A stretch of 64,000 nt of DNA from assembly GCA_900298995.1 (NCBI GenBank), contig OMIC01000003.1:1-64000 (forward strand), in the 5' to 3' direction. This DNA is from Hyphomicrobiaceae bacterium. GTDB lineage: Bacteria > Pseudomonadota > Alphaproteobacteria > Rhizobiales > Aestuariivirgaceae. A program made the translations under genes and the position numbers. Under the pieces are notes generated by a model, which was not told the origin of the DNA, made no database searches, and saw nothing but the letters and a program-made list of their open reading frames with translations. Numbering within the stretch: the stretch's first letter is position 1; each line of letters starts with the position of its first letter. Shown here piece by piece: positions 1-64,000 of the stretch.

Positions 1-27
1 ACACGCGCGCTGCGCCTCGGGGCTTGA
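1..27 (+). CDS. C-terminal tail of an upstream gene (partial)
   Basis: Frame 1 reads eight codons (ending R-L-G-A) and then TGA at 25-27, one base before the next ATG. The fragment is too short to identify. The tight spacing suggests an operon with the molybdenum-cofactor gene that follows. Genes of this type often follow an XdhC-like protein, but that cannot be tested here. Confidence 0.4.
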   Translation, partial: TRALRLGA

Positions 28-28
28 G

Positions 29-1648
29 ATGAACTTTGGGGAGCTGCCGCTTGCGGAGGCTGAGGGGGCAATCCTCGCCCACACGGTGAAGCACCGCGAT
101 GGCATGTTCAAGAAGGGCCGGGTGCTGAGCCCGGATGATCTCGCGCTGATGCGGGCATCGGGAATCGAGACCGTCTTCGCGGCTCGACTAGGACCTGATG
201 ATGTCCCCGAGGATGAGGCGGCTGCCGCGGTGGCCCGGGCGATTGGTGCGGCGGGCACGGTTGCGCAGGCGCCGTTCACCGGTCGCGCCAATCTCTACGC
301 CGATTGCAGGGGGCTGGCGCTCGTCGATGCTGGCCGCGTGAGGGCGCTCAACCGGCTGGACGAGAGCCTGACACTGGCAACGGTTCAGCCCTATGCGCCT
401 GTCGAAGTACGGGAGATGGTGGCGACCGTGAAGGTCATTCCCTTCTCTGTGCCGCGCGGGGTTCTGGACAAGGCGCTGGCGATCATCGGCAACGAGCCCT
501 TGTTGCGGGTAGCGCCGTTTCGGGACAAGCGCGCCGGACTGGTGATCAGCAAGTTGCCGCAGACCAAGCCTTCGATCATCGTCAAGTCGGAAGAGGCCAT
601 GCGCGAGCGTGTGAGCGCACTGGGCGGTACGCTGGGCAGCGTCCGCATTGTGGAGCATTCCGTGGATGAGGTTGCGGCGGCGATTACTGCCCAGCAGGCG
701 GAGGGTGCCAGTCCGATCCTTGTCTTTGGCGCGTCTGCCATCGTCGACCGGGGCGACATCATACCCATGGCACTCGTGAGGGCCGGAGGCGAGGTGGTGC
801 ATCTCGGCATGCCGGTCGACCCCGGCAATCTCATGATGTTGGGGAGGCTGGGCGGGGTGTCGGTGATCGGCGTGCCATCCTGCGCCCGATCGCCCAAGCT
901 CAACGGCTTCGACTGGGTGCTGGCGCGCGTCATGGCGGATGTTCGCGTCACGGCCGAAGACATCATGGACATGGGGGCGGGCGGGCTTCTGGCGGAGATA
1001 CCCACACGGCCTGCACCGCGCGAGGGCAAGCCCAAGACCCAGCGTGCGCCGCTCGTCGTGGCAGTTGTGCTGGCCGCGGGACAGTCGAGCCGCATGGGGG
1101 AGAACAAGCTACTCGCCGACGTTGACGGACAGCCGATGATCCGCCGCACGGTGGCGTCGCTTCGTCAGGCGGCCGATCTGACAGTCGTCGTCACGGGCAG
1201 GGACCGGGAACAGGTCGAGGCGGCCCTGCGGGGTCTGCCAGTCATGATGGTGCACAACAGCCGATATGCCGAGGGTATGTCAGGTTCCCTCCGGGCGGGC
1301 GTGGCGGCGCTTCCACCGGATACCGACGCCGCCGTGATCGGGCTTGGCGACATGCCGCTGGTCGGTCCGGATGCCGTCCGGCGGCTGATTGCGGCCTACA
1401 ATCCGGCGGAGCACCGCTCGATCTGCATTCCGGTCTTCGAGGGCCGGCGCGGCAATCCCGTGCTGTGGGGTCGCGAACATTTCGCGGCGCTTCAGGCGCA
1501 GAGCGGTGATGCGGGCGCGCGGGGGCTGTTCCCGGGTCTGGCGGAGGAGATCGTCGAGGTCGCAATGCCCGATGCGGCGGTACTCACCGACATCGATACG
1601 CCGGAAGCCCTGGCGATGCTCAGATCAGGCCGCTGGCGCGAAAGCTGA
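29..1648 (+). CDS. Molybdopterin-binding / molybdenum-cofactor nucleotidyltransferase fusion (MocA/MobA-like)
   Basis: This 539-residue protein has two parts. Residues 1 to about 330 resemble the molybdopterin-binding fold of MoeA-like proteins. From about residue 341 it is a MobA/MocA-type nucleotidyltransferase: the signature [10 protein letters not shown] followed by NKL is the nucleotide-binding loop, and a GLGDMP motif lies downstream. The family transfers CMP or GMP to molybdopterin-Mo for xanthine-dehydrogenase-type enzymes in the cytoplasm. The same two-domain fusion is common in alphaproteobacteria. The start follows the upstream stop by one base. The 3' end overlaps the convergent radC by 29 bp. 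No Mo-hydroxylase is in the window, so which nucleotide it transfers is unknown. Confidence 0.85.
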
Positions 1649-2321
1649 CATGGCCCTTGCGGCCAACGATTACGTGATCGTGGATGGTGAGCCCAAGCCG
1701 CTGGGTGGCGTCGATCAGCGTTCTGGTCATCTCGATGTCTGCCGCAGAGGGCGAGGGGTCGCCCGAAGGGTGGTTGTGCACGAGCACGATTGCCGAGGCG
1801 CCGAGTTCGAGCGCCCGCTTGATGACCTCCCGGGTATAGACAGGCGTATGGTCGACTGTCCCCTGCTGCTGCACCTCGTCGGCGATCAGCTGGTTCTTCT
1901 TGTCGAGAAAGAGGATGCGGAACTGCTCGATGTCGCTGAAGGCCATGGCGGCGCGCACATAGTCGAGAACTGCGCTCCAGCTTGAGAGCAGGGGACGGTT
2001 CAGCACGGCACCGCGCATGAGCCGCAACGCTGCGGCATGGACGATCTTGATCTCGGTGGCGACCGCCTCGCCGACGCCGGGGACCTCCATCAGGCGGTCG
2101 GGAGGGGCGCTCAGGACTTCCGCGAAACTGCCGAAGCGGGCGATCAGCAGCTTGGCGATGGGCTTGGTGTCTCCGCGCCGGATGGCCCTGAACAAGACCA
2201 TTTCGAGCAGTTCATAATCGGGAAGCGCCTGCCCGCCATGTTCTCGAAATCGTTCTTTGAGGCGTTCGCGGTGGCCTAGGAAGTGGGGTGTGCTGTCCTG
2301 GACATCCCCAAATCCCGGCAT
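1620..2321 (-). CDS. radC: RadC family JAB/MPN-domain protein
   Basis: This 233-residue protein has the RadC layout: an N-terminal helix-hairpin-helix part ([13 protein letters not shown]) and a C-terminal JAMM metalloprotease-like domain with the motif [11 protein letters not shown] followed by a downstream Asp. Its length matches the family (about 220-240). The name comes from an old E. coli repair locus; the repair role is disputed and the biochemical function is unsettled. It lies 5 bp downstream of map and is probably cotranscribed with it. Its last 29 bp overlap the convergent molybdenum-cofactor gene. Confidence 0.92.
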
Positions 2322-2326
2322 GCCCG

Positions 2327-3151
2327 TCAGATCCGGTATGGGGGGTGGTGGAGGCCCTTGGGCGACAGGGTGAAGATCTCTACCCCGGTCTCGGTGACGC
2401 CCACCGTGTGCTCGAACTGGGCGGAAAGTGAACGGTCACGGGTCACGGCGGTCCAGCCGTCACCGAGGATCTTCACATGCGGCCGGCCGAGATTGATCAT
2501 GGGCTCGATGGTGAAGAACATGCCGGTCTTGAGTTCGACACCCTCGCCCTGGCGGCCATAATGCAGCACATTCGGATGATCGTGGAAGTTGCGGCCGAGG
2601 CCATGACCGCAGAAATCGCGCACCACCGAACAGCGCTCAGCCTCGGCATGTGTCTGGATCGCGTGACCGATATCGCCGAGACGGGCACCAGGCTTCACCA
2701 CGGCGATGCCACGCATCAGGCATTCATAGGTGACCTCGATGAGGCGCTCGGCCTTCCGGTTGATTTCGCCAACCGGATACATGCGGCTCGAGTCGCCATG
2801 CCAGCCGTCGACGATCAGGGTGACGTCGATGTTGACGATGTCGCCCTCACGCATCGGCTTGTCGTTGGGAATGCCATGACAGACGACATGATTGATGGAG
2901 GTGCAGATCGACTTGGGATAGCCGCGATAGTTGAACGGGGCTGGCACCGCCTTGTGGTCGCGGGCGAATTCCACGATCACCCGGTCGAGTTCATCCGTGG
3001 TCACGCCGGGCTTCACCAGCGGCACCAGCAGGTCGAGCGCCTCGGCCGTGAGGCGGCCAGCCTTGCGCATGGCCTCGAAGTCCGCCGGGGCGTGGAGCTT
3101 GATGCGGGTCGAGCGCGGAGAGGTGATTTCGTCGGCAGCGGCGTAAGTCAT
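2327..3151 (-). CDS. map: Methionine aminopeptidase, type I
   Basis: This 274-residue enzyme removes the initiator methionine from nascent proteins. The pita-bread fold and its five metal ligands are recognisable: [39 protein letters not shown] and a final Glu in [12 protein letters not shown]. There is no N-terminal zinc-finger extension, so it is a type Ia enzyme. It is transcribed toward radC and divergently from the CinA-like gene. The 216-bp region between map and that gene must hold both promoters. Confidence 0.96.
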
Positions 3152-3367
3152 TCAGGGCGTCATCCAGAGCCGGGCCGGTCCCGGCCCTGGGCATGATTCA
3201 CATTCCGAGGAGTTTACAGGATCGACCGGTAGCCTCAACCGCCGCCTTTCCAAGCTGCCCACAGGAAATAGGGCTCCCGGGCGGGGCATGCAAGGCCCAA
3301 GGCAGTGGGCGCGTTGACAGGGCCGGGGCGTGCTGGCACAGCCATGGTCAAACAGGGGTTTCCGCGC

Positions 3368-4129
3368 ATGACCGACACGCAACCGACGGCTGCCGTTCTT
3401 CTGATCGGCGACGAGATCCTCTCCGGCCGGACCAAGGACAAGAACCTCGGTTTCATCGCCGACATGCTGACCGTGCTGGGGATCGACCTCAAGGAGGCCC
3501 GCGTGGTGGCCGATCAGGAGGATGACATCGTCGCTGCGCTCAATGCCTTGCGGCATCGGTACAGCTACGTTTTTACAACGGGCGGCATCGGCCCCACCCA
3601 TGACGACATCACCGCCGATGCGGTTGCGAAGGCCTTCGGGGTGCCCATTGATCATGACCCGCAGGCGGTCGAAATCCTGCTGGCCTATTTCAGGGAGATG
3701 GGCCGTGAGCCTAACGAGGCGCGCATGCGCATGGCGCGCATGCCGCAAGGTGCCAGTCTGATTGACAATCCGGTCTCCCGCGCTCCCGGCTTTCAGATGG
3801 GCAATGTGTTTGTCATGGCCGGTGTCCCGAAGATCATGAATGCCATGATGGAGGATGTTGCCCGTCGCCTCACGCGGGGGGTGCCGATGCAGTCACGAAC
3901 GGTCGAGTTCCAGGGTGGGGAAGGCGATGCCGCCAAGCCACTGGGTGATATACAGAAGGCCTTTCCCACCGTGGTCATCGGGTCCTATCCCTTTCAGGCT
4001 GCCGACGGGTTCGCCACCAATCTGGTATTGCGCGCTCGCGACCCTGTCGCACTGGCGGATGCCTATGCCGCCGTGCGCCGCATGGCCGAGGAATTGACGG
4101 CACAGGGCAAGGCACGTGGCTGGTCCTGA
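3368..4129 (+). CDS. CinA N-terminal-like molybdopterin-binding domain protein
   Basis: This is a MoCF-type domain of 253 residues, matching stand-alone COG1058 proteins. LLIGDEILSGRTKDKN is at the start, TTGGIGPTHDDITADA in the middle, and VFVMAGVPKIM lies further on. Full CinA proteins add a C-terminal nicotinamide-nucleotide amidase domain, which is absent, so competence or NMN-deamidase activity should not be assumed. The ATG at 3368 is preferred because homology begins just after it; in-frame ATGs at 3305 and 3344 only add unlike residues. The xanthine phosphoribosyltransferase gene follows after 57 bp. Confidence 0.85.
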   Translation: MTDTQPTAAVLLIGDEILSGRTKDKNLGFIADMLTVLGIDLKEARVVADQEDDIVAALNALRHRYSYVFTTGGIGPTHDDITADAVAKAFGVPIDHDPQAVEILLAYFREMGREPNEARMRMARMPQGASLIDNPVSRAPGFQMGNVFVMAGVPKIMNAMMEDVARRLTRGVPMQSRTVEFQGGEGDAAKPLGDIQKAFPTVVIGSYPFQAADGFATNLVLRARDPVALADAYAAVRRMAEELTAQGKARGWS

Positions 4130-4186
4130 GCATTGCGGGCGCGCGGGCGGAGAGGCATAAGGCAGGACAACAAGGGGGCGCAGATC

Positions 4187-4684
4187 ATGGACGAGAAGTG
4201 GCAGAAGAGTTTTCCGGTGTCCTGGGACCAGTTCCACAGGGATGCACGGGCCCTGGCATGGCGGCTCTCGGCGTTCGGGCCGTTTCGTGCCGTGGTGGCG
4301 GTGACGCGGGGCGGGCTGGTTCCTGCCGCGGTGGTGGCCCGTGAGCTCGGCATCCGGGTCATCGAGACGGTCTGCGTGGCGTCCTATGAATATGACAAGC
4401 AGGGTGAGATCACTCTGCTGAAGGGCATTGGCAGTCAGATCGCAGGCAGTGACGGCGGGGCGGGCGTGCTGATCGTCGATGATCTCGTGGATACAGGCGC
4501 GACGGCGCGGGTGGTTCGTGAAATGCTGCCCAAGGCTCATTTCGCGACCGTCTATGCAAAGCCAGCGGGGCGTCCGCTGGTCGACACCTTCATCACGGAG
4601 GTGAGCCAGGACACCTGGATCTATCTGCCCTGGGACATGCATCTGACCTTCGCGCCACCCATTGGCGAGAAGGCGACGGCCTGA
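4187..4684 (+). CDS. gpt: Xanthine phosphoribosyltransferase
   Basis: This 165-residue type I phosphoribosyltransferase salvages xanthine and guanine using PRPP. The PRPP-binding loop is [17 protein letters not shown]. The N-terminal stretch [16 protein letters not shown] and the segment [14 protein letters not shown] match Gpt-like enzymes (E. coli Gpt is 152 residues). The frame is open from 4133, but the ATG at 4187 fits the conserved N-terminus. The next aminotransferase gene begins 9 bp downstream, suggesting cotranscription. Confidence 0.88.
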
Positions 4685-4693
4685 GGGCCCACA

Positions 4694-5998
4694 ATGGCAG
4701 ATGGAGGATCAGACAGGATCGGGTCAGCGCTTGCAGAAGCCAGCGCCGCTTTCACTGTCCGCAATCCGAAAAGCCACGCAATGCACATGCGTGCGTCCGA
4801 AGTCATGCCGGGCGGCAATACCCGAACCGTGCTGTTCACGTCTCCCTTTCCGCTGCGCGTCGAGCAGGCCTCGGGTGCGGAGATCACAGACGTCGACGGG
4901 CACACCTACCTCGACCTGCTTGGCGAGTATTCCGCGGGCCTCTATGGCCATTCGCATCCTGACATTCTGGAGGCCGCCCGGGCCGCTCTCGACAAGGGCC
5001 TCAACTTCGGAGGTCATCACCCTGCCGAAGTGACGCTGGCCGAGGTGGTGACCAGGCGTTTTGCGCTTGATCTCGTGCGGTTCACCAACTCCGGTACCGA
5101 GGCGAACATGATGGCGCTGGCCGCTGCGCGCTGCTTCACGGGACGTGCGAAGATCATGCCGATGCAGGGCGGCTACCATGGCGGCACGCTCTATTTCAGT
5201 CACGGCGCCTCACCGGTGAATGCCCCCTTCGACTGCGTGCTGGGCCGCTACAACGACACTGGCGAAACGCGGCGGTTGATCAGCGAGCATGCCGGCGAAC
5301 TGGCAGCCGTGATCCTCGAACCCATGCTGGGCGGTGGTGGCTGCATTCCGGCAAGTCCGGAGTTCCTCGCGATGCTCCGAGAGGAGACGGCGCGCCACGG
5401 CATCGTGCTGGTTTTCGATGAGGTGATGACCTCGAGGCTGCACCCCGGCGGCCTGTCGGCAAAGCTTGGAGTTGAGCCCGATCTCAAGACACTCGGCAAA
5501 TATCTGGGTGGCGGCATGAGTGTCGGCGCCTTTGGTGGCAGGCGCGAGATCATGGAACTGTTTGATCCAGCGAGGCCCAACGCGCTGCCCCATGCCGGGA
5601 CCTTCAACAACAACACGCTCACCATGACAGTGGGGGGCGTCGCGATGACACGGATCTACACGGCTGAGGCCTGCGAGGCTCTCAATGCCCGTGGGGACAG
5701 GCTGCGCGACGGGCTGAATGAACTGTTCATGCGCTATCAGGTGAAGATGAAGGCGACCGGGCAGGGCTCGATGATCGCGCTTCATCCGTCCGCGGCTGAG
5801 ATCGCCCGTCCCGAGGACCTCGACCGGACGGACAAGCGGCTTCGCCAGCTTCTGTTTCTCGACCTTCTGGAGCAGGGAATCTACATCGCCGAGCGTGGCT
5901 TCATTGCCCTGTCCCTGATGGTGACGGACGTGGATTGCAGTCGACTGCTCAGGGCGGTCGAGGGCCACATCACCAGAAGGCGTGATCTACTGCTTTGA
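4694..5998 (+). CDS. Class III PLP aminotransferase, glutamate-1-semialdehyde-mutase-like
   Basis: This 434-residue fold type I PLP enzyme resembles glutamate-1-semialdehyde 2,1-aminomutase (HemL). HMRASEVMPGGNTRT opens the domain, TNSGTEANMMALAAAR is the cofactor-binding region, LVFDEVMTSR carries the PLP-contacting Asp, and the lysine of DLKTLGKYLGGG is the expected Schiff-base residue. Alphaproteobacteria usually make aminolevulinate with HemA synthase, so a haem role is unlikely and this is better called a HemL-like aminotransferase of unknown substrate. It sits between gpt and a second class III aminotransferase. Confidence 0.82.
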   Translation: MADGGSDRIGSALAEASAAFTVRNPKSHAMHMRASEVMPGGNTRTVLFTSPFPLRVEQASGAEITDVDGHTYLDLLGEYSAGLYGHSHPDILEAARAALDKGLNFGGHHPAEVTLAEVVTRRFALDLVRFTNSGTEANMMALAAARCFTGRAKIMPMQGGYHGGTLYFSHGASPVNAPFDCVLGRYNDTGETRRLISEHAGELAAVILEPMLGGGGCIPASPEFLAMLREETARHGIVLVFDEVMTSRLHPGGLSAKLGVEPDLKTLGKYLGGGMSVGAFGGRREIMELFDPARPNALPHAGTFNNNTLTMTVGGVAMTRIYTAEACEALNARGDRLRDGLNELFMRYQVKMKATGQGSMIALHPSAAEIARPEDLDRTDKRLRQLLFLDLLEQGIYIAERGFIALSLMVTDVDCSRLLRAVEGHITRRRDLLL

Positions 5999-6044
5999 AA
6001 ACATTGGAGAAATGTCTGCGGGTGGCGCGTTTGATCTTGGCGTG

Positions 6045-6066
6045 TTATTGAATGAGCATTCAATAA
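6045..6066. promoter_or_regulatory. Perfect palindromic operator, BetI/TetR-like
   Basis: TTATTGAATG at 6045-6054 and its exact reverse complement CATTCAATAA at 6057-6066 are separated by AG, giving 10-bp arms. The form (TTGA and TCAA half-sites around a short centre) resembles BetI-type TetR-family operators. It ends 17 bp before the ATG at 6084. Function is inferred; no TetR gene is in the window. Confidence 0.7.
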
Positions 6067-6083
6067 GCCGTCAAGGGTCCTAC

Positions 6084-7484
6084 ATGCTGCATCAGGCCAA
6101 CAACCGCTTCAATGCCCAGGAGATCTGGCAGCAGGACCGCGACCATGTTCTGCACCCTTACACCCATTTCGACAGTTTCCGACGGGATGGCTCACTCGTC
6201 CTGGTCGAGGGCGACGGGTGCTATGTGACCGACGCCCACGGCCGGCGCTATTTCGATGGCATCGGCGGCATGTGGTGCGTGAACGCGGGCTACGGGCGCC
6301 GCGAGATTGCCGAAGCGATGGCCGAGCAGGCACTCCAGCTGTGCTACACGACGACCTTCGTGGACGTGACAAATGCGCCGGCCGCGCGGCTTGCGGCAAA
6401 GCTTGCGGCCCTGGCGCCCGGTGACCTGAACCATGTGGCCTACGCAACCTCAGGATCCTGTGCTGTCGATACGGCCATCCGCCTGGCGCATTACTACCAT
6501 TCGCGTCGGGGCGAGGCGCAGCGGCGCTATGTCATTTCGCGCAAGAACTCTTATCACGGCTCGACCTATCTCGGGATGACCGTTGGCCAGCGCGATGGGG
6601 ATCAGTCGCCGCATTTCAAATACATCCCGGATCTCGTTCATCATCTTTCGGCACCCTATCCCTATCGGCGGCCGGAGGGGATGAGCCTTGAGTCGTTCAG
6701 CGACTTTCTGGTGGAGGAGTTCGAGGCGCGGATCGCGGAACTTGGGGCGGAGAACATTGCCTGTTTCATCGCTGAGCCAGCCCAGGCCTCGGGCGGCGTG
6801 TGCCTGCCGCCACCCAACTATCTGCCGCGCATGCGCGAGCTCTGCACCCGCCATGGAATCCTGTTCATCGCCGATGAGATCGTGACGGCCTTCGGGCGGC
6901 TTGGCCACATGTTCGCAAGTCAGGACGAGTTTGGCGTGACGCCTGACATGATCGTCTGTGCCAAGGGGCTTACCTCTGGCTATATTCCGCTCTCCGCCGT
7001 GATCTATTCGGACGCCATTCAGGACGCCATTTCTGCACCGGATCCCGATGCGTGGTTCACCCATGGCTACACCTATGCGGGGCATCCGGTGGCCTGTGCG
7101 GTGGCGCTCAAGAACATCGAGATCATCGAGCGCGAGGAACTCTGCGCCAATGCCGCGAGGGTTGGGGACTATCTTGAGGCGCGTCTCGGTGAACTGCGGG
7201 ATCTTCCGATTGTCGGCGATGTCCGGGGACGCCGCCTGATGATGTGTGTGGAATATGTTCGTGACAAGAAGACCCGGGAGAGGCTGCCCGACAGCGTGAA
7301 TATCTCCAAGCGCATCTCCAATGCCTGCGAGGCCAGCGGTCTCCTGGTGCGGCCCATCGGGCATCTGGACGTGCTTTCGCCACCGCTCATCATCACGAAG
7401 GCTGAGGTGGACATGGTTGTCACGACGCTTCGTGCCGCAATTGAGAAGGTCACTGTGGAGCTAACTACCGAAGGGCTAGTCTAG
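6084..7484 (+). CDS. Class III PLP aminotransferase (omega-amino acid:pyruvate type)
   Basis: This 466-residue PLP enzyme belongs to the omega-aminotransferase group. Visible parts include the YFDGIGGMWCVNAGYG substrate/cofactor segment, YATSGSCAVDTAIRLA for phosphate binding, FIADEIVTAFGRLG with the cofactor-contacting Asp, and the catalytic lysine in IVCAKGLTSGYIPL. Family members transfer amino groups from omega-amino acids, taurine or polyamines. The frame is open from 5982, but the ATG at 6084 is chosen because a perfect operator ends just upstream and an AAGGG ribosome site precedes it. The 3' end overlaps the convergent YcaQ gene by 4 bp. Confidence 0.85.
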   Translation: MLHQANNRFNAQEIWQQDRDHVLHPYTHFDSFRRDGSLVLVEGDGCYVTDAHGRRYFDGIGGMWCVNAGYGRREIAEAMAEQALQLCYTTTFVDVTNAPAARLAAKLAALAPGDLNHVAYATSGSCAVDTAIRLAHYYHSRRGEAQRRYVISRKNSYHGSTYLGMTVGQRDGDQSPHFKYIPDLVHHLSAPYPYRRPEGMSLESFSDFLVEEFEARIAELGAENIACFIAEPAQASGGVCLPPPNYLPRMRELCTRHGILFIADEIVTAFGRLGHMFASQDEFGVTPDMIVCAKGLTSGYIPLSAVIYSDAIQDAISAPDPDAWFTHGYTYAGHPVACAVALKNIEIIEREELCANAARVGDYLEARLGELRDLPIVGDVRGRRLMMCVEYVRDKKTRERLPDSVNISKRISNACEASGLLVRPIGHLDVLSPPLIITKAEVDMVVTTLRAAIEKVTVELTTEGLV

Positions 7485-8647
7485 AGCGCGGCCCTCAAAG
7501 CCGCGGCAAGATTGCCCTTGTTGCCTGGCGCAAGAGCCCCGAGGCCGAGCCAGCCTGCCATCAGTCGTAATTCGGCGGCCAGGACCTCCGCAGTCTCCTG
7601 ATGTTTTGCATGATCTTCGATGTGTGCCGCATTGATGCGGAGCGTGTTGGCCTTGCGGTCCGCCTTGAGGCAAACGCGTGCCGTGAGCCGCTCTCCATGC
7701 AGGAATGGCAAGACATAGTAGCCATATGTGCGTTGGTGGGCGGGCGTATAGATTTCAAGCCGGTAGCGGAAACCGAACAGGCGTTCCGCCCGGGGCCGCT
7801 CCCAGACGATGGGGTCGAAAGGCGACAGCAGGGCGTTGCCGCCCGCCTTGCGTGGAAGCCGTGTATCACGGTGGCGATAGGCGGTGTGCCGCCAGCCGTC
7901 GACCAAGGTGGGTATCAGCCGTTGATCTTCCACAAGTTCAGAGAGCGCCTTGCGTGACTGGGCCAGTGGAAGGCGGAAATAATCACGCAGATCGGCTTCC
8001 GTGGCGATGCCGAGCGCTGCCGCCGATAATGCCATCAACTGGCGGATTGCTTCGGGTTCCCGAGGGGTGGGAAGGCTGAGGATATCGGCCGGGATCACGC
8101 GTTCGGGAATGTCGTAGAGGCGTTCGAAGCCGCGTCGCGTGGCGGCGGTGACAAGGCCCTGGTCGAAGAGCGTCTCGAGCGCAAGCTTTCCACGCGACCA
8201 CCCCCACCAGCCACCCTCCGCCTTGCCGGCTTCTGGGAGATCGCTGGCGGCCGTTGGGCCATGCCGCGAAACAAAATCAAGGACTTGCTTCAGGTAGCGG
8301 CGTTCTTCCCTGCCGAAGCGGTCCATTGCCGCATAGGTGCCAGCACCGGCACGTGCCCGTGCCATTCGCCAGCGCATGAGCGGATGCAGGACGACCGGCA
8401 GGAGGCTGGCCTCATGTGCCCAGCATTCGAAAAGCGCGCGCTTTTCAGCCCCGAAACTGCGGGCGTCGAGTATCGACTGCGGGTAGGCCCCGAGCCGGGA
8501 ATAGAGCGGCAGGTAATGCGAGCGGGTCAGAACATTGACGCTGTCGATCTGGAGGAGATGCAGCCGACGGAGTGTTGACTCCATCTTGCTCCAGCCTGGC
8601 TTTGCGGAGCGGTGGGAGCCGGTGAAACCCTGCGCCGCAAGTGCCAT
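7481..8647 (-). CDS. YcaQ-like winged-helix DNA glycosylase (HTH_42)
   Basis: This protein of at least 388 residues matches the HTH_42/YcaQ family, whose members unhook DNA interstrand crosslinks and excise alkylated bases (E. coli YcaQ is 410 residues). Hallmarks are RRLHLLQIDSVNVLTRSHYLPLYSRLG near the N-terminus and LLSPFDPIVWERPRAERLFGFRYRLEIYTPAHQRTYG near the C-terminus. The start is uncertain: homology continues upstream (TLSIREARR before the ATG at 8647) with no good ATG, so a rare start near 8680 is possible. It lies downstream of the zf-CHCC gene on the same strand. Confidence 0.78.
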   Translation of the reverse strand: MALAAQGFTGSHRSAKPGWSKMESTLRRLHLLQIDSVNVLTRSHYLPLYSRLGAYPQSILDARSFGAEKRALFECWAHEASLLPVVLHPLMRWRMARARAGAGTYAAMDRFGREERRYLKQVLDFVSRHGPTAASDLPEAGKAEGGWWGWSRGKLALETLFDQGLVTAATRRGFERLYDIPERVIPADILSLPTPREPEAIRQLMALSAAALGIATEADLRDYFRLPLAQSRKALSELVEDQRLIPTLVDGWRHTAYRHRDTRLPRKAGGNALLSPFDPIVWERPRAERLFGFRYRLEIYTPAHQRTYGYYVLPFLHGERLTARVCLKADRKANTLRINAAHIEDHAKHQETAEVLAAELRLMAGWLGLGALAPGNKGNLAAALRAAL

Positions 8648-8675
8648 GCGCCGGGCTTCGCGGATGGAGAGTGTG

Positions 8676-8921
8676 TCAGGCAGCCTGATGTGCCCAGGCG
8701 GCCTGAGCGGGAATCGACTCGTCCGCCCGGAGCTTCGGGTTGTGCCGATAGAGGGTCGAGCAATAGGGGCAAACCGTCTCGGTCTCGGAGCCCATGTCGA
8801 TGAAGATATGCGGGTGATCGAAAGGCGGGAGGGCGCCGATGCACATGAATTCACGCGCGCCGACTTCGATGACAGGTAGACCCATCTGGTTCTGGAAATG
8901 CGGTGTCGCGCCCGTTGCCAT
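8676..8921 (-). CDS. zf-CHCC zinc-finger protein (NDUFS6-like)
   Basis: This 81-residue protein carries a Cys-His-Cys-Cys zinc site: EFMCIGALPPFDHPHIFIDMG followed by CPYCSTLYR. It belongs to the zf-CHCC family, related to the NDUFS6 accessory subunit of mitochondrial complex I, and is typical of alphaproteobacteria. The CAT at 8919-8921 gives the start MATGATPHFQ, matching the conserved N-terminus. It is divergent from the hydrolase gene that begins 51 bp away. Confidence 0.85.
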   Translation of the reverse strand: MATGATPHFQNQMGLPVIEVGAREFMCIGALPPFDHPHIFIDMGSETETVCPYCSTLYRHNPKLRADESIPAQAAWAHQAA

Positions 8922-8972
8922 GCCAACCTCGAAATGCTTGTTTCGAGGGCGGATTAGCATATCTTCGCGGCC

Positions 8973-9716
8973 ATGCACAATTTCAATTCCGGCGGAGTGC
9001 CGATCGCCTATGAGACCGCCGGAGACGGCCCGCCCATTCTGCTTCTCCATGGCTTTGCCTCGACGGGCCGCGTCAACTGGTGGGATACGGGCTGGGTCCG
9101 GACGCTCACCGAGGCCGGTCGCCGTGTCATCACCTTCGATCACCGCGGCCACGGCGAGAGCGGCAAGCTCTATGACGCTGCCTTCTACACTCCGGAAGAC
9201 ATGGCGGGCGATGCGCTGAGGTTGCTCGACCATCTCGGCATCGAACAGGCAGACATCATGGGATATTCCATGGGAGCAAGGGTGGCGGCCGTCTTCGCCA
9301 TGGCTCATCCCGGACGGGTGCGCCGTGCCGTCTTCGCCGGACTGGCCGCGCGCATGATCACCGGGGTGGGTGGGTCGGCAGCCATTGCGGCGGCCCTTGA
9401 GGCGCCGAGCCGGGACGACGTGACGGACCCCACTGCCAAAGCCTTTCGCATCTTTGCAGAACTGACGAGGAGCGACCTCAGGGCGCTCGCGGCCTGTATC
9501 CGCGCCTCGCGCGAGAAGATCACTGCGGAGAGCCTCTCGGCAATAAGGGTTCCGGTACTTGTAGTGGCGGGCGACAGGGACGAGGTTGCCGGCGATGTTG
9601 AAACCCTGGTCGCCGCCATTCCGGGTGCGCGCGGGGTGATCCTGCCCAACCGCAACCACATGAACGCTGTGGGCGACCGCGGCTTCAAGGAAGCGGTACT
9701 GGACTTTCTTGCCTAG
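8973..9716 (+). CDS. Alpha/beta hydrolase
   Basis: This 247-residue protein shows the oxyanion-hole segment LLLHGFAST, the strand RVITFDHRGHGESG, the nucleophile elbow GYSMGARVA (Ser), an acid in VVAGDRDEVAG and a terminal His in NRNHMNAV. The triad is complete. The substrate is unknown; relatives are esterases, lactonases and dienelactone- or C-C-bond hydrolases. It converges with the crotonase gene with a 4-bp overlap. Confidence 0.88.
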   Translation: MHNFNSGGVPIAYETAGDGPPILLLHGFASTGRVNWWDTGWVRTLTEAGRRVITFDHRGHGESGKLYDAAFYTPEDMAGDALRLLDHLGIEQADIMGYSMGARVAAVFAMAHPGRVRRAVFAGLAARMITGVGGSAAIAAALEAPSRDDVTDPTAKAFRIFAELTRSDLRALAACIRASREKITAESLSAIRVPVLVVAGDRDEVAGDVETLVAAIPGARGVILPNRNHMNAVGDRGFKEAVLDFLA

Positions 9717-10510
9717 CGTCCGCTGAACCTGGGCTTTCGCTTCTCAGCGAAGGCGGCGCGGCCCTCGGCATAGTCGGCGCTGTCGAAGCACCGCGCGGCG
9801 AGTTCGTGGACATGGTCGGTATCGATCGCCCCGGGCCGTCCGGCAATCATGTCGATGGCGCGCTTGGCGTGAGTGATGGTGAGCGGTGCGCCTTCGGCAA
9901 TGTCCTCGCACAGTGCCTGTGTTTCCACGACGATATCGTCCGCGAGGCGGTTGATGAGGCCAACCGCCAGGGCGTCTTCCCCGGTGAGGCGGCGGGCGGT
10001 AAAGATCATCTCCTTTGCGGCGGCGGCGCCCACAGTCGCGACCAGGTCCCTGAGACCGTCGAGGGGATAGGCAAGGCCGAGGCGGGCGGGTGGAAGCGCG
10101 AAGCGGGCGGAACGGTCGGCAATGCGGATGTCGGCGGCAAGGGCGATGGCCAGGCCGCCGCCGATGCAGAAGCCCTGGATCATGGCGATCACCGGTTTGG
10201 TGCATCCGCGAATGGCCGCGAAGGCCGCCCCGTTGAGTTGCTCATAACGCGCCGCCGCAGCGGCATCATTGCGTGCATCACCGAATTCCGAAATGTCGGC
10301 GCCGGCCGCGAAGGCCTCGCTGCCGGCGCCGCGCAGCACGATGACCCGTACATCGGGGATGCCGGCAAGAACGTCCATCACAGCTGGAACGGCGGCCCAC
10401 ATCGCGGCATTGAGCGCATTGCGCCGGTCGGGGCGGTTCAGCACCAGCCAGCCCGTCGAACCGTCAGCGAAGGCCTGGACATGGGGGCAAGGGGATGGGA
10501 GCGGGCTCAT
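9713..10510 (-). CDS. Enoyl-CoA hydratase/isomerase (crotonase) family protein
   Basis: This 265-residue crotonase-fold protein shows the CoA-binding strand FAAGADISEFGD and the oxyanion-hole segment MIQGFCIGGGLAIALAADIRIA. The position where hydratases carry a catalytic Glu (typically GxPxxGGT) reads LGLAYPLDGLRDL, so true enoyl-CoA hydratase activity is uncertain. The CAT at 10508-10510 gives the best start. The divergent neighbour cysE begins 103 bp upstream. Confidence 0.85.
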   Translation of the reverse strand: MSPLPSPCPHVQAFADGSTGWLVLNRPDRRNALNAAMWAAVPAVMDVLAGIPDVRVIVLRGAGSEAFAAGADISEFGDARNDAAAAARYEQLNGAAFAAIRGCTKPVIAMIQGFCIGGGLAIALAADIRIADRSARFALPPARLGLAYPLDGLRDLVATVGAAAAKEMIFTARRLTGEDALAVGLINRLADDIVVETQALCEDIAEGAPLTITHAKRAIDMIAGRPGAIDTDHVHELAARCFDSADYAEGRAAFAEKRKPRFSGR

Positions 10511-10613
10511 GACCTCGTTTCTAGGCCACTGAAGCTGCCACGACAATGCATGTGACGGGATACACATTCCGGTCGGTTTGGGCTATAGTGCCGACCGAGT
10601 TCAGGAGTAACCC

Positions 10614-11441
10614 ATGCGTCAGGCCACCAAGACCCAGTCCGTGGAAAAGCTTGATCCGGTGTGGACCCGCATCCGTGCCGAGGCCGAGGAGATCACCCGG
10701 CAGGAACCCGCGCTGGGCGGGTTCATCTTTTCGCTGGTCCTCAACCACGACAGTTTCGAGGCCGCGCTGGCCCACCGCCTCGCACAGCGCCTTGGCAATG
10801 CCGACATCGGCGCCGATCTGATCGTTCATGCCTTTCACGATGCCATGGAGGCGGAGCGTGAGATCGGCCACGCAGCCCGCGCCGACATCATCGCGACCTT
10901 CGACCGCGACCCGGCCTGCCACCGCTACATCGATCCGCTGCTCTATTTCAAAGGCTACCAGGCCATTCAGACCCATCGGATGGCGCATCGCCTGTGGCAG
11001 ATCGGCCGCAGGGATTTTGCCTACTACCTGCAGAGCCGGCTCTCGGTGATCACATCGATCGACATCCACCCCGGCGCCCGCATCGGCAAGGGCATCATGG
11101 TTGACCACGGCCATGACATCGTGATCGGCGAGACCTGCGTCATCGAGGACAATGTATCGATCATGCAGGGCGTGACGCTGGGCGGAACGGGCAAGGAGGC
11201 GGGTGATCGCCACCCCAAGATCCGTCAGGGCGTGCTGGTGGGGGCAGGGGCCAAGATCCTGGGCAACATTGAAATCGGCCACTGCTCGCGCGTGGCGGCC
11301 TGCTCTGTCGTCCTGCACGACGTTCCGGCCAACACCACGGTGGCAGGCGTTCCGGCCAAGGTCGTCGGCTATGCAGGCTGCACCGAGCCGGCGCGTGCCA
11401 TGGACCACAATGTGGAGCCGGTTGCAGGCTCCGGGGAATAG
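10614..11441 (+). CDS. cysE: Serine O-acetyltransferase
   Basis: This 275-residue enzyme acetylates serine with acetyl-CoA, the first step of cysteine synthesis. The N-terminal helical region (DPACHRYIDPLLYFKGYQAIQTHRMAH) and the left-handed beta-helix with catalytic HPGARIGKGIMVDHGHDIVIGE and MQGVTLGGTGK are all present. Length matches E. coli CysE (273). Upstream, GGTCGG (10571-10576) and CCGACC (10591-10596) form an inverted repeat around a TATAGT (10584-10589) that could be a -10 box, but no clear -35 is visible. Confidence 0.95.
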   Translation: MRQATKTQSVEKLDPVWTRIRAEAEEITRQEPALGGFIFSLVLNHDSFEAALAHRLAQRLGNADIGADLIVHAFHDAMEAEREIGHAARADIIATFDRDPACHRYIDPLLYFKGYQAIQTHRMAHRLWQIGRRDFAYYLQSRLSVITSIDIHPGARIGKGIMVDHGHDIVIGETCVIEDNVSIMQGVTLGGTGKEAGDRHPKIRQGVLVGAGAKILGNIEIGHCSRVAACSVVLHDVPANTTVAGVPAKVVGYAGCTEPARAMDHNVEPVAGSGE

Positions 11442-11481
11442 GTTTACAGGGGCGGCGTCGCCATTGCCTGAGAGGCCGCCC

Positions 11482-11694
11482 GTGAAACCCGAAGAAATCG
11501 CCAAGCTCACGAAATTCCTGCGCACCAAGTTCGAGTTGCCCTCGATCAGCGTGCGCAAGCGTCCGCAGAAGTCGGACTCGGCTGAGGTCTATATCGGTGA
11601 GGAGTTCGTGGGGGTGATCTTCCGCGATGAGGAGGACGGCGAATTGTCCTACAACTTCTCCATGGCGATCCTGGACTTCGACCTCGAGGAGTAG
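11482..11694 (+). CDS. DUF3126 family protein
   Basis: This 70-residue acidic protein starts at a GTG (11482). Its text (EEIAKLTKFLRTKFELPSIS, then YIGEEFVGVIFRDEEDGELSYNF) matches the small alphaproteobacterial family DUF3126, of unknown function. It sits 40 bp after cysE and 5 bp before the gamma-carbonic anhydrase gene, so the three are probably one transcript. The frame extends upstream inside cysE, but the family length supports this start. Confidence 0.82.
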   Translation: MKPEEIAKLTKFLRTKFELPSISVRKRPQKSDSAEVYIGEEFVGVIFRDEEDGELSYNFSMAILDFDLEE

Positions 11695-11699
11695 GTGCC

Positions 11700-12227
11700 G
11701 TGCCGCTCTATTCCCTCGATGGCATCTCCCCTCAGGTTCCGGAGGATGGCGCATACTGGGTTGCGCCCACGGCAGTGGTGCTGGGCAAGGTGCGGATCGA
11801 ACGCATGGCCAGCATATGGTTCGGCGCAGTCCTGCGCGGCGACAATGAGTGGATGACGGTTGGCGAGAACGCCAATGTCCAGGATGGCGCGGTGGTGCAC
11901 ACCGACCCTGGGCTGGAAGTGAGCATCGGACGCAATTGCACCATCGGTCATAAGGCCATTCTCCACGGCTGCACGATTGGTGAGAATACGCTCATCGGCA
12001 TGGGGGCTGTGGTTCTCAACCGGGCGCGGATCGGCAGCAATTGCCTCATTGGCGCCAATGCGCTGATCACCGAGGGCAAGGTTATCCCCGACAACTCGCT
12101 GGTGATGGGTCAACCGGGCAAGGTCGTGGGACAGATCGATGCGGAAGGAGCGGTGCGGCTCACGCGATCCGCAGAGTCCTATGTTCGAAACTGGCAGCGT
12201 TATGCGGCAGGACTTCGATCTCGGTAG
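11700..12227 (+). CDS. Gamma-class carbonic anhydrase-like hexapeptide protein
   Basis: This 175-residue left-handed beta-helix protein begins with a GTG. It has repeating hexapeptides and His residues expected to bind the metal (VVHTDPG, IGHKAILHGCTIG, and neighbours). Members include YrdA/PaaY-like thioesterase or carbonic-anhydrase proteins, so catalysis is not assured. It closes the cysE-DUF3126 run. After it lies a 220-bp AT-rich gap. Confidence 0.87.
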   Translation: MPLYSLDGISPQVPEDGAYWVAPTAVVLGKVRIERMASIWFGAVLRGDNEWMTVGENANVQDGAVVHTDPGLEVSIGRNCTIGHKAILHGCTIGENTLIGMGAVVLNRARIGSNCLIGANALITEGKVIPDNSLVMGQPGKVVGQIDAEGAVRLTRSAESYVRNWQRYAAGLRSR

Positions 12228-12290
12228 CATACACTAACTCATCTTGACGTAAACGTTAATTAGTCCACAAATCAATCTTTGATTGTTCGT

Positions 12291-12345
12291 GTAGGCAGTC
12301 TGCAAGTTTTTCTTGATTCCGGCTTGTTTTGGGTTGCAGACCTAC
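12291..12345. repeat. Imperfect inverted repeat in an AT-rich spacer
   Basis: GTAGGCAGTCTGCAA (12291-12305) is complementary to TTGCAGACCTAC (12334-12345) apart from a three-base bulge. The 220-bp gap at 12228-12447 is otherwise AT-rich, with a small repeat ACGTG-gaaa-CACGT at about 12402-12415. The gap must hold the promoter of the sensor module that follows. Function is not known. Confidence 0.45.
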
Positions 12346-12447
12346 GTATTTGTGCGTAATGAAACTAATCGTTTGCACTGACCGCATGGTCAATAATCGC
12401 TACGTGGAAACACGTTCAATCTACGTCCTATTTCATAGGCTTGCGAG

Positions 12448-12987
12448 ATGAGGGGCATCGGAAGGTCTGGGCAGGTTCTGTCTGCTTTTGTTGTATTTGC
12501 AGCGTTCTTGCTTCTGCACGTGTCGGCACAAGGCGTGGCGCGGGACTGTCACCCTGTGGTTCCCACGGGACCGGTTGTTCTGACTGTGGACGGGCTGATC
12601 CAGGATTGTGAGGGCCAGTTCGAAGTGAAGTTCGACCTGCCCGGCCTCCGGGCGCTCCCGGCGGAGGAAGTCCTCACCCGCAACCCCTGGGAAAAGACCA
12701 AAGTGCGCTATCGGGGCGTGCTCTTGCGGGATCTGGTGACCGCCGTTGGCGGCCACGGCGCAGTTCTCCGTATCGAGGCGCTCGACGATTATCATTCTGA
12801 TCTGGATGTTGCCGACGTGGAGGCCTACGACATTCTTCTGGCCTATGAGCGCGAGGGGCAGACCCTTCCGGTGCGCGACAAGGGTCCGCTCTTCGTCGTG
12901 TTTCCTTTTACCGATGTGCCCGCTCTCGAAACGCAGGGCCGGTATGCCCAGTCGTTGTGGCAGGTCTCGCGGATAACAATCAAATGA
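12448..12987 (+). CDS. Secreted molybdopterin-oxidoreductase-fold protein
   Basis: This 179-residue protein has a signal peptide (hydrophobic SAFVVFAAFLLLHVSA, cleavage near residue 30) and an oxidoreductase-molybdopterin-type domain: VLTVDGLI near the start, FDLPGLRALP, and RYRGVLLRDLVTAVG and VRDKGPLFVVFPF later. It is much shorter than SuoX/YedY enzymes. I cannot point to a cofactor-ligating cysteine: those present are C33 and C54, near the N-terminus. It may therefore be a sensor or chaperone rather than an enzyme. It lies 18 bp upstream of the histidine kinase gene. Confidence 0.7.
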   Translation: MRGIGRSGQVLSAFVVFAAFLLLHVSAQGVARDCHPVVPTGPVVLTVDGLIQDCEGQFEVKFDLPGLRALPAEEVLTRNPWEKTKVRYRGVLLRDLVTAVGGHGAVLRIEALDDYHSDLDVADVEAYDILLAYEREGQTLPVRDKGPLFVVFPFTDVPALETQGRYAQSLWQVSRITIK

Positions 12988-13005
12988 GCGGGTTGCGGGG
13001 TAGCG

Positions 13006-14727
13006 ATGACGCGCGATCCTGTTGACCGTCCTGCGTCAGGCCGTTGGGCCGGCCTCGCAGCTGTCGCCTTGCCGGTGCTCGTCGTGCTCATCGCGTTGGC
13101 CGGAATTGCGGTTGTCTATCAAGTGAAGGCGATCCTCGCGCCGGAGGACGATCCGCGGTGGACAATCTACCAGATCGGCTTCGAGCATCAGCGCCTGTTG
13201 CTCGCGGTCGAGACCGACGCCAGCCCTGATGACATCGCGCTGCGTGGCGAGATCTATCTGAGCCGGATCTTTGCCCTCAGGGACTCGCCCGCGCTTGAAC
13301 CAGTGCGCCGGAACATGAGTGGTGACAAGTTGCTCGAGTTGCTGCAATCGGCGGAGAAGACCGAGGGGCTTTTGTCAAGCGTCAGGGAGCCTTCGGCAAA
13401 GGGTGCGCTTCTGACGCAATTGCGTGGCGATGCCAGATCTGTCCGTGAGCTGATGATCGACATTGCCAATGTCGATGCCCGGCGGCGGGAGGTCGAACAA
13501 CAGCGGCGGGCGGATTACCTCGTCGCACTCGGTCTGCTGATCACGCTCCTGCTGCTGGCGCTGTTGTCCGTTGCGTTCTCATTGCGGCGGAGCGTTGCGC
13601 GGCTGAAGATGGCAGAGCGTGATTGCGTGGCGAGCCGGGCGGTACGGACCAGTATCCTGAATGCGCTGGATGACGCCGTGATCGGCGTCGCGGCCGATGG
13701 GCATGTCGTGTTCTCCAATCGGCGCGCCATATCGCTCTTCGGCCAGGCGGCAGTGGAAGGTGCCGATGCTGCCACGCTGGCAGAGGCTGACGGCATTGGT
13801 GGTGCCCTGCGTGCGCTTCTGGCGGTCCCGGAACAGCAATATCCACAAGGCCTGCCTGCGACGCAGCAGGTCGAAATCCAGTCGGTCGAGGGTTCGCGGC
13901 ATTTCATCCTGCGCGCATTTGTTTGCGGCGATGAGAGCTGGTGGCCAGACAGGCTCCGGACACTTGTCACGATCGCCGATGTGACCGTGGAGGAACGTGC
14001 TGTACGGCAGGCGCGGGCCTATGACGAGAGGCTCTCCGAGATGAGCCGCTTGCTCGCCTATGCGGCAGTTTCAGGCGGCATCGTGCACGAGTTGACCCAG
14101 CCACTGGCTGCCATCCGCAATTATGCCTACGCCCTCAAGGTGTCGCTGAAACTCCGTCATGCCGGAGAGGAACCGCTGGCCATTGCGGGCCATCTCAGTG
14201 AGGAGGTTGACCGGGCGATCGAGGTCGTGCGCAACGTCCGCCGGCTGGGTCCCCAGGATTGGGACGAGACCGGGGTCTGCGATCTCCAGGAGGCAGTTTC
14301 GCAGTCCATCCGCCTCATTGCCATGGGGGGCGATGCCCCGCCGGTCATGTTCAGTGGTGCGCAGGCGAATGTCTGGGTCAAAGGATCCCTTCCGCTCATC
14401 GGGCAGGTGCTGGTGAATCTCCTGCGCAATGCGCTGACGGCATCGTCCAAGGCCGGGCGTCCGGGCGCTGTAGTTACCATCACCGTGCGCGACGACATGG
14501 CGGATATCGAGATTGCCGATTTCGGTTCCGGCATCGATGCCGAAGTCGCCAGCACGCTGTTCACACCGTTCGCGCGCTCCGTACAGGGTGGCATGGGCCT
14601 GGGACTGGCGATCTGCCAGCGCATCGCCATGACGGTTGGCGGCGCTCTCTCCTGGAGCAACCGCCCCACCGGAGGCGCGGCGTTCACCTTTACCGTTCCG
14701 CTAGCAAAGGAAGGCACACTCGCATGA
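13006..14727 (+). CDS. Membrane sensor histidine kinase
   Basis: This 573-residue kinase has a transmembrane segment at about residues 14-40, a periplasmic domain of about 130 residues, a second segment at about 169-188 (LGLLITLLLLALLSVAF), a PAS-like region at about 210-330, and a transmitter domain. The phospho-acceptor His361 is in GIVHELTQPLAAIRNYA. The G1/G2 boxes are DFGSGID (about 505) and GGMGLGLAICQ. It overlaps its response regulator by 4 bp (ATGA) and follows the secreted protein after 18 bp, suggesting that protein takes part in signal input. The stimulus is unknown. Confidence 0.9.
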   Translation: MTRDPVDRPASGRWAGLAAVALPVLVVLIALAGIAVVYQVKAILAPEDDPRWTIYQIGFEHQRLLLAVETDASPDDIALRGEIYLSRIFALRDSPALEPVRRNMSGDKLLELLQSAEKTEGLLSSVREPSAKGALLTQLRGDARSVRELMIDIANVDARRREVEQQRRADYLVALGLLITLLLLALLSVAFSLRRSVARLKMAERDCVASRAVRTSILNALDDAVIGVAADGHVVFSNRRAISLFGQAAVEGADAATLAEADGIGGALRALLAVPEQQYPQGLPATQQVEIQSVEGSRHFILRAFVCGDESWWPDRLRTLVTIADVTVEERAVRQARAYDERLSEMSRLLAYAAVSGGIVHELTQPLAAIRNYAYALKVSLKLRHAGEEPLAIAGHLSEEVDRAIEVVRNVRRLGPQDWDETGVCDLQEAVSQSIRLIAMGGDAPPVMFSGAQANVWVKGSLPLIGQVLVNLLRNALTASSKAGRPGAVVTITVRDDMADIEIADFGSGIDAEVASTLFTPFARSVQGGMGLGLAICQRIAMTVGGALSWSNRPTGGAAFTFTVPLAKEGTLA

Positions 14728-15344
14728 CGGGCAAGACCATCATGATCGTCGATGATGACCGGGGCTTCGCCCAGTCGCTGGCCAGCCTGCTGGGCGCCTC
14801 AGGGTATCGAACCTGCGTCAGCTACGATCCGGCAAGCGCGCTCGTGCAGGCGCGGAGCCAGCCGGTGGATTGCGCACTCATCGATTTCAATCTCGGAGCG
14901 ACGCTCGGCACCACGCTTCTGACGCGCCTTACCGACGAGGGCCACAGCTTCCCGAAAATCATCCTGACCGGCTATGGCGACGTGCGAACGGCAACCCAGG
15001 CGATGAAGATGGGAGCCGCGGACTTCCTGGAGAAACCCTACGAACCGGAGTCGCTTCTTGCGGCCATATCAGCGGCGATTGGCAAGGCACGCGAGACTGC
15101 GCAGCTGGCGGATGGCATCCGCGAGGCCCGCCGCATGTTGCGGTTGCTCACGGATCGGGAAAGCGAGATCGTCGATGCCATCGTCGCCGGACGTTCAAGC
15201 AAGCAGATCGCCGAAGCTCTGTCCGTCAGTCAGCGCACGGTCGAGGCCCATCGGGCCAATGTGCTTCAGAAACTCGGCATTTCCAACACGGCCTCGCTGG
15301 TCAGGCTGGCCGTGCTGGCAGGAATGGGCTCCCCGAACGCTTGA
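14724..15344 (+). CDS. FixJ/NarL-like response regulator
   Basis: This 206-residue protein has a receiver domain with acidic pocket VDDD (residues 9-12), phosphorylatable Asp54 in ALIDFN, the switch Thr in ILTGYGD, and Lys in FLEKPY. A LuxR-type helix-turn-helix follows at about 138-193 (LTDRESEIVDAIVAG, QRTVEAHRANVLQKLGIS). It is thus a DNA-binding transcription factor, phosphorylated presumably by the overlapping kinase. It converges on the unknown gene at 15359. Confidence 0.92.
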   Translation: MTGKTIMIVDDDRGFAQSLASLLGASGYRTCVSYDPASALVQARSQPVDCALIDFNLGATLGTTLLTRLTDEGHSFPKIILTGYGDVRTATQAMKMGAADFLEKPYEPESLLAAISAAIGKARETAQLADGIREARRMLRLLTDRESEIVDAIVAGRSSKQIAEALSVSQRTVEAHRANVLQKLGISNTASLVRLAVLAGMGSPNA

Positions 15345-15358
15345 GGGAGAAAACGATT

Positions 15359-15769
15359 TCACACAAATGTGGGATCGAGGCTGCCGATGAAGTTCAGAGA
15401 GGCGATGGCGCGCCGCGTGTCGCGCTCCATGTTGCGCGCGCCCTGCAGCGAACAGGCCTTCACGAGATTGGGGACGTCGCCGATCATACCCTGGAGGGCT
15501 TCGCAGATCAGCTTGCCCAGTGGCCGACCATCGGTCCGGCTGGGCTGGCGCAGGCTCTTGATCAGGGCTCCACGGACCAGCACGAAGCGGCGCAGAGCTT
15601 CGATTTCTGTCAGCACGGCCATGCGATCGAGCACGTCCTCCGACTTGCGATAGGCGGCGAGAAGCTTTTCGATGTCCTCGAGCGCCGTGGTGATGGCGAT
15701 GAGGGGATCCTTGGTCGAGGCCTCGAAGACCGAGGAACTTGTGTTTACACGTCCGTTAACAGTATCCAT
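15359..15769 (-). CDS. Conserved-looking protein of unknown function
   Basis: I do not recognise this 136-residue protein. It is soluble, mostly helical and weakly coiled-coil (IAITTALEDIEKLLAAYRKSEDVLDRMAVLTEIEALRRFV), with no signal peptide. The opposite-strand alternative frame is a lower-quality ORF that runs on from the response regulator. It converges on the two-component operon with 14 bp between stop codons. A perfect 7-bp inverted repeat lies 20 bp upstream. Confidence 0.6.
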   Translation of the reverse strand: MDTVNGRVNTSSSVFEASTKDPLIAITTALEDIEKLLAAYRKSEDVLDRMAVLTEIEALRRFVLVRGALIKSLRQPSRTDGRPLGKLICEALQGMIGDVPNLVKACSLQGARNMERDTRRAIASLNFIGSLDPTFV

Positions 15770-16075
15770 TTGTCCACCTCATGGAAAGTAATGCTCCAAG
15801 AGCATTCTGTTTCACAATGATAGGTGGCATATTTTGGAGTCGTGATCAGCAGAACGTGTATCGAGATCCGTAAGAATACGTATTTATTCCATGATTTTTG
15901 TTCAGCCATTCGAATAATTGAACGGTTGCTCAGTTTTTTTGGTCGCGCTGACCCTGAAATGGGCGGAGCCGGCACAGGGTGGGGCTGCGCCGGCTCCTGG
16001 GTCCCGGTCTGGTGGGGATAGCGAGGGGACGCCGACCGGGCCATTCTTCGTGCTGCCGCAACCGCGGCGCGGGGG
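15770..16075. other. Non-coding gap with promoter-like and palindromic DNA
   Basis: This 306-bp stretch has no convincing gene. The left half is AT-rich and should contain the promoter of the unknown gene at 15359-15769. A perfect 7-bp inverted repeat is at 15790-15806. On the right, GGAGCCGGC (15965-15973) pairs with GCCGGCTCC (15989-15997). That hairpin lies about 80-110 bp past the stop of the BTLCP gene but has no T-run, so it is at best a weak or factor-dependent terminator. Confidence 0.55.
15790..15806. promoter_or_regulatory. Perfect inverted repeat upstream of unknown gene
   Basis: AATGCTC (15790-15796) and GAGCATT (15800-15806) are exact reverse complements around CAA. It sits 20 bp before the start codon at 15769 on the minus strand, the place expected for an operator, or for an mRNA hairpin near the ribosome site. 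There is no direct evidence of binding. Confidence 0.4.
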
Positions 16076-16720
16076 TTAATCTGTCATGCGTGCGAGCACC
16101 TTGCCGGGCGGTGTCATCGATACCCACTCGCGGGGATCGCTTTGGGATTGGCGCTTCAGAAAGGTGTACCCAGCTTCTGCCGTTGTCGGAATGCGGTTGT
16201 GGCGGTTGTCGAGGACAAAGTCCCCCTCCCGGGTGCGCAGCATGAGGACGGCATGGCCCTCATTCACCTCATCCAGAACAACCGCGATCAGCAGCGCGGA
16301 GCGGGGAAATCCCAACCGCTCGAGATAGCGCTGCTTGAGAAGCGCATAGTCTTCGCAATCGCCCGCCACGGTCGGGTAGGCCCAGTATTCGGCCTCGCCA
16401 TAGAGCGTCTGGTCGCTTTCGGGTTGAATCCTGGCGTTTACAAAGCTGTTGAGACGGTAGACCAACCGCCAGCGTTCTGCCGACATGACGATCTCCGCCG
16501 GTCCGGGTGTCGGCGTGCATTCCCCTAGGTGCTGGCCGCAGAAGCGAACGAAACCGACAGGGGGCAGTGTCCGGGCGTTGTGTTCGCGGGCCTTGGCGGC
16601 GATCCGCGCGGGAGCTGCCGGGGTCTCGTCTCCGGTGGCCGCCGACCCTGATTGCCAGGCGGGCAGGCTCAGCAGCAGGGCCAGGCCCCAAGCGCTCAGA
16701 ACTCTCATGTGACGCCTCAT
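16076..16720 (-). CDS. BTLCP transglutaminase-like cysteine peptidase, secreted
   Basis: This 214-residue protein has a signal peptide (LSAWGLALLLSLPAW, cleavage near residue 28) and a bacterial transglutaminase-like domain. The catalytic triad is Cys122 in AGDCEDYALLK, His156 in EGHAVLML and Asp171 in VLDNRHN. BTLCP proteins occur widely in alphaproteobacteria; the LapG-type relatives cleave adhesins under c-di-GMP control, but no LapD-like partner is here. An alternative ATG at 16708 would shorten the signal peptide by four residues. Confidence 0.9.
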   Translation of the reverse strand: MRRHMRVLSAWGLALLLSLPAWQSGSAATGDETPAAPARIAAKAREHNARTLPPVGFVRFCGQHLGECTPTPGPAEIVMSAERWRLVYRLNSFVNARIQPESDQTLYGEAEYWAYPTVAGDCEDYALLKQRYLERLGFPRSALLIAVVLDEVNEGHAVLMLRTREGDFVLDNRHNRIPTTAEAGYTFLKRQSQSDPREWVSMTPPGKVLARMTD

Positions 16721-16901
16721 CCGATCTCCAGTGTCCGGAAACCTAGCGCCGAGGTTTTGAGAACGCGTTCAGGCGCGGGTGCAAATGCCAGCGGTTGGCG
16801 TAGCGAAGCATTCACCAACACCCGCCCTCCGGACCCGTCCGCAAAGGGGTTGATTAATGGGGGGGCGCCTGTTAGACACCGCGCCACCAACGATGTGGCG
16901 T

Positions 16902-16986
16902 GCGGCCATGGCGGAATTGGTAGACGCACTAGCTTGAGGTGCTAGCGGGTAACACCGTGGAGGTTCGAGTCCTCTTGGCCGCACCA
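16902..16986 (+). tRNA. tRNA-Leu (GAG)
   Basis: The acceptor stem GCGGCCA pairs with TGGCCGC, followed by encoded ACCA. The anticodon stem CTAGC/GCTAG encloses loop TTGAGGT, with anticodon GAG at 16936-16938, reading CUC/CUU codons. A long variable arm and the T-loop GTTCGAGTCC identify leucine class II tRNA. Length is 85 nt. A T-run (16987-16991) follows the gene. Confidence 0.97.
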
Positions 16987-17038
16987 TTTTTCCAGGAAAA
17001 CTGTTAACTCTCCCGGCGGATTTCGCGGGCGGCACGAT

Positions 17039-17124
17039 TGGTGCGGGCGGAGGGAATCGAACCCTCACTTCCTTGCAGAAAGCGGATTTTAAGTCCGCTG
17101 CGTCTACCGTTCCGCCACGCCCGC
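17039..17124 (-). tRNA. tRNA-Leu (TAA)
   Basis: On the minus strand the acceptor GCGGGCG pairs with CGCCCGC before encoded ACCA. The anticodon stem GCGGA/TCCGC encloses CTTAAAA, giving anticodon TAA. The long variable arm and GTTCGATTCC T-loop fit leucine class II. Length is 86 nt. It faces the tRNA-Leu(GAG) gene, whose 3' end is 52 bp away. Confidence 0.97.
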
Positions 17125-17149
17125 GCCGGCCGTGTTCCCTACACCCCGC

Positions 17150-17171
17150 GCGGGAGGAGCGCTACTCCCGC
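17150..17171. repeat. Stem-loop between tRNA-Leu and MFS gene
   Basis: GCGGGAG (17150-17156) pairs with CTCCCGC (17165-17171) around an 8-nt loop. It lies downstream of the MFS gene and upstream of tRNA-Leu(TAA), both on the minus strand. No T-run follows, so it may be a processing or weak termination structure. Confidence 0.35.
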
Positions 17172-17199
17172 CTCCAGTCGCCCACCCCATCAAGGCCGG

Positions 17200-18492
17200 T
17201 CAGCCTCTTCTCCCGTCCGGGTTCTCCAGATCAGGATTGTGCCCAAGCAGCCAGACCAGCAAACCGCCGGCGGCCGCGACCGCCGCGAGGAATGCCAGCC
17301 CGGCGGAATCGGTTTGCGTTGTCGTCTTCAGCAGGCCAAAGATCTGAGGTCCAATGTAGCCCCCCAGATTTCCAATCGAGTTAACGGCTGCGATGCCCGC
17401 CGCGGCACCTGCTCCACTCAGGAAGGATGTCGGCAATGACCAGAAGACGGGGAGAACGGAGAAGAACCCCCAGGCAGCCACGCAGAGCAACGCCATTTTC
17501 AGCAGCAGGCTGTCTGCAAGCGCTGCGGCGCCAAGACCGATAATCATGGCGATGAAAGGAATGATGCAGTGCCAGACTCGCTCGCCTGTCCTGTCGGAGT
17601 TTCGGCTCCAGATGATCATGCCAAGGCCGCCCGCCAGATAGGGCAGCGTCGCGATGAACCCCGCCTTGATGTCTGACACACCAAATTCCTTGATGATCTG
17701 CGGAAGAAAGAAGCTCAAGCCATACTGCGGTATGTTGGTGGCCATGTAGACGAGGCCAAGCGCCATGACGCGCATGTTGAAGGCCGATCGAAACCAGTCC
17801 TTCTTGAAATGGGCCTCGCGGGTTTTGCGCTCATCGTCAAGGCGGCCCTGCAGCCATGTCTTTTCTTCATCTGTCAGCCAATCCGCTTCTGCGGGCCTGT
17901 TTGTGAGATAGACGAGAACACCCACTGCCATGATGATCGCTGGCAACGCTTCGATAAGAAATATCCATTGCCAGCCCTGGAGCCCCAACGCACCGTGAAG
18001 ATCGAGGATGAAGCCGGAAATCGGAGAGCCGATGACGGTGGACACGGGAATGGCGAACATGAAAAGGCCGATGATGCGGGCCCTGTAGGCCGCGGGAAAC
18101 CACAGCGTCATGTAGAAGATGATGCCTGGAAAGAAGCCGGCCTCGGCAATGCCCAGCAGCAGGCGGATGACATAGAAACTGACTTCGCCGGTAACAAAGG
18201 CCTGGGCGCCGGAGATGACGCCCCATGTCACCATGATGCGAGAAATCCAGACCCGCGCGCCGAACTTGTTCAGGGCCAGATTGCTGGGGACTTCAAAGAA
18301 GAAATACGCGATGAAGAATATGCCTGCGGCGCCGCCGAATGCAGCGGCCGTCAGTCCGAGGTCCTCCATCATCGAAGGGCCCGCAAAGGCCACATTCACG
18401 CGGTCGAGATAGGCTATGAAGTAGCAAGCCATGAGAAATGGCACCAGCCGCCACGTCACCTTGCGCATGGTCCTGCTTTCAAGTGCGTTCAT
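17200..18492 (-). CDS. MFS transporter, anion:cation symporter (ACS) type
   Basis: This 430-residue inner-membrane protein has about 12 hydrophobic helices. YFIAYLDRVNVAFA near the N-terminus, FFEVPSNLALNKFGARVWISRIMVTWG and LLLGIAEAGFFPGIIFYMTLWFP are hallmarks of the ACS family (importers of organic anions such as tartrate, galactonate, glucarate and phthalate). The solute cannot be deduced and no catabolic gene is adjacent. A good sigma70-type promoter overlapped by a palindrome lies just upstream. Confidence 0.88.
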   Translation of the reverse strand: MNALESRTMRKVTWRLVPFLMACYFIAYLDRVNVAFAGPSMMEDLGLTAAAFGGAAGIFFIAYFFFEVPSNLALNKFGARVWISRIMVTWGVISGAQAFVTGEVSFYVIRLLLGIAEAGFFPGIIFYMTLWFPAAYRARIIGLFMFAIPVSTVIGSPISGFILDLHGALGLQGWQWIFLIEALPAIIMAVGVLVYLTNRPAEADWLTDEEKTWLQGRLDDERKTREAHFKKDWFRSAFNMRVMALGLVYMATNIPQYGLSFFLPQIIKEFGVSDIKAGFIATLPYLAGGLGMIIWSRNSDRTGERVWHCIIPFIAMIIGLGAAALADSLLLKMALLCVAAWGFFSVLPVFWSLPTSFLSGAGAAAGIAAVNSIGNLGGYIGPQIFGLLKTTTQTDSAGLAFLAAVAAAGGLLVWLLGHNPDLENPDGRRG

Positions 18493-18544
18493 GTTATGCG
18501 CTCCACGTGGTGTGTCTTGAAGTCAGGTGCCCTCAAGTGCGCGA

Positions 18545-18579
18545 CATGTAACTAGTCTGCGGGTTTTGTCAAAATTTGA
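18545..18579 (-). promoter_or_regulatory. Sigma70-type promoter with overlapping palindrome for the MFS gene
   Basis: On the minus strand TTGACA (18572-18567) and TACATG (18550-18545) are separated by 16 bp and give a leader of about 45 nt before the ATG at 18492. The perfect 11-bp palindrome TCAAAATTTGA (18569-18579) overlaps the -35 hexamer, suggesting regulator control. Identified by eye only. Confidence 0.5.
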
Positions 18580-18652
18580 TGAGCCCGGACATGTGGGGTT
18601 TGGCATTTGACTGCTTGGCTCCTGATGGGGCTCGGGCGCCCCTGATGAGTGG

Positions 18653-18692
18653 CCTTGCGTCTTTGGTCTTGCGTCTTTGGCCTTGCGCTTGG
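18653..18692. repeat. 14-bp tandem repeat upstream of mgtE
   Basis: The unit CCTTGCGTCTTTGG recurs at 18653-18666, 18667-18680 (first base T) and, imperfectly, 18681-18692. It ends 28 bp before the chosen mgtE start. It may be read in frame if mgtE starts further upstream, otherwise it lies in the leader. Confidence 0.6.
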
Positions 18693-18719
18693 CTCCGGGA
18701 TGGGATTGAGAGTTCGGTC

Positions 18720-20102
18720 ATGACCGAGCATGAGCAAATGGTGACGCGGGATGACTGGGGCGTGATCGAGCCCGCCTTCCTCGCACGCGTTGCCGAGGCG
18801 CTGGATGGCGGGCAGCTCAAGGCGCTGCGCCAGCTCACCCGTGACCTGCATGCCGCCGATTTGGCCGATGTCATCGAGGCGCTCGACCAGCCAGACCGCA
18901 TCCGGCTGATCGCGGCGCTGGGCCGCTCATTTGACGCCGAGGCGCTGGCCGAACTCGATGAGGGCGTGCGCGATGAGCTCATGGAGGCGTTGCCAAATGA
19001 CGTCATTGCCTCCGCCGTCAAGAAGCTCGACACCGACGATGCGCTTTACCTCATCGAGGATCTCGAGCGCGACGATCAGCGTGAGATCCTGGCCAAGGTG
19101 TCCAAGGAGGATCGCGCGGCGCTGACGCGCGCCCTCGACTATCCGGAAAACACGGCCGGACGCCTGATGAAGACGGAGTTCGTGGCCGTTCCGGCATCAT
19201 GGACCGTCGGAGAAGCAAACAGTTTCATCCGCACTGAAAAGGATCTCCCCGAGCAGTTCATCGAAGTCTATGTCGTTGATCCGGCCTTTCACCTCGTCGG
19301 TACGGTGCCGCTGGCCCGGATGCTGCGCACCCCGGACGACCGCCGCATCGACGCCATCATGGATACCGAGCAGACGGTATTCCGGGCCAGTGACGAGCAG
19401 GATGACGTGGCCTTCCGCTTCGACAAGTACAATCTGGTGTCGGCAGCAGTGACCGATGACGGCGGTCGGCTGATCGGCACGCTGATGGCCGATGACATCG
19501 TTGACGTCATCCAGGAGGAAGCCGCCGAGCAGGTCTTGCATCTGGGTGGCGTCGGAGCCGAGGAGGGGATCGGCAATTCGGTCGCGGCGACCACGCGCTC
19601 GCGCTTTGCATGGCTGTTCGTCAATCTCCTGACTGCGGTGCTCGCCTCGTGGGTCATTTCACTGTTCGGGGCTACCATTGAACAAATGGTGGCATTGGCC
19701 GTTCTGATGCCGATCGTTGCCTCCATGGGCGGGAATGCCGGAACGCAGACCATGACCGTAGCGGTGCGGGCCTTGGCCACGCGCTCTCTGGGACCGGTCA
19801 ATGCCCTGCGTTTCACGTTGCGCGAGTGCGCAGTCGGTTTGCTCAACGGGTGCTTGTTCGCGCTGATCATCGGCCTTTTTGCCTGGGTCTGGTTCGGCTC
19901 CGATGCGCTGGGGCTCATCATCGGGGTCGCCATGGTCATCAATCTGCTCGCGGCGGCTCTTGCCGGGATCCTCGTGCCGCTGGCGCTCGACCGCTTTGAC
20001 ATCGATCCCGCGGTTGCTTCAGGCACATTCGTCACCACCGTTACGGATGTAGTCGGGTTCTTTGCCTTTCTCGGACTCGCTACGCTCTGGCTGGGCCGGT
20101 AG
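18720..20102 (+). CDS. mgtE: Magnesium transporter MgtE
   Basis: This 460-residue protein has the MgtE plan: an N-terminal helical superhelix (residues 1-130, repeated short helices like LADVIEALDQPDRI), two CBS domains (about 130-260), and a five-helix pore domain (about 290-455). The pore contains GGNAGTQTMTVAVRALA and ends in a segment with VTTVTDVVGFFAFLG, both typical. It imports Mg2+ and is gated by Mg2+ binding to the cytosolic domains. The frame is open from 18576, but the ATG at 18720 precedes the start of homology. No M-box is evident. Confidence 0.93.
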   Translation: MTEHEQMVTRDDWGVIEPAFLARVAEALDGGQLKALRQLTRDLHAADLADVIEALDQPDRIRLIAALGRSFDAEALAELDEGVRDELMEALPNDVIASAVKKLDTDDALYLIEDLERDDQREILAKVSKEDRAALTRALDYPENTAGRLMKTEFVAVPASWTVGEANSFIRTEKDLPEQFIEVYVVDPAFHLVGTVPLARMLRTPDDRRIDAIMDTEQTVFRASDEQDDVAFRFDKYNLVSAAVTDDGGRLIGTLMADDIVDVIQEEAAEQVLHLGGVGAEEGIGNSVAATTRSRFAWLFVNLLTAVLASWVISLFGATIEQMVALAVLMPIVASMGGNAGTQTMTVAVRALATRSLGPVNALRFTLRECAVGLLNGCLFALIIGLFAWVWFGSDALGLIIGVAMVINLLAAALAGILVPLALDRFDIDPAVASGTFVTTVTDVVGFFAFLGLATLWLGR

Positions 20103-20233
20103 TTCGCGTTTCGAGTGCACCGCTTCTCTCTCTCGTCGAACGGCTGCCAACGATCTGTCATTTGAGCAGGGTCAATGCGGCGTCCTCGTATTCCGGTCAG
20201 CAAGGCTGGGTTCCGATAGCGGGGAGTGCTTCC

Positions 20234-21952
20234 ATGAGACATGCAACGAACACGGTGTTCTTGCGCGTGAGCATGTTTGCAGCGCTCGCAGTCGCCGCAA
20301 CACTTGCGCCCCCTCAGGCCCAGGCGGAGGAGAGCAAGCCAAATATCCTGGTGATTTTCGGAGATGATATCGGCATTGCCAATATCAGCGCCTACAGCGA
20401 CGGCGTGATGGGTTACGAGACGCCCAACATCGACCGCATCGCCAATGAAGGTCTGCGCTTCCTGCATTATTACGGCGAACAGAGCTGCACGGCGGGTCGC
20501 TCGGCCTTTCTCACCGGCCAGCATGTGATCCGCACGGGACTGAGCAAGGTGGGCTACCCGGGAGCCCCGATGGGCATGAGCCAGGAAGACCCTTCCGTCG
20601 GCGGACTGCTGAAAAGCATGGGCTATGCAACAGGACAGTTTGGCAAGAACCACGTTGGCGACCGTAACGAAACCCTGCCGACCGTGAACGGCTTCGACGA
20701 ATTTTTCGGCAATCTCTACCACCTCAATGCCGAAGAGGAGCCGGAACTGCCGGACTATCCGAAGGATCCGACCTACCGCGAGAAGTTCGGCCCCCGCGGC
20801 GTGCTCAGGACCACCGCGACGGACGTCGACGACCAGACTGTCGATCCGCGTTTTGGCAAGATCGGCAAGCAGGTCATTGTTGACACCGGGGCGCTGACGC
20901 GGAAACGCATGGAGACCATCGATGACGAGACCTCGGCGGCAGCTATCGATTACATGCAGCGTCAGCATGCGGTGGGGAGGCCGTTCTTCCTGTGGTACAA
21001 TTCCACCCGCATGCATTTACGCACGCATGTGCGGCCTGAGCATCGCGGTCGCTATGGCCACGGCGACAGCGAATATATCGACGGCATGATCGAGCATGAC
21101 GCTACCGTGGGAAGCCTGCTGAAGGCTCTGGACGACATGGGCATCGCCGAAAACACCTTGGTGGTCTACACCACCGACAATGGGCCGCACATGAACTCGT
21201 GGCCGGACGGTGCGATGACGCCCTATCGCTCGGAGAAGGACACCAACTGGGAAGGTGCCTTCCGGGTGCCTGCCATGGTGCGCTGGCCCGGCCACATCAA
21301 GGCCGGAACCGTCACCAATGAATTGATGAGCCACAACGACTGGATTCCCACGCTGGTGGCGATTGCCGGCGAGCCGGACATCGTCAGCAAGCTGCTCAAG
21401 GGCTATCAGGCCAATGGCCGGACCTACAGGGTTCATCTCGACGGCTATGACCAGTCGCGCTTCCTCACCTCCGTCACCGGCAACGCGGCGAACAACAACG
21501 GCGTCAAGAGTGCGCGCCACAACTTCTTCTATGCGGACGATGATGGTCTGCTCGTGGCCTACCGCGAGGGTGACTACAAATACGTCTTCTCCGAGCAGCG
21601 CGTGCAGGGCACCATGCAGGTGTGGGCCGAGCCATTCACGACGCTGCGCATGCAGAAGATCTTCAACCTGTTCCAGGACCCCTATGAGCGCGCTGACGTG
21701 ACCTCCAACACCTTCTGGGACTGGCAGCTCAACCACATCGGGAATGTCTATGGGGTGACGACTGCGGTTCTGGACTTCATCGCCACTTTCCGGGATTTCC
21801 CGCCGCGCTCCTTCCCGCCGAGCTTCAACCCGGCAGACATGCTCGAAGAATCCATGCAACTCATGAAGATCGAACAGATGCTCAGGCAGGGCGTCAATCC
21901 GGAGCGGGTCCGGGGCAAATTGCTGGAAATCCTGAAGGAGCCGCAGCCCTGA
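20234..21952 (+). CDS. Arylsulfatase, exported
   Basis: This 572-residue protein has a signal peptide (FLRVSMFAALAVAATLA, cleavage after AQA near residue 31) and a type I sulfatase domain. NILVIFGDDIG supplies metal ligands, and SCTAGRSAFLTG contains Cys85 in the CxAGR version of the formylglycine signature. Further metal or sulfate contacts appear at KNHVGD and TTDNGPHMNSWPDG. It hydrolyses sulfate esters in the periplasm after Cys85 is oxidised to formylglycine; no maturase is in the window. The frame is open from 20162, but ATG 20234 gives a standard signal peptide. Confidence 0.9.
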   Translation: MRHATNTVFLRVSMFAALAVAATLAPPQAQAEESKPNILVIFGDDIGIANISAYSDGVMGYETPNIDRIANEGLRFLHYYGEQSCTAGRSAFLTGQHVIRTGLSKVGYPGAPMGMSQEDPSVGGLLKSMGYATGQFGKNHVGDRNETLPTVNGFDEFFGNLYHLNAEEEPELPDYPKDPTYREKFGPRGVLRTTATDVDDQTVDPRFGKIGKQVIVDTGALTRKRMETIDDETSAAAIDYMQRQHAVGRPFFLWYNSTRMHLRTHVRPEHRGRYGHGDSEYIDGMIEHDATVGSLLKALDDMGIAENTLVVYTTDNGPHMNSWPDGAMTPYRSEKDTNWEGAFRVPAMVRWPGHIKAGTVTNELMSHNDWIPTLVAIAGEPDIVSKLLKGYQANGRTYRVHLDGYDQSRFLTSVTGNAANNNGVKSARHNFFYADDDGLLVAYREGDYKYVFSEQRVQGTMQVWAEPFTTLRMQKIFNLFQDPYERADVTSNTFWDWQLNHIGNVYGVTTAVLDFIATFRDFPPRSFPPSFNPADMLEESMQLMKIEQMLRQGVNPERVRGKLLEILKEPQP

Positions 21953-22043
21953 ACCGGCGCCGCCATGCCCATGGGCTTGATTTGGCCGCAAAACCAGCCT
22001 AAGAGCGCGCAATTCCGTTCATTTCCAGAGGAGTGCGGGCCCC

Positions 22044-22454
22044 ATGGCGCGCGTCACCGTTGAAGACTGCATCGACAAGCTTCCCAACCGCTTTGAACTG
22101 GTTCTGCTGGCGGCCCATCGCGCCCGCTCGATCTCGCAGGGCGCGCCGATCACGGTAGAGCGCGACAACGACAAGAATCCGGTCGTTGCGCTTCGTGAAA
22201 TCGCTGATTCCACAGTCGTTCCTGAGGATCTCCGCGAGGAATACATCCACTCCATGCAGAAGCATGTCGAGGTGGACGAGCCGGAAGCGACCGAAGTTCC
22301 TTTGATCCAGCAGTCGGGCGACATGGTCATGGTCAATGACGCAGCCGACGAGGATCAGCCCGAAATGGAGCGGATGACCGAGGAGGACCTTCTTCGAGGC
22401 CTTGAGGGCATGCCGCCGGCCGAAAGCCCGGGGAGCCAGCGCAACGGCTATTGA
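22044..22454 (+). CDS. rpoZ: RNA polymerase omega subunit
   Basis: This 136-residue protein opens with [28 protein letters not shown], the omega signature, followed by [14 protein letters not shown]. Omega helps fold beta-prime and forms part of the ppGpp site. The C-terminal acidic tail makes it longer than the E. coli protein (91), as is usual in alphaproteobacteria. It precedes rel, a conserved arrangement, and is separated from it by an intrinsic terminator. Confidence 0.96.
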
Positions 22455-22479
22455 GCCGGACGCGATTGCAAAGTTTCAT

Positions 22480-22508
22480 GGCCGGACCACTGGAGTCCGG
22501 CCTTTTTT
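22480..22508 (+). terminator. Rho-independent terminator after rpoZ
   Basis: GGCCGGAC (22480-22487) pairs perfectly with GTCCGGCC (22495-22502) around a 7-nt loop and is followed by six T residues (22503-22508). The last T is 16 bp before the rel start codon, so rel must be reached by read-through or from a promoter inside this short zone. Confidence 0.9.
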
Positions 22509-22524
22509 GTCGTAGACTGCCGCC

Positions 22525-24693
22525 ATGATGCGCCAATACGAGCTGGTGGAACGGGTCTCGCGCTATGACCCTGATGCGGATGAGGATTTGCTCAACCGCG
22601 CCTATGTCTACGCGATGAAGGCGCATGGCAATCAGAAACGCGCGTCCGGTGAGGCGTATTTCAACCATCCCCTTGAAGTCGCTGCCATTTTGACTGAGAT
22701 GAAGCTGGATTCGGCAACCATCGCCGCGGCCCTGCTTCACGATACGGTTGAAGATACCGAGGCAACCCACCAAGAAATCGAGGAAAAATTCGGCCCGGAG
22801 ATTTCGTCCCTTGTTGACGGTCTGACCAAGATCGCCAAGCTGGACCTCGTCACGAAGGAAGCCGCGCAAGCCGAAAACCTGCGAAAACTGTTGCTGGCGA
22901 TGTCGCGCGACGTGCGTGTGTTGCTGGTCAAGCTGGCCGACCGACTGCACAACATGCGGACGCTCGAGCACGTCAAGCCGGAGAAGCGGCTGCGCATTGC
23001 CCAGGAGACCATGGACATCTACGCCCCGCTGGCCGGCCGCATGGGCATGCAGGCGGTGCGCGACGAGCTTGAGGACATTGCCTTCAGGGTCATCAACCCG
23101 CAGGCCTATCAGATCATCCTCGACCGCCTCGCCAAGCTCCATGCTGAAAGCGGCGGCGTGCTGAAGTTGATTGAGCAGGAATTGACCCAGAAGCTTGCCG
23201 AGAACGGTATCAAGGCGGAGGTCCATGGACGGGAAAAGCGGCCCTATTCGATCTTCCGCAAGATGGAGCGCAAGCTCCTGTCGCTGGGGCAACTCTCGGA
23301 CATCTTCGGCTTCCGGGTGATCGTCGGTACGGTCGACCAGTGCTACCGGGCGTTGGGCATCATCCACCGCACCTACCGGGCCGTGCCGGGCCGCTTCAAG
23401 GACTACATCTCGACGCCCAAACAGAACGATTACCGCTCGATCCACACGACTGTCATCGGTCCGCACCATATGCGTGCAGAAATGCAGATCCGCACGCGCC
23501 TGATGCATGAGATCGCCGAGCGGGGCGTCGCAGCCCATGCGATCTACAAGGATGCCCCGGACGCCAAGGAGGCGCTGGACGGCTTCAAGGCACCGGCCGC
23601 AGAATCGAATGCCTATCGCTGGCTTCGCCATCTGGTTGAGATGCTGCAGGAAGGCGAGTCCCCGCGCGAGTTCCTCGAGCATACCAAGCTCGAATTGTTT
23701 CACGACCAGGTTTTCTGCTTCACGCCGAAGGGCAAGGTCATCGCTCTGCCCAAGGGCGCCACGCCCATCGATTTCGCCTATGCGGTTCACACGTCAGTCG
23801 GCGACAGCTGTGTCGGTGCCAAGATCAACGGCAACCACGCCCCCCTGGTGACGGCGCTGCGCAATGGCGACGAGGTCGACATCATCCGGTCGGAGGCACA
23901 GACGCCACCAGCCGCCTGGGAAGGGCTCGCCGTGACCGGCAAGGCGCGTGCCGCCATTCGCCGCGCCACACGCGCGGCCGCGCGCAAGCAGTTTGCCGGT
24001 CTGGGCCGTGAGATCGTCGAAAAGATGCTGGCCAAGCTCGGGAAGACCTATCTGGAAAAGGAGGTCTCGGCAGCGCTGCCGCGCCTCGGGCACCGCAACC
24101 GCGAGGATGCGCTGGCCGCCATCGGGCGCGGCGAACTCTCGGCCATCGACCTGATGAAGGCGATGGGGCTGACGATCGACGACAGCAAGCTCAAGGAACT
24201 CCGGCTCCGCAGCCCGGCGCGCAAGGCCGATCCCGATCTGTCCGTACCCGTCCGGGGCGTCGCCCGCACCACCGCCCTGCGCATTGCGCCCGAGACGGGC
24301 GCTGTTCCGGGCGAGCGCATCGTGGGCATTCTGACGCCCGGCGAGGGGATCACGATCTACCCGATATTCGCGAAGGCGCTGGAGCAGTTCGACAATCAAC
24401 CCGAGCGCTGGGTCGATCTCGCGTGGGATACAGGCTCGGAGGACCAGCGTTTCCCAGCCCGTATCAAGGTCACGATCCTCAATGAGGTTGGTGCACTGTC
24501 GCAGGTTACACAGGCCATCAGCGATCTTGGCGGCAACATCGATGCGCTGCAGATGGTGGCGCGCGAGGGCTCGCGCGACTTCTTCGACCTCGATGTCACG
24601 GTCGAGGTGACCGATCTCAAGCACCTCAACAACATCATGGACAGCTTGCGCGGCAAGATCGCCGTGAGCGAGGTCAACCGCAAGACAGGATAG
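22525..24693 (+). CDS. rel: Bifunctional (p)ppGpp synthetase/hydrolase (RSH)
   Basis: This 722-residue Rel/SpoT protein makes and degrades (p)ppGpp. The HD hydrolase domain (about 20-190) retains [11 protein letters not shown]. The synthetase domain (about 230-350) has [14 protein letters not shown] (about 380-450, [21 protein letters not shown]) and a C-terminal ACT domain (about 640-720) complete it. As both active sites are intact and only one RSH is seen, it is likely the main stringent-response enzyme. pyrE begins 5 bp after the stop. Confidence 0.95.
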
Positions 24694-24698
24694 AAAAA

Positions 24699-25283
24699 AT
24701 GAACAAGGACGACGTGCTGAACGAGTTCCGTGCCGCAGGCGCGCTGCTGGAGGGACATTTCATCCTCTCTTCGGGTCTGCATTCAAGCCGCTATCTGCAG
24801 TGCGCGAGGGTATTGATGGAACCGCAACGTGCCCAGCGTCTGTGCGCGGCGCTGGCGGCGCAAGTGAAGGCGCTCGGCATCCAGTCCATCGATCTGGTGG
24901 CCTCGCCCGCGATGGGTGGCGTCATCGTTGGCTACGAGATGGGCCGGCAACTCGGCGTCCCCGCGATCTTCTTCGAACGGGTCGATGGCAAGCTGGTCCT
25001 GCGCCGGGGTTTCGACATCAGGAGAGGCGCTCGGGTGCTGATGGTCGAGGACATCGTGACAACGGGTCTTTCGTCCCGGGAGTGCATCGCCGGGATTGCG
25101 GAGGAGGGTGGCGTTACGGTCGGAGCGGCCTGCCTCATCGACCGCTCCGGGGGCAAGGCGGACATCGGCGTTCCACTGGCGGCACTCACCCGCCTCGACA
25201 TTCCGACTTATCCGGCCGACCAGCTTCCGCCTGAACTGGCGGCCGTCCCAGCCGTCAAGCCCGGGAGCCGCGGCCTCAAATGA
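24699..25283 (+). CDS. pyrE: Orotate phosphoribosyltransferase
   Basis: This 194-residue enzyme makes orotidine monophosphate from orotate and PRPP in pyrimidine synthesis. [20 protein letters not shown] and the PRPP loop [16 protein letters not shown] are diagnostic. It follows rel by 5 bp and overlaps acpS by 4 bp, so it is in the middle of a long operon. Confidence 0.95.
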
Positions 25284-25678
25284 TCGTTGGCATCGGCAAT
25301 GACGTGATCGACATCCGTCGCATCGAGCAGACGCTCGCGACCTATGGCGATCGCTTCATCGAACGGATCTTCACCGAAGTCGAGGTGAAGAAGTCGGAGC
25401 GGCGCGTGGCGCGGGCTGCCTCCTACGCCAAACGGTTTGCGGCCAAGGAAGCCTGTTCCAAGGCTCTGGGGACGGGCTTCCGGGCTGGCGTGTTCTGGCG
25501 GGACATGGGCGTGGTGAACGAGCCGTCCGGAAAACCGACCATGGTCCTGACAGGCGGCGCCCGTGAGCGGCTCCACCAGATGCTGCCCCCTGGGCATGCC
25601 GCCCGCATCCATCTGACCATCACTGACGATTTTCCTTATGCCCACGCCTTTGTGATGATCGAGGCGGTGCCCGCCTGA
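25280..25678 (+). CDS. acpS: Holo-[acyl-carrier-protein] synthase
   Basis: This 132-residue enzyme transfers 4-phosphopantetheine from CoA to acyl carrier protein. [16 protein letters not shown] carries the metal-binding Asp, and [18 protein letters not shown] carries the catalytic Glu and Lys. Start ATG overlaps the pyrE stop (ATGA). lepB follows after a 155-bp gap. Confidence 0.95.
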
Positions 25679-25833
25679 CGGGCTGCCTGGGCATCCCGAC
25701 TGTAACCAAATAGCAACAGTCAAACGCCTTGCAGCCGGTCGCGTTGCATCGCCCATGGGCAGGGTCTATACGCCGGGAATGTTGGACCCGGCGCGGCACG
25801 ACCGGGCCGGGATTGTTCAAGAAAGACCATAAG

Positions 25834-26625
25834 ATGGCGGCGGCACAGGACACGCGGCGCAAGTCGGAAGACGGGGTCTGGGAAACCGTCAAGGTTATCA
25901 TCCAGGCGCTGTTGATCGCCTTTGTGGTGCGGACTTTCCTCTATCAGCCCTTCAACATTCCATCGGCTTCGATGTATCCGACGCTGAAGGTGGGCGATTA
26001 CCTGTTCGTGTCGAAGCTGTCCTACGGCTATGGCCGGTATTCATTCAACTTCTCGCTCGGGCTGTTCGGCAACCAAATCGTCACCTGCTGTCCCTTCGAT
26101 TTCAAAGGCAGGGTGTTCCTGGCAGCTGATCCCGAACGCGGCGATGTGGCCGTCTTCAAGCTGCCGACCGACACCAGCATCGACTATATCAAGCGCGTGA
26201 TCGGGCTTCCCGGCGACCGCATCCAGATGCGCGAGGGCGTGCTCTATATCAACGGACAGGCCGTGAAGAAGGAACGGATCGAGGATTACACTGATCCGTC
26301 CGAACCTGGCCTCGGCTCGCCTGTGCCGCAATTCCTCGAAACCCTGCCCAATGGCGTAACCTATCGTGTTCTGGACACAGAACCCATGGGTGACGCCGAC
26401 AATACCGCCGAATATGTCGTTCCGCCCGGGCATTTCTTCATGATGGGCGACAACCGCGACAACTCGCAGGATTCGCGCTATCCGCGAGTCGGCTTTGTGC
26501 CGATCGAGAATTTCGTTGGGCGCGCCGACATCATCTTCTTCTCGGTATCTCCGGATGCAAGCCTGTTCGAGGTCTGGCGCTGGCCGTTCGCCATCCGCTG
26601 GTCTCGCTTCTTCACGCTCATCTGA
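25834..26625 (+). CDS. lepB: Signal peptidase I
   Basis: This 263-residue membrane protease cleaves signal peptides. A single N-terminal transmembrane helix (about 18-36) is followed by the catalytic Ser46 in PSASMYPTL and Lys120 in DYIKRVIGLPGDRI. MGDNRDNSQDSR is the conserved box near the end. The ATG at 25834 gives the usual short cytoplasmic tail; the frame is open from 25729. A TTG-started rnc follows 7 bp later. Confidence 0.95.
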   Translation: MAAAQDTRRKSEDGVWETVKVIIQALLIAFVVRTFLYQPFNIPSASMYPTLKVGDYLFVSKLSYGYGRYSFNFSLGLFGNQIVTCCPFDFKGRVFLAADPERGDVAVFKLPTDTSIDYIKRVIGLPGDRIQMREGVLYINGQAVKKERIEDYTDPSEPGLGSPVPQFLETLPNGVTYRVLDTEPMGDADNTAEYVVPPGHFFMMGDNRDNSQDSRYPRVGFVPIENFVGRADIIFFSVSPDASLFEVWRWPFAIRWSRFFTLI

Positions 26626-26632
26626 TCCGGCC

Positions 26633-27319
26633 TTGACCCGCGCCGTCGCAACGCCCGAAGCCATCTTCAAGCGCATCGGATATCGCTTTCGTGATCAGGA
26701 CCTGCTGACCGAGGCGCTGACCCACGGCAGCAGTGACGCAGGTGAGCGCGACTATCAGCGCCTCGAATTCCTCGGCGACCGGGTGCTGGGGCTGGTCATC
26801 GCCGAATACCTGTTCCGGGCATTTCCTGACCGTGGCGAAGGGGAACTCACGGCCCTCCATTCCTCGCTTGTGCGGCGCGAGTCCTGTGCAGCGGCGGGGG
26901 ACACGATCGGGCTTGCGGAACTGGTTATCGTCGGAGCGGGTGAGCGGGCAAAGGGCATGAACCTCAATCGCGGCGTGCTGGGCGATGTGATGGAGGCCCT
27001 GGTCGCGGCGGTCTATCTCGACGGAGGCTTCGAGGAGGCGCGGAGCCTCATTCTCCGATCGTGGGAGGAGCAGTTGAGCATGCCAAGACCAGCGGTGAAG
27101 GATTCCAAGACCTTCCTGCAGGAGTGGGCATTGGGGCGTTCCCTGCCGATTCCGCTCTACAGCGTGATCAGCCGAGAGGGTCCCGAACACGAGCCCGTGT
27201 TCGTCGGGCAGGTGGATGTGAAGGATCGCGCTCCCGCGCAGGGCACTGCCAAGAGCAAGCGCGCGGCGGAGATGGATGCAGCCGAAGCGTTCCTGAAACG
27301 TGAGGAATTGAGGTCATGA
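26633..27319 (+). CDS. rnc: Ribonuclease III
   Basis: This 228-residue enzyme cuts double-stranded RNA, including rRNA precursors. The RNase III signature RLEFLGDRVLGLVIAEYLF and LGDVMEALVAAVYLDGG supply acidic metal ligands, and a double-stranded-RNA-binding domain covers about 155-226. No ATG or GTG fits the homology, so the TTG at 26633, 7 bp after lepB, is taken as the start. It overlaps era by 4 bp. Confidence 0.93.
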   Translation: MTRAVATPEAIFKRIGYRFRDQDLLTEALTHGSSDAGERDYQRLEFLGDRVLGLVIAEYLFRAFPDRGEGELTALHSSLVRRESCAAAGDTIGLAELVIVGAGERAKGMNLNRGVLGDVMEALVAAVYLDGGFEEARSLILRSWEEQLSMPRPAVKDSKTFLQEWALGRSLPIPLYSVISREGPEHEPVFVGQVDVKDRAPAQGTAKSKRAAEMDAAEAFLKREELRS

Positions 27320-28230
27320 CGGCAGATCCGGTTGAAGGACAGGCGCCCACGCGCTGTGGCTTCTGTGCCATCATTGGTGCGCCCAACGCAGGCAAGTCGA
27401 CGCTTGTCAATCAGCTCACCGGATCCAAGGTGTCGATCGTCAGTCACAAGGTGCAGACAACGCGCGCGCGGATCCGTGCCATAGCAATGGAGGGACGAGC
27501 CCAGATCGTGCTGGTTGATACGCCGGGCATATTCAAGCCACGACGTCAACTCGATCGCGTCATGGTGGAGAACGCCTGGGCGGGGGCTGGCGATGCCGAT
27601 GTCATCCTGCTGCTCGTGGATGGGCGGCCGGGGCTCACGGATGAGGCCAAGGCGATCATCGCGGGGCTTCCCGTCGGCAGGGCGAACGTCATCCTCGTCA
27701 TCAACAAGATCGACCTGATGGGCCGTGAACGGCTGCTTGAGGTGGCTTCCGATTTCGGCGCCGCCTTTGCCTTCGACCGGGTTTTCATGGTGAGCGCCCT
27801 GACCGGATCCGGCACGGCGGATGTGCTGGCCTATCTCGCCGCAAGGATGCCCGAGGGACCGTGGCTCTATCCCAAGGACCAGGTGGCCGATGTGCAGCTC
27901 CGCTTCATGGCTGCCGAGATGACCCGCGAGAAGATCTATGAACGTCTCCATGAGGAATTGCCTTACGCCTCCACGGTCGAAACCGAAGGCTGGGAGGAGA
28001 ACAAGGACGGTTCGGTCAAGATCAGCCAGATCATCTATGTGCAGCGCGACAGCCAGAAAGCCATCGTGCTCGGCAAGGGCGGACAGAGCGTGAAGCTGAT
28101 CGGCCAGCTGGCCCGCGCCGAGATGGAAAAACAGTTTGGACGCCGGGTGCACCTGTTTCTCTTCGTCAAGGTGCGGGAGGGCTGGCCCGAGGACAAGGAG
28201 CGGCTTCGGAACATGGGTCTCGACGTCTGA
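27316..28230 (+). CDS. era: GTPase Era
   Basis: This 304-residue GTPase binds 16S rRNA and aids 30S assembly. G1 is GAPNAGKSTL, G3 is DTPGIF, and NKID is G4. A C-terminal KH domain has IIYVQRDSQKAIVLGKGGQSVKLIGQLAR. It overlaps rnc by 4 bp and is 3 bp from recO, the common lepB-rnc-era-recO arrangement. Confidence 0.96.
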   Translation: MTADPVEGQAPTRCGFCAIIGAPNAGKSTLVNQLTGSKVSIVSHKVQTTRARIRAIAMEGRAQIVLVDTPGIFKPRRQLDRVMVENAWAGAGDADVILLLVDGRPGLTDEAKAIIAGLPVGRANVILVINKIDLMGRERLLEVASDFGAAFAFDRVFMVSALTGSGTADVLAYLAARMPEGPWLYPKDQVADVQLRFMAAEMTREKIYERLHEELPYASTVETEGWEENKDGSVKISQIIYVQRDSQKAIVLGKGGQSVKLIGQLARAEMEKQFGRRVHLFLFVKVREGWPEDKERLRNMGLDV

Positions 28231-28233
28231 TCC

Positions 28234-28956
28234 ATGGAATGGCGCGACGAAGGCGTGATCCTGTCTGTGCGCCGTCATGGCGAGACGAGCGCCATCGCCG
28301 AAATCTTCACGGCACAGCACGGGCGCGCTCTGGGTTTGGTTCGTGGCGGCCGCTCCCGCGCTCAACGCCCGGTTCTTCAAGCCGGAAATGCAGTGGCCGC
28401 AGTATGGCGGGCACGGCTCGAGGAGCAGCTTGGCACCTACAGTATCGAACCTCTCGATCTGCGGGCCGGGGCCATCATGGAGGCACCCTTCCGCCTGGCA
28501 GGTCTCGCGACCATCACCGGACTTGCCCAGCAGCTGCCCGAGCGTGAGCCGCATCCGCGCCTCTATGCTGCCATGCGCGTGGTGCTGGAGGCGATTGCGG
28601 ATGACACGCTGTGGCCAGCACTTCTGGTGCGCTGGGAGCTGGGTCTCCTCGAGGAGCTTGGCTTCGGGCTCGATCTGTCGAGCTGTGCTGCAACGGGGAG
28701 CCGCGACGAGCTGATCTATGTTTCGCCGAGGTCGGGAAAGGCGGTGTCGGCCGCGGCGGGCGCGCCCTACCGCGACCGCTTGTTCCGGCTGCCGGCCTTC
28801 CTGCGCGAGGGTGGTTCGGCGACGCCTGCGGATGTCGTTGACGGCCTGACCCTGATGTCATTCTTCCTGGACCGGCATGTCTTCAAGCCCCGGGGGGTGC
28901 GTTTTCCGGACCAGCAGGAGTGGATCATCCGCGCCTTGGCCGAAAGGCCGCATTGA
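28234..28956 (+). CDS. recO: DNA repair protein RecO
   Basis: This 240-residue protein has the RecO opening EWRDEGVILSVRRHGETSAIAEIFTAQHGR (OB-fold) and a helical C-terminal half ending in FFLDRHVFKPRGVRFPDQQEWI. It loads RecA with RecR at gaps covered by SSB. It lies 3 bp after era and is the last gene of that operon. Confidence 0.93.
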   Translation: MEWRDEGVILSVRRHGETSAIAEIFTAQHGRALGLVRGGRSRAQRPVLQAGNAVAAVWRARLEEQLGTYSIEPLDLRAGAIMEAPFRLAGLATITGLAQQLPEREPHPRLYAAMRVVLEAIADDTLWPALLVRWELGLLEELGFGLDLSSCAATGSRDELIYVSPRSGKAVSAAAGAPYRDRLFRLPAFLREGGSATPADVVDGLTLMSFFLDRHVFKPRGVRFPDQQEWIIRALAERPH

Positions 28957-29003
28957 GCGCCAGCCTTCGGCTGTCGTAGAAGGGGTTCGAAGGAGAACAG
29001 CCG

Positions 29004-29408
29004 ATGCTCGGACGTCTGAACCATGTGGCAATTGCCGTTCCTGATCTTGCGAAGGGGATAGAGGTCTACCGGACCATGTTGGGTGCGCGGGTGTCCGAAC
29101 CCCAGGCCGTGCCCGCGCATGGCGTAACGGTGGTGTTTGTGGAACTCCCCAACACCAAGATCGAGCTTCTTGAGCCTCTGGGCGAGGACTCGCCGATCCG
29201 GAGGTTCCTCGAGAAAAATCCGGCAGGCGGCATGCATCATGTCTGTTACGAGGTCGAGGACATATTCGCCGCGCGGGAAAGGCTGAAGGCGGAGGGCGCG
29301 AAGGTGCTGGGCAGTGGCGAGCCCAAGATCGGGGCGCATGGCAAGCCGGTGCTGTTCCTGCATCCGAAGGATTTCTGCGGGACGCTGGTGGAGCTCGAGC
29401 AGGCATGA
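29004..29408 (+). CDS. mce: Methylmalonyl-CoA epimerase
   Basis: This 134-residue glyoxalase-fold (VOC) protein interconverts the (R) and (S) forms of methylmalonyl-CoA in propionyl-CoA metabolism. RLNHVAIAVPDL and GGMHHVCYEVEDI supply metal His residues, and VELPNTKIELLEPLG and FCGTLVELEQ the remaining ligands. It overlaps DUF1467 by 4 bp. It links to the B12 genes at the other end of the window, since the mutase needs adenosylcobalamin. Confidence 0.92.
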   Translation: MLGRLNHVAIAVPDLAKGIEVYRTMLGARVSEPQAVPAHGVTVVFVELPNTKIELLEPLGEDSPIRRFLEKNPAGGMHHVCYEVEDIFAARERLKAEGAKVLGSGEPKIGAHGKPVLFLHPKDFCGTLVELEQA

Positions 29409-29677
29409 GTTTCGGGAGCGGGGTCGCGATCTATTTCATCGTCTGGTGGGTGTGCCTTTTCGCGGTGCTGCCTTTCGGCGTTCGCAATGCGCATGAGACG
29501 GGCGAGACAGTGGCGCCGGGTAACGAGGCCGGTGCGCCTGTTCATCCCATGCTGATCCGCAAGGTTCTGGCAACGACGGTCCTTGCCACGGTCGTTTTTC
29601 TTCTGATCCTGGGGCAGGTTACCCAGGGATGGATTGGGTTTGATGACGTCCCGTTCCTGAAGGACATGCCGACCTGA
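29405..29677 (+). CDS. DUF1467 family small membrane protein
   Basis: This 90-residue protein has two hydrophobic helices (IYFIVWWVCLFAVLPFG and LATTVLATVVFLLILG) and the family motif FGVRNAHETGE. DUF1467 is found next to mce and proS in many alphaproteobacteria; its function is unknown. Its start overlaps mce by 4 bp. A bidirectional terminator follows. Confidence 0.87.
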   Translation: MSFGSGVAIYFIVWWVCLFAVLPFGVRNAHETGETVAPGNEAGAPVHPMLIRKVLATTVLATVVFLLILGQVTQGWIGFDDVPFLKDMPT

Positions 29678-29727
29678 ATAGGTGTAGCCCGCCAAACGGA
29701 AGAAACCCGCGGCAAAGGGTCGGAAAG

Positions 29728-29757
29728 AAAAAGGCGAGGCAGGTGCCTCGCCTTTTT
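29728..29757. terminator. Bidirectional rho-independent terminator
   Basis: GGCGAGGC (29733-29740) and GCCTCGCC (29745-29752) form a perfect stem with a 4-nt loop. T5 follows on the plus strand (29753-29757) and A5 precedes it (29728-29732), giving a T-run on the minus strand too. It closes the mce-DUF1467 transcript and could also end a minus-strand transcript. Confidence 0.9.
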
Positions 29758-30082
29758 CAATTTCGGTTTCCTTGTCTGCCGGTGACCGGACCGGCGGGGC
29801 TGATGCGCAATGCGCGCCCGGAACCTACCTCCCCAGACCTGGGTCGATTGACCATGGTCTCGTTCTTATTGAAAGTGACGCTAGCACAGGAGATGACCAT
29901 GTCGAGTTAAAAATGACACATGGTTGCCACAATTCGAGTAAATGGCATCAATTATAAGTTGTTCATCGCTCGCTGGACCTGATTGGGCAGGCAATCTTGC
30001 AGGCTGATGAAAGCCGGGTCCGACTTGAGTTCCGGGTCGTTTCCCGTAAAACAGCCGCATTCGCCCTTGAAGCAGGATTCCC
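29758..30082. other. Non-coding gap before proS
   Basis: Apart from the terminator, the 405-bp gap between DUF1467 and proS holds no credible gene. It has several self-complementary stretches: ACCGG/CCGGT around 29780-29795, TGCGCAATGCGC at about 29803-29815, CCCAGACCTGGG at 29833-29844 and GACCATGGTC at 29850-29859. They could belong to a structured RNA ending at the bidirectional terminator on the minus strand, but I cannot assign a family. The proS promoter should lie in the right half. Confidence 0.45.
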
Positions 30083-31408
30083 ATGCGCCTTTCCCAGTAT
30101 TTCATGCCCATTCTGCGCGATGATCCCAAGGAGGCGGAGATTGTCTCGCACCGTCTCATGTTGCGCTGCGGCATGATTCGTCAGGAAGCTGCCGGGAGCT
30201 ATTCCTGGCTTCCGCTTGGCTATCGCGTGCTGCGCAAGATCGAGCAGATCGTGCGTGAGGAGCAGAACCGGGCGGGGGCCATCGAGGTGCTCATGCCGAC
30301 GATCCAGTCTGCGGATCTCTGGCGCAAGTCCGGCCGCTACGACGCCTATGGCAAGGAGATGTTGCGCATCAAGGACCGGCACGACCGCGACATGCTCTAT
30401 GGCCCCACCAACGAGGAGATGATCACCGACATCTTCCGTCAGGGTGTGCAGAGCTACAAGGACCTTCCGCGCAATCTCTATCACATACAATGGAAGTTCC
30501 GAGACGAAGTGCGACCGCGCTTCGGTGTCATGCGCGGACGTGAATTTCTGATGAAGGATGCCTATTCCTTCGACCTCACGCGCGAGGCCGGGCAGCACGC
30601 CTACAACAAGATGTTCGTGTCGTACCTCAAGACCTTCGCGCGGATGGGTCTGAAAGCTGTTCCGATGCGGGCCGAGACCGGGCCGATCGGCGGCAAGGAC
30701 AGTCACGAATTCCTCATTCTCGCGGACACGGGCGAGTCGGAGGTGTTCTTCGACAAGGCCTTCCATGACATGGACTGGCAGGCCTTCGAGATCGACTATG
30801 ACGACGTCGGCGCCGTGGCAAGTGTTGTCGAGGAATTTACCTCGAAATATGCCGCGACCTCGGAAATGCACGACGTGGCGGATTACGAGGCCCGCGTTCC
30901 AGCCGAGCGGCGCGTCACCGGGCGGGGCATTGAAGTCGGGCATATCTTCTTCTTCGGCACCAAGTATTCAGAGCCGCTGGGCTGCGAGGTTCAGGGACCG
31001 GATGGCAAGAAGGTGACGGTGCAGTCAGGCTCCTATGGCATCGGTGTCTCGCGGCTCGTGGGCGGCATCATCGAGGCGAGCCATGATGAGGCAGGCATCA
31101 TCTGGCCCGAGCCGGTTGCACCCTTCCGGGTGGGGCTGATCAATCTCAAGGCAGGAGATGGCGAAACCGACGCCGTCTGCGACCGGATCTATCGTGGGCT
31201 CGAGGCGAGAGGTGTCGACGTTCTCTACGATGACCGTGACGAGCGCGCCGGAGCGAAGTTCGGCACCATGGATCTGATCGGACTGCCATGGCAGGTGATC
31301 ATCGGGCCGCGCGGCCTGAAGGACGGGGTGGCTGAGATCAAGAACCGTCGCACCGGCGAGCGGAACAACATCGCGCTGGACCAGATCATAGCACGCTTCG
31401 CTGGCTGA
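30083..31408 (+). CDS. proS: Prolyl-tRNA synthetase (short alphaproteobacterial type)
   Basis: This 441-residue class II synthetase charges tRNA-Pro. Motif 2 region [21 protein letters not shown] and motif 3 [14 protein letters not shown] are clear. The editing insertion of the long bacterial type is missing, so the length is about 440 rather than 570, a form typical of alphaproteobacteria. The stop overlaps the next start by one base. Confidence 0.95.
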
Positions 31409-32718
31409 TGGCGAACACGCTGCCCGATACAAGGCCTTTCGCGCCCTTCGAGTGGATGCTGGCGGGTCGCTATCTGCGGGCACGGCGCCGCGAGGGGTTC
31501 ATCAGCGTCATTTCGCTGTTCTCGTTTCTGGGCATTCTGTTGGGCGTTGCCACGCTGATCGTGGTGATGGCCGTGCTCAACGGATTTCGGGCCGAACTTC
31601 TCGACAAGATTCTCGGCTTCCAGGGCCATGTCAGCGTCTACAGGTCCGATACCTCGCCGCTGCCGGATTATGCGGCGCTGGCTCAGAGATTGACGCAGAT
31701 CCCGGGGGTCGTGCGCGCGGTTCCGCTGGTCGAGGGCCAGGCCATGGCCTCGAGCCTCCACAACAACACGGGTGCCCTGGTGCGCGGCATATCCGAGGCC
31801 GACATACAGAAGCTCCCAAGCCTCAACAATGGTGATCTGCGCACGGCCCTGAACAAGGACTATACGCCTGATGCCACGCCGTCCTTCAAGGGTTTCGACA
31901 CAGCGGGCGGCGTGGCCATTGGCGAGCGCATGGCGTGGCGTCACCAGCTCGGCCTCGGGTCCCGGATCACCGTGATCTCGCCCGACGGACCTGACACGGT
32001 CATCGGCAACGCGCCGCGGATACGTGACTACCCTGTGGTGGCCATCTTCAAGGTTGGCATGTCGGATTATGACGAGAACGTCCTATACATGCCCTTGTCC
32101 GAGGCACAGGACTATTTCGTGACAGATGAGGGCGTGAACCAGATCGAGGTGATGGTCGATGATCCGGACAATGTGGAGCAATATCTGCTGCCCATCATGA
32201 CCGAGGCGGGAACCGACATGGCGGTATCGAACTGGAAGGAGCGCAACTCGACCTTCTTCAATGCGCTTGCGGTTGAACGCAATGTCATGTTTCTCGTGCT
32301 GACGATGATCATCCTGGTTGCGGCCCTCAACATCATCTCCGGGCTCATCATGCTGGTGAAGGACAAGGGTCGCGACATCGCGATCCTGCGCACCATGGGC
32401 GCCACGCGGGGCACGGTGCAGCGCGTCTTCTTTCTGACGGGTGCCGCCATCGGCGTGGCCGGCACACTGGGCGGCTTCGTGACCGGGCTCCTGATCTGCC
32501 TCAATACCGAACGGATCCGGCAATTCATCTCGTGGATCTCCGGCGTCGACCCCTTCAATCCGGAGCTCTATTATCTCGCGCAGTTGCCCGCCCGGATGGA
32601 CTCCTGGCAGACGGTGCTGATCGTCGCGATGTCACTCGGCTTGTCCTTTGCTGCCACGCTGTATCCGTCGTGGCGCGCCGCGAAACTCGATCCCGTCGAG
32701 GCGCTCCGCTACGAATGA
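31408..32718 (+). CDS. Lipoprotein-releasing ABC permease LolC/LolE
   Basis: This 436-residue inner-membrane permease has an N-terminal helix ([40 protein letters not shown]), a large periplasmic domain (about 70-270) and three C-terminal helices of the FtsX fold, with [10 protein letters not shown] in the coupling region. The LolCDE complex releases lipoproteins from the inner membrane for LolA. Alphaproteobacteria usually have a single LolC/E-like protein (LolF), so the complex may be a homodimer. It overlaps lolD by 4 bp. Confidence 0.92.
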
Positions 32719-33401
32719 AGACGCTGACACCAGCTCTGGAGCTTCGCTCGGTTGCCCGCAGCTATGCTGAGGGCAGGGGTCGTCTCGAGGTGTTCCGCGA
32801 TCTCGACCTGACCGTCCGGGCCGGGGAAATCGTTGCACTGGTTGGGCAGTCCGGGTCGGGGAAGTCGTCGCTCCTGCATATAGCCGGGCTGCTGGAAGCG
32901 CCGACGGCGGGAGACGTGCTGGTTGCCGGGCAGAATTGCTCGACGCTCGATGACCAGGCACGAACCAGGATCCGCCGCATCGGTATCGGTTTTGTTTATC
33001 AATTCCATCATCTGCTGCCTGAGTTCTCGGCGCTTGAAAACGTGATGATGCCGCAGTTCATTGCCGGCGCATCGCGGCAGGAAGCGGAAAATCGTGCACG
33101 CGATCTGCTGACCCGCATGGGACTTGCGTCGCGTCTTGAACACCGTCCGTCCGAACTCTCGGGCGGCGAGCAGCAACGGGTGGCCATTGCCCGCGCGTTG
33201 GCGAACCGTCCGCTTCTGCTACTTGCGGACGAACCCACCGGCAACCTTGATCCTGAGACTGCCGCGCGGGTGCATGATGAACTCCTCAGGCTCATTAGGG
33301 AGGAGGGGCTCGGCGCTCTGGTGGCAACCCACAATCTTGAGCTTGCTCGAGGCATGAGTCGCATCGCGCGCCTCGACCGCGGGCGTATCGTCGAGGCTTA
33401 G
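32715..33401 (+). CDS. lolD: Lipoprotein-releasing ABC ATPase LolD
   Basis: This 228-residue ATPase has Walker [10 protein letters not shown], the Q-loop [21 protein letters not shown] typical of LolD, signature [15 protein letters not shown], and Walker [13 protein letters not shown]. It powers lipoprotein release with the overlapping permease. The ATG is at 32715 inside the permease stop (ATGA). dnaE begins 5 bp after the stop. Confidence 0.95.
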
Positions 33402-33406
33402 GGCTC

Positions 33407-36400
33407 ATGGCGAAACCAGATCCACGACCGGTTCCGTTCATTCATCTCCATACGCATTCTGCCTACTCCCTCTCCGAGGGCGCTCTTCAGATCAAGGCGC
33501 TGGCCAGTCTTGCGAGAGATGCCGGTATGCCGGCCCTTGCCATCACGGACACCGGGAATCTCTTTGGCGCCCTTGAGTTCTCAGAGGCGGTTGCCGAGAA
33601 AGGCGTACAGCCGATTATTGGTTGCACACTGAAGGTTGATCTGTCCGAGGCCCGCGAAGGCGGGGTCCGGCAGGTAACGGGGCTCCGGCGCATCCCGTCT
33701 CTGGTCTTTCTGGCGAAAGACGAAGTCGGTTACCGAAACCTCATGAATCTTTCGAGCCGGGCCTATCTCTCGAGTCCGGACAATGCCGAACATCACGTAA
33801 CCTGGCCCTATCTTGCGGCACACGCGCAGGGTCTCATCTGTCTGACCGGCGGTCCTGGCGGACCGGTGAATGAAGCGCTTCTCGCTGGTCAGGCCGGCCT
33901 TGCGGCGGAACTGGTGGAGAAACTCAAGACGCTGTTCGGAGATCGTCTCTACATCGAGCTTCAGCGGCATGGGCTCTCTGCCGAACGCGACGCGGAGATA
34001 GGTCTTCTGGACATTGCCTATCGGCTCGACGTTCCTCTGGTGGCAACGAATGAGCCCTATTTTGCCCGTGCCGACGACTATGCCGCGCATGACGCGCTGA
34101 TCTGCATCGCGGAAGGCGAATTGCTCGTGACGGAGGAGCGCCGTCGGTTGACGCCGGAACACTATTTCAAGAATCAGGCCGAGATGGCCGCACTGTTCGC
34201 AGATCTGCCCGAGGCCATAGAGAATACGGTCGAAATCGCGAGGCGCTGCGCCTGCCGCGTGAAATCGCGCGCCCCCATCCTGCCGCGCTTTGCCGAGGGC
34301 GACGAAGGCGAGGAGCTTCGGCGTCAGGCCCATGAGGGCTTGGTGGAGAGGCTTTCCACGCGCGGTCTGGTGGAGGGCAAGACACGCGAGGACTATGTGG
34401 CGCGGCTCGATTTCGAGCTCGACGTCATTACGAAGATGCAGTTCTCGGGCTACTTCCTGATCGTTGCCGATTTCATAAAATATGCCAAATCCAGAGGCAT
34501 TCCCGTCGGCCCGGGGCGTGGGTCAGGTGCTGGCTCGCTCGTGGCCTATGTCCTGACCATCACCGATCTGGATCCCTTCCGGTTCAACCTCCTCTTCGAG
34601 CGCTTCCTCAATCCCGAACGCGTGTCGATGCCTGACTTCGACATCGACTTTTGCCAGGATCGACGGGGTGAAGTGATCGACTACGTCCAGAAACGCTATG
34701 GCGCCGACAGGGTCGCGCAGATCATCACCTTCGGCAAGCTTCAGGCCCGCATGGTAACCCGCGATGTCGGTCGTGTGCTGCAGATGCCCTACAGCCAGGT
34801 TGACCGCATCTCGAAGCTCATTCCCAACAACCCCGCAAATCCGGTCACGCTAGCGCAGGCCATTGACGGTGAAGCGAAGCTTCAGGAAGAACGGGACAAG
34901 GACCCCACCGTCCGGACCCTGTTCGAAATCGCCCTGAAACTCGAGGGTCTCTACCGCAATGCCTCAACGCATGCGGCCGGTGTCGTGATCGGTGATCGTC
35001 CGCTCGAGGAACTGGTTCCGCTTTACCGCGATCCAAGGTCTGACATCCCCGCCACTCAGTTCAACATGAAATACGTCGAGAAGGCGGGGCTGGTGAAGTT
35101 CGACTTTCTCGGCCTCAAGACGCTCACGGTCATCGAGAAGGCGCAGGACCTGATCCGGGTGCGTGTTCCGGAGTTCGACATTGCCAAGATCCCCTTCGAC
35201 GATGCGCTGACCTATGAGATGCTCGGCCATGGCGATACGGTCGGCGTGTTCCAGCTCGAAAGTTCTGGCATGCGCGACGTGCTCCGCAAGATGCGTGCAG
35301 ACCGCATCGAGGACATCATTGCAATCGTTGCGCTCTACCGCCCCGGTCCGATGGACAACATTCCGAAGTTCATTGCCTGCAAGAAGGGCGATGAGACCCC
35401 GGACTATCTCCATCCCTTGCTCGAGCCTATCCTGAAAGAGACCTATGGCATCATGGTCTACCAGGAGCAGGTCATGCAGATTGCGCAGGTGCTCTCGGGC
35501 TATTCGCTCGGAGAGGCCGATCTGTTGCGCCGGGCGATGGGCAAGAAGATCAAGGCCGAGATGGACGCCCAGAAGGAACGCTTTGTGAGCGGCGCCGTCG
35601 AGAAGCAGGTCGAGGCCCAGCAGGCCGACTACATCTTCGAACTGGTTCAGAAGTTCGCGGGATATGGGTTCAACAAGTCGCATGCTGCGGCTTATGCGGT
35701 GGTGTCCTATCAGACGGCCTATCTCAAGGCCCGGTACCCGGTCGAGTTCCTCGCCGCGTCGATGACACTGGACCTCGGGAACACCGACAAGCTGATGCTG
35801 TTCCGCCGCGAGGCGCAAAGGGTGGGGATCCGGGTTCTGCCGCCATCCGTGAATGCGAGCGGTGTCGATTTTGCTGTGCAGGATGGAGCGATCCTCTATT
35901 CCCTTGCCGCGCTCAAGAATGTGGGTGCGGGCGCAATCGAACATCTCGTGAAAGTACGGGGCGAGGGTGGGCCGTTCCGCTCGCTGGGGGATTTCGCGCA
36001 ACGGATTGATGGCCGTGTTCTCAACAAGCGCGCGCTTGAAAGCCTTGCCAAGGCGGGAGCTTTCGATTGCCTCAACAACAACCGTGCACAGGTGCTTGAT
36101 GCGGTTGAATCGATCCTTGGGCTTGCCAACCGGACGGCGAGTGCGGTCGAGGCCGGGCAGAACGATCTGTTCGGCGGCGGGGTGTCGTCGGTGAGCGACC
36201 TCGTTCTGCCGCGGCGCGAGGCGTGGCTTCCGATGGAGAGGCTTGGCCAGGAATTCGAGGCTGTCGGATTTTATTTGTCGGGCCACCCACTGGACGACTA
36301 TGTCAAACCGCTGCAGAAGCTGTCAGTCGAGACGTGGCTGTCGTTTCAGGAGAAGGCGATCACCAAGGGTGCACGAGCGGCGAAGCTTGCGGGAACCGTC

Positions 36401-36850
36401 ACCCACCGCCAGGAACGGCGTTCAAAGACGGGCAACAAGTTTGCTTTCGTCGGTTTCTCGGATCCCTCCGGCCAGTTTGAGTGCATCTGCTTTTCGGACA
36501 CGCTTGCCGCCTGCCGCGACCTGCTGGAGCCGGGAACCGCCGTCATTGCACGGGTTGAGGCCGATGTCGAAGGCGAGGACGTCAAGCTCAGGCTTCAGGG
36601 CGTTGAACTGCTCGACAAGGCCACGGCGCAGCTGGTCACCGGCCTCGAGATCTTCGTCAGGGACCAGGCCCCGCTCGAGTCCATCGCCGCGCGGCTGAAG
36701 AATGGCGGCCGCGCGCCCGTCAAGCTGGTGATGCTGATGGATCAGGGGCGGGAAGTACATGTGTCTCTGGGGGCCAAATTCACGGTGACGCCACAGATCA
36801 AGGGCGCCATCAAGGCCATCGCGGGGGTCGTGGACGTCCAGGATTTCTGA
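33407..36850 (+). CDS. dnaE: DNA polymerase III alpha subunit
   Basis: This 1147-residue replicative polymerase has the PHP domain (FIHLHTHSAYSLSEGA), the palm with the catalytic acids in PDFDIDFCQDRRGEVIDYV, the fingers (YGIMVYQEQVMQIAQ, GYGFNKSHAAAYAVVSYQTAYLK), a helix-hairpin-helix region and a C-terminal OB fold (about 985-1060). Length matches E. coli (1160). It closes the proS-lolC/E-lolD-dnaE run and converges on the Rieske gene with 12 bp between stops. Confidence 0.97.
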   Translation: MAKPDPRPVPFIHLHTHSAYSLSEGALQIKALASLARDAGMPALAITDTGNLFGALEFSEAVAEKGVQPIIGCTLKVDLSEAREGGVRQVTGLRRIPSLVFLAKDEVGYRNLMNLSSRAYLSSPDNAEHHVTWPYLAAHAQGLICLTGGPGGPVNEALLAGQAGLAAELVEKLKTLFGDRLYIELQRHGLSAERDAEIGLLDIAYRLDVPLVATNEPYFARADDYAAHDALICIAEGELLVTEERRRLTPEHYFKNQAEMAALFADLPEAIENTVEIARRCACRVKSRAPILPRFAEGDEGEELRRQAHEGLVERLSTRGLVEGKTREDYVARLDFELDVITKMQFSGYFLIVADFIKYAKSRGIPVGPGRGSGAGSLVAYVLTITDLDPFRFNLLFERFLNPERVSMPDFDIDFCQDRRGEVIDYVQKRYGADRVAQIITFGKLQARMVTRDVGRVLQMPYSQVDRISKLIPNNPANPVTLAQAIDGEAKLQEERDKDPTVRTLFEIALKLEGLYRNASTHAAGVVIGDRPLEELVPLYRDPRSDIPATQFNMKYVEKAGLVKFDFLGLKTLTVIEKAQDLIRVRVPEFDIAKIPFDDALTYEMLGHGDTVGVFQLESSGMRDVLRKMRADRIEDIIAIVALYRPGPMDNIPKFIACKKGDETPDYLHPLLEPILKETYGIMVYQEQVMQIAQVLSGYSLGEADLLRRAMGKKIKAEMDAQKERFVSGAVEKQVEAQQADYIFELVQKFAGYGFNKSHAAAYAVVSYQTAYLKARYPVEFLAASMTLDLGNTDKLMLFRREAQRVGIRVLPPSVNASGVDFAVQDGAILYSLAALKNVGAGAIEHLVKVRGEGGPFRSLGDFAQRIDGRVLNKRALESLAKAGAFDCLNNNRAQVLDAVESILGLANRTASAVEAGQNDLFGGGVSSVSDLVLPRREAWLPMERLGQEFEAVGFYLSGHPLDDYVKPLQKLSVETWLSFQEKAITKGARAAKLAGTVTHRQERRSKTGNKFAFVGFSDPSGQFECICFSDTLAACRDLLEPGTAVIARVEADVEGEDVKLRLQGVELLDKATAQLVTGLEIFVRDQAPLESIAARLKNGGRAPVKLVMLMDQGREVHVSLGAKFTVTPQIKGAIKAIAGVVDVQDF

Positions 36851-36862
36851 GAGCGGGTCGGA

Positions 36863-38005
36863 TCAGGCGGTAGTCATCCGGGCCAGATAGGTCGCGAAAT
36901 CATAATTGGGCCGTTCCAGATGCGAGAGGTGGCCGGGTTCGGCCAGGCTTGAGCGCAGGCCCCGGTAGACGCGTTCCGTGCATCCCTTGTCTTCCACATT
37001 GACCTTGTCGAGCAGGGTCTTGAGCGTGGAGAAATGCTCCTGCGCATCGGCGTCGGCAAGAAAATCGTTCGACATGCCACCGCCGAAAACCACGTGGACC
37101 TCGCCGACATCCTTGGGGTGCAGCGAGAGATACCAGAAATATCCGGGCGTGAGGGTGATGAGGAGGCTGGGATAAAGCGCGAGCAGATAGGTGGTGCGGC
37201 GGAGGTCCCCCTCCATTCGCGTGTTCGTGGGATGCGCGCAGGCGATGCGGAAGGCGGGGTCCTTCAGGATCGTGTGCCAGTTGAAATGGGGCGGCGAGGG
37301 CGGGCAGATCATTTCATCCAGCTTTGAGAGCCCGCCAATTGTGCCAGCGTGGCATACGGGGAGATGGTAGCTCTCCATGAAATTCTCGGCCAGGACCTTC
37401 CAGTTGGTGTTCCAGACAAAGCTTTCGTTGAACCATTCCGTGTAGTTGGTCATGTCATAGGGGCCGAGCATGTCCGCCACCTCGGCGAAGGTCTCGGCCA
37501 TTGGCCGCACATCGGGATTGAGCGACACCATGATCCAGCCGAGCCAGACCTCCGTGCGCAATTGCGGCAGGCGGTATTGCTCGCGGCAGAACCCGTCATT
37601 GGCCTTCATGGCCGGCGCGGCGCGCAGATGTCCGTCGGGCTCATAGGTCCAGCCATGATAGGGGCAGGTGATGAGCCTCCTGTTGCCCCGGCCCTCGAGC
37701 AGTGTCGACATGCGGTGCAGGCAGACATTGGACTGACAGCGGATGTCGCCGGTCTGGTCGCGGATGACCATCAGGGGCTGGCCCGCCAGTTCGAAGGCGA
37801 TGTAGTCGCCCGGCTCCCTGAGCGAGGACGCTCGGCCCACGCAGTACCATTCGCGGGCGAAGATCTTCGAGATCTCCGCCGACAGGAATTCCTGCGAGGT
37901 ATAGACGCTCTTCGGCATGGCCCGCGCCTGGGTGAACGGCAGGGCGACATTGGCTGCCAGTTCGGCGATCGGCCCGGAATACTTGGGGTGGTCGCCTGCC
38001 ATCAC
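36863..38005 (-). CDS. Rieske-type aromatic-ring/alkylamine oxygenase, alpha subunit
   Basis: This 380-residue protein has a Rieske [2Fe-2S] site, Cys95-x-His97 and Cys114-x2-His117 (VCLHRMS, ITCPYHGW), and a mononuclear iron site in NWKVLAENFMESYHLPVCHAG (His214, His219) plus a later acid. Relatives of this text include glycine-betaine demethylases, carnitine and choline monooxygenases as well as ring hydroxylases, so the substrate is open. No reductase is adjacent. It overlaps the FAH-family gene by 4 bp and is cotranscribed after it. Confidence 0.86.
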   Translation of the reverse strand: MMAGDHPKYSGPIAELAANVALPFTQARAMPKSVYTSQEFLSAEISKIFAREWYCVGRASSLREPGDYIAFELAGQPLMVIRDQTGDIRCQSNVCLHRMSTLLEGRGNRRLITCPYHGWTYEPDGHLRAAPAMKANDGFCREQYRLPQLRTEVWLGWIMVSLNPDVRPMAETFAEVADMLGPYDMTNYTEWFNESFVWNTNWKVLAENFMESYHLPVCHAGTIGGLSKLDEMICPPSPPHFNWHTILKDPAFRIACAHPTNTRMEGDLRRTTYLLALYPSLLITLTPGYFWYLSLHPKDVGEVHVVFGGGMSNDFLADADAQEHFSTLKTLLDKVNVEDKGCTERVYRGLRSSLAEPGHLSHLERPNYDFATYLARMTTA

Positions 38006-39174
38006 AGCAGTCCGCGCGAAGCCAGGTTGCGAAGAAGGTGACTGGCGCCAAAAGTCCAGGGCGGCGCCTTGTCGGAGGTCGTCATGCGGTTGGAGAGTAT
38101 GCCCAGTTGCGGAGAGGCGACGGTGACGACATCGCCCAACTGGTGCGTGAAACCCTTGCCCGGCTCGCCCCGGTCCTGAACGGGTGCGAACAGTGTTCCG
38201 AGGAACAGCACCGCGCCATCGGGATACTGGTGGTGCGAGCCGATCATCTGCCGCACGAGATCCGCGGGATCCCGGCTGATCTTGGACATGTTGGAGGCGC
38301 CATTCAGCACGAAGCCGTCCCCGCCCTCGACGCGCAGCGCAAGCTGCATGGTCCTCACGTCATCGAGAGAGAAGCTGGCGTCGAACAGCCGGAGCATGGG
38401 GCTAAGCGCACAGGAGGCGTTGTTGTCCTTGGCCTTGCCCAGAAGAAGCGCCGAGCGTCCTTCCACATCGCGAAGATTGACGTCATTGCCGAGCGTCGCG
38501 CCGACGATCCTGCCGGAGGAGGCGACGACCAGCACGACTTCGGGTTCGGGATTGTTCCAGGTCGAACTCGGATGGAGCCCCGCCTCCATCCCATGGCCCA
38601 CCGCCGACATGATCTGGGACTTGGTGAAGATCTCCGCATCCGGCCCGATCCCGACCTCAAGATATTGCGACCAGGCCCCTTTCTCGATCAGGATCTGCTT
38701 GAGCTTCATTGCTTCCGGTGAACCGGGCTTCAACTTCGAGAGGTCGTCGCCGATCAGCGCCCCGATGCTGGCGCGGATGTCGGCCGCGGCTGCAGCATTG
38801 CCGCGGGCGCGTTCCTCGATCACCCGTTCCAGCATGGAGGTGGCGAAGGTGACGCCCGCTGCCTTGATCGCCTGCAGATCGATGGGGGCAAGGAGCCACG
38901 GCTTGTTTGGATCGCGCGCCTCGGCAGGCGTGTTGGCCAATATGGCCGAGACCTCGCCGAGTGCTGGACCGGTCGCCGCACGCGCTGCAGCGGCGGGGTC
39001 GCCCGCTTCGCAAAGGTCACGGATGGTCGGGAAACTGGATGTGATGTCGACTAGGTTGCCGCCTTCGCGTCTGACGACACAGGGTCCGGCGACCGCTGGG
39101 TTCCAGACCCGGCCGACCAGAAGTCCGTCACCGGGCAATGAGTTGGCGGTCATGTGGTCTGCAAGCGCGGGCAT
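38002..39174 (-). CDS. Fumarylacetoacetate hydrolase family protein
   Basis: This 390-residue protein ends in the FAH fold: EVGIGPDAEIFTKSQIM, the metal-binding NNPEPEVVLVVASSGRIVG, TLGNDVNLRDVEGRSALLLGKAKDNN and the ending SPQLGILSNRM. The N-terminal 130 residues are not FAH-like and give the size seen in 2-keto-3-deoxy sugar-acid dehydratases of this superfamily. The first step of such a pathway is not in the window, so sugar-acid or aromatic substrates are both possible. It heads an operon with the Rieske oxygenase. Confidence 0.82.
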   Translation of the reverse strand: MPALADHMTANSLPGDGLLVGRVWNPAVAGPCVVRREGGNLVDITSSFPTIRDLCEAGDPAAAARAATGPALGEVSAILANTPAEARDPNKPWLLAPIDLQAIKAAGVTFATSMLERVIEERARGNAAAAADIRASIGALIGDDLSKLKPGSPEAMKLKQILIEKGAWSQYLEVGIGPDAEIFTKSQIMSAVGHGMEAGLHPSSTWNNPEPEVVLVVASSGRIVGATLGNDVNLRDVEGRSALLLGKAKDNNASCALSPMLRLFDASFSLDDVRTMQLALRVEGGDGFVLNGASNMSKISRDPADLVRQMIGSHHQYPDGAVLFLGTLFAPVQDRGEPGKGFTHQLGDVVTVASPQLGILSNRMTTSDKAPPWTFGASHLLRNLASRGLL

Positions 39175-39241
39175 GGGCAGGTCTCCTCGGGACGCCTCAG
39201 CCTATGCTGCGCGCGGGCCTGGGGGAAGGGTCCAGATCAGC

Positions 39242-39895
39242 CTAGCGGAGAAGCCTGTGCAATTCATTCGCCTGCAGGGGCTGGAGAAACTCGATGGCGA
39301 AGCCCCCGGAGAAATGACGGACAACCCGTCCGCGCATGCGGCCCAGCGCCAGGGTCGTGCCAACCCGGGGGATCACGGCGGCGCGTATGGCTGCTCCGGA
39401 GAGCGAGATGTCGAGCAATTCGCAGTCTTGCGCCTGTCCACCCGGAAGCAGCAGGCTGGTCCGGGGCTGGAGGGGCTCGAAGCGCGTATGCCGACGGGCG
39501 GGCGTGGTCTCCCCGTCCGAGCTCTGGATGAGCCAGCGCAGATGCCGGATGAAGCGGGCGCGCCGGGGTCCGTCATGGGTGAATTCCACCCAGACCCCAA
39601 CTGTGTCCGCTGATCGGGTGAGGCCATCGACCCGTCCCAGCTGCTCGATATAGGCCACGACAGGGGTTCCGGGAGGGAGCGGGTCAGGCGTCAGGAACAG
39701 CGCCATGTCGGGATCGACGTCGGTGACCCGGCAATCCTGCTCGGTGCCGTCGGGCAGTCGATACCGCGCAGCGAGCGGTGGCGGTGTTGGCGGGGGCGCG
39801 TCGGCCAGAACGCGCTTGCCGAAAGTTGTCAACGGGTTCTCTCCTGCGCGAGGCCCGTGACCGGTGCGGCCGGAGACGGTCTCAGTTGAGGCCAA
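39242..39895 (-). CDS. PilZ-domain protein
   Basis: This 217-residue protein has a C-terminal PilZ-type c-di-GMP-binding domain (about 125-215): the RRHTRF motif and DISLSGAAIRA match the RxxxR and DxSxxG ligand signatures. The N-terminal part (about 40-120, RYRLPDGTEQDCRVTDVDPDMALF) resembles a second, degenerate PilZ barrel. Its start overlaps the upstream PAS gene by 14 bp, so the two are likely one transcript. The target is unknown. Confidence 0.8.
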   Translation of the reverse strand: MASTETVSGRTGHGPRAGENPLTTFGKRVLADAPPPTPPPLAARYRLPDGTEQDCRVTDVDPDMALFLTPDPLPPGTPVVAYIEQLGRVDGLTRSADTVGVWVEFTHDGPRRARFIRHLRWLIQSSDGETTPARRHTRFEPLQPRTSLLLPGGQAQDCELLDISLSGAAIRAAVIPRVGTTLALGRMRGRVVRHFSGGFAIEFLQPLQANELHRLLR

Positions 39896-40496
39896 GACCC
39901 CCAGCTATCACGTGGAACTTGCGGCGAGCCTGCAGTGGCGGGTTGGTCGCCGCCTTGAGGTTTGAGGGCTTGAGAAACCGTGCCGACTGAACTTCCATGT
40001 CGGTGATCGCGCCGTAGAACCGGAGCTGCGGATCAACGCCGGGGAAGAGACCGCCCAGAACCTGGGTCCGGCCCGTGCGCGGGATCAGCGGGAGGGCCAG
40101 CATGTCCGCCAGGATTGACTGACCACGGTCAGTCCGCAGGCGGAGACGGAACGCCGCCTGACGGTGGGCGTGGGTGACGCCGTGCAGGAAGCGCTCGATG
40201 ACACCGCGTTCGAAGGCTGGCCAGTCATCCAGAAGGCCCGTTCCCGTCAGTTCGCGGCGGTAGAGATTACAGACAGCGGTGCCCGCGAGCCGCCACGCGA
40301 GGCCCCGACCCGGGCCCATCTGCTCGGCGATGAACAGGGAGGGAAGAATGGATCCGAGCTGTCCCAAATCGAGATCCTGCCGGTCGGGGGCCGGTCGCCC
40401 GGCCCGGAGGTCATCCCAGGCTCCGAGCAGCCGTTCGGCCTCCGGCGGCAATTCCTCAACGGCCCGGGCTTGCCGGATGTCATCGCTTGGCTGCAT
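39882..40496 (-). CDS. PAS_5 domain protein
   Basis: This 204-residue protein matches the PAS_5 (pfam07310) group of alphaproteobacterial single-domain proteins: LLGAWDDLRAGRPAPDRQDLDLGQLGSILPSLFIAE and FRLAGTAV-like WRLAGTAVCNLYRRELTG. Most members have no output domain and no known role. It is encoded just upstream of, and overlapping, the PilZ gene, and is divergent from the rhomboid gene. Confidence 0.8.
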   Translation of the reverse strand: MQPSDDIRQARAVEELPPEAERLLGAWDDLRAGRPAPDRQDLDLGQLGSILPSLFIAEQMGPGRGLAWRLAGTAVCNLYRRELTGTGLLDDWPAFERGVIERFLHGVTHAHRQAAFRLRLRTDRGQSILADMLALPLIPRTGRTQVLGGLFPGVDPQLRFYGAITDMEVQSARFLKPSNLKAATNPPLQARRKFHVIAGGLGLN

Positions 40497-40558
40497 CTCT
40501 GTTGCACTCCCTGCCGCAGCGCCGGGCGCTGTTCCATATTGACCTTGCGGGCGTCACG

Positions 40559-41281
40559 ATGCAGCCTCCGTGCCAGATGCGAGACTCTCCAGATGCCAAG
40601 CGTCTGCTGCCCGGTGACCCCCGGGGCAGTGGCAAATCCCCTCCGGTTCTGAATGTGCCGCCCGTCGTGCTGGCGGTCATCGCCGCGCTGGCGTGCATCC
40701 AGGTCGCTCTCGTTCTGGGCGGCGAGGACTGGTTCGTGTGGGCCTATTCGACTCTGGCGCTCAACCCGTTCCGGATCCTGCCGCCGCGCAACGAGGTCTG
40801 GACACTGCTGACCTACATGCTCCTGCATGGCGACTGGATGCACCTCCTGTTCAATTCGCTGTGGCTGTTGATCTTTGGCACGCCCGTGGCGCGCTACATG
40901 GGTGGTGTCCGGTTTCTGGCCATCTGCCTCGTGGCCGGTCTGGCGGGCGGCCTGGCGAGCCTCGGCCTCTATTGGGGACAGGATGTGGTCATCATCGGTG
41001 CCTCGGGTGCGGTGTCCGGTCTGCTTTCCGCAGCCATACCCATCATGTACGGTCACCGTGTGCCGGGCGGCGCGCGGCCTCTGTCCCTGGCCGAATTGCT
41101 GCACGCGCCGCAGGCTCTGCTCTTCATGGTGGTGTGGCTGGCCATCACGCTGGTGTCGGGCGGCACGGGCTGGACCGGCACGCCCTTCGGCACCGAGGCA
41201 ACCATTGCCTGGGAGGCGCACATCGGAGGTTTTGTCGGCGGGCTTCTTGCGTTTTACGTGCTGGCGCCACGGCGGTCGTAA
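40559..41281 (+). CDS. Rhomboid intramembrane serine protease
   Basis: This 240-residue membrane protein has about six hydrophobic segments. The catalytic Ser149 lies in GASGAVSGL, and His221 in [11 protein letters not shown] forms the dyad; [18 protein letters not shown] carries the usual loop His and Asn. Rhomboids cut membrane proteins within the bilayer. ATG 40559 is taken over the open frame from 40487; 40577 is also possible. The 3' end overlaps hisI by 28 bp. Confidence 0.88.
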
Positions 41282-41676
41282 ACCGTCGCCGGATCGAACA
41301 GGCGGTCATCATCAAGAAGTCTCAGACGGTCGCCATCGAGGCGCCGGTAGAAGCAACTGCGGCGTCCGGTATGGCAGGCCGCGCCAAGGCCCTGAGGCGT
41401 CACGCGGAGCTGAAGGACGTCCTGATCACAGTCCGTGAGAATGTCGGCCACCCGCAGCGTCTCGCCCGAGGTCTCGCCCTTTTTCCAAAGCGCCTTGCGC
41501 GACCGGCTCCAGAAATGCGCGATGCCGGTTTCGCGGGTCAGATTCAGGGCCTCGGCGTTCATGTGGGCCACCATGAGCAGGCGTCCGTCGTCCGCATCGG
41601 TGACAATGGCCGGTATCAGTCCTTCGGCGTCAAACCTCGGCTGAAACTCGAGCGTTTCATCGAGGCCTGCGGCCAT
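41254..41676 (-). CDS. hisI: Phosphoribosyl-AMP cyclohydrolase
   Basis: This 140-residue enzyme opens the adenine ring in histidine synthesis. [14 protein letters not shown] and the signature [17 protein letters not shown] are typical, with metal ligands in [11 protein letters not shown] and the Cys pair in [13 protein letters not shown]. There is no fused HisE pyrophosphohydrolase domain. Its start overlaps the folE stop by one base, giving a folE-hisI pair. Confidence 0.95.
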
Positions 41677-42302
41677 CAGAGGGAGAACCCGTTGCTGGGC
41701 GCGCGCACCAGTTCCATGAACCGGGCCTGGAGCACGGGGTTTGACTTGAACTCACCTGTGAACTGCGTCGTGATCGTCGCCACATTGCGTTTGCCGATGC
41801 CACGGATCGACATGCAGGTGTGCACCGCCTCGAGAAGCACGGCCACGCCGCGCGGCTGGAGCGCATCGGAAATGGCATTGGCGATCTGGGCGGTCATGGT
41901 TTCCTGGGTCTGCAGGCGGCGGGCGTAGATCTCCACCACGCGCGCCAGCTTCGATATGCCCACCACCGCCTTGGTCGGCAGATAGGCGACATGGGCACGG
42001 CCGATGAACGGCGCGATATGGTGCTCGCAATGGGAGTTGAACTCGATGTCGCGGAGCATGACGATGTCATCATAGCCGCCGACGTCCTCGAAGGTGCGCG
42101 AGAGCGCCTCGGCCGGGTCATCCTCATAGCCGGAGAAATATTCGCGGAAAGCCTTGGCCACCCGCTTGGGCGTATCAAGCAGCCCCTCACGGTCGGGGTT
42201 GTCGCCTGCCCAGGCGAGGAGGGTGCGCACGGCGGCCTCGGCCTCTTCCTGCGTGGGGCGCTTGACCGGCTTGGCCGGGATCTTCTTGATGACGGCGTCC
42301 AT
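41676..42302 (-). CDS. folE: GTP cyclohydrolase I
   Basis: This 208-residue enzyme converts GTP to dihydroneopterin triphosphate, the first step to folate. Zinc ligands are in [20 protein letters not shown] and [12 protein letters not shown], and the Q-T region [15 protein letters not shown] is conserved. It precedes hisI with a one-base overlap. The gene at 42448 is divergent, with 145 bp between starts. Confidence 0.95.
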
Positions 42303-42447
42303 TTCTCGACGTTACGCTCCTGACGATGGCGGATTTCAGGCACCACTGGCCTTGCTGTCTGGGGCTCCCCATATCACGGGAGAAAGCGTGCTGGCAAATC
42401 GTCATGCACCCGGTTGCAGCTTGGCGTGGTTGGGTTAAAGTGTTGGA

Positions 42448-42915
42448 ATGATTAACGAGATTTACAACAGGCAGATATTGGGCTTCGCGGCGGACATACC
42501 TCGCCTGCAACGGCTGGCCCATCCCGACGCCACGGCTGTGGCCCATTCCCGGCTTTGCGGCTCCAAGGTGACGGTCGATCTCGCCATGACGGACGGGGTG
42601 GTGACCGACTTCGGCCATGAGGTGAAAGCCTGCGCGCTGGGGCAGGCGTCCTCCTCGATCATGGCGCGTCACGTGGTCGGTTCCACGGCGGGGGAGTTGC
42701 GGGCGCTCCGCGAGCAGATGTACCGGATGCTGAAGGAGGATGGCGCGCCGCCCACGGGTAAGTGGGCGGAGCTGGAGGCGCTTCTGCCGGTGCGGGATTT
42801 CAAGGCGCGGCACGCCTCGACGCTGCTGACCTTCGACGCGGTGGTGGACGCCGTGAACCAGATCGAGGGCAGGCGGAACGCGCCCGGTGCGTCTTCCGGC
42901 GTCGGCACGGACTAG
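42448..42915 (+). CDS. Iron-sulfur cluster scaffold, IscU/NifU-N-like
   Basis: This 155-residue protein resembles IscU/SufU scaffolds: SRLCGSKVTVDL has Cys37, and EVKACALGQASSSIM has Cys62. The third Cys of true scaffolds appears to be replaced; the corresponding C-terminal region reads VRDFKARHASTLL. Members of this variant are common in alphaproteobacteria and their role in cluster assembly is not settled. It is a single gene, not part of a suf or isc operon here. Confidence 0.82.
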   Translation: MINEIYNRQILGFAADIPRLQRLAHPDATAVAHSRLCGSKVTVDLAMTDGVVTDFGHEVKACALGQASSSIMARHVVGSTAGELRALREQMYRMLKEDGAPPTGKWAELEALLPVRDFKARHASTLLTFDAVVDAVNQIEGRRNAPGASSGVGTD

Positions 42916-42962
42916 CTGGGATCAAGGGTGCCGGGAGATGCGTCGCCAAGGCCCGAAGGCGA

Positions 42963-44507
42963 TCAGCGCCGGCGCTTGCTCTCGATATAGGGCGCGTGCG
43001 GGAAGCGCGATTTGAGATCGCGGTCGGTGACGCTCATGTGGTTGCGCGTGTACTGTTCGGAGGCATCACGGAGCGGCTGGAAATCCCAAGGGTAGTGATG
43101 GCCCCGTTTCAACGCCTCGAACAGCACGTGCCTGGCCTGCTGGCTTTCCAGCACCTCCTTGTGGATACGGGCGATGTCGAATTTCGCCTCGACTTCGGCA
43201 CGGAAGGCGCGCGCCAGCGCGTGGCCCGGTGCGAGGTTGACGCGTTCCAGCGGATCATCCTCGAGGTTGAACAGCTGGTCCGGATCGGGCGGAGAATGGA
43301 TGAACTTCCACGGGCCCCGGCGCAGCATGTAGATCGGTGCGATGGCACCCTCAGCCAGATATTCACCCCATGCCGTTCCCTCCGGGTCTTCCATGCCGCC
43401 GATCAGGAGGGGATAGAGTGAGCGGCCATCAACGGGTCGTGCCAGCGTCGCCGTACCAGTGTTCGCAATCGCGGTGAGGGTCGGGAGGATGTCTGCCAGC
43501 GTGACGGGCTCCTTCACCCGCCGCGCCCGAAACCGCCTGGGGTTCCAGACCAGCATCGGTACATGCGCCGAAGGTTCGAGATAGGACATCTTGTACCACA
43601 ACCCCCGCTCGCCGAGGAAATCGCCATGATCCGAGGTGAAGACGATGACGGTGTCGTCGAGTTTGCCGGTTGCGTCCAGGGCGGCGATCATCTGGCCGAG
43701 CAGATCATCGACATAGGAGATGTTGGCATAGTAGCCATGACGCGCGGCACGGAGGTCTGCCTCGGTGACTGTGTAGTCGTCCATGGCTGACACGTCATAG
43801 AGGCGCTGGCTGTGCGGATCGAGCTCGGCGCGGTCCATGCGGGCCACCGCCGGAAGATCGATGTCGCTGTCTCGGTAAAGGTCCCAGAACTTGCGCCGCG
43901 CCGCATAGGGGTCATGCGGATGCGTGAAGGAGGCCATCAGGCAGAAGGGCTTCTCGGGAGAAAAGCGCGCATAGTCATAGATCTTGCGAATGGCGAGGAA
44001 GGCAACCTCGTCGTCGAATTCGAGCTGGTTGGTGATTTCGGCGACGCCCGGCTGCAGCACCGAAGTCATGTTGTGGTACCACCAGTCGATGCGTTCCTGC
44101 CGGAGCCGCCAGTCCGGCGTCCAGCCAAAATCGGCGGGGTAGATGTCGGTCGTCAGGCGTTCCTCAAGACCGTGCAGCTGATCAGGCCCCACGAAATGCA
44201 TCTTGCCGGAGAGGCAGGTCGCATAGCCTGCAAGCCGGAGGTAATGCGCCCAGGTGGGGATGGAGGATGGAAACTCGGCCGCATTGTCATAGACGCCTGT
44301 GCGCGAGGGCAGGAGCCCGTTCATCACGGTGGCTCGGGCGGGCGAACACAGTGGGCTCGTCGAATAGGCATTCTCGAAGACGACGCCCTCGGCCGCCAGT
44401 CGCGACAGATTGGGCGTGCTGACCAGCGGATGGCCGTGGAAGGGCAGGAACTGGGCCGCCAGCTGGTCCGCCATGACGAACAGGATGTTGGGTTTTGAAT
44501 CTCGCAT
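42963..44507 (-). CDS. betC: Choline-sulfatase-like sulfatase
   Basis: This 514-residue sulfatase has the formylglycine Cys54 in the canonical CxPxR motif (CSPARATVM), NILFVMADQLAAQF with metal ligands, and TSDHGDFLGERGLWYK. The C-terminal part (YPWDFQPLRDASEQYTRNHM) matches the choline-sulfatase C-terminal domain, supporting BetC, which frees choline from choline-O-sulfate. No signal peptide is seen, consistent with a cytoplasmic enzyme. No bet operon is adjacent. It is divergent from yidD. Confidence 0.72.
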   Translation of the reverse strand: MRDSKPNILFVMADQLAAQFLPFHGHPLVSTPNLSRLAAEGVVFENAYSTSPLCSPARATVMNGLLPSRTGVYDNAAEFPSSIPTWAHYLRLAGYATCLSGKMHFVGPDQLHGLEERLTTDIYPADFGWTPDWRLRQERIDWWYHNMTSVLQPGVAEITNQLEFDDEVAFLAIRKIYDYARFSPEKPFCLMASFTHPHDPYAARRKFWDLYRDSDIDLPAVARMDRAELDPHSQRLYDVSAMDDYTVTEADLRAARHGYYANISYVDDLLGQMIAALDATGKLDDTVIVFTSDHGDFLGERGLWYKMSYLEPSAHVPMLVWNPRRFRARRVKEPVTLADILPTLTAIANTGTATLARPVDGRSLYPLLIGGMEDPEGTAWGEYLAEGAIAPIYMLRRGPWKFIHSPPDPDQLFNLEDDPLERVNLAPGHALARAFRAEVEAKFDIARIHKEVLESQQARHVLFEALKRGHHYPWDFQPLRDASEQYTRNHMSVTDRDLKSRFPHAPYIESKRRR

Positions 44508-44536
44508 CCCGAGAGGTATAAGGCTGCGGCCTCGCC

Positions 44537-44815
44537 ATGAAAACCGTTCTCATCGCTTTGATCAGGGTCTATCAGCTGACGCTGTCCGCGCTCGTCGGGC
44601 GGCGCTGCCGCTACCTGCCGACCTGCTCGGACTATGCCAGCGAGGCCATTTCCAGGCATGGGCCGGGAAGGGGAATGGCGCTGGGCTTCGCGCGCGTCTG
44701 CCGCTGCCATCCCTGGGGCCAGTCCGGCTTCGATCCGGTGCCGGAGGTCTATGAAGGCCCGATCTGGCGGATCAAGGAGGGCAACGGCCTTGACCCTGGA
44801 AAGACCACGCACTAA
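44537..44815 (+). CDS. yidD: Membrane protein insertion efficiency factor YidD
   Basis: This 92-residue protein matches YidD: the [19 protein letters not shown] core and the later [14 protein letters not shown]. It aids membrane protein insertion by YidC. An amphipathic N-terminal helix ([16 protein letters not shown]) is present. It starts 29 bp from the divergent sulfatase start and precedes thrS by 155 bp. Confidence 0.93.
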
Positions 44816-44829
44816 ACGCGAAAACGCAA

Positions 44830-44896
44830 CCCCGGACTTGATCCGAGGGTCCTCTTTGGTGGCCACGAAGAGGATGCCACGGTCAAGCCGTGGCAT
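44830..44896. repeat. Dispersed palindromic intergenic repeat upstream of thrS
   Basis: The element contains CGGACTTGATCCG (a short palindrome) and ATGCCACGG at 44874-44882 matched by CCGTGGCAT at 44888-44896, a perfect 9-bp stem with a 5-nt loop. Translated on the minus strand it gives the peptides MPRLDRGI and DPRIKSG, which recur as spurious products of dispersed repeats in alphaproteobacteria. The 155-bp gap holds only this element and a strong AGGAGG site before thrS. Confidence 0.7.
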
Positions 44897-44970
44897 GAGT
44901 GAGATGGAAGATACAAAGAGACTACTTTTTTGCTTACCCGCTTCGTTGGCGGGAGTGAGCAGGAGGACAG

Positions 44971-46929
44971 ATGATCACCTTGACCTTCCCCGATGGCGCC
45001 CAGCGCCAGGTTGAACCGGGGGTTTCCGCCCGCGATGTGGCGGCCGGAATTTCCAAGTCGCTCGAGAAAAAAGCAATCGCCGCCGTGGTGAATGGCGCGC
45101 TGGTGGATCTGGCCGACCCGATCAACGGCGACGCAACACTCCGGATCGTCACCCGCGAAGACGCGGAGGCTCTTGAACTCATCCGCCATGATTGCGCGCA
45201 TGTGCTCGCGGAGGCGGTACAGGAACTCTTCCCCGGCACGCAGGTCACCATCGGGCCAGTGATCGAGAACGGCTTCTACTACGACTTCTTCCGCAACGAG
45301 CCGTTCACGACCGAGGACTTCGCGGCCATCGAAAAGAAGATGCGCGAGATCATCCAGCGCGACAAGCCGTTCACGAAGTCCACCAAGACGCGGGAAGAGG
45401 CCAAGGCCTTCTTCCGGAACAAGGGCGAACTCTTCAAGGTCGAGCTGGTGGATGCGATCCCGCAAGGCCAGGACATCAAGTTCTACGACCAGGGCGGGTG
45501 GACTGATCTGTGCCGCGGGCCGCACATGACATCGACGGGCAAGATCGGCAACGCGTTCAAGCTGATGAAGGTGGCAGGCGCCTACTGGCGCGGCGACTCG
45601 AAGAACCCGATGCTGACCCGCATCTATGGCACCGCATGGGCCAATGAAAAGGACCTCCAATCCTATCTGACGGCGCTTGAAGAAGCTGAGAAGCGCGACC
45701 ACCGCAAGCTCGGCCGCGAGATGGATCTGTTCCACTTCCAGGAAGAGGGGCCGGGCGTCGTCTTCTGGCACGCCAAGGGCTGGACCATGTTCCAGCAGCT
45801 CATTGCCTACATGCGCCGACGGCTGGCGAAGCTCGACTACCAGGAGGGGAACGCGCCGCAGCTGCTCGACAAGTCGCTGTGGGAAACGTCGGGCCACTGG
45901 GGCTGGTACAAGGAGGCGATGTTCGCGGCGACCTCGGCGGGCGATGAAACCGAGGATGAGCAGGTCTTCGCCATCAAGCCGATGAACTGCCCGGGACACG
46001 TCCAGATCTTCAAGCACGGGCTCCGGTCCTACCGCGAACTCCCGCTGCGTCTGGCCGAGTTCGGCAATGTTCACCGCTATGAGCCTTCCGGCGCGCTGCA
46101 CGGTCTCATGCGGGTGCGCGGTTTCACGCAGGACGATGCGCACATCTTCTGCACCGAGGACCAGATGGCGGAAGAGTGCCTGAAGATCAATGATCTCATC
46201 CTCTCTACCTACAAGGATTTCGGCTTTGACCAGTTTGTCGTGAAGCTCTCGACGCGGCCTGAAAAACGGGTTGGCTCGGATGCCGCCTGGGACCGTGCCG
46301 AAAGCATCATGTCGCGTGTGCTGGAGAAGATCGCCGCCGATTCGGGCGGCAAGATCAAGACTGCGGTCAACCCCGGAGAGGGCGCGTTCTACGGTCCGAA
46401 GTTCGAGTATGTCCTGAGAGACGCGATCGGTCGTGACTGGCAATGCGGTACCACGCAAGTCGACTTCAACCTGCCGGAGCGGTTCGGTGCCTTCTACATT
46501 GGCGCGGACGGCGAGAAGAAGGTTCCGGTGATGATCCACCGCGCCATCTGTGGATCGATGGAGCGGTTCCTGGGAATTCTCATCGAGCATTTCGCGGGTC
46601 ACTTCCCGCTGTGGCTGGCGCCAACCCAGGTGGTTGTGGCGACGATCACTTCGGACAGCGACGCCTATGCGCTCGAGGTGCGTGATGCGCTGCGCCAGTC
46701 AGGCCTGCGCGCCGATGCGGATCTGCGGAACGAGAAGATCAATTACAAAGTCCGCGAACATTCGTTGCAGAAGGTTCCGGTCATGCTGGTTGTTGGAAAG
46801 CGGGAGATGGACGACCGGGCGGTGAACCTGCGCCGCCTGGGCTCCCAGAATCAGACCGCGATGGGCCTTGATGAGGCCCTTGCCGCGCTGAGGGAAGAGG
46901 CGACGCCTCCCGATCTCAAGCGGGGGTGA
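44971..46929 (+). CDS. thrS: Threonyl-tRNA synthetase
   Basis: This 652-residue class II synthetase has the TGS domain (1-60), the editing domain (about 65-230, including [11 protein letters not shown] and the [12 protein letters not shown] metal region) and the catalytic core with motif 2 ([31 protein letters not shown]) and motif 3 ([21 protein letters not shown]). The C-terminal anticodon-binding domain follows. AGGAGG sits 5 bp before the ATG. A dispersed repeat lies upstream. Confidence 0.97.
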
Positions 46930-47063
46930 GGCCCGGGACCTGATGCTTGCTGTTACTGGGCTCCCGGAGCGCGATTCGGGGTCGCGCCCGGGGCTGAGTG
47001 GAGTATTCGCGGCCGAACCCCCCTTTTCTGAACCGTCATGCCGTTGCCGCCGTACAAGCAGCC

Positions 47064-47792
47064 ATGACAAGCACAATGATCGTGATCGGGGCAGGCGGTG
47101 GCATCGGCGCCGCTCTTTCCCGCCGTCTCGCGGCCGCTGGCAACACCGTCCATGCCATTGGCCGGAATGCCGCGAAGCTCGAAGCCCTCGCGGGCGAACT
47201 CAAGGGATCCTTCGCGGTGGCCGACGTCACCGACCGGGCGGCTCTTGAGGCCGCCGTCAAGTCTGCCGGTCCTGCGGTGTCCGGTCTTGCCTATTGCGCC
47301 GGCACCATCAATCTGAAGCCCGTTGCGCGCATCACCGATGATGACGTGCGGCGTGATTTCGAGATCAACGCGCTGGGCGCCATGCGCGCCGTGCAGGCCG
47401 CTTTGTCGGCGCTGAAGGCTGCCCCGGGTCCGTCGAGCGTCGTGCTGTTCTCGACGGTCGCAGTGGCGCAGGGGTTTGCCTCGCATGTCTCGATCGGCAT
47501 GACGAAGGGCGCGGTCGAGGGACTGATGCTGTCGCTTGCCGCTGAACTGGCGCCCAAGATCCGCGTGAACTGTGTGGCCCCGTCGCTCACCCGGACGCCG
47601 CTCGCGGAGGCGCTGACTTCCAGCGAGCAGATGGCGACCGCGATTGCCGGACTCCATGCCATGCAGCGGCTGGGCGAGGCTGATGACGCGGCGGCTGCGG
47701 CCGCCTTCCTCCTGTCGCCCGATGCATCCTGGATCACCGGCCAGGTGGTGGGTGTCGACGGTGGGCGCTCCATGCTGCGCACCAAGGGTTGA
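47064..47792 (+). CDS. Short-chain dehydrogenase/reductase
   Basis: This 242-residue SDR has the NAD(P)-binding loop IVIGAGGGIGAALSRRLAAAG. The strand after it lacks an obvious cofactor-selecting Asp, and the usual catalytic YxxxK reads HVSIGMTKGAVEG; the Tyr appears replaced by Ile/Gly, so catalysis is uncertain. It lies 2 bp before the DUF2256 and photolyase genes. The frame is open from 46998. Confidence 0.85.
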   Translation: MTSTMIVIGAGGGIGAALSRRLAAAGNTVHAIGRNAAKLEALAGELKGSFAVADVTDRAALEAAVKSAGPAVSGLAYCAGTINLKPVARITDDDVRRDFEINALGAMRAVQAALSALKAAPGPSSVVLFSTVAVAQGFASHVSIGMTKGAVEGLMLSLAAELAPKIRVNCVAPSLTRTPLAEALTSSEQMATAIAGLHAMQRLGEADDAAAAAAFLLSPDASWITGQVVGVDGGRSMLRTKG

Positions 47793-47794
47793 GC

Positions 47795-47950
47795 ATGGCG
47801 CGCATGCGCAAGAAAGAGGCGCTGCCCTCCAAGCTCTGCGAGTCTTGCGGGCGGCCCTTCTCGTGGCGCAGGAAATGGCAGCGTGACTGGGACAATGTGA
47901 AGACCTGTTCGGACCGCTGCCGCACCGCACTGAAAACGAAGGCCAGATGA
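47795..47950 (+). CDS. DUF2256 zinc-finger-like small protein
   Basis: This 51-residue basic protein has LPSKLCESCGRPFSWRRKWQRDWDNVKTCSDRC, the four-cysteine DUF2256 signature (two CxxC-like pairs). The family is often encoded next to FeS-BCP photolyases. It starts 2 bp after the SDR stop and overlaps the photolyase start by 4 bp (ATGA), so all three are probably translated from one message. Its role is not known. Confidence 0.88.
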   Translation: MARMRKKEALPSKLCESCGRPFSWRRKWQRDWDNVKTCSDRCRTALKTKAR

Positions 47951-49455
47951 GCACGCTGCGTATCGTTCTGGGCGACCAGCTCACGCATGGGCTGTCATCC
48001 CTTCGCGACCATGCGCCGGGCGACACGGTGCTGATGATGGAAGTGGCGGAAGAAGCCATCTATGTCAGACATCACAAGCAGAAGCTTACGCTGATCTTTT
48101 CTGCCATGCGCCATTTCGCAGCGGAATTGCGCGCCGCGGGTCTCACCGTCGACTATGTCCGGCTTGATGATCCGGCAAACACCGGCACTTTCACCACCGA
48201 GGTCGAGCGCGCCATTGCGCGTCACCCGTCGTCGGCGATCGTGGTGACGGAGCCCGGCGAGTGGCGGGTGCGCGAGATGATGCGGAGCTGGGGTGCCGAG
48301 ATCCGCAACGATGACCGATTCTTCTCGACACCTGCCGGTTTCGCGGCCTGGGCCAAAGGCCGCAAGCAATTGCGCATGGAATATTTCTACCGCGACATGC
48401 GGCGCGGCTCCGGGCTGCTGATGGAGGGTGACGACCCGGTGGGCGGCCAGTGGAATTTCGACTCCGAGAACCGCAAGTCACTTCCCCGCGATGCGAGACC
48501 GCCGGAACGTCAGCGCTTCGAACCCGATGGGCTGACACGCGAAGTGATTGACATGGTCGCGGCGCGCTTTCCGGGTCATTTCGGCGATCTCGAGCCTTTC
48601 GGCTGGGCGGTGACACGGCCGGATGCGCTGGAAGCGCTCGATCACTTCATCACCGCCTGTCTGCCGCAGTTCGGCGACTATCAGGACGCCATGAAACAGG
48701 GCAATGGCTTCCTCTATCATTCGGTCATCTCACCCTATATCAACATCGGGCTCCTGACCGCACGCGAGGTCTGTGCGCGCGCCGAGCTGGCCTGGAAACA
48801 GGGCAGGGCGCCCCTCAACGCGGTCGAAGGCTTCATCCGTCAGGTGCTGGGGTGGCGTGAATATGTGCGCGGGCTCTACTGGCTGAAGATGCCGGCCTAT
48901 GGCGAAACAAATGCTTTGGAAGCCCGCCGCCCCCTGCCGGAGTTCTACTGGACCGGGGAAACGGACATGAACTGCCTGCGCCAGACGATCGGCGAGACCA
49001 GGCGACATGCCTATGCGCATCACATTCAGCGCCTGATGGTCACAGGCAATTTCGCACTGCTTGCGGGCCTCGATCCGAAGGCGGTGGAGGAATGGTATCT
49101 CCTGGTATATGCCGATGCCTTCGAATGGGTGGAGCTTCCCAACACCCACGGCATGGCTCTGTTTGCCGATGGCGGCATCATGGCATCAAAGCCCTATGCG
49201 GCGTCGGGCGCCTACATCAACCGCATGTCGGACTATTGTGCCGGGTGCCGCTTCGATCCGGCGGAGAAGCTTGGTCCAAAGGCCTGTCCGTTCAACTACC
49301 TCTATTGGGATTTCCTGATGCGGAATGAGAAGCACCTCCGCCGCAATCCGCGCATGGCCATGCCCTACCGTACGCTTTCCAGGATGGATGACGCTCGAAA
49401 GCAGGAGATCCTGGGAGCCGCGGCATCGTTCCTCGCCACGCTTCAACCTGCATGA
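47947..49455 (+). CDS. phrB: Iron-sulfur bacterial cryptochrome / (6-4) photolyase (PhrB type)
   Basis: This 502-residue flavoprotein belongs to the FeS-BCP/CryPro group, light-driven (6-4) photolyases. The four cluster cysteines are C343, C431, C434 and C447; the spacing of 88, 3 and 13 residues equals that of the Agrobacterium PhrB cluster (C350, C438, C441, C454). An N-terminal Rossmann domain binds the antenna (LRIVLGDQLTHGL) and the helical FAD domain includes EGFIRQVLGWREYVRG and HIQRLMVTGNFALL. It shares a transcript with DUF2256. It repairs UV lesions or signals light; which one is not visible. Confidence 0.92.
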   Translation: MSTLRIVLGDQLTHGLSSLRDHAPGDTVLMMEVAEEAIYVRHHKQKLTLIFSAMRHFAAELRAAGLTVDYVRLDDPANTGTFTTEVERAIARHPSSAIVVTEPGEWRVREMMRSWGAEIRNDDRFFSTPAGFAAWAKGRKQLRMEYFYRDMRRGSGLLMEGDDPVGGQWNFDSENRKSLPRDARPPERQRFEPDGLTREVIDMVAARFPGHFGDLEPFGWAVTRPDALEALDHFITACLPQFGDYQDAMKQGNGFLYHSVISPYINIGLLTAREVCARAELAWKQGRAPLNAVEGFIRQVLGWREYVRGLYWLKMPAYGETNALEARRPLPEFYWTGETDMNCLRQTIGETRRHAYAHHIQRLMVTGNFALLAGLDPKAVEEWYLLVYADAFEWVELPNTHGMALFADGGIMASKPYAASGAYINRMSDYCAGCRFDPAEKLGPKACPFNYLYWDFLMRNEKHLRRNPRMAMPYRTLSRMDDARKQEILGAAASFLATLQPA

Positions 49456-49486
49456 AAAAACCGCCACCGCACGGAGCGGTGGCGGT
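49455..49486 (-). terminator. Rho-independent terminator, minus strand
   Basis: ACCGCCACCGC (49460-49470) pairs with GCGGTGGCGGT (49476-49486) over 11 bp with a 5-nt loop. On the minus strand six T residues (49460-49455) follow, so it terminates minus-strand transcription. It touches the phrB stop codon, and may also stabilise the phrB 3' end. Confidence 0.88.
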
Positions 49487-49557
49487 CGCCTCGATGGACC
49501 CTGCGGCCCTTAGGGAAGCGGAGTCCCCTCTACTCAAACCCCAGCCTTTCGGCCGGC
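49455..49557 (-). ncRNA. Candidate small RNA with its own promoter and terminator
   Basis: The minus strand of the phrB to nitroreductase gap has TTGCGC and TATGGT hexamers 16 bp apart, then about 100 nt ending in a strong hairpin followed by T6. Within the transcript CCGGCC-GAAA-GGCTGG forms a 6-bp stem (one GU pair) with a GNRA tetraloop, and GAGT/ACTC and GGG/CCC pairs lie further along. No ORF of length fits. I do not recognise the family. The 5' end is estimated at about 49557. Confidence 0.65.
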
Positions 49558-49563
49558 TCCCTG

Positions 49564-49591
49564 ACCATAGCCTGCGCGGGGGGTGGCGCAA
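49564..49591 (-). promoter_or_regulatory. Sigma70-type promoter of the candidate small RNA
   Basis: On the minus strand TTGCGC (49591-49586) and TATGGT (49569-49564) are 16 bp apart, with four of six bases matching TTGACA and five of six TATAAT. It drives toward the 49455 terminator. Found by eye only. Confidence 0.5.
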
Positions 49592-49599
49592 GCGACAGC

Positions 49600-49614
49600 C
49601 TAACAATTGGTTAA
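49600..49614. promoter_or_regulatory. Near-perfect CtrA-type box
   Basis: CTAA at 49600-49603 and TTAA at 49611-49614 are exactly seven bases apart; the CtrA consensus is TTAA-N7-TTAA, so only one base differs. It is about -43 to -57 from the estimated start of the small RNA and about 60 bp upstream of the nitroreductase ATG, so either could be the target. Confidence 0.45.
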
Positions 49615-49674
49615 GATCGCAGCGTCATGGCGCCCGCCATTGCCTTTTGGGGGGAAGACCGCCAGATTGCTGCC

Positions 49675-50265
49675 ATGTCGGACCTCAACGATACATCGAC
49701 GGTGCTGCGCCTTCTAGAGACCCGAAAATCGGCCTCCGCGAAGGCGATGACGGGTCCGGGCCCGTCGGCGTCGGATCTTGACCGGATCCTGGCCTGCGCC
49801 GTGCGTGTGCCTGATCACGGCAAGCTTGCGCCGTGGCGTTTCCTCCTGTGGGAGGGGGAGGCGAGGTCCCAGTTCGGCGAGATCATGCGGGCCCGATGGC
49901 AGGCGCTCCATCCCGATCATGGCGCCGAGAGCCTTGATTTCGTGAGGGGTCTGTTCCTCCGGGCTCCTGTCGTGCTGGGCGTGATCTCGACGGCGGCGGA
50001 GCATCCCAAGATCCCTGTCTGGGAGCAGCAGCTCTCGGCCGGTGCGGTATGCATGAACATTCTGATAGCCGCGACGGCGCTGGGATTTGGCTGCCAGTGG
50101 AACACCGACTGGGTCGCCTATGACCGTGAAATCGCCGCCGCCATGGGCCTCGCGCCTCATGAACGGGTGGCTGGGCTGATTTATCTGGGTCAGGCCCTGT
50201 CGCCGCTCGAGGACAGGCCACGTCCGGATGCGGCTGCACTGCTCACGCGCTGGAAAACGCGATGA
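49675..50265 (+). CDS. Nitroreductase family protein
   Basis: This 196-residue flavin-dependent protein belongs to the nitroreductase superfamily (YdjA-like): VRVPDHGKLAPWRFLLWEG has the FMN-contact region and GAVCMNILIAATALGFGCQWNTD the second conserved segment. It uses NAD(P)H to reduce nitro compounds or quinones, but the physiological substrate is unknown. ATG 49675 is chosen because the open frame from 49627 adds unlike residues. It overlaps the HAD gene by 4 bp. Confidence 0.88.
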   Translation: MSDLNDTSTVLRLLETRKSASAKAMTGPGPSASDLDRILACAVRVPDHGKLAPWRFLLWEGEARSQFGEIMRARWQALHPDHGAESLDFVRGLFLRAPVVLGVISTAAEHPKIPVWEQQLSAGAVCMNILIAATALGFGCQWNTDWVAYDREIAAAMGLAPHERVAGLIYLGQALSPLEDRPRPDAAALLTRWKTR

Positions 50266-50966
50266 CAATTCGGGGTGTTCTCTTCGACAAGGACGGCACG
50301 CTCATCGACGTCAACGCGACCTGGGTGCCGATCTACCGCGAGGTCCTGATGGACCTCTTCGCGACCGGCCACGAGGGCGCGGAAGCTCTGATGGAAAGGG
50401 CAGGCTACGACAGGTCGTCCGGACGCTTCCGCGCCGGTTCGGTCCTGGCAGGTGGCACGACCCGGCAGCTGGCGAGCCTGTGGTGGCCGGACCTTGACAG
50501 CGCGGCGCTGGCCGAGAAGGTGCGCCGTCTTGACCACGACTACACCCATCTGGTGCGGGACCGTCTCAGGCCATTGATGCCGCTGGAGCCGATACTCTCG
50601 GAACTGCGCGGCATGGGCCTTCGGCTTGGCATCGCCACCAATGACAGCCATGTGTCGGCGAGGGCGCACATGGCCCATGTCGGGGTCATCGAGCATTTCG
50701 AAGACATCATTGCAGCCGACACCGTGCCCGTCGCCAAGCCGTCGGGCAACATGGTGCGCCGCTTCGCCGAGGTCACCGGCCTGCCGGCGGCGTCGATCGC
50801 GATGGTGGGTGACAATCATCACGACATGGAGGAAGCGCGCAACGGCGGTGCCGGCCTCGCCATTGCGGTTCTGAGCGGCAACGCAGCGCATGAGGACATC
50901 GCCCATCTTGCGGATCATACGATTGCCAGCGTCGCCGAACTCCCTGGCTTGTTGCGGAGTCTCTGA
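50262..50966 (+). CDS. HAD-family hydrolase, phosphoglycolate-phosphatase-like
   Basis: This 234-residue HAD enzyme has motif I DKDGTLID (catalytic Asp), motif II region GIATNDS, and motif III/IV in AKPSGNMVRRFAEVTG and MVGDNHHDMEEARNGGAG. An alpha-helical cap lies between. Phosphatase of small metabolites is likely; Gph-type is a guess. It overlaps its neighbours by 4 bp and 1 bp. Confidence 0.9.
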   Translation: MTIRGVLFDKDGTLIDVNATWVPIYREVLMDLFATGHEGAEALMERAGYDRSSGRFRAGSVLAGGTTRQLASLWWPDLDSAALAEKVRRLDHDYTHLVRDRLRPLMPLEPILSELRGMGLRLGIATNDSHVSARAHMAHVGVIEHFEDIIAADTVPVAKPSGNMVRRFAEVTGLPAASIAMVGDNHHDMEEARNGGAGLAIAVLSGNAAHEDIAHLADHTIASVAELPGLLRSL

Positions 50967-51556
50967 TGTTCTATGACGCGGTGAAGAACGACCACGGTCT
51001 GGCGCTCGACCCCTTCAAGGCCCTCGTCGCGCCCCGTCCGATCGGCTGGATCTCGACGGTTTCGGCGGCGGGCATCGCCAACCTTGCACCCTACAGCTTC
51101 TTCAACGCCTTCGCGCAGGATCCGCACTATGTTGCCTTCGGTAGTGGTCCGCCGAAGGATACGCTGCGCAACATCGAGGCCACGGGCGAGTTTGCGGTCA
51201 ATCTCGCCACCTGGGATCTGCGGGAGCAGATGAACCTCTCATCGGCGCATGTCGCCACGGACGAATTCGAGCTGGCGAAGCTTGAGAGGGCGCCTTGCCG
51301 CTTCATCAAGGCGCCGCGCGTGGCGGATAGTCCGGCCTGCCTGGAGTGCAGGCTCTTTCAGATCATCCCGTTGCCCGACGACACTGGCACGGCTGAGAAC
51401 CACATGGTGATCGGGCGCGTGCTGGGCGTTCACATCGCGGATCGCTTCGTGAAGGAAGGCCGGGTCGATACGGTTGCCATGCGGCCCATCGCCAGGCTCG
51501 GCTACAGCGACTACATCACGGTGTCCGAGGCCTGGCGTCTCCGCCGGCCGGACTAG
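50966..51556 (+). CDS. Flavin reductase-like domain protein
   Basis: This 196-residue protein has the split-barrel flavin reductase fold: LVAPRPIGWISTVSAAGIANLAPYSFFNAF and DTLRNIEATGEFAVNLAT bind FMN. It may supply reduced flavin or act as an oxidoreductase. Start overlaps the HAD stop by one base, so nitroreductase-HAD-flavin reductase form one operon. A 237-bp gap containing a CtrA box follows. Confidence 0.87.
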   Translation: MFYDAVKNDHGLALDPFKALVAPRPIGWISTVSAAGIANLAPYSFFNAFAQDPHYVAFGSGPPKDTLRNIEATGEFAVNLATWDLREQMNLSSAHVATDEFELAKLERAPCRFIKAPRVADSPACLECRLFQIIPLPDDTGTAENHMVIGRVLGVHIADRFVKEGRVDTVAMRPIARLGYSDYITVSEAWRLRRPD

Positions 51557-51706
51557 CGCCTCTGGCCTGATTCGGGCGGGTCGGTCTGTCTGCGGACGCC
51601 GCGCCGGACATGTCGGCGCGAGATCCGAGGCAGACCTGTTAACAACTCGCAATCATACGGAAGAACAACGGGATAGCTGGCTTCCGCCATCGACGGTTTT
51701 CAACGG

Positions 51707-51722
51707 TTAACGCGTCGTTAAC
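51707..51722 (+). promoter_or_regulatory. Perfect CtrA-type box upstream of the pseudo-receiver gene
   Basis: The bases TTAACGCGTCGTTAAC give TTAA-N7-TTAAC, exactly the consensus of the alphaproteobacterial cell-cycle regulator CtrA. It lies about 72-87 bp before the ATG at 51794. The same gap (51557-51793) also has a GTTAAC half-site near 51640. No other gene-like sequence is in this gap. Confidence 0.7.
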
Positions 51723-51793
51723 CTTCCGGGCGCAGTTCACGAAGACTGTACGGTGCAGGGCGGTTCGCCCTCGGACTGGAGAGGTTTGTAGAC

Positions 51794-52162
51794 ATGACCC
51801 GGTGTCTGCTGATTGATGACAATGGCCGCAGCCGGCAGCATCTGCACCAGATGCTGTCGGGCCTTGGTCTTGAGACGTTTTTCAGCACGGGGGCTGACGA
51901 GGCTGTCAGGTTCTGCAACGACAACGCCCCCGATGTGGTGCTGGTGTCGGCAAACGCGAAGGGCGGACCGACCCGTGAGTTCGTGAAGCGGTTGCGGCTG
52001 AGCGGGCAGGGAAAGCCGCCCGTTGTTTTCCTCTACGCCGAGACGGCGGACACGGCCCTCTTCGGTCAGACGATCCTCGATGGCGCGGCGGATGTCCTGA
52101 TGCTGCCCTTCGACCGCGACCTCCTGCATTTCAAACTGCGTCAGGCCGGCCTGCAGGTCTGA
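51794..52162 (+). CDS. Stand-alone pseudo-receiver domain protein
   Basis: This 122-residue protein has the receiver fold (CLLIDDNGRSRQHLHQML) with acidic residues Asp8 and Asp9, but the phospho-acceptor Asp is Ser52 in VVLVSANAKGG. The conserved switch Thr (VVFLYAETAD) and the Lys (LMLPF) also appear lost. It has no output domain. It therefore cannot work as an ordinary phosphorylated regulator and may bind a partner constitutively. It is led by a perfect CtrA box and followed by an MFS gene. Confidence 0.85.
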   Translation: MTRCLLIDDNGRSRQHLHQMLSGLGLETFFSTGADEAVRFCNDNAPDVVLVSANAKGGPTREFVKRLRLSGQGKPPVVFLYAETADTALFGQTILDGAADVLMLPFDRDLLHFKLRQAGLQV

Positions 52163-52221
52163 CGGTCGGGCGGCACTGGCAGGAGTGCTGTTCGTGACCT
52201 TGGCGGGACTGCGGAGACGAC

Positions 52222-53439
52222 ATGAACCTTGGCTCTCTCTGGGTGCTGCTTGCGAGTGTCGCGATGCTGTGCCTCGGGCATGGGTTGAGCGGCTCTCTCA
52301 TCAGTCTGGCGGCCGACCAGAACCATTTCGGCACGGATGTCACCGGCTTCGTGATGGCGGGCTATTCGGCCGGGCTTCTGTTGTCGACTGTCCTCACGCC
52401 GCGCCTCGTGCGCAGTGTTGGTCATATCCGGACCTTTGCCGGGCTGGCGTCCAGCGTATCGACCGCCGTCCTGCTGTTTCCGCTCTGGGTCGATCCTGTC
52501 TTCTGGTTCGTGCTGCGCGTGATCACCGGCCTTTGCGTCTCGGGCATGTTCATCGTCTGTGAAAGCTGGCTCAACACCGCTTCCACCAACCGCAACCGCG
52601 GCCGCATGATGTCCTTCTACATGATCGTGACCTATGGCGCGCTGGGGCTGGGACAATTGCTGCTCAACGTGCCGGATGACTCGGGGTTCGTGCGCTTCAT
52701 CCTGGTATCCTGCCTGCTCTCGATATCGCTTGTACCGCTGATCCTCCTGCCCTCAGAAGCGCCCAGCGTCGAACATGCGCAGACGGCTTCGCTGCGAGGA
52801 ATCTGGCGGGCCTCGCCGCTGGCGCTGGTCGGAGTGTTCGCCTGCGGTCTGGCGCAGAGCGCCTTCTTCGCACTCGGTGTCGTGTTCGGGCTCTCGAAAG
52901 GGCTTCCGCTGGTACTGGTGTCGATCATGATGGCATTGCCGCCACTGGGCGTCATCTTTTCGCAATATCCGATCGGCTGGATTTCGGACCGCTTCGACCG
53001 ACGCACCATCATCATGCTGCTGAGTTTCGTCTCGGTCGTCATTGCTGCCGTGACGCTCATCGGGGGCTTTTATATCTCCCGTCTCATGCTCATTTCCCTC
53101 ATGACGGCGTTCGGCATCGTGTCCTTGCCCATCTATTCGCTGGTCGTTGCCCATGCCAACGACCATCTCCGCAAGGAGCAGGTTCTGGGCGCCTCCGCCA
53201 AGCTCATTCTTGTTTACGGCGTGGGGTCGATCATTGGTCCGCTGCTTGTCGGAGCGCTCATGCGGCGTATCGGCGGTGACGGCTTCCTGATCTACATGAT
53301 CGTCGTGCAGTCAGCGCTTGGTGGCTTTGCCCTGTGGCGGCGGTGGCGGACGGCCGATCACCTGCGCGCGCAGGGCAGTGATGTCATGACCGTGAGTCCG
53401 GTCGCCACGCAGGCGCGGCCGAGCCTCTCTGGAGACTAA
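52222..53439 (+). CDS. MFS transporter, YcaD-like
   Basis: This 405-residue membrane protein has about 12 hydrophobic segments. GHGLSGSLISLAADQNHFGTDVTGFVMAGYSAGLLLST and CVSGMFIVCESWLNTASTNRNRGRMMSFYMIVTYGALGLGQ match YcaD-type MFS carriers, whose substrates are unknown. GWISDRFDRRTII is the cytoplasmic A-like motif. It begins 60 bp after the pseudo-receiver stop. Confidence 0.87.
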   Translation: MNLGSLWVLLASVAMLCLGHGLSGSLISLAADQNHFGTDVTGFVMAGYSAGLLLSTVLTPRLVRSVGHIRTFAGLASSVSTAVLLFPLWVDPVFWFVLRVITGLCVSGMFIVCESWLNTASTNRNRGRMMSFYMIVTYGALGLGQLLLNVPDDSGFVRFILVSCLLSISLVPLILLPSEAPSVEHAQTASLRGIWRASPLALVGVFACGLAQSAFFALGVVFGLSKGLPLVLVSIMMALPPLGVIFSQYPIGWISDRFDRRTIIMLLSFVSVVIAAVTLIGGFYISRLMLISLMTAFGIVSLPIYSLVVAHANDHLRKEQVLGASAKLILVYGVGSIIGPLLVGALMRRIGGDGFLIYMIVVQSALGGFALWRRWRTADHLRAQGSDVMTVSPVATQARPSLSGD

Positions 53440-53473
53440 GGGTCTCTCGGGTTCCAGAGGTTAACGGATGCGG

Positions 53474-53488
53474 TGAACGGAATGTTAA
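53474..53488 (+). promoter_or_regulatory. CtrA-like box upstream of DUF2336 gene
   Basis: TGAA (53474-53477) and TTAA (53485-53488) are exactly seven bases apart, one mismatch from TTAA-N7-TTAA. A TTAAC half-site is at 53461. It lies 41 bp before the ATG at 53529. One-mismatch matches arise by chance, so this is a weaker call than the box at 51707. Confidence 0.4.
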
Positions 53489-53528
53489 ACCTTGGGTGGG
53501 AGGATGTCCCATAGAGGAGCATCGTCTC

Positions 53529-54704
53529 ATGGAAAAGAATCAGCCACAGGAACCGTCTTTCGGTCTCGACGTCGATTTTCTGATGCAGGCTCTGGCTGAG
53601 GGCAGCGTGTCGCAGCGCATGCGTCTCGCGCGGCAGATCGCGGGCTTCCTCGGAGATGCAGCTGAGCCTCCGGGCGAACGCCAGCAGGTGTTGCCCGTTG
53701 CCCTCCGGTTGGCTGCCGACGAGGCGCCCGAGGTTCGGCGTACTCTCGCCGCCGGCCTTGTCGGACTGGCCGATCTCAATGCCGATCTTCTGTTTGCGAT
53801 TGTTTCTGACGATGATGACATCGCTGTTCCCTTTCTCGGCACGACCCCGGCTCTCACCCAGGTTCATATGTTCTCCGTGCTGCGTGTTGGAGATGCCGCA
53901 CGCCAGGCGGCCGTTCTCCTCCGGCCTGACATCACGCCGGATGTGATCGATTTCACGGTAAAGTCGCTTCCCTTTGAGGCCAACGCCCTGCTGCTCGAAA
54001 ATGCATCGATTCCATTGGCGCCCGAGCAATTTCAGACGCTGTACGACCGCTTTGCAGACATCGAGGCGGGTGTTGAGCGACTACTGGCGCGCACCGATCT
54101 CCCGGCCTCGATCCGTATCCTGCAGGCACGGCGGGCCGCCACGCGGCTTCAGAAATTGCTTGCCGAGCGCGACTGGTTGCCAGCCAATGACGCGGCCGAT
54201 CTCATCGCCGATGCCGAGGAGAATGCCGTGCTGGCCGTGCTGGCGTCGGCCAGCGTCCAGCAGTTGTCATCCCTCGTCTCGTTCCTGATCAACCAGGACA
54301 TACTGACGCCCTCGATCATCGTGCGCGCCGCCTGCCGCGGCGACATCGAGATCGTCACGCACTGCCTCGCCATTCTCGCGCACTGGCCGGTTGAACGGGT
54401 CAGGCAGCAGGTGTTCGGCAGCGGCAATCTGCGGAGCCTGATCGACCGGGCCGGTCTGCCGCCCGCCTGCCACTGGCCGCTGCAGGCCGTCTGTGATGTG
54501 GCGCATGATGAGCGGCTGGATGGCGTCCGGCTCAGCGGCGAGGAATTCGGCAGCCGCGTGGTCGAGGCGCTGATGACGCGCTATTCGGCCATGCCAAAGG
54601 CCGACCAGCCGCGCAGCCTCGAGGTTGTCGGCCGTTATGCATCGGGCCGGGCCCGGCTCATCGCCCGCCGCCTGAAGGACGATCTCGTCCCCGAAGCTGC
54701 GTAG
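53529..54704 (+). CDS. DUF2336 family protein
   Basis: This 391-residue protein matches DUF2336, an alphaproteobacterial family of unknown function. It is all helical with HEAT-like repeats (RLAADEAPEVRRTLAAGLVG, ADLIADAEENAVLAVLAS), starting at ATG 53529 (the frame is open from 53496). There is no signal peptide or membrane segment. It follows a CtrA-like box and is convergent with the AraC-type gene, whose stop is 12 bp away. Confidence 0.84.
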   Translation: MEKNQPQEPSFGLDVDFLMQALAEGSVSQRMRLARQIAGFLGDAAEPPGERQQVLPVALRLAADEAPEVRRTLAAGLVGLADLNADLLFAIVSDDDDIAVPFLGTTPALTQVHMFSVLRVGDAARQAAVLLRPDITPDVIDFTVKSLPFEANALLLENASIPLAPEQFQTLYDRFADIEAGVERLLARTDLPASIRILQARRAATRLQKLLAERDWLPANDAADLIADAEENAVLAVLASASVQQLSSLVSFLINQDILTPSIIVRAACRGDIEIVTHCLAILAHWPVERVRQQVFGSGNLRSLIDRAGLPPACHWPLQAVCDVAHDERLDGVRLSGEEFGSRVVEALMTRYSAMPKADQPRSLEVVGRYASGRARLIARRLKDDLVPEAA

Positions 54705-54715
54705 CTCGATGGCTG

Positions 54716-55153
54716 TCAGGCTCTGGTTCCGGCCTGCCAGTCGAACGGTACTTCGGACCGCAGTCTGCGGCGCAATTGCCCCGGGCTCACGCCATAGCTG
54801 CGGCGAAACGACGACGTGAAGTGGCTCTGGCTCGAGAACCCGAGCGCATAGGCAATTTCGGCCAGCGGCAGGCGGGCGTCCAACAGCATACGTTCGGCAG
54901 CTGCGAAGCGGCGGCTCAGCACGAACTGGTGGGGTGTCTGACCCGTGCCTGTCTTGAACAGGCTGATGAGCTGAATCTTGCTTAGACCGCTGATCGCGCA
55001 CAGCGAGGCAAGATCAAGCGGCTCGCCCAGATGCGTGTCGACATGGGTCCGCAGCAGGCTCAGCCGGTCGGCGTGCCTGCTTGCCGCGCATGACTGGAGG
55101 TCGTGAACCAGATCGCTTGAGTTTTCGAGGATCATCTCGCACCGGCAAAGCAT
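54716..55153 (-). CDS. AraC-type regulator consisting of the DNA-binding domain
   Basis: This 145-residue protein is almost entirely an AraC/XylS helix-turn-helix region (about 35-140): LDLASLCAISGLSKIQLISLFKTGTGQTPHQFVLSRR, then LPLAEIAYALGFSSQSHFTSSFRRSYGVSPGQLRRR. It lacks the usual N-terminal effector domain, as do MarA and SoxS. It is divergent from gadB with a 197-bp shared region, so it likely regulates the acid-resistance operon. ATG 55135 is an alternative start. Confidence 0.88.
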   Translation of the reverse strand: MLCRCEMILENSSDLVHDLQSCAASRHADRLSLLRTHVDTHLGEPLDLASLCAISGLSKIQLISLFKTGTGQTPHQFVLSRRFAAAERMLLDARLPLAEIAYALGFSSQSHFTSSFRRSYGVSPGQLRRRLRSEVPFDWQAGTRA

Positions 55154-55179
55154 ATCCCGAAGTTCATGTCACAAAAATA

Positions 55180-55208
55180 TTGCATAGAAAAGGATTTCAA
55201 GAAATAAG
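55180..55208 (+). promoter_or_regulatory. Candidate promoter of the gad operon
   Basis: TTGCAT (55180-55185) and AATAAG (55203-55208) are 17 bp apart, giving a leader of about 135 nt. Matches to the sigma70 consensus are four of six each, so it is only a candidate. GCCTT (55321-55325) and AAGGC (55333-55337) can form a small hairpin beside the ribosome site. Confidence 0.4.
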
Positions 55209-55212
55209 ACTC

Positions 55213-55229
55213 AGTTACGAGTTGTAACT
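55213..55229. promoter_or_regulatory. Inverted repeat, putative operator, in the araC-gadB spacer
   Basis: AGTTAC (55213-55218) and GTAACT (55224-55229) are perfect 6-bp arms with a 5-nt spacer. It sits just downstream of the candidate promoter, near the expected transcription start. It could bind the AraC-type protein or another factor. Seen by eye; no binding data. Confidence 0.45.
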
Positions 55230-55350
55230 ACGAAGAAGCTAGTTCTCTGGTTGCGCCGAACCTGATCGGAAACAGATCCGGGAAAACGAATTTGAAAGAC
55301 GTTGCGTGATCCCACCCATAGCCTTCCAAAAAAAGGCGGGGGGCACTCAC

Positions 55351-56751
55351 ATGGCGATTGTCGATCGTAACTCGATCCGGCACCGGCTTCTGGATTCCAC
55401 ATTCGCGGGCCGCGACACAGCCAAGCCGTTGCCCAAATTCAAGTTTCCGCCGTCGGAACAGACGCCGCGCGACATCTACCAGCTGGTGACTGACGAACTC
55501 TACCTCGACGGCAATCCGCGGCAGAATCTCGCCACCTTCTGCCAGACCTGGGAGGAAGAGGAAGTCCATCGCATCATGGACTTCGCGATCGACCGCAACA
55601 TGATCGACAAGAGCGAGTATCCGCAAACCGCCGAGATCGAGTTGCGCTGCGTGCACATGCTGGCCGATCTCTGGAATGCGCCGGATGCCGCCAATACGGT
55701 TGGAACCTCCACCATCGGCTCGTCGGAGGCCTGCATGCTGGGCGGCATGGCCGCGAAGTGGCGATGGAAGGCGCGGCGCAAGGCCCAGGGCAAGAGCGTC
55801 GACAAGCCGAACCTGGTGTGCGGGCCGGTGCAGGTATGCTGGCACAAGTTCTGCCGCTACTGGGAGGTGGAGCTGCGTGAAATCCCGATGGAACCCGGGA
55901 AGTTCCAGATGGATCCCGAAAGCATGCTGGCGGCCGTCGATGAAAACACCATCTGCGTGGTGCCGACGCTGGGCGTGACCTACACCGGCCACTATGAGCT
56001 TGTGGCACCGCTCGCCGAAGCCCTCGATCGTCTCAACGCCGAGAAGGGCCTCGACATCGACATTCACGTCGATGCCGCGTCCGGCGGTTTCCTCGCCCCC
56101 TTCTGCGCGCCGGAGATGGTCTGGGACTTTCGTAATCCTCGCGTCAAGTCGATCAGCACCTCGGGCCACAAATACGGGCTTGCCCCGCTGGGTGCGGGCT
56201 GGGTGGTCTGGCGCGACAAGGCCGACCTGTCCGATGATCTCATCTTCTCGGTTCCCTATCTGGGCGGCGAGGTCGGCACTTTCGCGATCAATTTCTCGCG
56301 GCCGGCGGGGCAGGTGATTGCGCAGTACTACCTCTTCAACCGGCTGGGCCGGGAGGGCTACAGGCGCATCCAGCAGGCCTGCTACGACACCGCGCATTGG
56401 CTGAGCGCTCAGATCGGCAGGCTCGGCCCCTTCGAGTTCATCAACACCGGCGATCCGAAGACCGGCATACCGGCGGTCTGCTTCAGGGTGAAGGAGGGGG
56501 CAACGCTTCCCTATTCGCTCTACGATCTGTCGGCGAAACTGCTTGAGCGCGGCTGGCAGGTTCCGGCCTTCGCCTTGCCCGGCGGAGCCTCCGGCATCAG
56601 CGTCATGCGGGTGATGATCCGTCAGGGCGTCAGCCGGGACCTGGCTCAGTTGCTTGTCGATGACCTGCGGCGGGCAATGTCGAGCTTCGAGAAACACCCG
56701 GTGAGCGTGCCGCTGACCGAGCGTGAGCGTGGGAGCTACAAGCATGGATGA
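55351..56751 (+). CDS. gadB: Glutamate decarboxylase
   Basis: This 466-residue PLP enzyme converts glutamate to GABA, using a proton. The length equals that of E. coli GadB (466). The Schiff-base lysine Lys274 is in [13 protein letters not shown], equivalent to E. coli Lys276. The penultimate residue is His465 (YKHG), which in E. coli blocks the active site at neutral p[25 protein letters not shown] is the conserved PLP-phosphate region. ATG 55351 is used; the frame is open from 55306. It heads the operon and overlaps the porin gene by 8 bp. Confidence 0.96.
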
Positions 56752-58249
56752 TCGGGCTTGCGGCCGCTCTTCTTGGCAAATGGTGAGCTTGCCTCACTTT
56801 GCAATCCGGGGGGCTGGCATCTTCATTCTGGGTCTGGGCGCGGGCCTCGCGCTGGTTGATGATGCCGCGGCTCAGACGGCCGCTTCGCCGCCACCGGGAA
56901 CCAGCTCTACCCCTCTGGTCGATGTCAGCGAGGTTGAGGTGATCGACATCGAAGTCGTGGGGCGGACCTATGGCGGCAAATCGGCTGCATCCGATCTGGT
57001 GAAGAGGCAGACCGCCCCGCGGCGCGAGGCCGCGGCGGCCGTGCCGAAGACCGGCGACTGGTTCGAGGATTGGCTCAAGGGCTCCTCGGCGCTCGGCGAC
57101 TGGGGCGGAGAGCGCAAGAAACTCGAGGACACCGGTCTGACATTGAGCGGCTTCACCGTCACCGCGCTGATGGGCAACACCTCGGGCGGAACACGGCAGT
57201 CCTCGGCGCCGGCGAACTCGACCTTGCTGGCCGCAGATCTTGATTTCGGAAAGTTCTCTGGTCTGACCGGCTTCCTGATTCACGCCGAAGGCTGGCTTGC
57301 AGGCGGCAGCAACATGTCGACGAAGGGCCGCATCAACAATCTGTTCAATGTCGCGAGCGCTTACACTCCACATGGCGCCTATCTCGGCCAGCTCTACGCC
57401 CAGCAGCAACTCCTCGATGACAAGTTGGAGATCCAGGTGGGCCGGATGACGACCGCGAATAACTTTGCGGCTCTTCCGGTTGCTGCGGATTATGTCAGCG
57501 TTGCCGTGAACGCCATTCCGCTGAGCCAGCCGCTCAATACCGTCCCGTTCACGAGTTACCCCTCGACACAATGGGCTGCGGTTGCCACGATCAAACCGGA
57601 GTCGCGGTTTGAGTTTGCCGGCGGCGTTTACACCGCAAACGCCAAGGCCTCGGCTCTCAAGGGAACCGGCGGAACCGATTTTGACTTCGATCTTGACGAT
57701 GGGCTCATGGCCATTGGCCAGATGACCTATCTTCACCAGCAGGCCAAGGGCGACAAGGGCCTGCCCGGCACCTACTACCTGGGTGCATTCTATGCCGGGG
57801 ACAGCTATGCGCGGCTTGACGGCAAGGGAGGCCACGGGCCGAAGCACGAGGAGACCGGGAACTTCGGCTTCTACGTAATGGGCCAGCAGATGATCTACCG
57901 TGAAGGAGGCCCCGGCAGTTCAGAGGGCCTCACGCCATGGTTCTCGATCGCCATTCAGCCGGATGAGGCCATCAACAAAATGCCTGTGATGCTTGCCGGC
58001 GGAGCGAGCTATGAGGGGCTCCTGCCGGGCCGTGACACTGACACGGCGGCCTTCGCGGTCTATTACGGCAAGCTCAGCGGTGACCTGCGCAATGTGACCG
58101 CCGAGACCGTGTTCGAGGTCAACTACACGCTTTGGGCAACGCCCTGGCTCGGGATCACGCCTGATTTCCAATACATCATCAATCCCAATGGTGACACGGA
58201 TCGGTCCGATGTGGCGGTTCTTGGCGCGCAGCTATTGGTGAATTTCTGA
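56744..58249 (+). CDS. OprB-like carbohydrate porin
   Basis: This 501-residue outer-membrane protein has a signal sequence (hydrophobic [22 protein letters not shown]) and an OprB-type beta-barrel: [20 protein letters not shown] near the start, [10 protein letters not shown], and a C-terminal aromatic ending [10 protein letters not shown]. An acidic or Ser/Pro-rich stretch precedes the barrel. It begins 8 bp before the gadB stop with GGGAG as ribosome site; ATG 56780 is an alternative. Its place in a gad operon is unusual; it may admit glutamate or glutamine. Confidence 0.85.
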
Positions 58250-58294
58250 GGCGAGAGCAGCGGTCTGGCTGCGAATTGAGGGGAGAACTCGAGG

Positions 58295-59809
58295 ATGGCA
58301 AAGGAAACCGCGGTCAGGTCTGGCGGGTCGCCGGTGGCCTCCACCATAAAATTGTCGGTGATGACGCTGGCGATCATGAATGTCGCGGCGGTCGTCAGCC
58401 TGCGCGGCCTTCCCGCCGAGGCGGAGTATGGCCTGGGTTCGATCTTCTACTATCTCTTCGCCGCCGTCGTGTTCCTGATCCCGGTCTCGCTCGTTGCGGC
58501 GGAACTGGCGGCGGGCTGGCCTCAGAAGGGTGGCGTCTACCGCTGGGTTGGCGAGGCCTTCGGGCCGCGTCTCGGCTTTCTGGCAATCTGGCTGCTCTGG
58601 ATCGAAAGCACGATCTGGTTCCCGACCGTGCTCACCTTCGCCGCTGTGTCGCTCGCCTTCATCGGTCCTGATCAAAAGTGGGACGAGGCCTTCGCAGCCC
58701 AGAAGATGTATGTGCTCGCCGTCTGCCTCATCGTCTATTGGGGCGCAACCCTCGTCAACATGCGTGGCGTCGAGGCCGGTGCCAAGCTCAGCAAATATGG
58801 CGCGCTCATCGGCACCATCATTCCGGGCGGCATCATCATCGTCTTCGGCGTGATCTGGCTGATCATGGGCAAGCCCCTGCAGATGCCGGTTTCCGCGGGC
58901 GACCTGATCCCGGACCTCACCAACATCAACAATCTTGTTCTGGCCTCCAGCATCTTCCTCTTCTATGCCGGCATGGAGATGTCTGCGGTCCACGTGAAAG
59001 ACATTGACAATCCAACGGTCAACTATCCCAAGGCCATCTTCCTGTCCTCGATCATTACCGTCGTTCTGTTCGTTTTCGGCACGCTGGCGATTGGCTTCAT
59101 CATTCCGCAGGCTCAGATCAACCTGACCCAGAGCCTGCTTGTCGCCTATGACGACTTCTTCAACGCCTTCGGCCTCGGCTTCCTCGGGCCTGTTCTTGCC
59201 ATCGCACTGGCCATTGGCGTTCTCGCGGGTGTCTCGACCTGGATTGGCGGCCCCTCCCGTGGGCTTCTCGCGGTCGGCCAGTCCGGCTATCTGCCGCCCT
59301 TCATGCAGAAGACCAACAAGGCGGGCGTGCAGGTCAACATCCTCATCATTCAGGGTGTGATCGTGTCGTTGCTGACGCTGCTGTTCGTGGTGTTGCCCTC
59401 GGTGCAGGCCGTCTACCAGATCCTCAGCCAGCTGACGATCACGCTCTATCTCATCATGTATCTGCTGATGTTCGCGGCCGCCATCTGGTTGCGCATCAGG
59501 AACCCCCGCCATCCGAGGCCCTACAGCGTTCCGGGCGGCGCCGTGGGCATGTATGTGATCGGCGCGGTCGGGTTCCTCGGCGCATTGCTGGCCTTCGTGC
59601 TGAGTTTCTTCCCGCCCTCGCAGATCTCGGTTGGCAGCCCCGCCACCTTCATCGGCTTCCTGATCGCGGGCAACGTCCTTTTCGTTGCCATTCCCTTCGT
59701 GATCTATGCGATGCGCAAGCCGGAGTGGAAGACCGCGACGGGGGACGCGGCCATGGAGCCGTTCTCCTGGGAGCAGCCCGGCGCCGCGCCGAAGCCCGGA
59801 AGCCGCTGA
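58295..59809 (+). CDS. gadC: Glutamate/GABA antiporter, GadC-like
   Basis: This 504-residue APC-family antiporter resembles E. coli GadC (511). LSVMTLAIMNVAAVVSLRGLPAEAEYGLGSIFYYLFAAVVFLIP opens the first helices, and AGMEMSAVHVKDIDNPTVNYPKAIFLS and GVSTWIGGPSRGLLAVGQSGYLPP are family landmarks. It exchanges external glutamate for internal GABA. It follows the porin by 45 bp and precedes glutaminase by 13 bp. The substrate is inferred from context. Confidence 0.9.
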   Translation: MAKETAVRSGGSPVASTIKLSVMTLAIMNVAAVVSLRGLPAEAEYGLGSIFYYLFAAVVFLIPVSLVAAELAAGWPQKGGVYRWVGEAFGPRLGFLAIWLLWIESTIWFPTVLTFAAVSLAFIGPDQKWDEAFAAQKMYVLAVCLIVYWGATLVNMRGVEAGAKLSKYGALIGTIIPGGIIIVFGVIWLIMGKPLQMPVSAGDLIPDLTNINNLVLASSIFLFYAGMEMSAVHVKDIDNPTVNYPKAIFLSSIITVVLFVFGTLAIGFIIPQAQINLTQSLLVAYDDFFNAFGLGFLGPVLAIALAIGVLAGVSTWIGGPSRGLLAVGQSGYLPPFMQKTNKAGVQVNILIIQGVIVSLLTLLFVVLPSVQAVYQILSQLTITLYLIMYLLMFAAAIWLRIRNPRHPRPYSVPGGAVGMYVIGAVGFLGALLAFVLSFFPPSQISVGSPATFIGFLIAGNVLFVAIPFVIYAMRKPEWKTATGDAAMEPFSWEQPGAAPKPGSR

Positions 59810-59822
59810 CAAGGGGGCAGTC

Positions 59823-60773
59823 ATGACGGGGTCTGGCCAAAGCACTGTCGCGGATGCGCTGGAGCAAGCCCTGCGGGAGGTCTACGAGGCTGTGCGCGGC
59901 GTGCAGGGGGGCAAGAATGCCTCCTATATCCCGGCGCTCGCGGAGGTGAACCCCGAACTGTTTGGCATCGCCGTCGTGACCAGGGATGGCGCCACCCATG
60001 AAATCGGCGATACGCGGCATGAATTCGCGATCGAGTCGATTTCCAAGGTGTTCAGCATGGCGCTGGCCATCGAGGAGGCCGGGCCCGAGACGGTGCGGTC
60101 CAAGATCGGCGCGAACCCCACGGGTCTGCCGTTCAACTCGGTGATCGCCGTCGAGTTGCATGGCGGCAAGCCATTGTCGCCGCTGGTCAATGCCGGGGCA
60201 ATGTCGACGGTGAGCCTGCTCGGCGCGGCCTCCGCCGCCGAGCGCTGGCAGAAGCTGCTCGCCTGCTACGGGCGCTTTGCGGGCCGGCCGCTGGCGCTGA
60301 TGGATGAGGTCTATCGCTCCGAGGCGGCGAGCAACTTTCACAACCGTGGCATCGCCTGGCTCCTCTACAGCTATGGCACGATGTATTGCGAACCGATGGA
60401 GGCCTGCGATGTCTACACCCGCCAGTGCTCGCTCGCGGTAACGGCCCATGATCTCGCCGTGATGGGCGCCACGCTGGCCTCGGGCGGCGTCAACCCCCTG
60501 ACCGGCGAGCGGGTGATTTCGGCTGCCCATGTGCCCCATGTGCTGGCCGAGATGACCATGGAGGGGCTGTACGACGCCTCGGGCGACTGGGCTTTCACAA
60601 CCGGCCTGCCGGGGAAGAGCGGCGTCGGAGGCGGGCTTCTGGCCGTGGCGCCGGGCAGGATGGCCATCGCCGCCTTTGCCCCGCCGCTGGATGCGGCGGG
60701 CAACAGCGTCAGGGCGGTGCGGGCGGTGAGCCAGTTCGCCAACAGGCTCGGCCTCAACGTCTTCTCCGTGTGA
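59823..60773 (+). CDS. glsA: Glutaminase
   Basis: This 316-residue serine-beta-lactamase-like enzyme hydrolyses glutamine to glutamate and ammonia. The catalytic Ser72-x-x-Lys75 pair is in FAIESISKVFSM, and NPTGLPFNSV and GLPGKSGVGGGLLAV complete the pocket. Ammonia release consumes protons and glutamate feeds GadB, so its place next to gadC fits glutamine-dependent acid resistance. Start ATG is 59823 within an open frame from 59706. Confidence 0.95.
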   Translation: MTGSGQSTVADALEQALREVYEAVRGVQGGKNASYIPALAEVNPELFGIAVVTRDGATHEIGDTRHEFAIESISKVFSMALAIEEAGPETVRSKIGANPTGLPFNSVIAVELHGGKPLSPLVNAGAMSTVSLLGAASAAERWQKLLACYGRFAGRPLALMDEVYRSEAASNFHNRGIAWLLYSYGTMYCEPMEACDVYTRQCSLAVTAHDLAVMGATLASGGVNPLTGERVISAAHVPHVLAEMTMEGLYDASGDWAFTTGLPGKSGVGGGLLAVAPGRMAIAAFAPPLDAAGNSVRAVRAVSQFANRLGLNVFSV

Positions 60774-60789
60774 CGGGATCAGGGACTCA

Positions 60790-62067
60790 ATGGAACAGCA
60801 AACAGGTCAGGCCCTGAGCCTCTGGTCGGTGGTTGCACTTGGCGTAGGCTCGATGGTGGGGGCGGGCATTTTCGCGCTGCTGGGGCTGGTGGGCGCCAAG
60901 GCCGGATCGGCGGCCTGGATTTCCTTTCTGGTGTCCGGCGTGGTCGCGCTGCTGGCCGGCTATTCCTATGCCAAGCTGATCGCCACCTTTCCCTCCTCGG
61001 GCGGCATCGTCGAGTTTCTGGCCCGCGGGCTTGGCAATGGCGTCGCCGCCGGAACCTTTTCGCTCCTGTATTATGTGACCCTCGTCATCGGCTCGGCCAT
61101 GGTCGCGAAAGCGTTCGGCGCCTACGCCGACCGGCTTCTGTTCTCCGGCGATGGTCAGGGCTTCGTGTGGGCCGACGCCTGCGCCAGCCTGCTCGTGATC
61201 GTGCTTGCCGTCGTCAATGTCGTCAGCGTCTCGAGCGTCGGCAGGATCGAGACGCTGATCGTCGCGGTCAAGCTCGCCATCCTCGCGATCTTCATGATGG
61301 CGGCCCTGAGCGTGGTGAAGCCCGCTCTGCTCGCGCCCGAGAACTATGGATCGCCGAGGGGCATCGCCGATACGCTGGGGCTGACCTTTCTGGCCTATGC
61401 CGGCTTCGGGATCATGGCCAATGCCGCGGGTAATGTGCGCGATGCCAGGCGCACGGTGCCGCGGGCCTTCTTCATTGCCATCGCCATCGTCATGGTGCTC
61501 TATCTGGGGCTTGCCGTGGCGGTGTTCGGAAGCCTGCCGCTGCCGCTTGTCGAACACTACAAGGAAACGGTTCTCGCCGAGGCCGCCCGGCCGCTGTTTG
61601 GCAATGCGGGCTTCGTGGTCATGTCGCTAGCGGCCTTGCTCTCGACGGCATCGGCGGTCAATTCGAACCTGTTCGGCGAGATGAACGTCGCCTATCATCA
61701 GGCTCAGCTCGGCCAGCTCCCGGAGGCGTTCAACCGCAAGCTCTGGAACACCGCGGCCCAGGGCTTTGCACTGTCGCTCATCATCATCCTGCTGATGATC
61801 AACTTCATGCATCTGAGCAGCATCGCGGCCCTCACCAGCCTCTCCTTCATCCTGTGCTATCTGGCCGTGCACGCGGCCCATTACCGCACCGCCCGGCAGA
61901 CCGGGGGCTCCCGCGTGCTGATCGCGCTCGGTTTCGTGAGCCTTGCCGCCGTCTTCGTCATGGTGCTCGCGGGCATGGTGGTGAGCTCGCCCGTGCCGGT
62001 GATCATGTTCGGCTTCTTCGTGCTGATCTGCGCTGGCCTGCAGCTGCTTCTCAAGCGCGAACGCTAG
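60790..62067 (+). CDS. APC-family amino acid permease
   Basis: This 425-residue permease has about 12 hydrophobic segments. [23 protein letters not shown] is the unwound first helix with its Gly-rich substrate motif, and [29 protein letters not shown] is a second landmark. It differs from GadC. Placed 16 bp after glsA, it may import glutamine or another amino acid. It converges on nadK with a 4-bp overlap. Confidence 0.87.
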
Positions 62068-62831
62068 AACCGGAACTGCTCTCTGAGCACCCGTTCCGCG
62101 AGGGAGTGTCCGGGGTCGAACAGGATCCTTGCGGATTTGCCCTGATCCTGGGCGATCTCGACCTCGCGCACGTGACGCACTTCGACATGATCGGCTACTG
62201 CCGCAACGGGCCGTTTTTCGCTTTCGAGCACGGTGATGGTGACGCGTGCCTGTTGCGGAAGAATGGCGCCGCGCCAGCCGCGCGGGCGGAAGGCGCTGAT
62301 CGGCGTGAGTGCCAAGAGTTCCGAATTGATGGGCAGGATCGGCCCGTGGGCGGAGAGATTGTAGGCGGTGCTGCCCGCCGGTGTGGCAACCAGGATGCCA
62401 TCGCAGATCAGCTCGTCGATGCGCGGCTTGTGGTCGATGGAAATCATGAGCTTGGCGGCCTGGTGGCGTTGCCGCAGCAGAGACACTTCATTGAAGGCAA
62501 TGGCGCGGTGCCGCTGGCCGGTTTCGTCAACCGCCGTCATGCTGAGCGGATGGATGGTGGTGAGCTCTGCCGCGGCCAGTCTCTCCAGCAGATTGGCCTC
62601 TGCGTAGTCGTTCATCAGGAAGCCGACTGTGCCCCGGTTCATCCCGTAGATCGGGATGCCTGTTGAAACAAAGCGATGCAGGGTCTGCAGCATGAGGCCG
62701 TCGCCGCCGAGGGCGACCACGCAATCCGCCCGGGACGGATCGGCATTGCCATGCAGGCTGCCAAGCCGCTGTGCCGCCTCGCGGGCTTCCGGCGAGTCCG
62801 AGGCCAGGAAGGCGATCGAATTGAATTTCAT
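62064..62831 (-). CDS. nadK: NAD kinase
   Basis: This 255-residue enzyme phosphorylates NAD to NADP. The ATP/NAD motif GGDG is at residues 42-45 ([14 protein letters not shown]), NEVSLLR follows, and [21 protein letters not shown] is typical. ATG 62831 is chosen; the frame is open to 63026. The start is 85 bp from the divergent DUF1636 gene. Confidence 0.94.
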
Positions 62832-62916
62832 GCCGTTTTCATCGCGTTGACAGGCCCGGATATTGCCTACATGGAAGGACAGCCCCTTGGCAACAGTTTG
62901 CGAGCCGCCCCCTCCG

Positions 62917-63288
62917 ATGCGCGACATTCTCATCTGCAGCACCTGCAAATACTCGGCAACCGACAAGACGGGGCCTGATGGCCGCACCGGTGGCGAGACG
63001 CTGACGGGGCACATGCGCGATGCCATTGCCGCGAAGGGGTTGCCGCTTCAGGTGACCAGCCAGGCCTGCCTGTGGAACTGCAAGCGCCATTGCAGTGTGG
63101 TGCTGCGCGATGGCGCCCGCTTCAGCTACTTTACCGGCGATCATGAGCCGACCCGCGCCCAGGCGGATGCCATTCTTGAATGGTTTCAGATGCATGGCGA
63201 GACGGAGGCAGGCGAGGTGCCGTTCCGGCAGTGGCCTGACCGGATGCGGGGCCACTTCATCGCCCGCATTCCGGCGGTGAAGCCGTGA
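62917..63288 (+). CDS. DUF1636 metal-binding protein
   Basis: This 123-residue protein has [10 protein letters not shown] and [14 protein letters not shown], five cysteines in a thioredoxin-like ferredoxin pattern. DUF1636 genes are usually next to cobalamin genes, and cobU follows with a 4-bp overlap. A role in cobalt or B12 metabolism is inferred. ATG 62917 fits the homology; the frame is open from 62863. Confidence 0.84.
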
Positions 63289-63791
63289 GCGGGGTCACGC
63301 TGGTTCTGGGCGGGGCCCGGTCCGGCAAGAGTAGCTTTGCCGAGCAGCTTGCCGAAAGCCGCGCTTTACCAAGAACTTACATTGCAACTGCCGAAGCCTT
63401 CGATGATGAGATGGCGGTACGGATTGCCCGTCATCGCGAGGCGAGATCTGGCAAGGGATGGCAGACAGTCGAGGCGCCGCTCGATCCCGCCGCTGCCTTG
63501 CGCGCCGCCAGAGGGCTTGTCCTGATCGATTGCATCACTGTCTGGCTGGGCAATCTCATGCACCATGAGCGGCCGATTGCACCGGCGGTCGAGGATCTGT
63601 GTTCGGCACTCGCGGACAGCGTTTCAAGAGTGATTATGGTCTCGAATGAGGTCGGACTGTCCATCGTGCCCGAGAACGCCATGGCCCGGCGCTTCCGTGA
63701 CGAGCAGGGACTGGCCAATCAGCGTCTGGCTGCAGCAGCGGATGAGGTATTTCTGGTAACCGCAGGAATACCAATGCGAATCAAAGGATGA
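63285..63791 (+). CDS. cobU: Adenosylcobinamide kinase / guanylyltransferase
   Basis: This 168-residue enzyme acts late in cobalamin assembly, phosphorylating adenosylcobinamide and adding GMP. The P-loop GGARSGKS is at residues 9-16, and [25 protein letters not shown] and [31 protein letters not shown] are conserved. It starts with a GTG in the DUF1636 stop (GTGA). It converges on cbiB with an 11-bp overlap. Confidence 0.95.
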
Positions 63792-64000
63792 CGTACAGCG
63801 CGATCAATGCCGCGAACAGCAGCCACATGGCCTTTGAGAAGAGCGACAGGCCGCGCTTGATGTCGCTGCGGTCCATCTCGTCGCGACCTTCGCCCATATA
63901 GGGCAGGTCAATGTGCTCACCTTGATAGCTGCGCGGGCCGCCGAAGCGCAGGCCAAGCGCGGCGGCCATGGCGGCTTCCGGCCAGCCGGCATTGGGCGAC
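63781..64000 (-). CDS. cbiB: Adenosylcobinamide-phosphate synthase CbiB/CobD (partial)
   Basis: The last 72 codons of a minus-strand gene run off the window. [34 protein letters not shown] is the CbiB hallmark, followed by a C-terminal transmembrane helix ([16 protein letters not shown]). The enzyme attaches aminopropanol to the cobyric acid side chain. Its start lies beyond 64000. Confidence 0.88.

Follow-up and report, generated by a model that had tools for sequence, protein, structure and literature searches.

The minus-strand element between a photolyase-related gene and a nitroreductase gene in the window (the whole 64,000-nucleotide stretch of DNA analysed here) appears to be a promoter and 5′ leader left behind by a gene that this genome has lost and its relatives have kept, a reading to which we give about three chances in four. 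Judged by comparison with the relatives, it is most likely an attenuator leader that was orphaned by the loss of its open reading frame (ORF) and could give a noncoding RNA of ~105 nt. An earlier sequence-only reading of the same DNA had proposed a small regulatory RNA that no ORF explained. Of that proposal, a structured minus-strand RNA region stands, together with a promoter region, a terminator-like hairpin and a box that are conserved in relatives. The independent small-RNA gene does not, since in relatives the region does not lie outside the leader of a protein gene but is itself the 5′ leader and first codons of such a gene, which the window genome lacks.

Table 1. Features of the element and of its neighbours in the window
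Feature	Position	Strand	Remark
CtrA-type box TTAACCAATTGTTAG	49600..49614	minus	one base off TTAA-N7-TTAA
Promoter-like TTGCGC - 16 nt - TATGGT	49564..49591	minus	TTGCGC 49591-49586, TATGGT 49569-49564; TTG invariant in 32/32 aligned genus rows
Hairpin H1, CCGGCC-GAAA-GGCTGG	49541..49556	minus	stem 49556-49541, near the predicted RNA 5′ end
AGAGGGGACT	49522..49531	minus	site of the relatives' Shine-Dalgarno (SD) sequence
Start-codon block	49485..49521	minus	start codon, hairpin H2 and first codons in relatives; unrecognisable in the window
Hairpin H3, terminator-like, with T6	49455..49487	minus	stem starts at 49487, T6 at 49460-49455; relatives' hairpin here sits in signal-peptide codons
Match to covariance model R1	49452..49559	minus	model of 21 relatives, window excluded; 32.0 bits, E = 7.7e-8
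Photolyase-related gene (DPRP; phrB in the sequence-only reading and below)	47947..49455	plus	convergent with the RNA
Nitroreductase-family gene	49672..50265 (listed ORF opens at 49627)	plus	divergent from the RNA; locus anchor in relatives

The element and its counterpart in related genomes

The promoter-like hexamers 16 bp apart, the GAAA-loop stem, the terminator hairpin with T6 and the CtrA-type box one base from consensus that had been described before are all present on the minus strand, with the terminator stem, earlier given as 11 bp, counted here as 12 pairs (two of them using T-run bases) around a 5-nt loop. Three terminator-like sites were called between 49300 and 49800, where 0.5 were expected, and two of the three are the window H3. 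A 107-nt RNA from the element is predicted to fold at −56.6 kcal/mol (z = −2.75), and none of 200 dinucleotide shuffles was as stable; a longer stretch of 161 nt gave z = −2.45, with 3/200 shuffles as stable. Downstream of AGAGGGGACT, no start codon lies within reach.

A search of the element against Rfam, which the sequence-only reading had suggested, returned no family at its gathering score. The best match was a weak one over the full length to ar14 (RF02344), a small RNA known from Rhizobiales, which the element resembles in its hairpins and terminator. It scored 19.4 bits (E = 0.11) against a cutoff of 58.8 bits, and none of 20 genus loci searched reached the gathering score. We therefore rejected membership of ar14, and an independent alphaproteobacterial small RNA of this kind is very improbable, as relatives have a gene leader at this place.

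When the element was compared by BLAST with 100 genomes (its own and those of relatives), four matched: the window, a genome of the same genus (G029) and two weak, short matches. The G029 match, 36-37 nt at 95% identity, adjoins the same nitroreductase gene, which is present in 35/37 genus genomes and served as an anchor, so that the region upstream of it could be read in 35 genus loci (30 and 5 from two retrievals). In 31 of these, an ORF of 285-318 aa follows the leader (213 aa in the exception, L025); L008 runs into a contig end, and there is no ORF in L006 (the window), L038 (genome G027) or L040 (genome G013). The gene is divergent from the nitroreductase gene, and the element corresponds in the genus to its promoter and 5′ leader, which comprises a CtrA-type box, the 5′ hairpin H1, an SD, the start-codon hairpin H2 and H3 in signal-peptide codons. 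The comparison with related genomes that had been proposed thus found both the hairpins and the promoter region conserved. An H1-type pattern occurs in 26/32 genus loci scanned. In three leaders (L026, L029 and L032), an extra GGCGCC-type stem is inserted between H1 and the SD.

The gene was not found in the window genome, which is 99.36% complete, either with the protein of one relative as query (best E = 0.36) or with a family profile, which gave no match. Within the genus, G013 and G016 were also without a profile match, and the sole match in G027 (E = 5e-15) lies in a 562-aa frame. By the same profile, the gene is present in 57/69 genomes and 9/10 genera of the family; at E = 1e-10, 267/297 genomes of the order match, often within larger proteins. 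A structural model of the lost protein is all beta (mean pLDDT 86.4) and resembles pilins, adhesins and Ig proteins only loosely in fold (TM ≤0.31 among the 50 matches listed). We found no significant Pfam or NCBIfam family for it, and no PDB sequence matched its profile better than E = 0.42. Its N-terminal stretch looks like a signal peptide, and the product is probably secreted; L010:2246-3187 and its relatives exemplify this protein group.

Among eight relatives for which the surrounding DNA was fetched, six have the gene flanked by phrB and the nitroreductase gene, with phrB 0.3 to 2.3 kb beyond it; in the other two, phrB is absent from the fetched stretch. This suggests that phrB was probably once followed by other DNA, the lost gene and the nitroreductase gene, in that order, and that the window lost the ORF along with adjoining DNA. 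A tree of the nitroreductase and a HAD protein places the window beside a six-genome clade (support 85) that keeps the gene and is without H1. The window H1 may be read as ancestral, because G029 and G034, which lie outside this clade, have it. The gene is present without a clear H1 or H3 in two close relatives, G035 and G006, and thus the element is dispensable; six further genus loci are without H1.

RNA-level selection in the relatives' leader

Across the relatives, H2 and H3 covary and fold more stably than the protein sequence requires, and an excess of T follows the H3 stem. Both hairpins were recovered from a 32-row leader alignment, in which 14 of the 18 predicted pairs show a double change. 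In 21 selected rows, 96.8% of H2/H3 cells are paired and 59 cells carry double changes, compared to 18.5 ± 3.6 after shuffling (0/500 shuffles reached this number), both figures ignoring kinship, while partners slid by 1-3 columns pair in only 36-52%. H1 has zero double changes in the same 21 rows, with 92.4% of its cells paired. Synonymous-codon shuffles of 31 ORFs (100 each) gave a mean z of −3.27 at nt 0-75, kinship again being ignored, and −0.9 to +0.5 for the intervals listed from nt 45 on. Several ORFs are weak at nt 0-75 (z = −0.3 in L007 and L013, −1.2 in L011 and L016, −1.8 in L015), and isolated intervals elsewhere reach z = −3 to −4.6. After the H3 stem, T occupies 6.17 of 9 positions versus 5.03 in synonymous shuffles (30 ORFs, irrespective of kinship), with no excess in L009 and L028.

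These tests draw on different sets of loci. The 30-row alignment (A1) omits L006, L008, L038 and L040, which have no ORF or are cut by a contig end, as well as L025, whose frame ends at 213 aa; the 32-row leader alignment (A2) omits L007, L008 and L040; and the T-run test omits L007. The 21-row alignment with a named structure (A3) omits the three loci with the extra stem and the rows without H1, and it leaves out L006 and L038 on purpose, as a held-out test.

The relatives' H3 might be something other than a terminator, either a hairpin that slows ribosomes for export or a DNA palindrome. It sits in signal-peptide-like codons, the amino acids partly account for the T-rich codons (the 5.03/9 expected above), and several hairpins of other genera have no clear T-run (e.g. 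L078, L082 and L087). We nevertheless consider such a role unlikely: the G-U pairs among the H2/H3 changes point to RNA and argue against a DNA palindrome, and the excess of T over synonymous shuffles in the genus argues for termination.

Covariance model R1, built from the 21 rows, finds the window (Table 1; E = 3.6e-6 over its genome) and G027 (43.6 bits), the two genomes held out. Of the two close relatives named above, G006 gives a weak match (25.7 bits) and G035 none. In the family, R1 matches 34/69 genomes, 33 of them in the genus and one outside. As this amounts to only 2/10 genera, what can be said of the other genera comes from scanning 23 loci in the eight that have the gene. Here a strict TTAA-N7-TTAA box was present in 21/23 loci, and the best early-ORF hairpin in each of 22 scored loci had 9 or more pairs, in a scan that always reports a best hairpin and had no shuffle control; the automatic H1 call chose other stems in several loci. 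Box and early hairpin are kept in these eight genera, with stem sequences that differ. In other families of the order, the two occur together in 3 of the 23 best-scoring loci scanned, all from one family (f36).

A second R1 match in the window, at 22413-22512 (17.7 bits, E = 0.00089), was treated as chance; it overlaps the 3′ end of a 136-aa ORF together with the T6 hairpin that follows, ahead of a 722-aa ORF. Further copies of the element in its own genome were sought through H1-like patterns with ≤2 mismatches, which gave no clear evidence (22, compared to 14 in a reversed control), and no similar plasmid DNA was found for the element.

We envisage that, in the relatives, the promoter with its CtrA-type box, which CtrA would bind, makes an mRNA that starts near H1 and carries the SD. 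This mRNA would fold around the start codon (H2) and meet H3 within about the first 25 codons, which are signal-peptide-like. H3 would terminate transcription, and a translating ribosome would open or cover it and so allow transcription to continue; poor initiation would let H3 form and yield a short RNA, a translation-sensitive attenuation. The arrangement expected of an attenuator, a GC-rich hairpin with a T-run 3′ of the promoter and before or early in the gene, is found in the genus, and in the window, where the gene is lost, hairpin and T-run are still present. Only the terminated form, a noncoding RNA of about the length given above, would be possible there: with the ORF gone and the start codon and frame destroyed, any transcript should end at H3.

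What remains in genomes that lost the ORF

The window has not diverged evenly from its relatives. Seven relatives with H1 were compared with it block by block. From H1 to the SD, the window is identical to G029 at 35/37 positions and to the six others at 27 to 32 of 36-40 (shuffled, about 20-23). The start-codon block matches that of G029 at 20/37 positions (shuffled, 21.6 ± 1.6), those of the seven relatives at 19 to 21 of 37-39, and those of five of the six sister genomes at 22 to 25 of 40-41, the latter two ranges being at or close to what shuffling gives. The two blocks are 34/39 and 34/38 identical when G034 is compared with G029. In an ungapped comparison with L014, made by eye, the window has TTC at the start-codon position, and the reading frame is shifted by the hairpin loop and runs for 24 codons before a stop.

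In the window, H1 and the terminator thus persist beside a coding start that is unrecognisable, a contrast suggestive of ongoing selection, whether on the noncoding RNA or on its terminator. The terminated RNA may already have acted alone, so that this lineage keeps the product as an orphan small RNA under CtrA-type control. We entertain this tentatively. Box, promoter, H1 and terminator survive next to an erased coding block, and G027, which lies outside the model, matches R1 at the score given above without an ORF; on the other side, the species is represented by one genome, in which one exchange of the middle block would produce the same appearance, and G027 has lost the SD, with a fold like that of shuffled sequence.

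We regard it as quite possible, if short of even odds, that the leader is instead a decaying vestige, functionless since the ORF was lost, and that any RNA made from it is noise; as a reading of the present state, this is compatible with an origin as an orphaned leader. Other genomes that lost the ORF fit such decay. G013 has lost the gene, and its leader is unrecognisable as well. G027 (L038/L094) has kept the box, H1 and a weaker H3, its SD is changed, and its RNA is no more stably folded than shuffles (z = −0.63). The window itself no longer has a recognisable H2 or start codon. What decay explains poorly is the near-identity to G029 from H1 to the SD beside a random-like block, and a terminator that still has 12 stem pairs, a short loop and T6.

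The terminator could also be kept as an insulator, blocking a leftover divergent promoter from running antisense into phrB, and the final base of the phrB stop codon is indeed where its T-run ends. This is distinctly unlikely, as it leaves the conserved block with H1 and the SD unexplained.

Returning to the orphaned leader, its fuller form may be put as follows: in a family of Hyphomicrobiales, a CtrA-box promoter gives a short RNA that ends in the signal-peptide codons of a secreted protein, and the window species lost the ORF and kept the RNA as a free regulator. We advance this form with reserve, as a possibility. If true, a covarying, terminator-like hairpin kept in signal-peptide codons behind a CtrA-type promoter would link a surface or secreted protein in an unusual way to translation and perhaps to the cell cycle; the element would be a structured RNA without an Rfam family. 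The window would also suggest a birth route for orphan small RNAs, in which a terminated leader outlives its ORF.

The CtrA-type box and comparable systems

A scan for consensus sigma-70 promoters did not call the window promoter (0 found, 0.1 expected). The CtrA-type box in the window is weak when taken alone and lacks significance there: four one-mismatch boxes occur where 1.11 were expected, and 4/100 shuffles had at least four. It is notable because it is conserved in relatives, with TTAAC-N6-TTA in 34/35 genus loci and an identical distance from box to TTG in all 32 aligned genus rows. Two features expected of a CtrA-controlled promoter are present, namely a TTAA-N7-TTAA box upstream of the promoter at a constant distance, of which the window copy is one base off, and a CtrA homologue in the genome, a protein 82% identical over 127 aa to a CtrA receiver region. 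A study of Hyphomonas neptunium describes TTAA-N7-TTAAC in promoters of the CtrA regulon (PMC7200025), and the putative window box resembles these in standing upstream of a promoter.

We found no published description of the element among the matches listed, mostly titles and abstract openings. Among the most similar known systems is UpsM, a small RNA derived from the 5′ untranslated region (UTR) of the dcw cluster in Rhodobacteraceae and described as a leader whose transcription stops at a Rho-independent terminator, which yields a noncoding RNA 5′ of protein genes in Alphaproteobacteria (PMC5089854). UpsM is an observed RNA from the 268-nt UTR of a division cluster (PMC5089854), whereas the RNA of the present element is a predicted one, its terminator-like hairpin lies within coding sequence in relatives, and its gene is absent from the window. 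In the duf1127_1 leader of S. meliloti, from the same order, transcription past the leader responds to translation at the start of an ORF; the authors propose Rho-dependent termination governed by a separate uORF (PMC12218461). The mechanism suggested for the present element would differ in using an intrinsic-type hairpin in the protein's own first codons.

An exact TTAA-N7-TTAA box (TTAACGCGTCGTTAA) lies elsewhere in the window, at 51707-51721, between an ORF that ends at 51556 and one of 122 aa at 51794 whose product looks like a receiver domain. At 16902-17124, two tRNA genes on opposite strands face each other.
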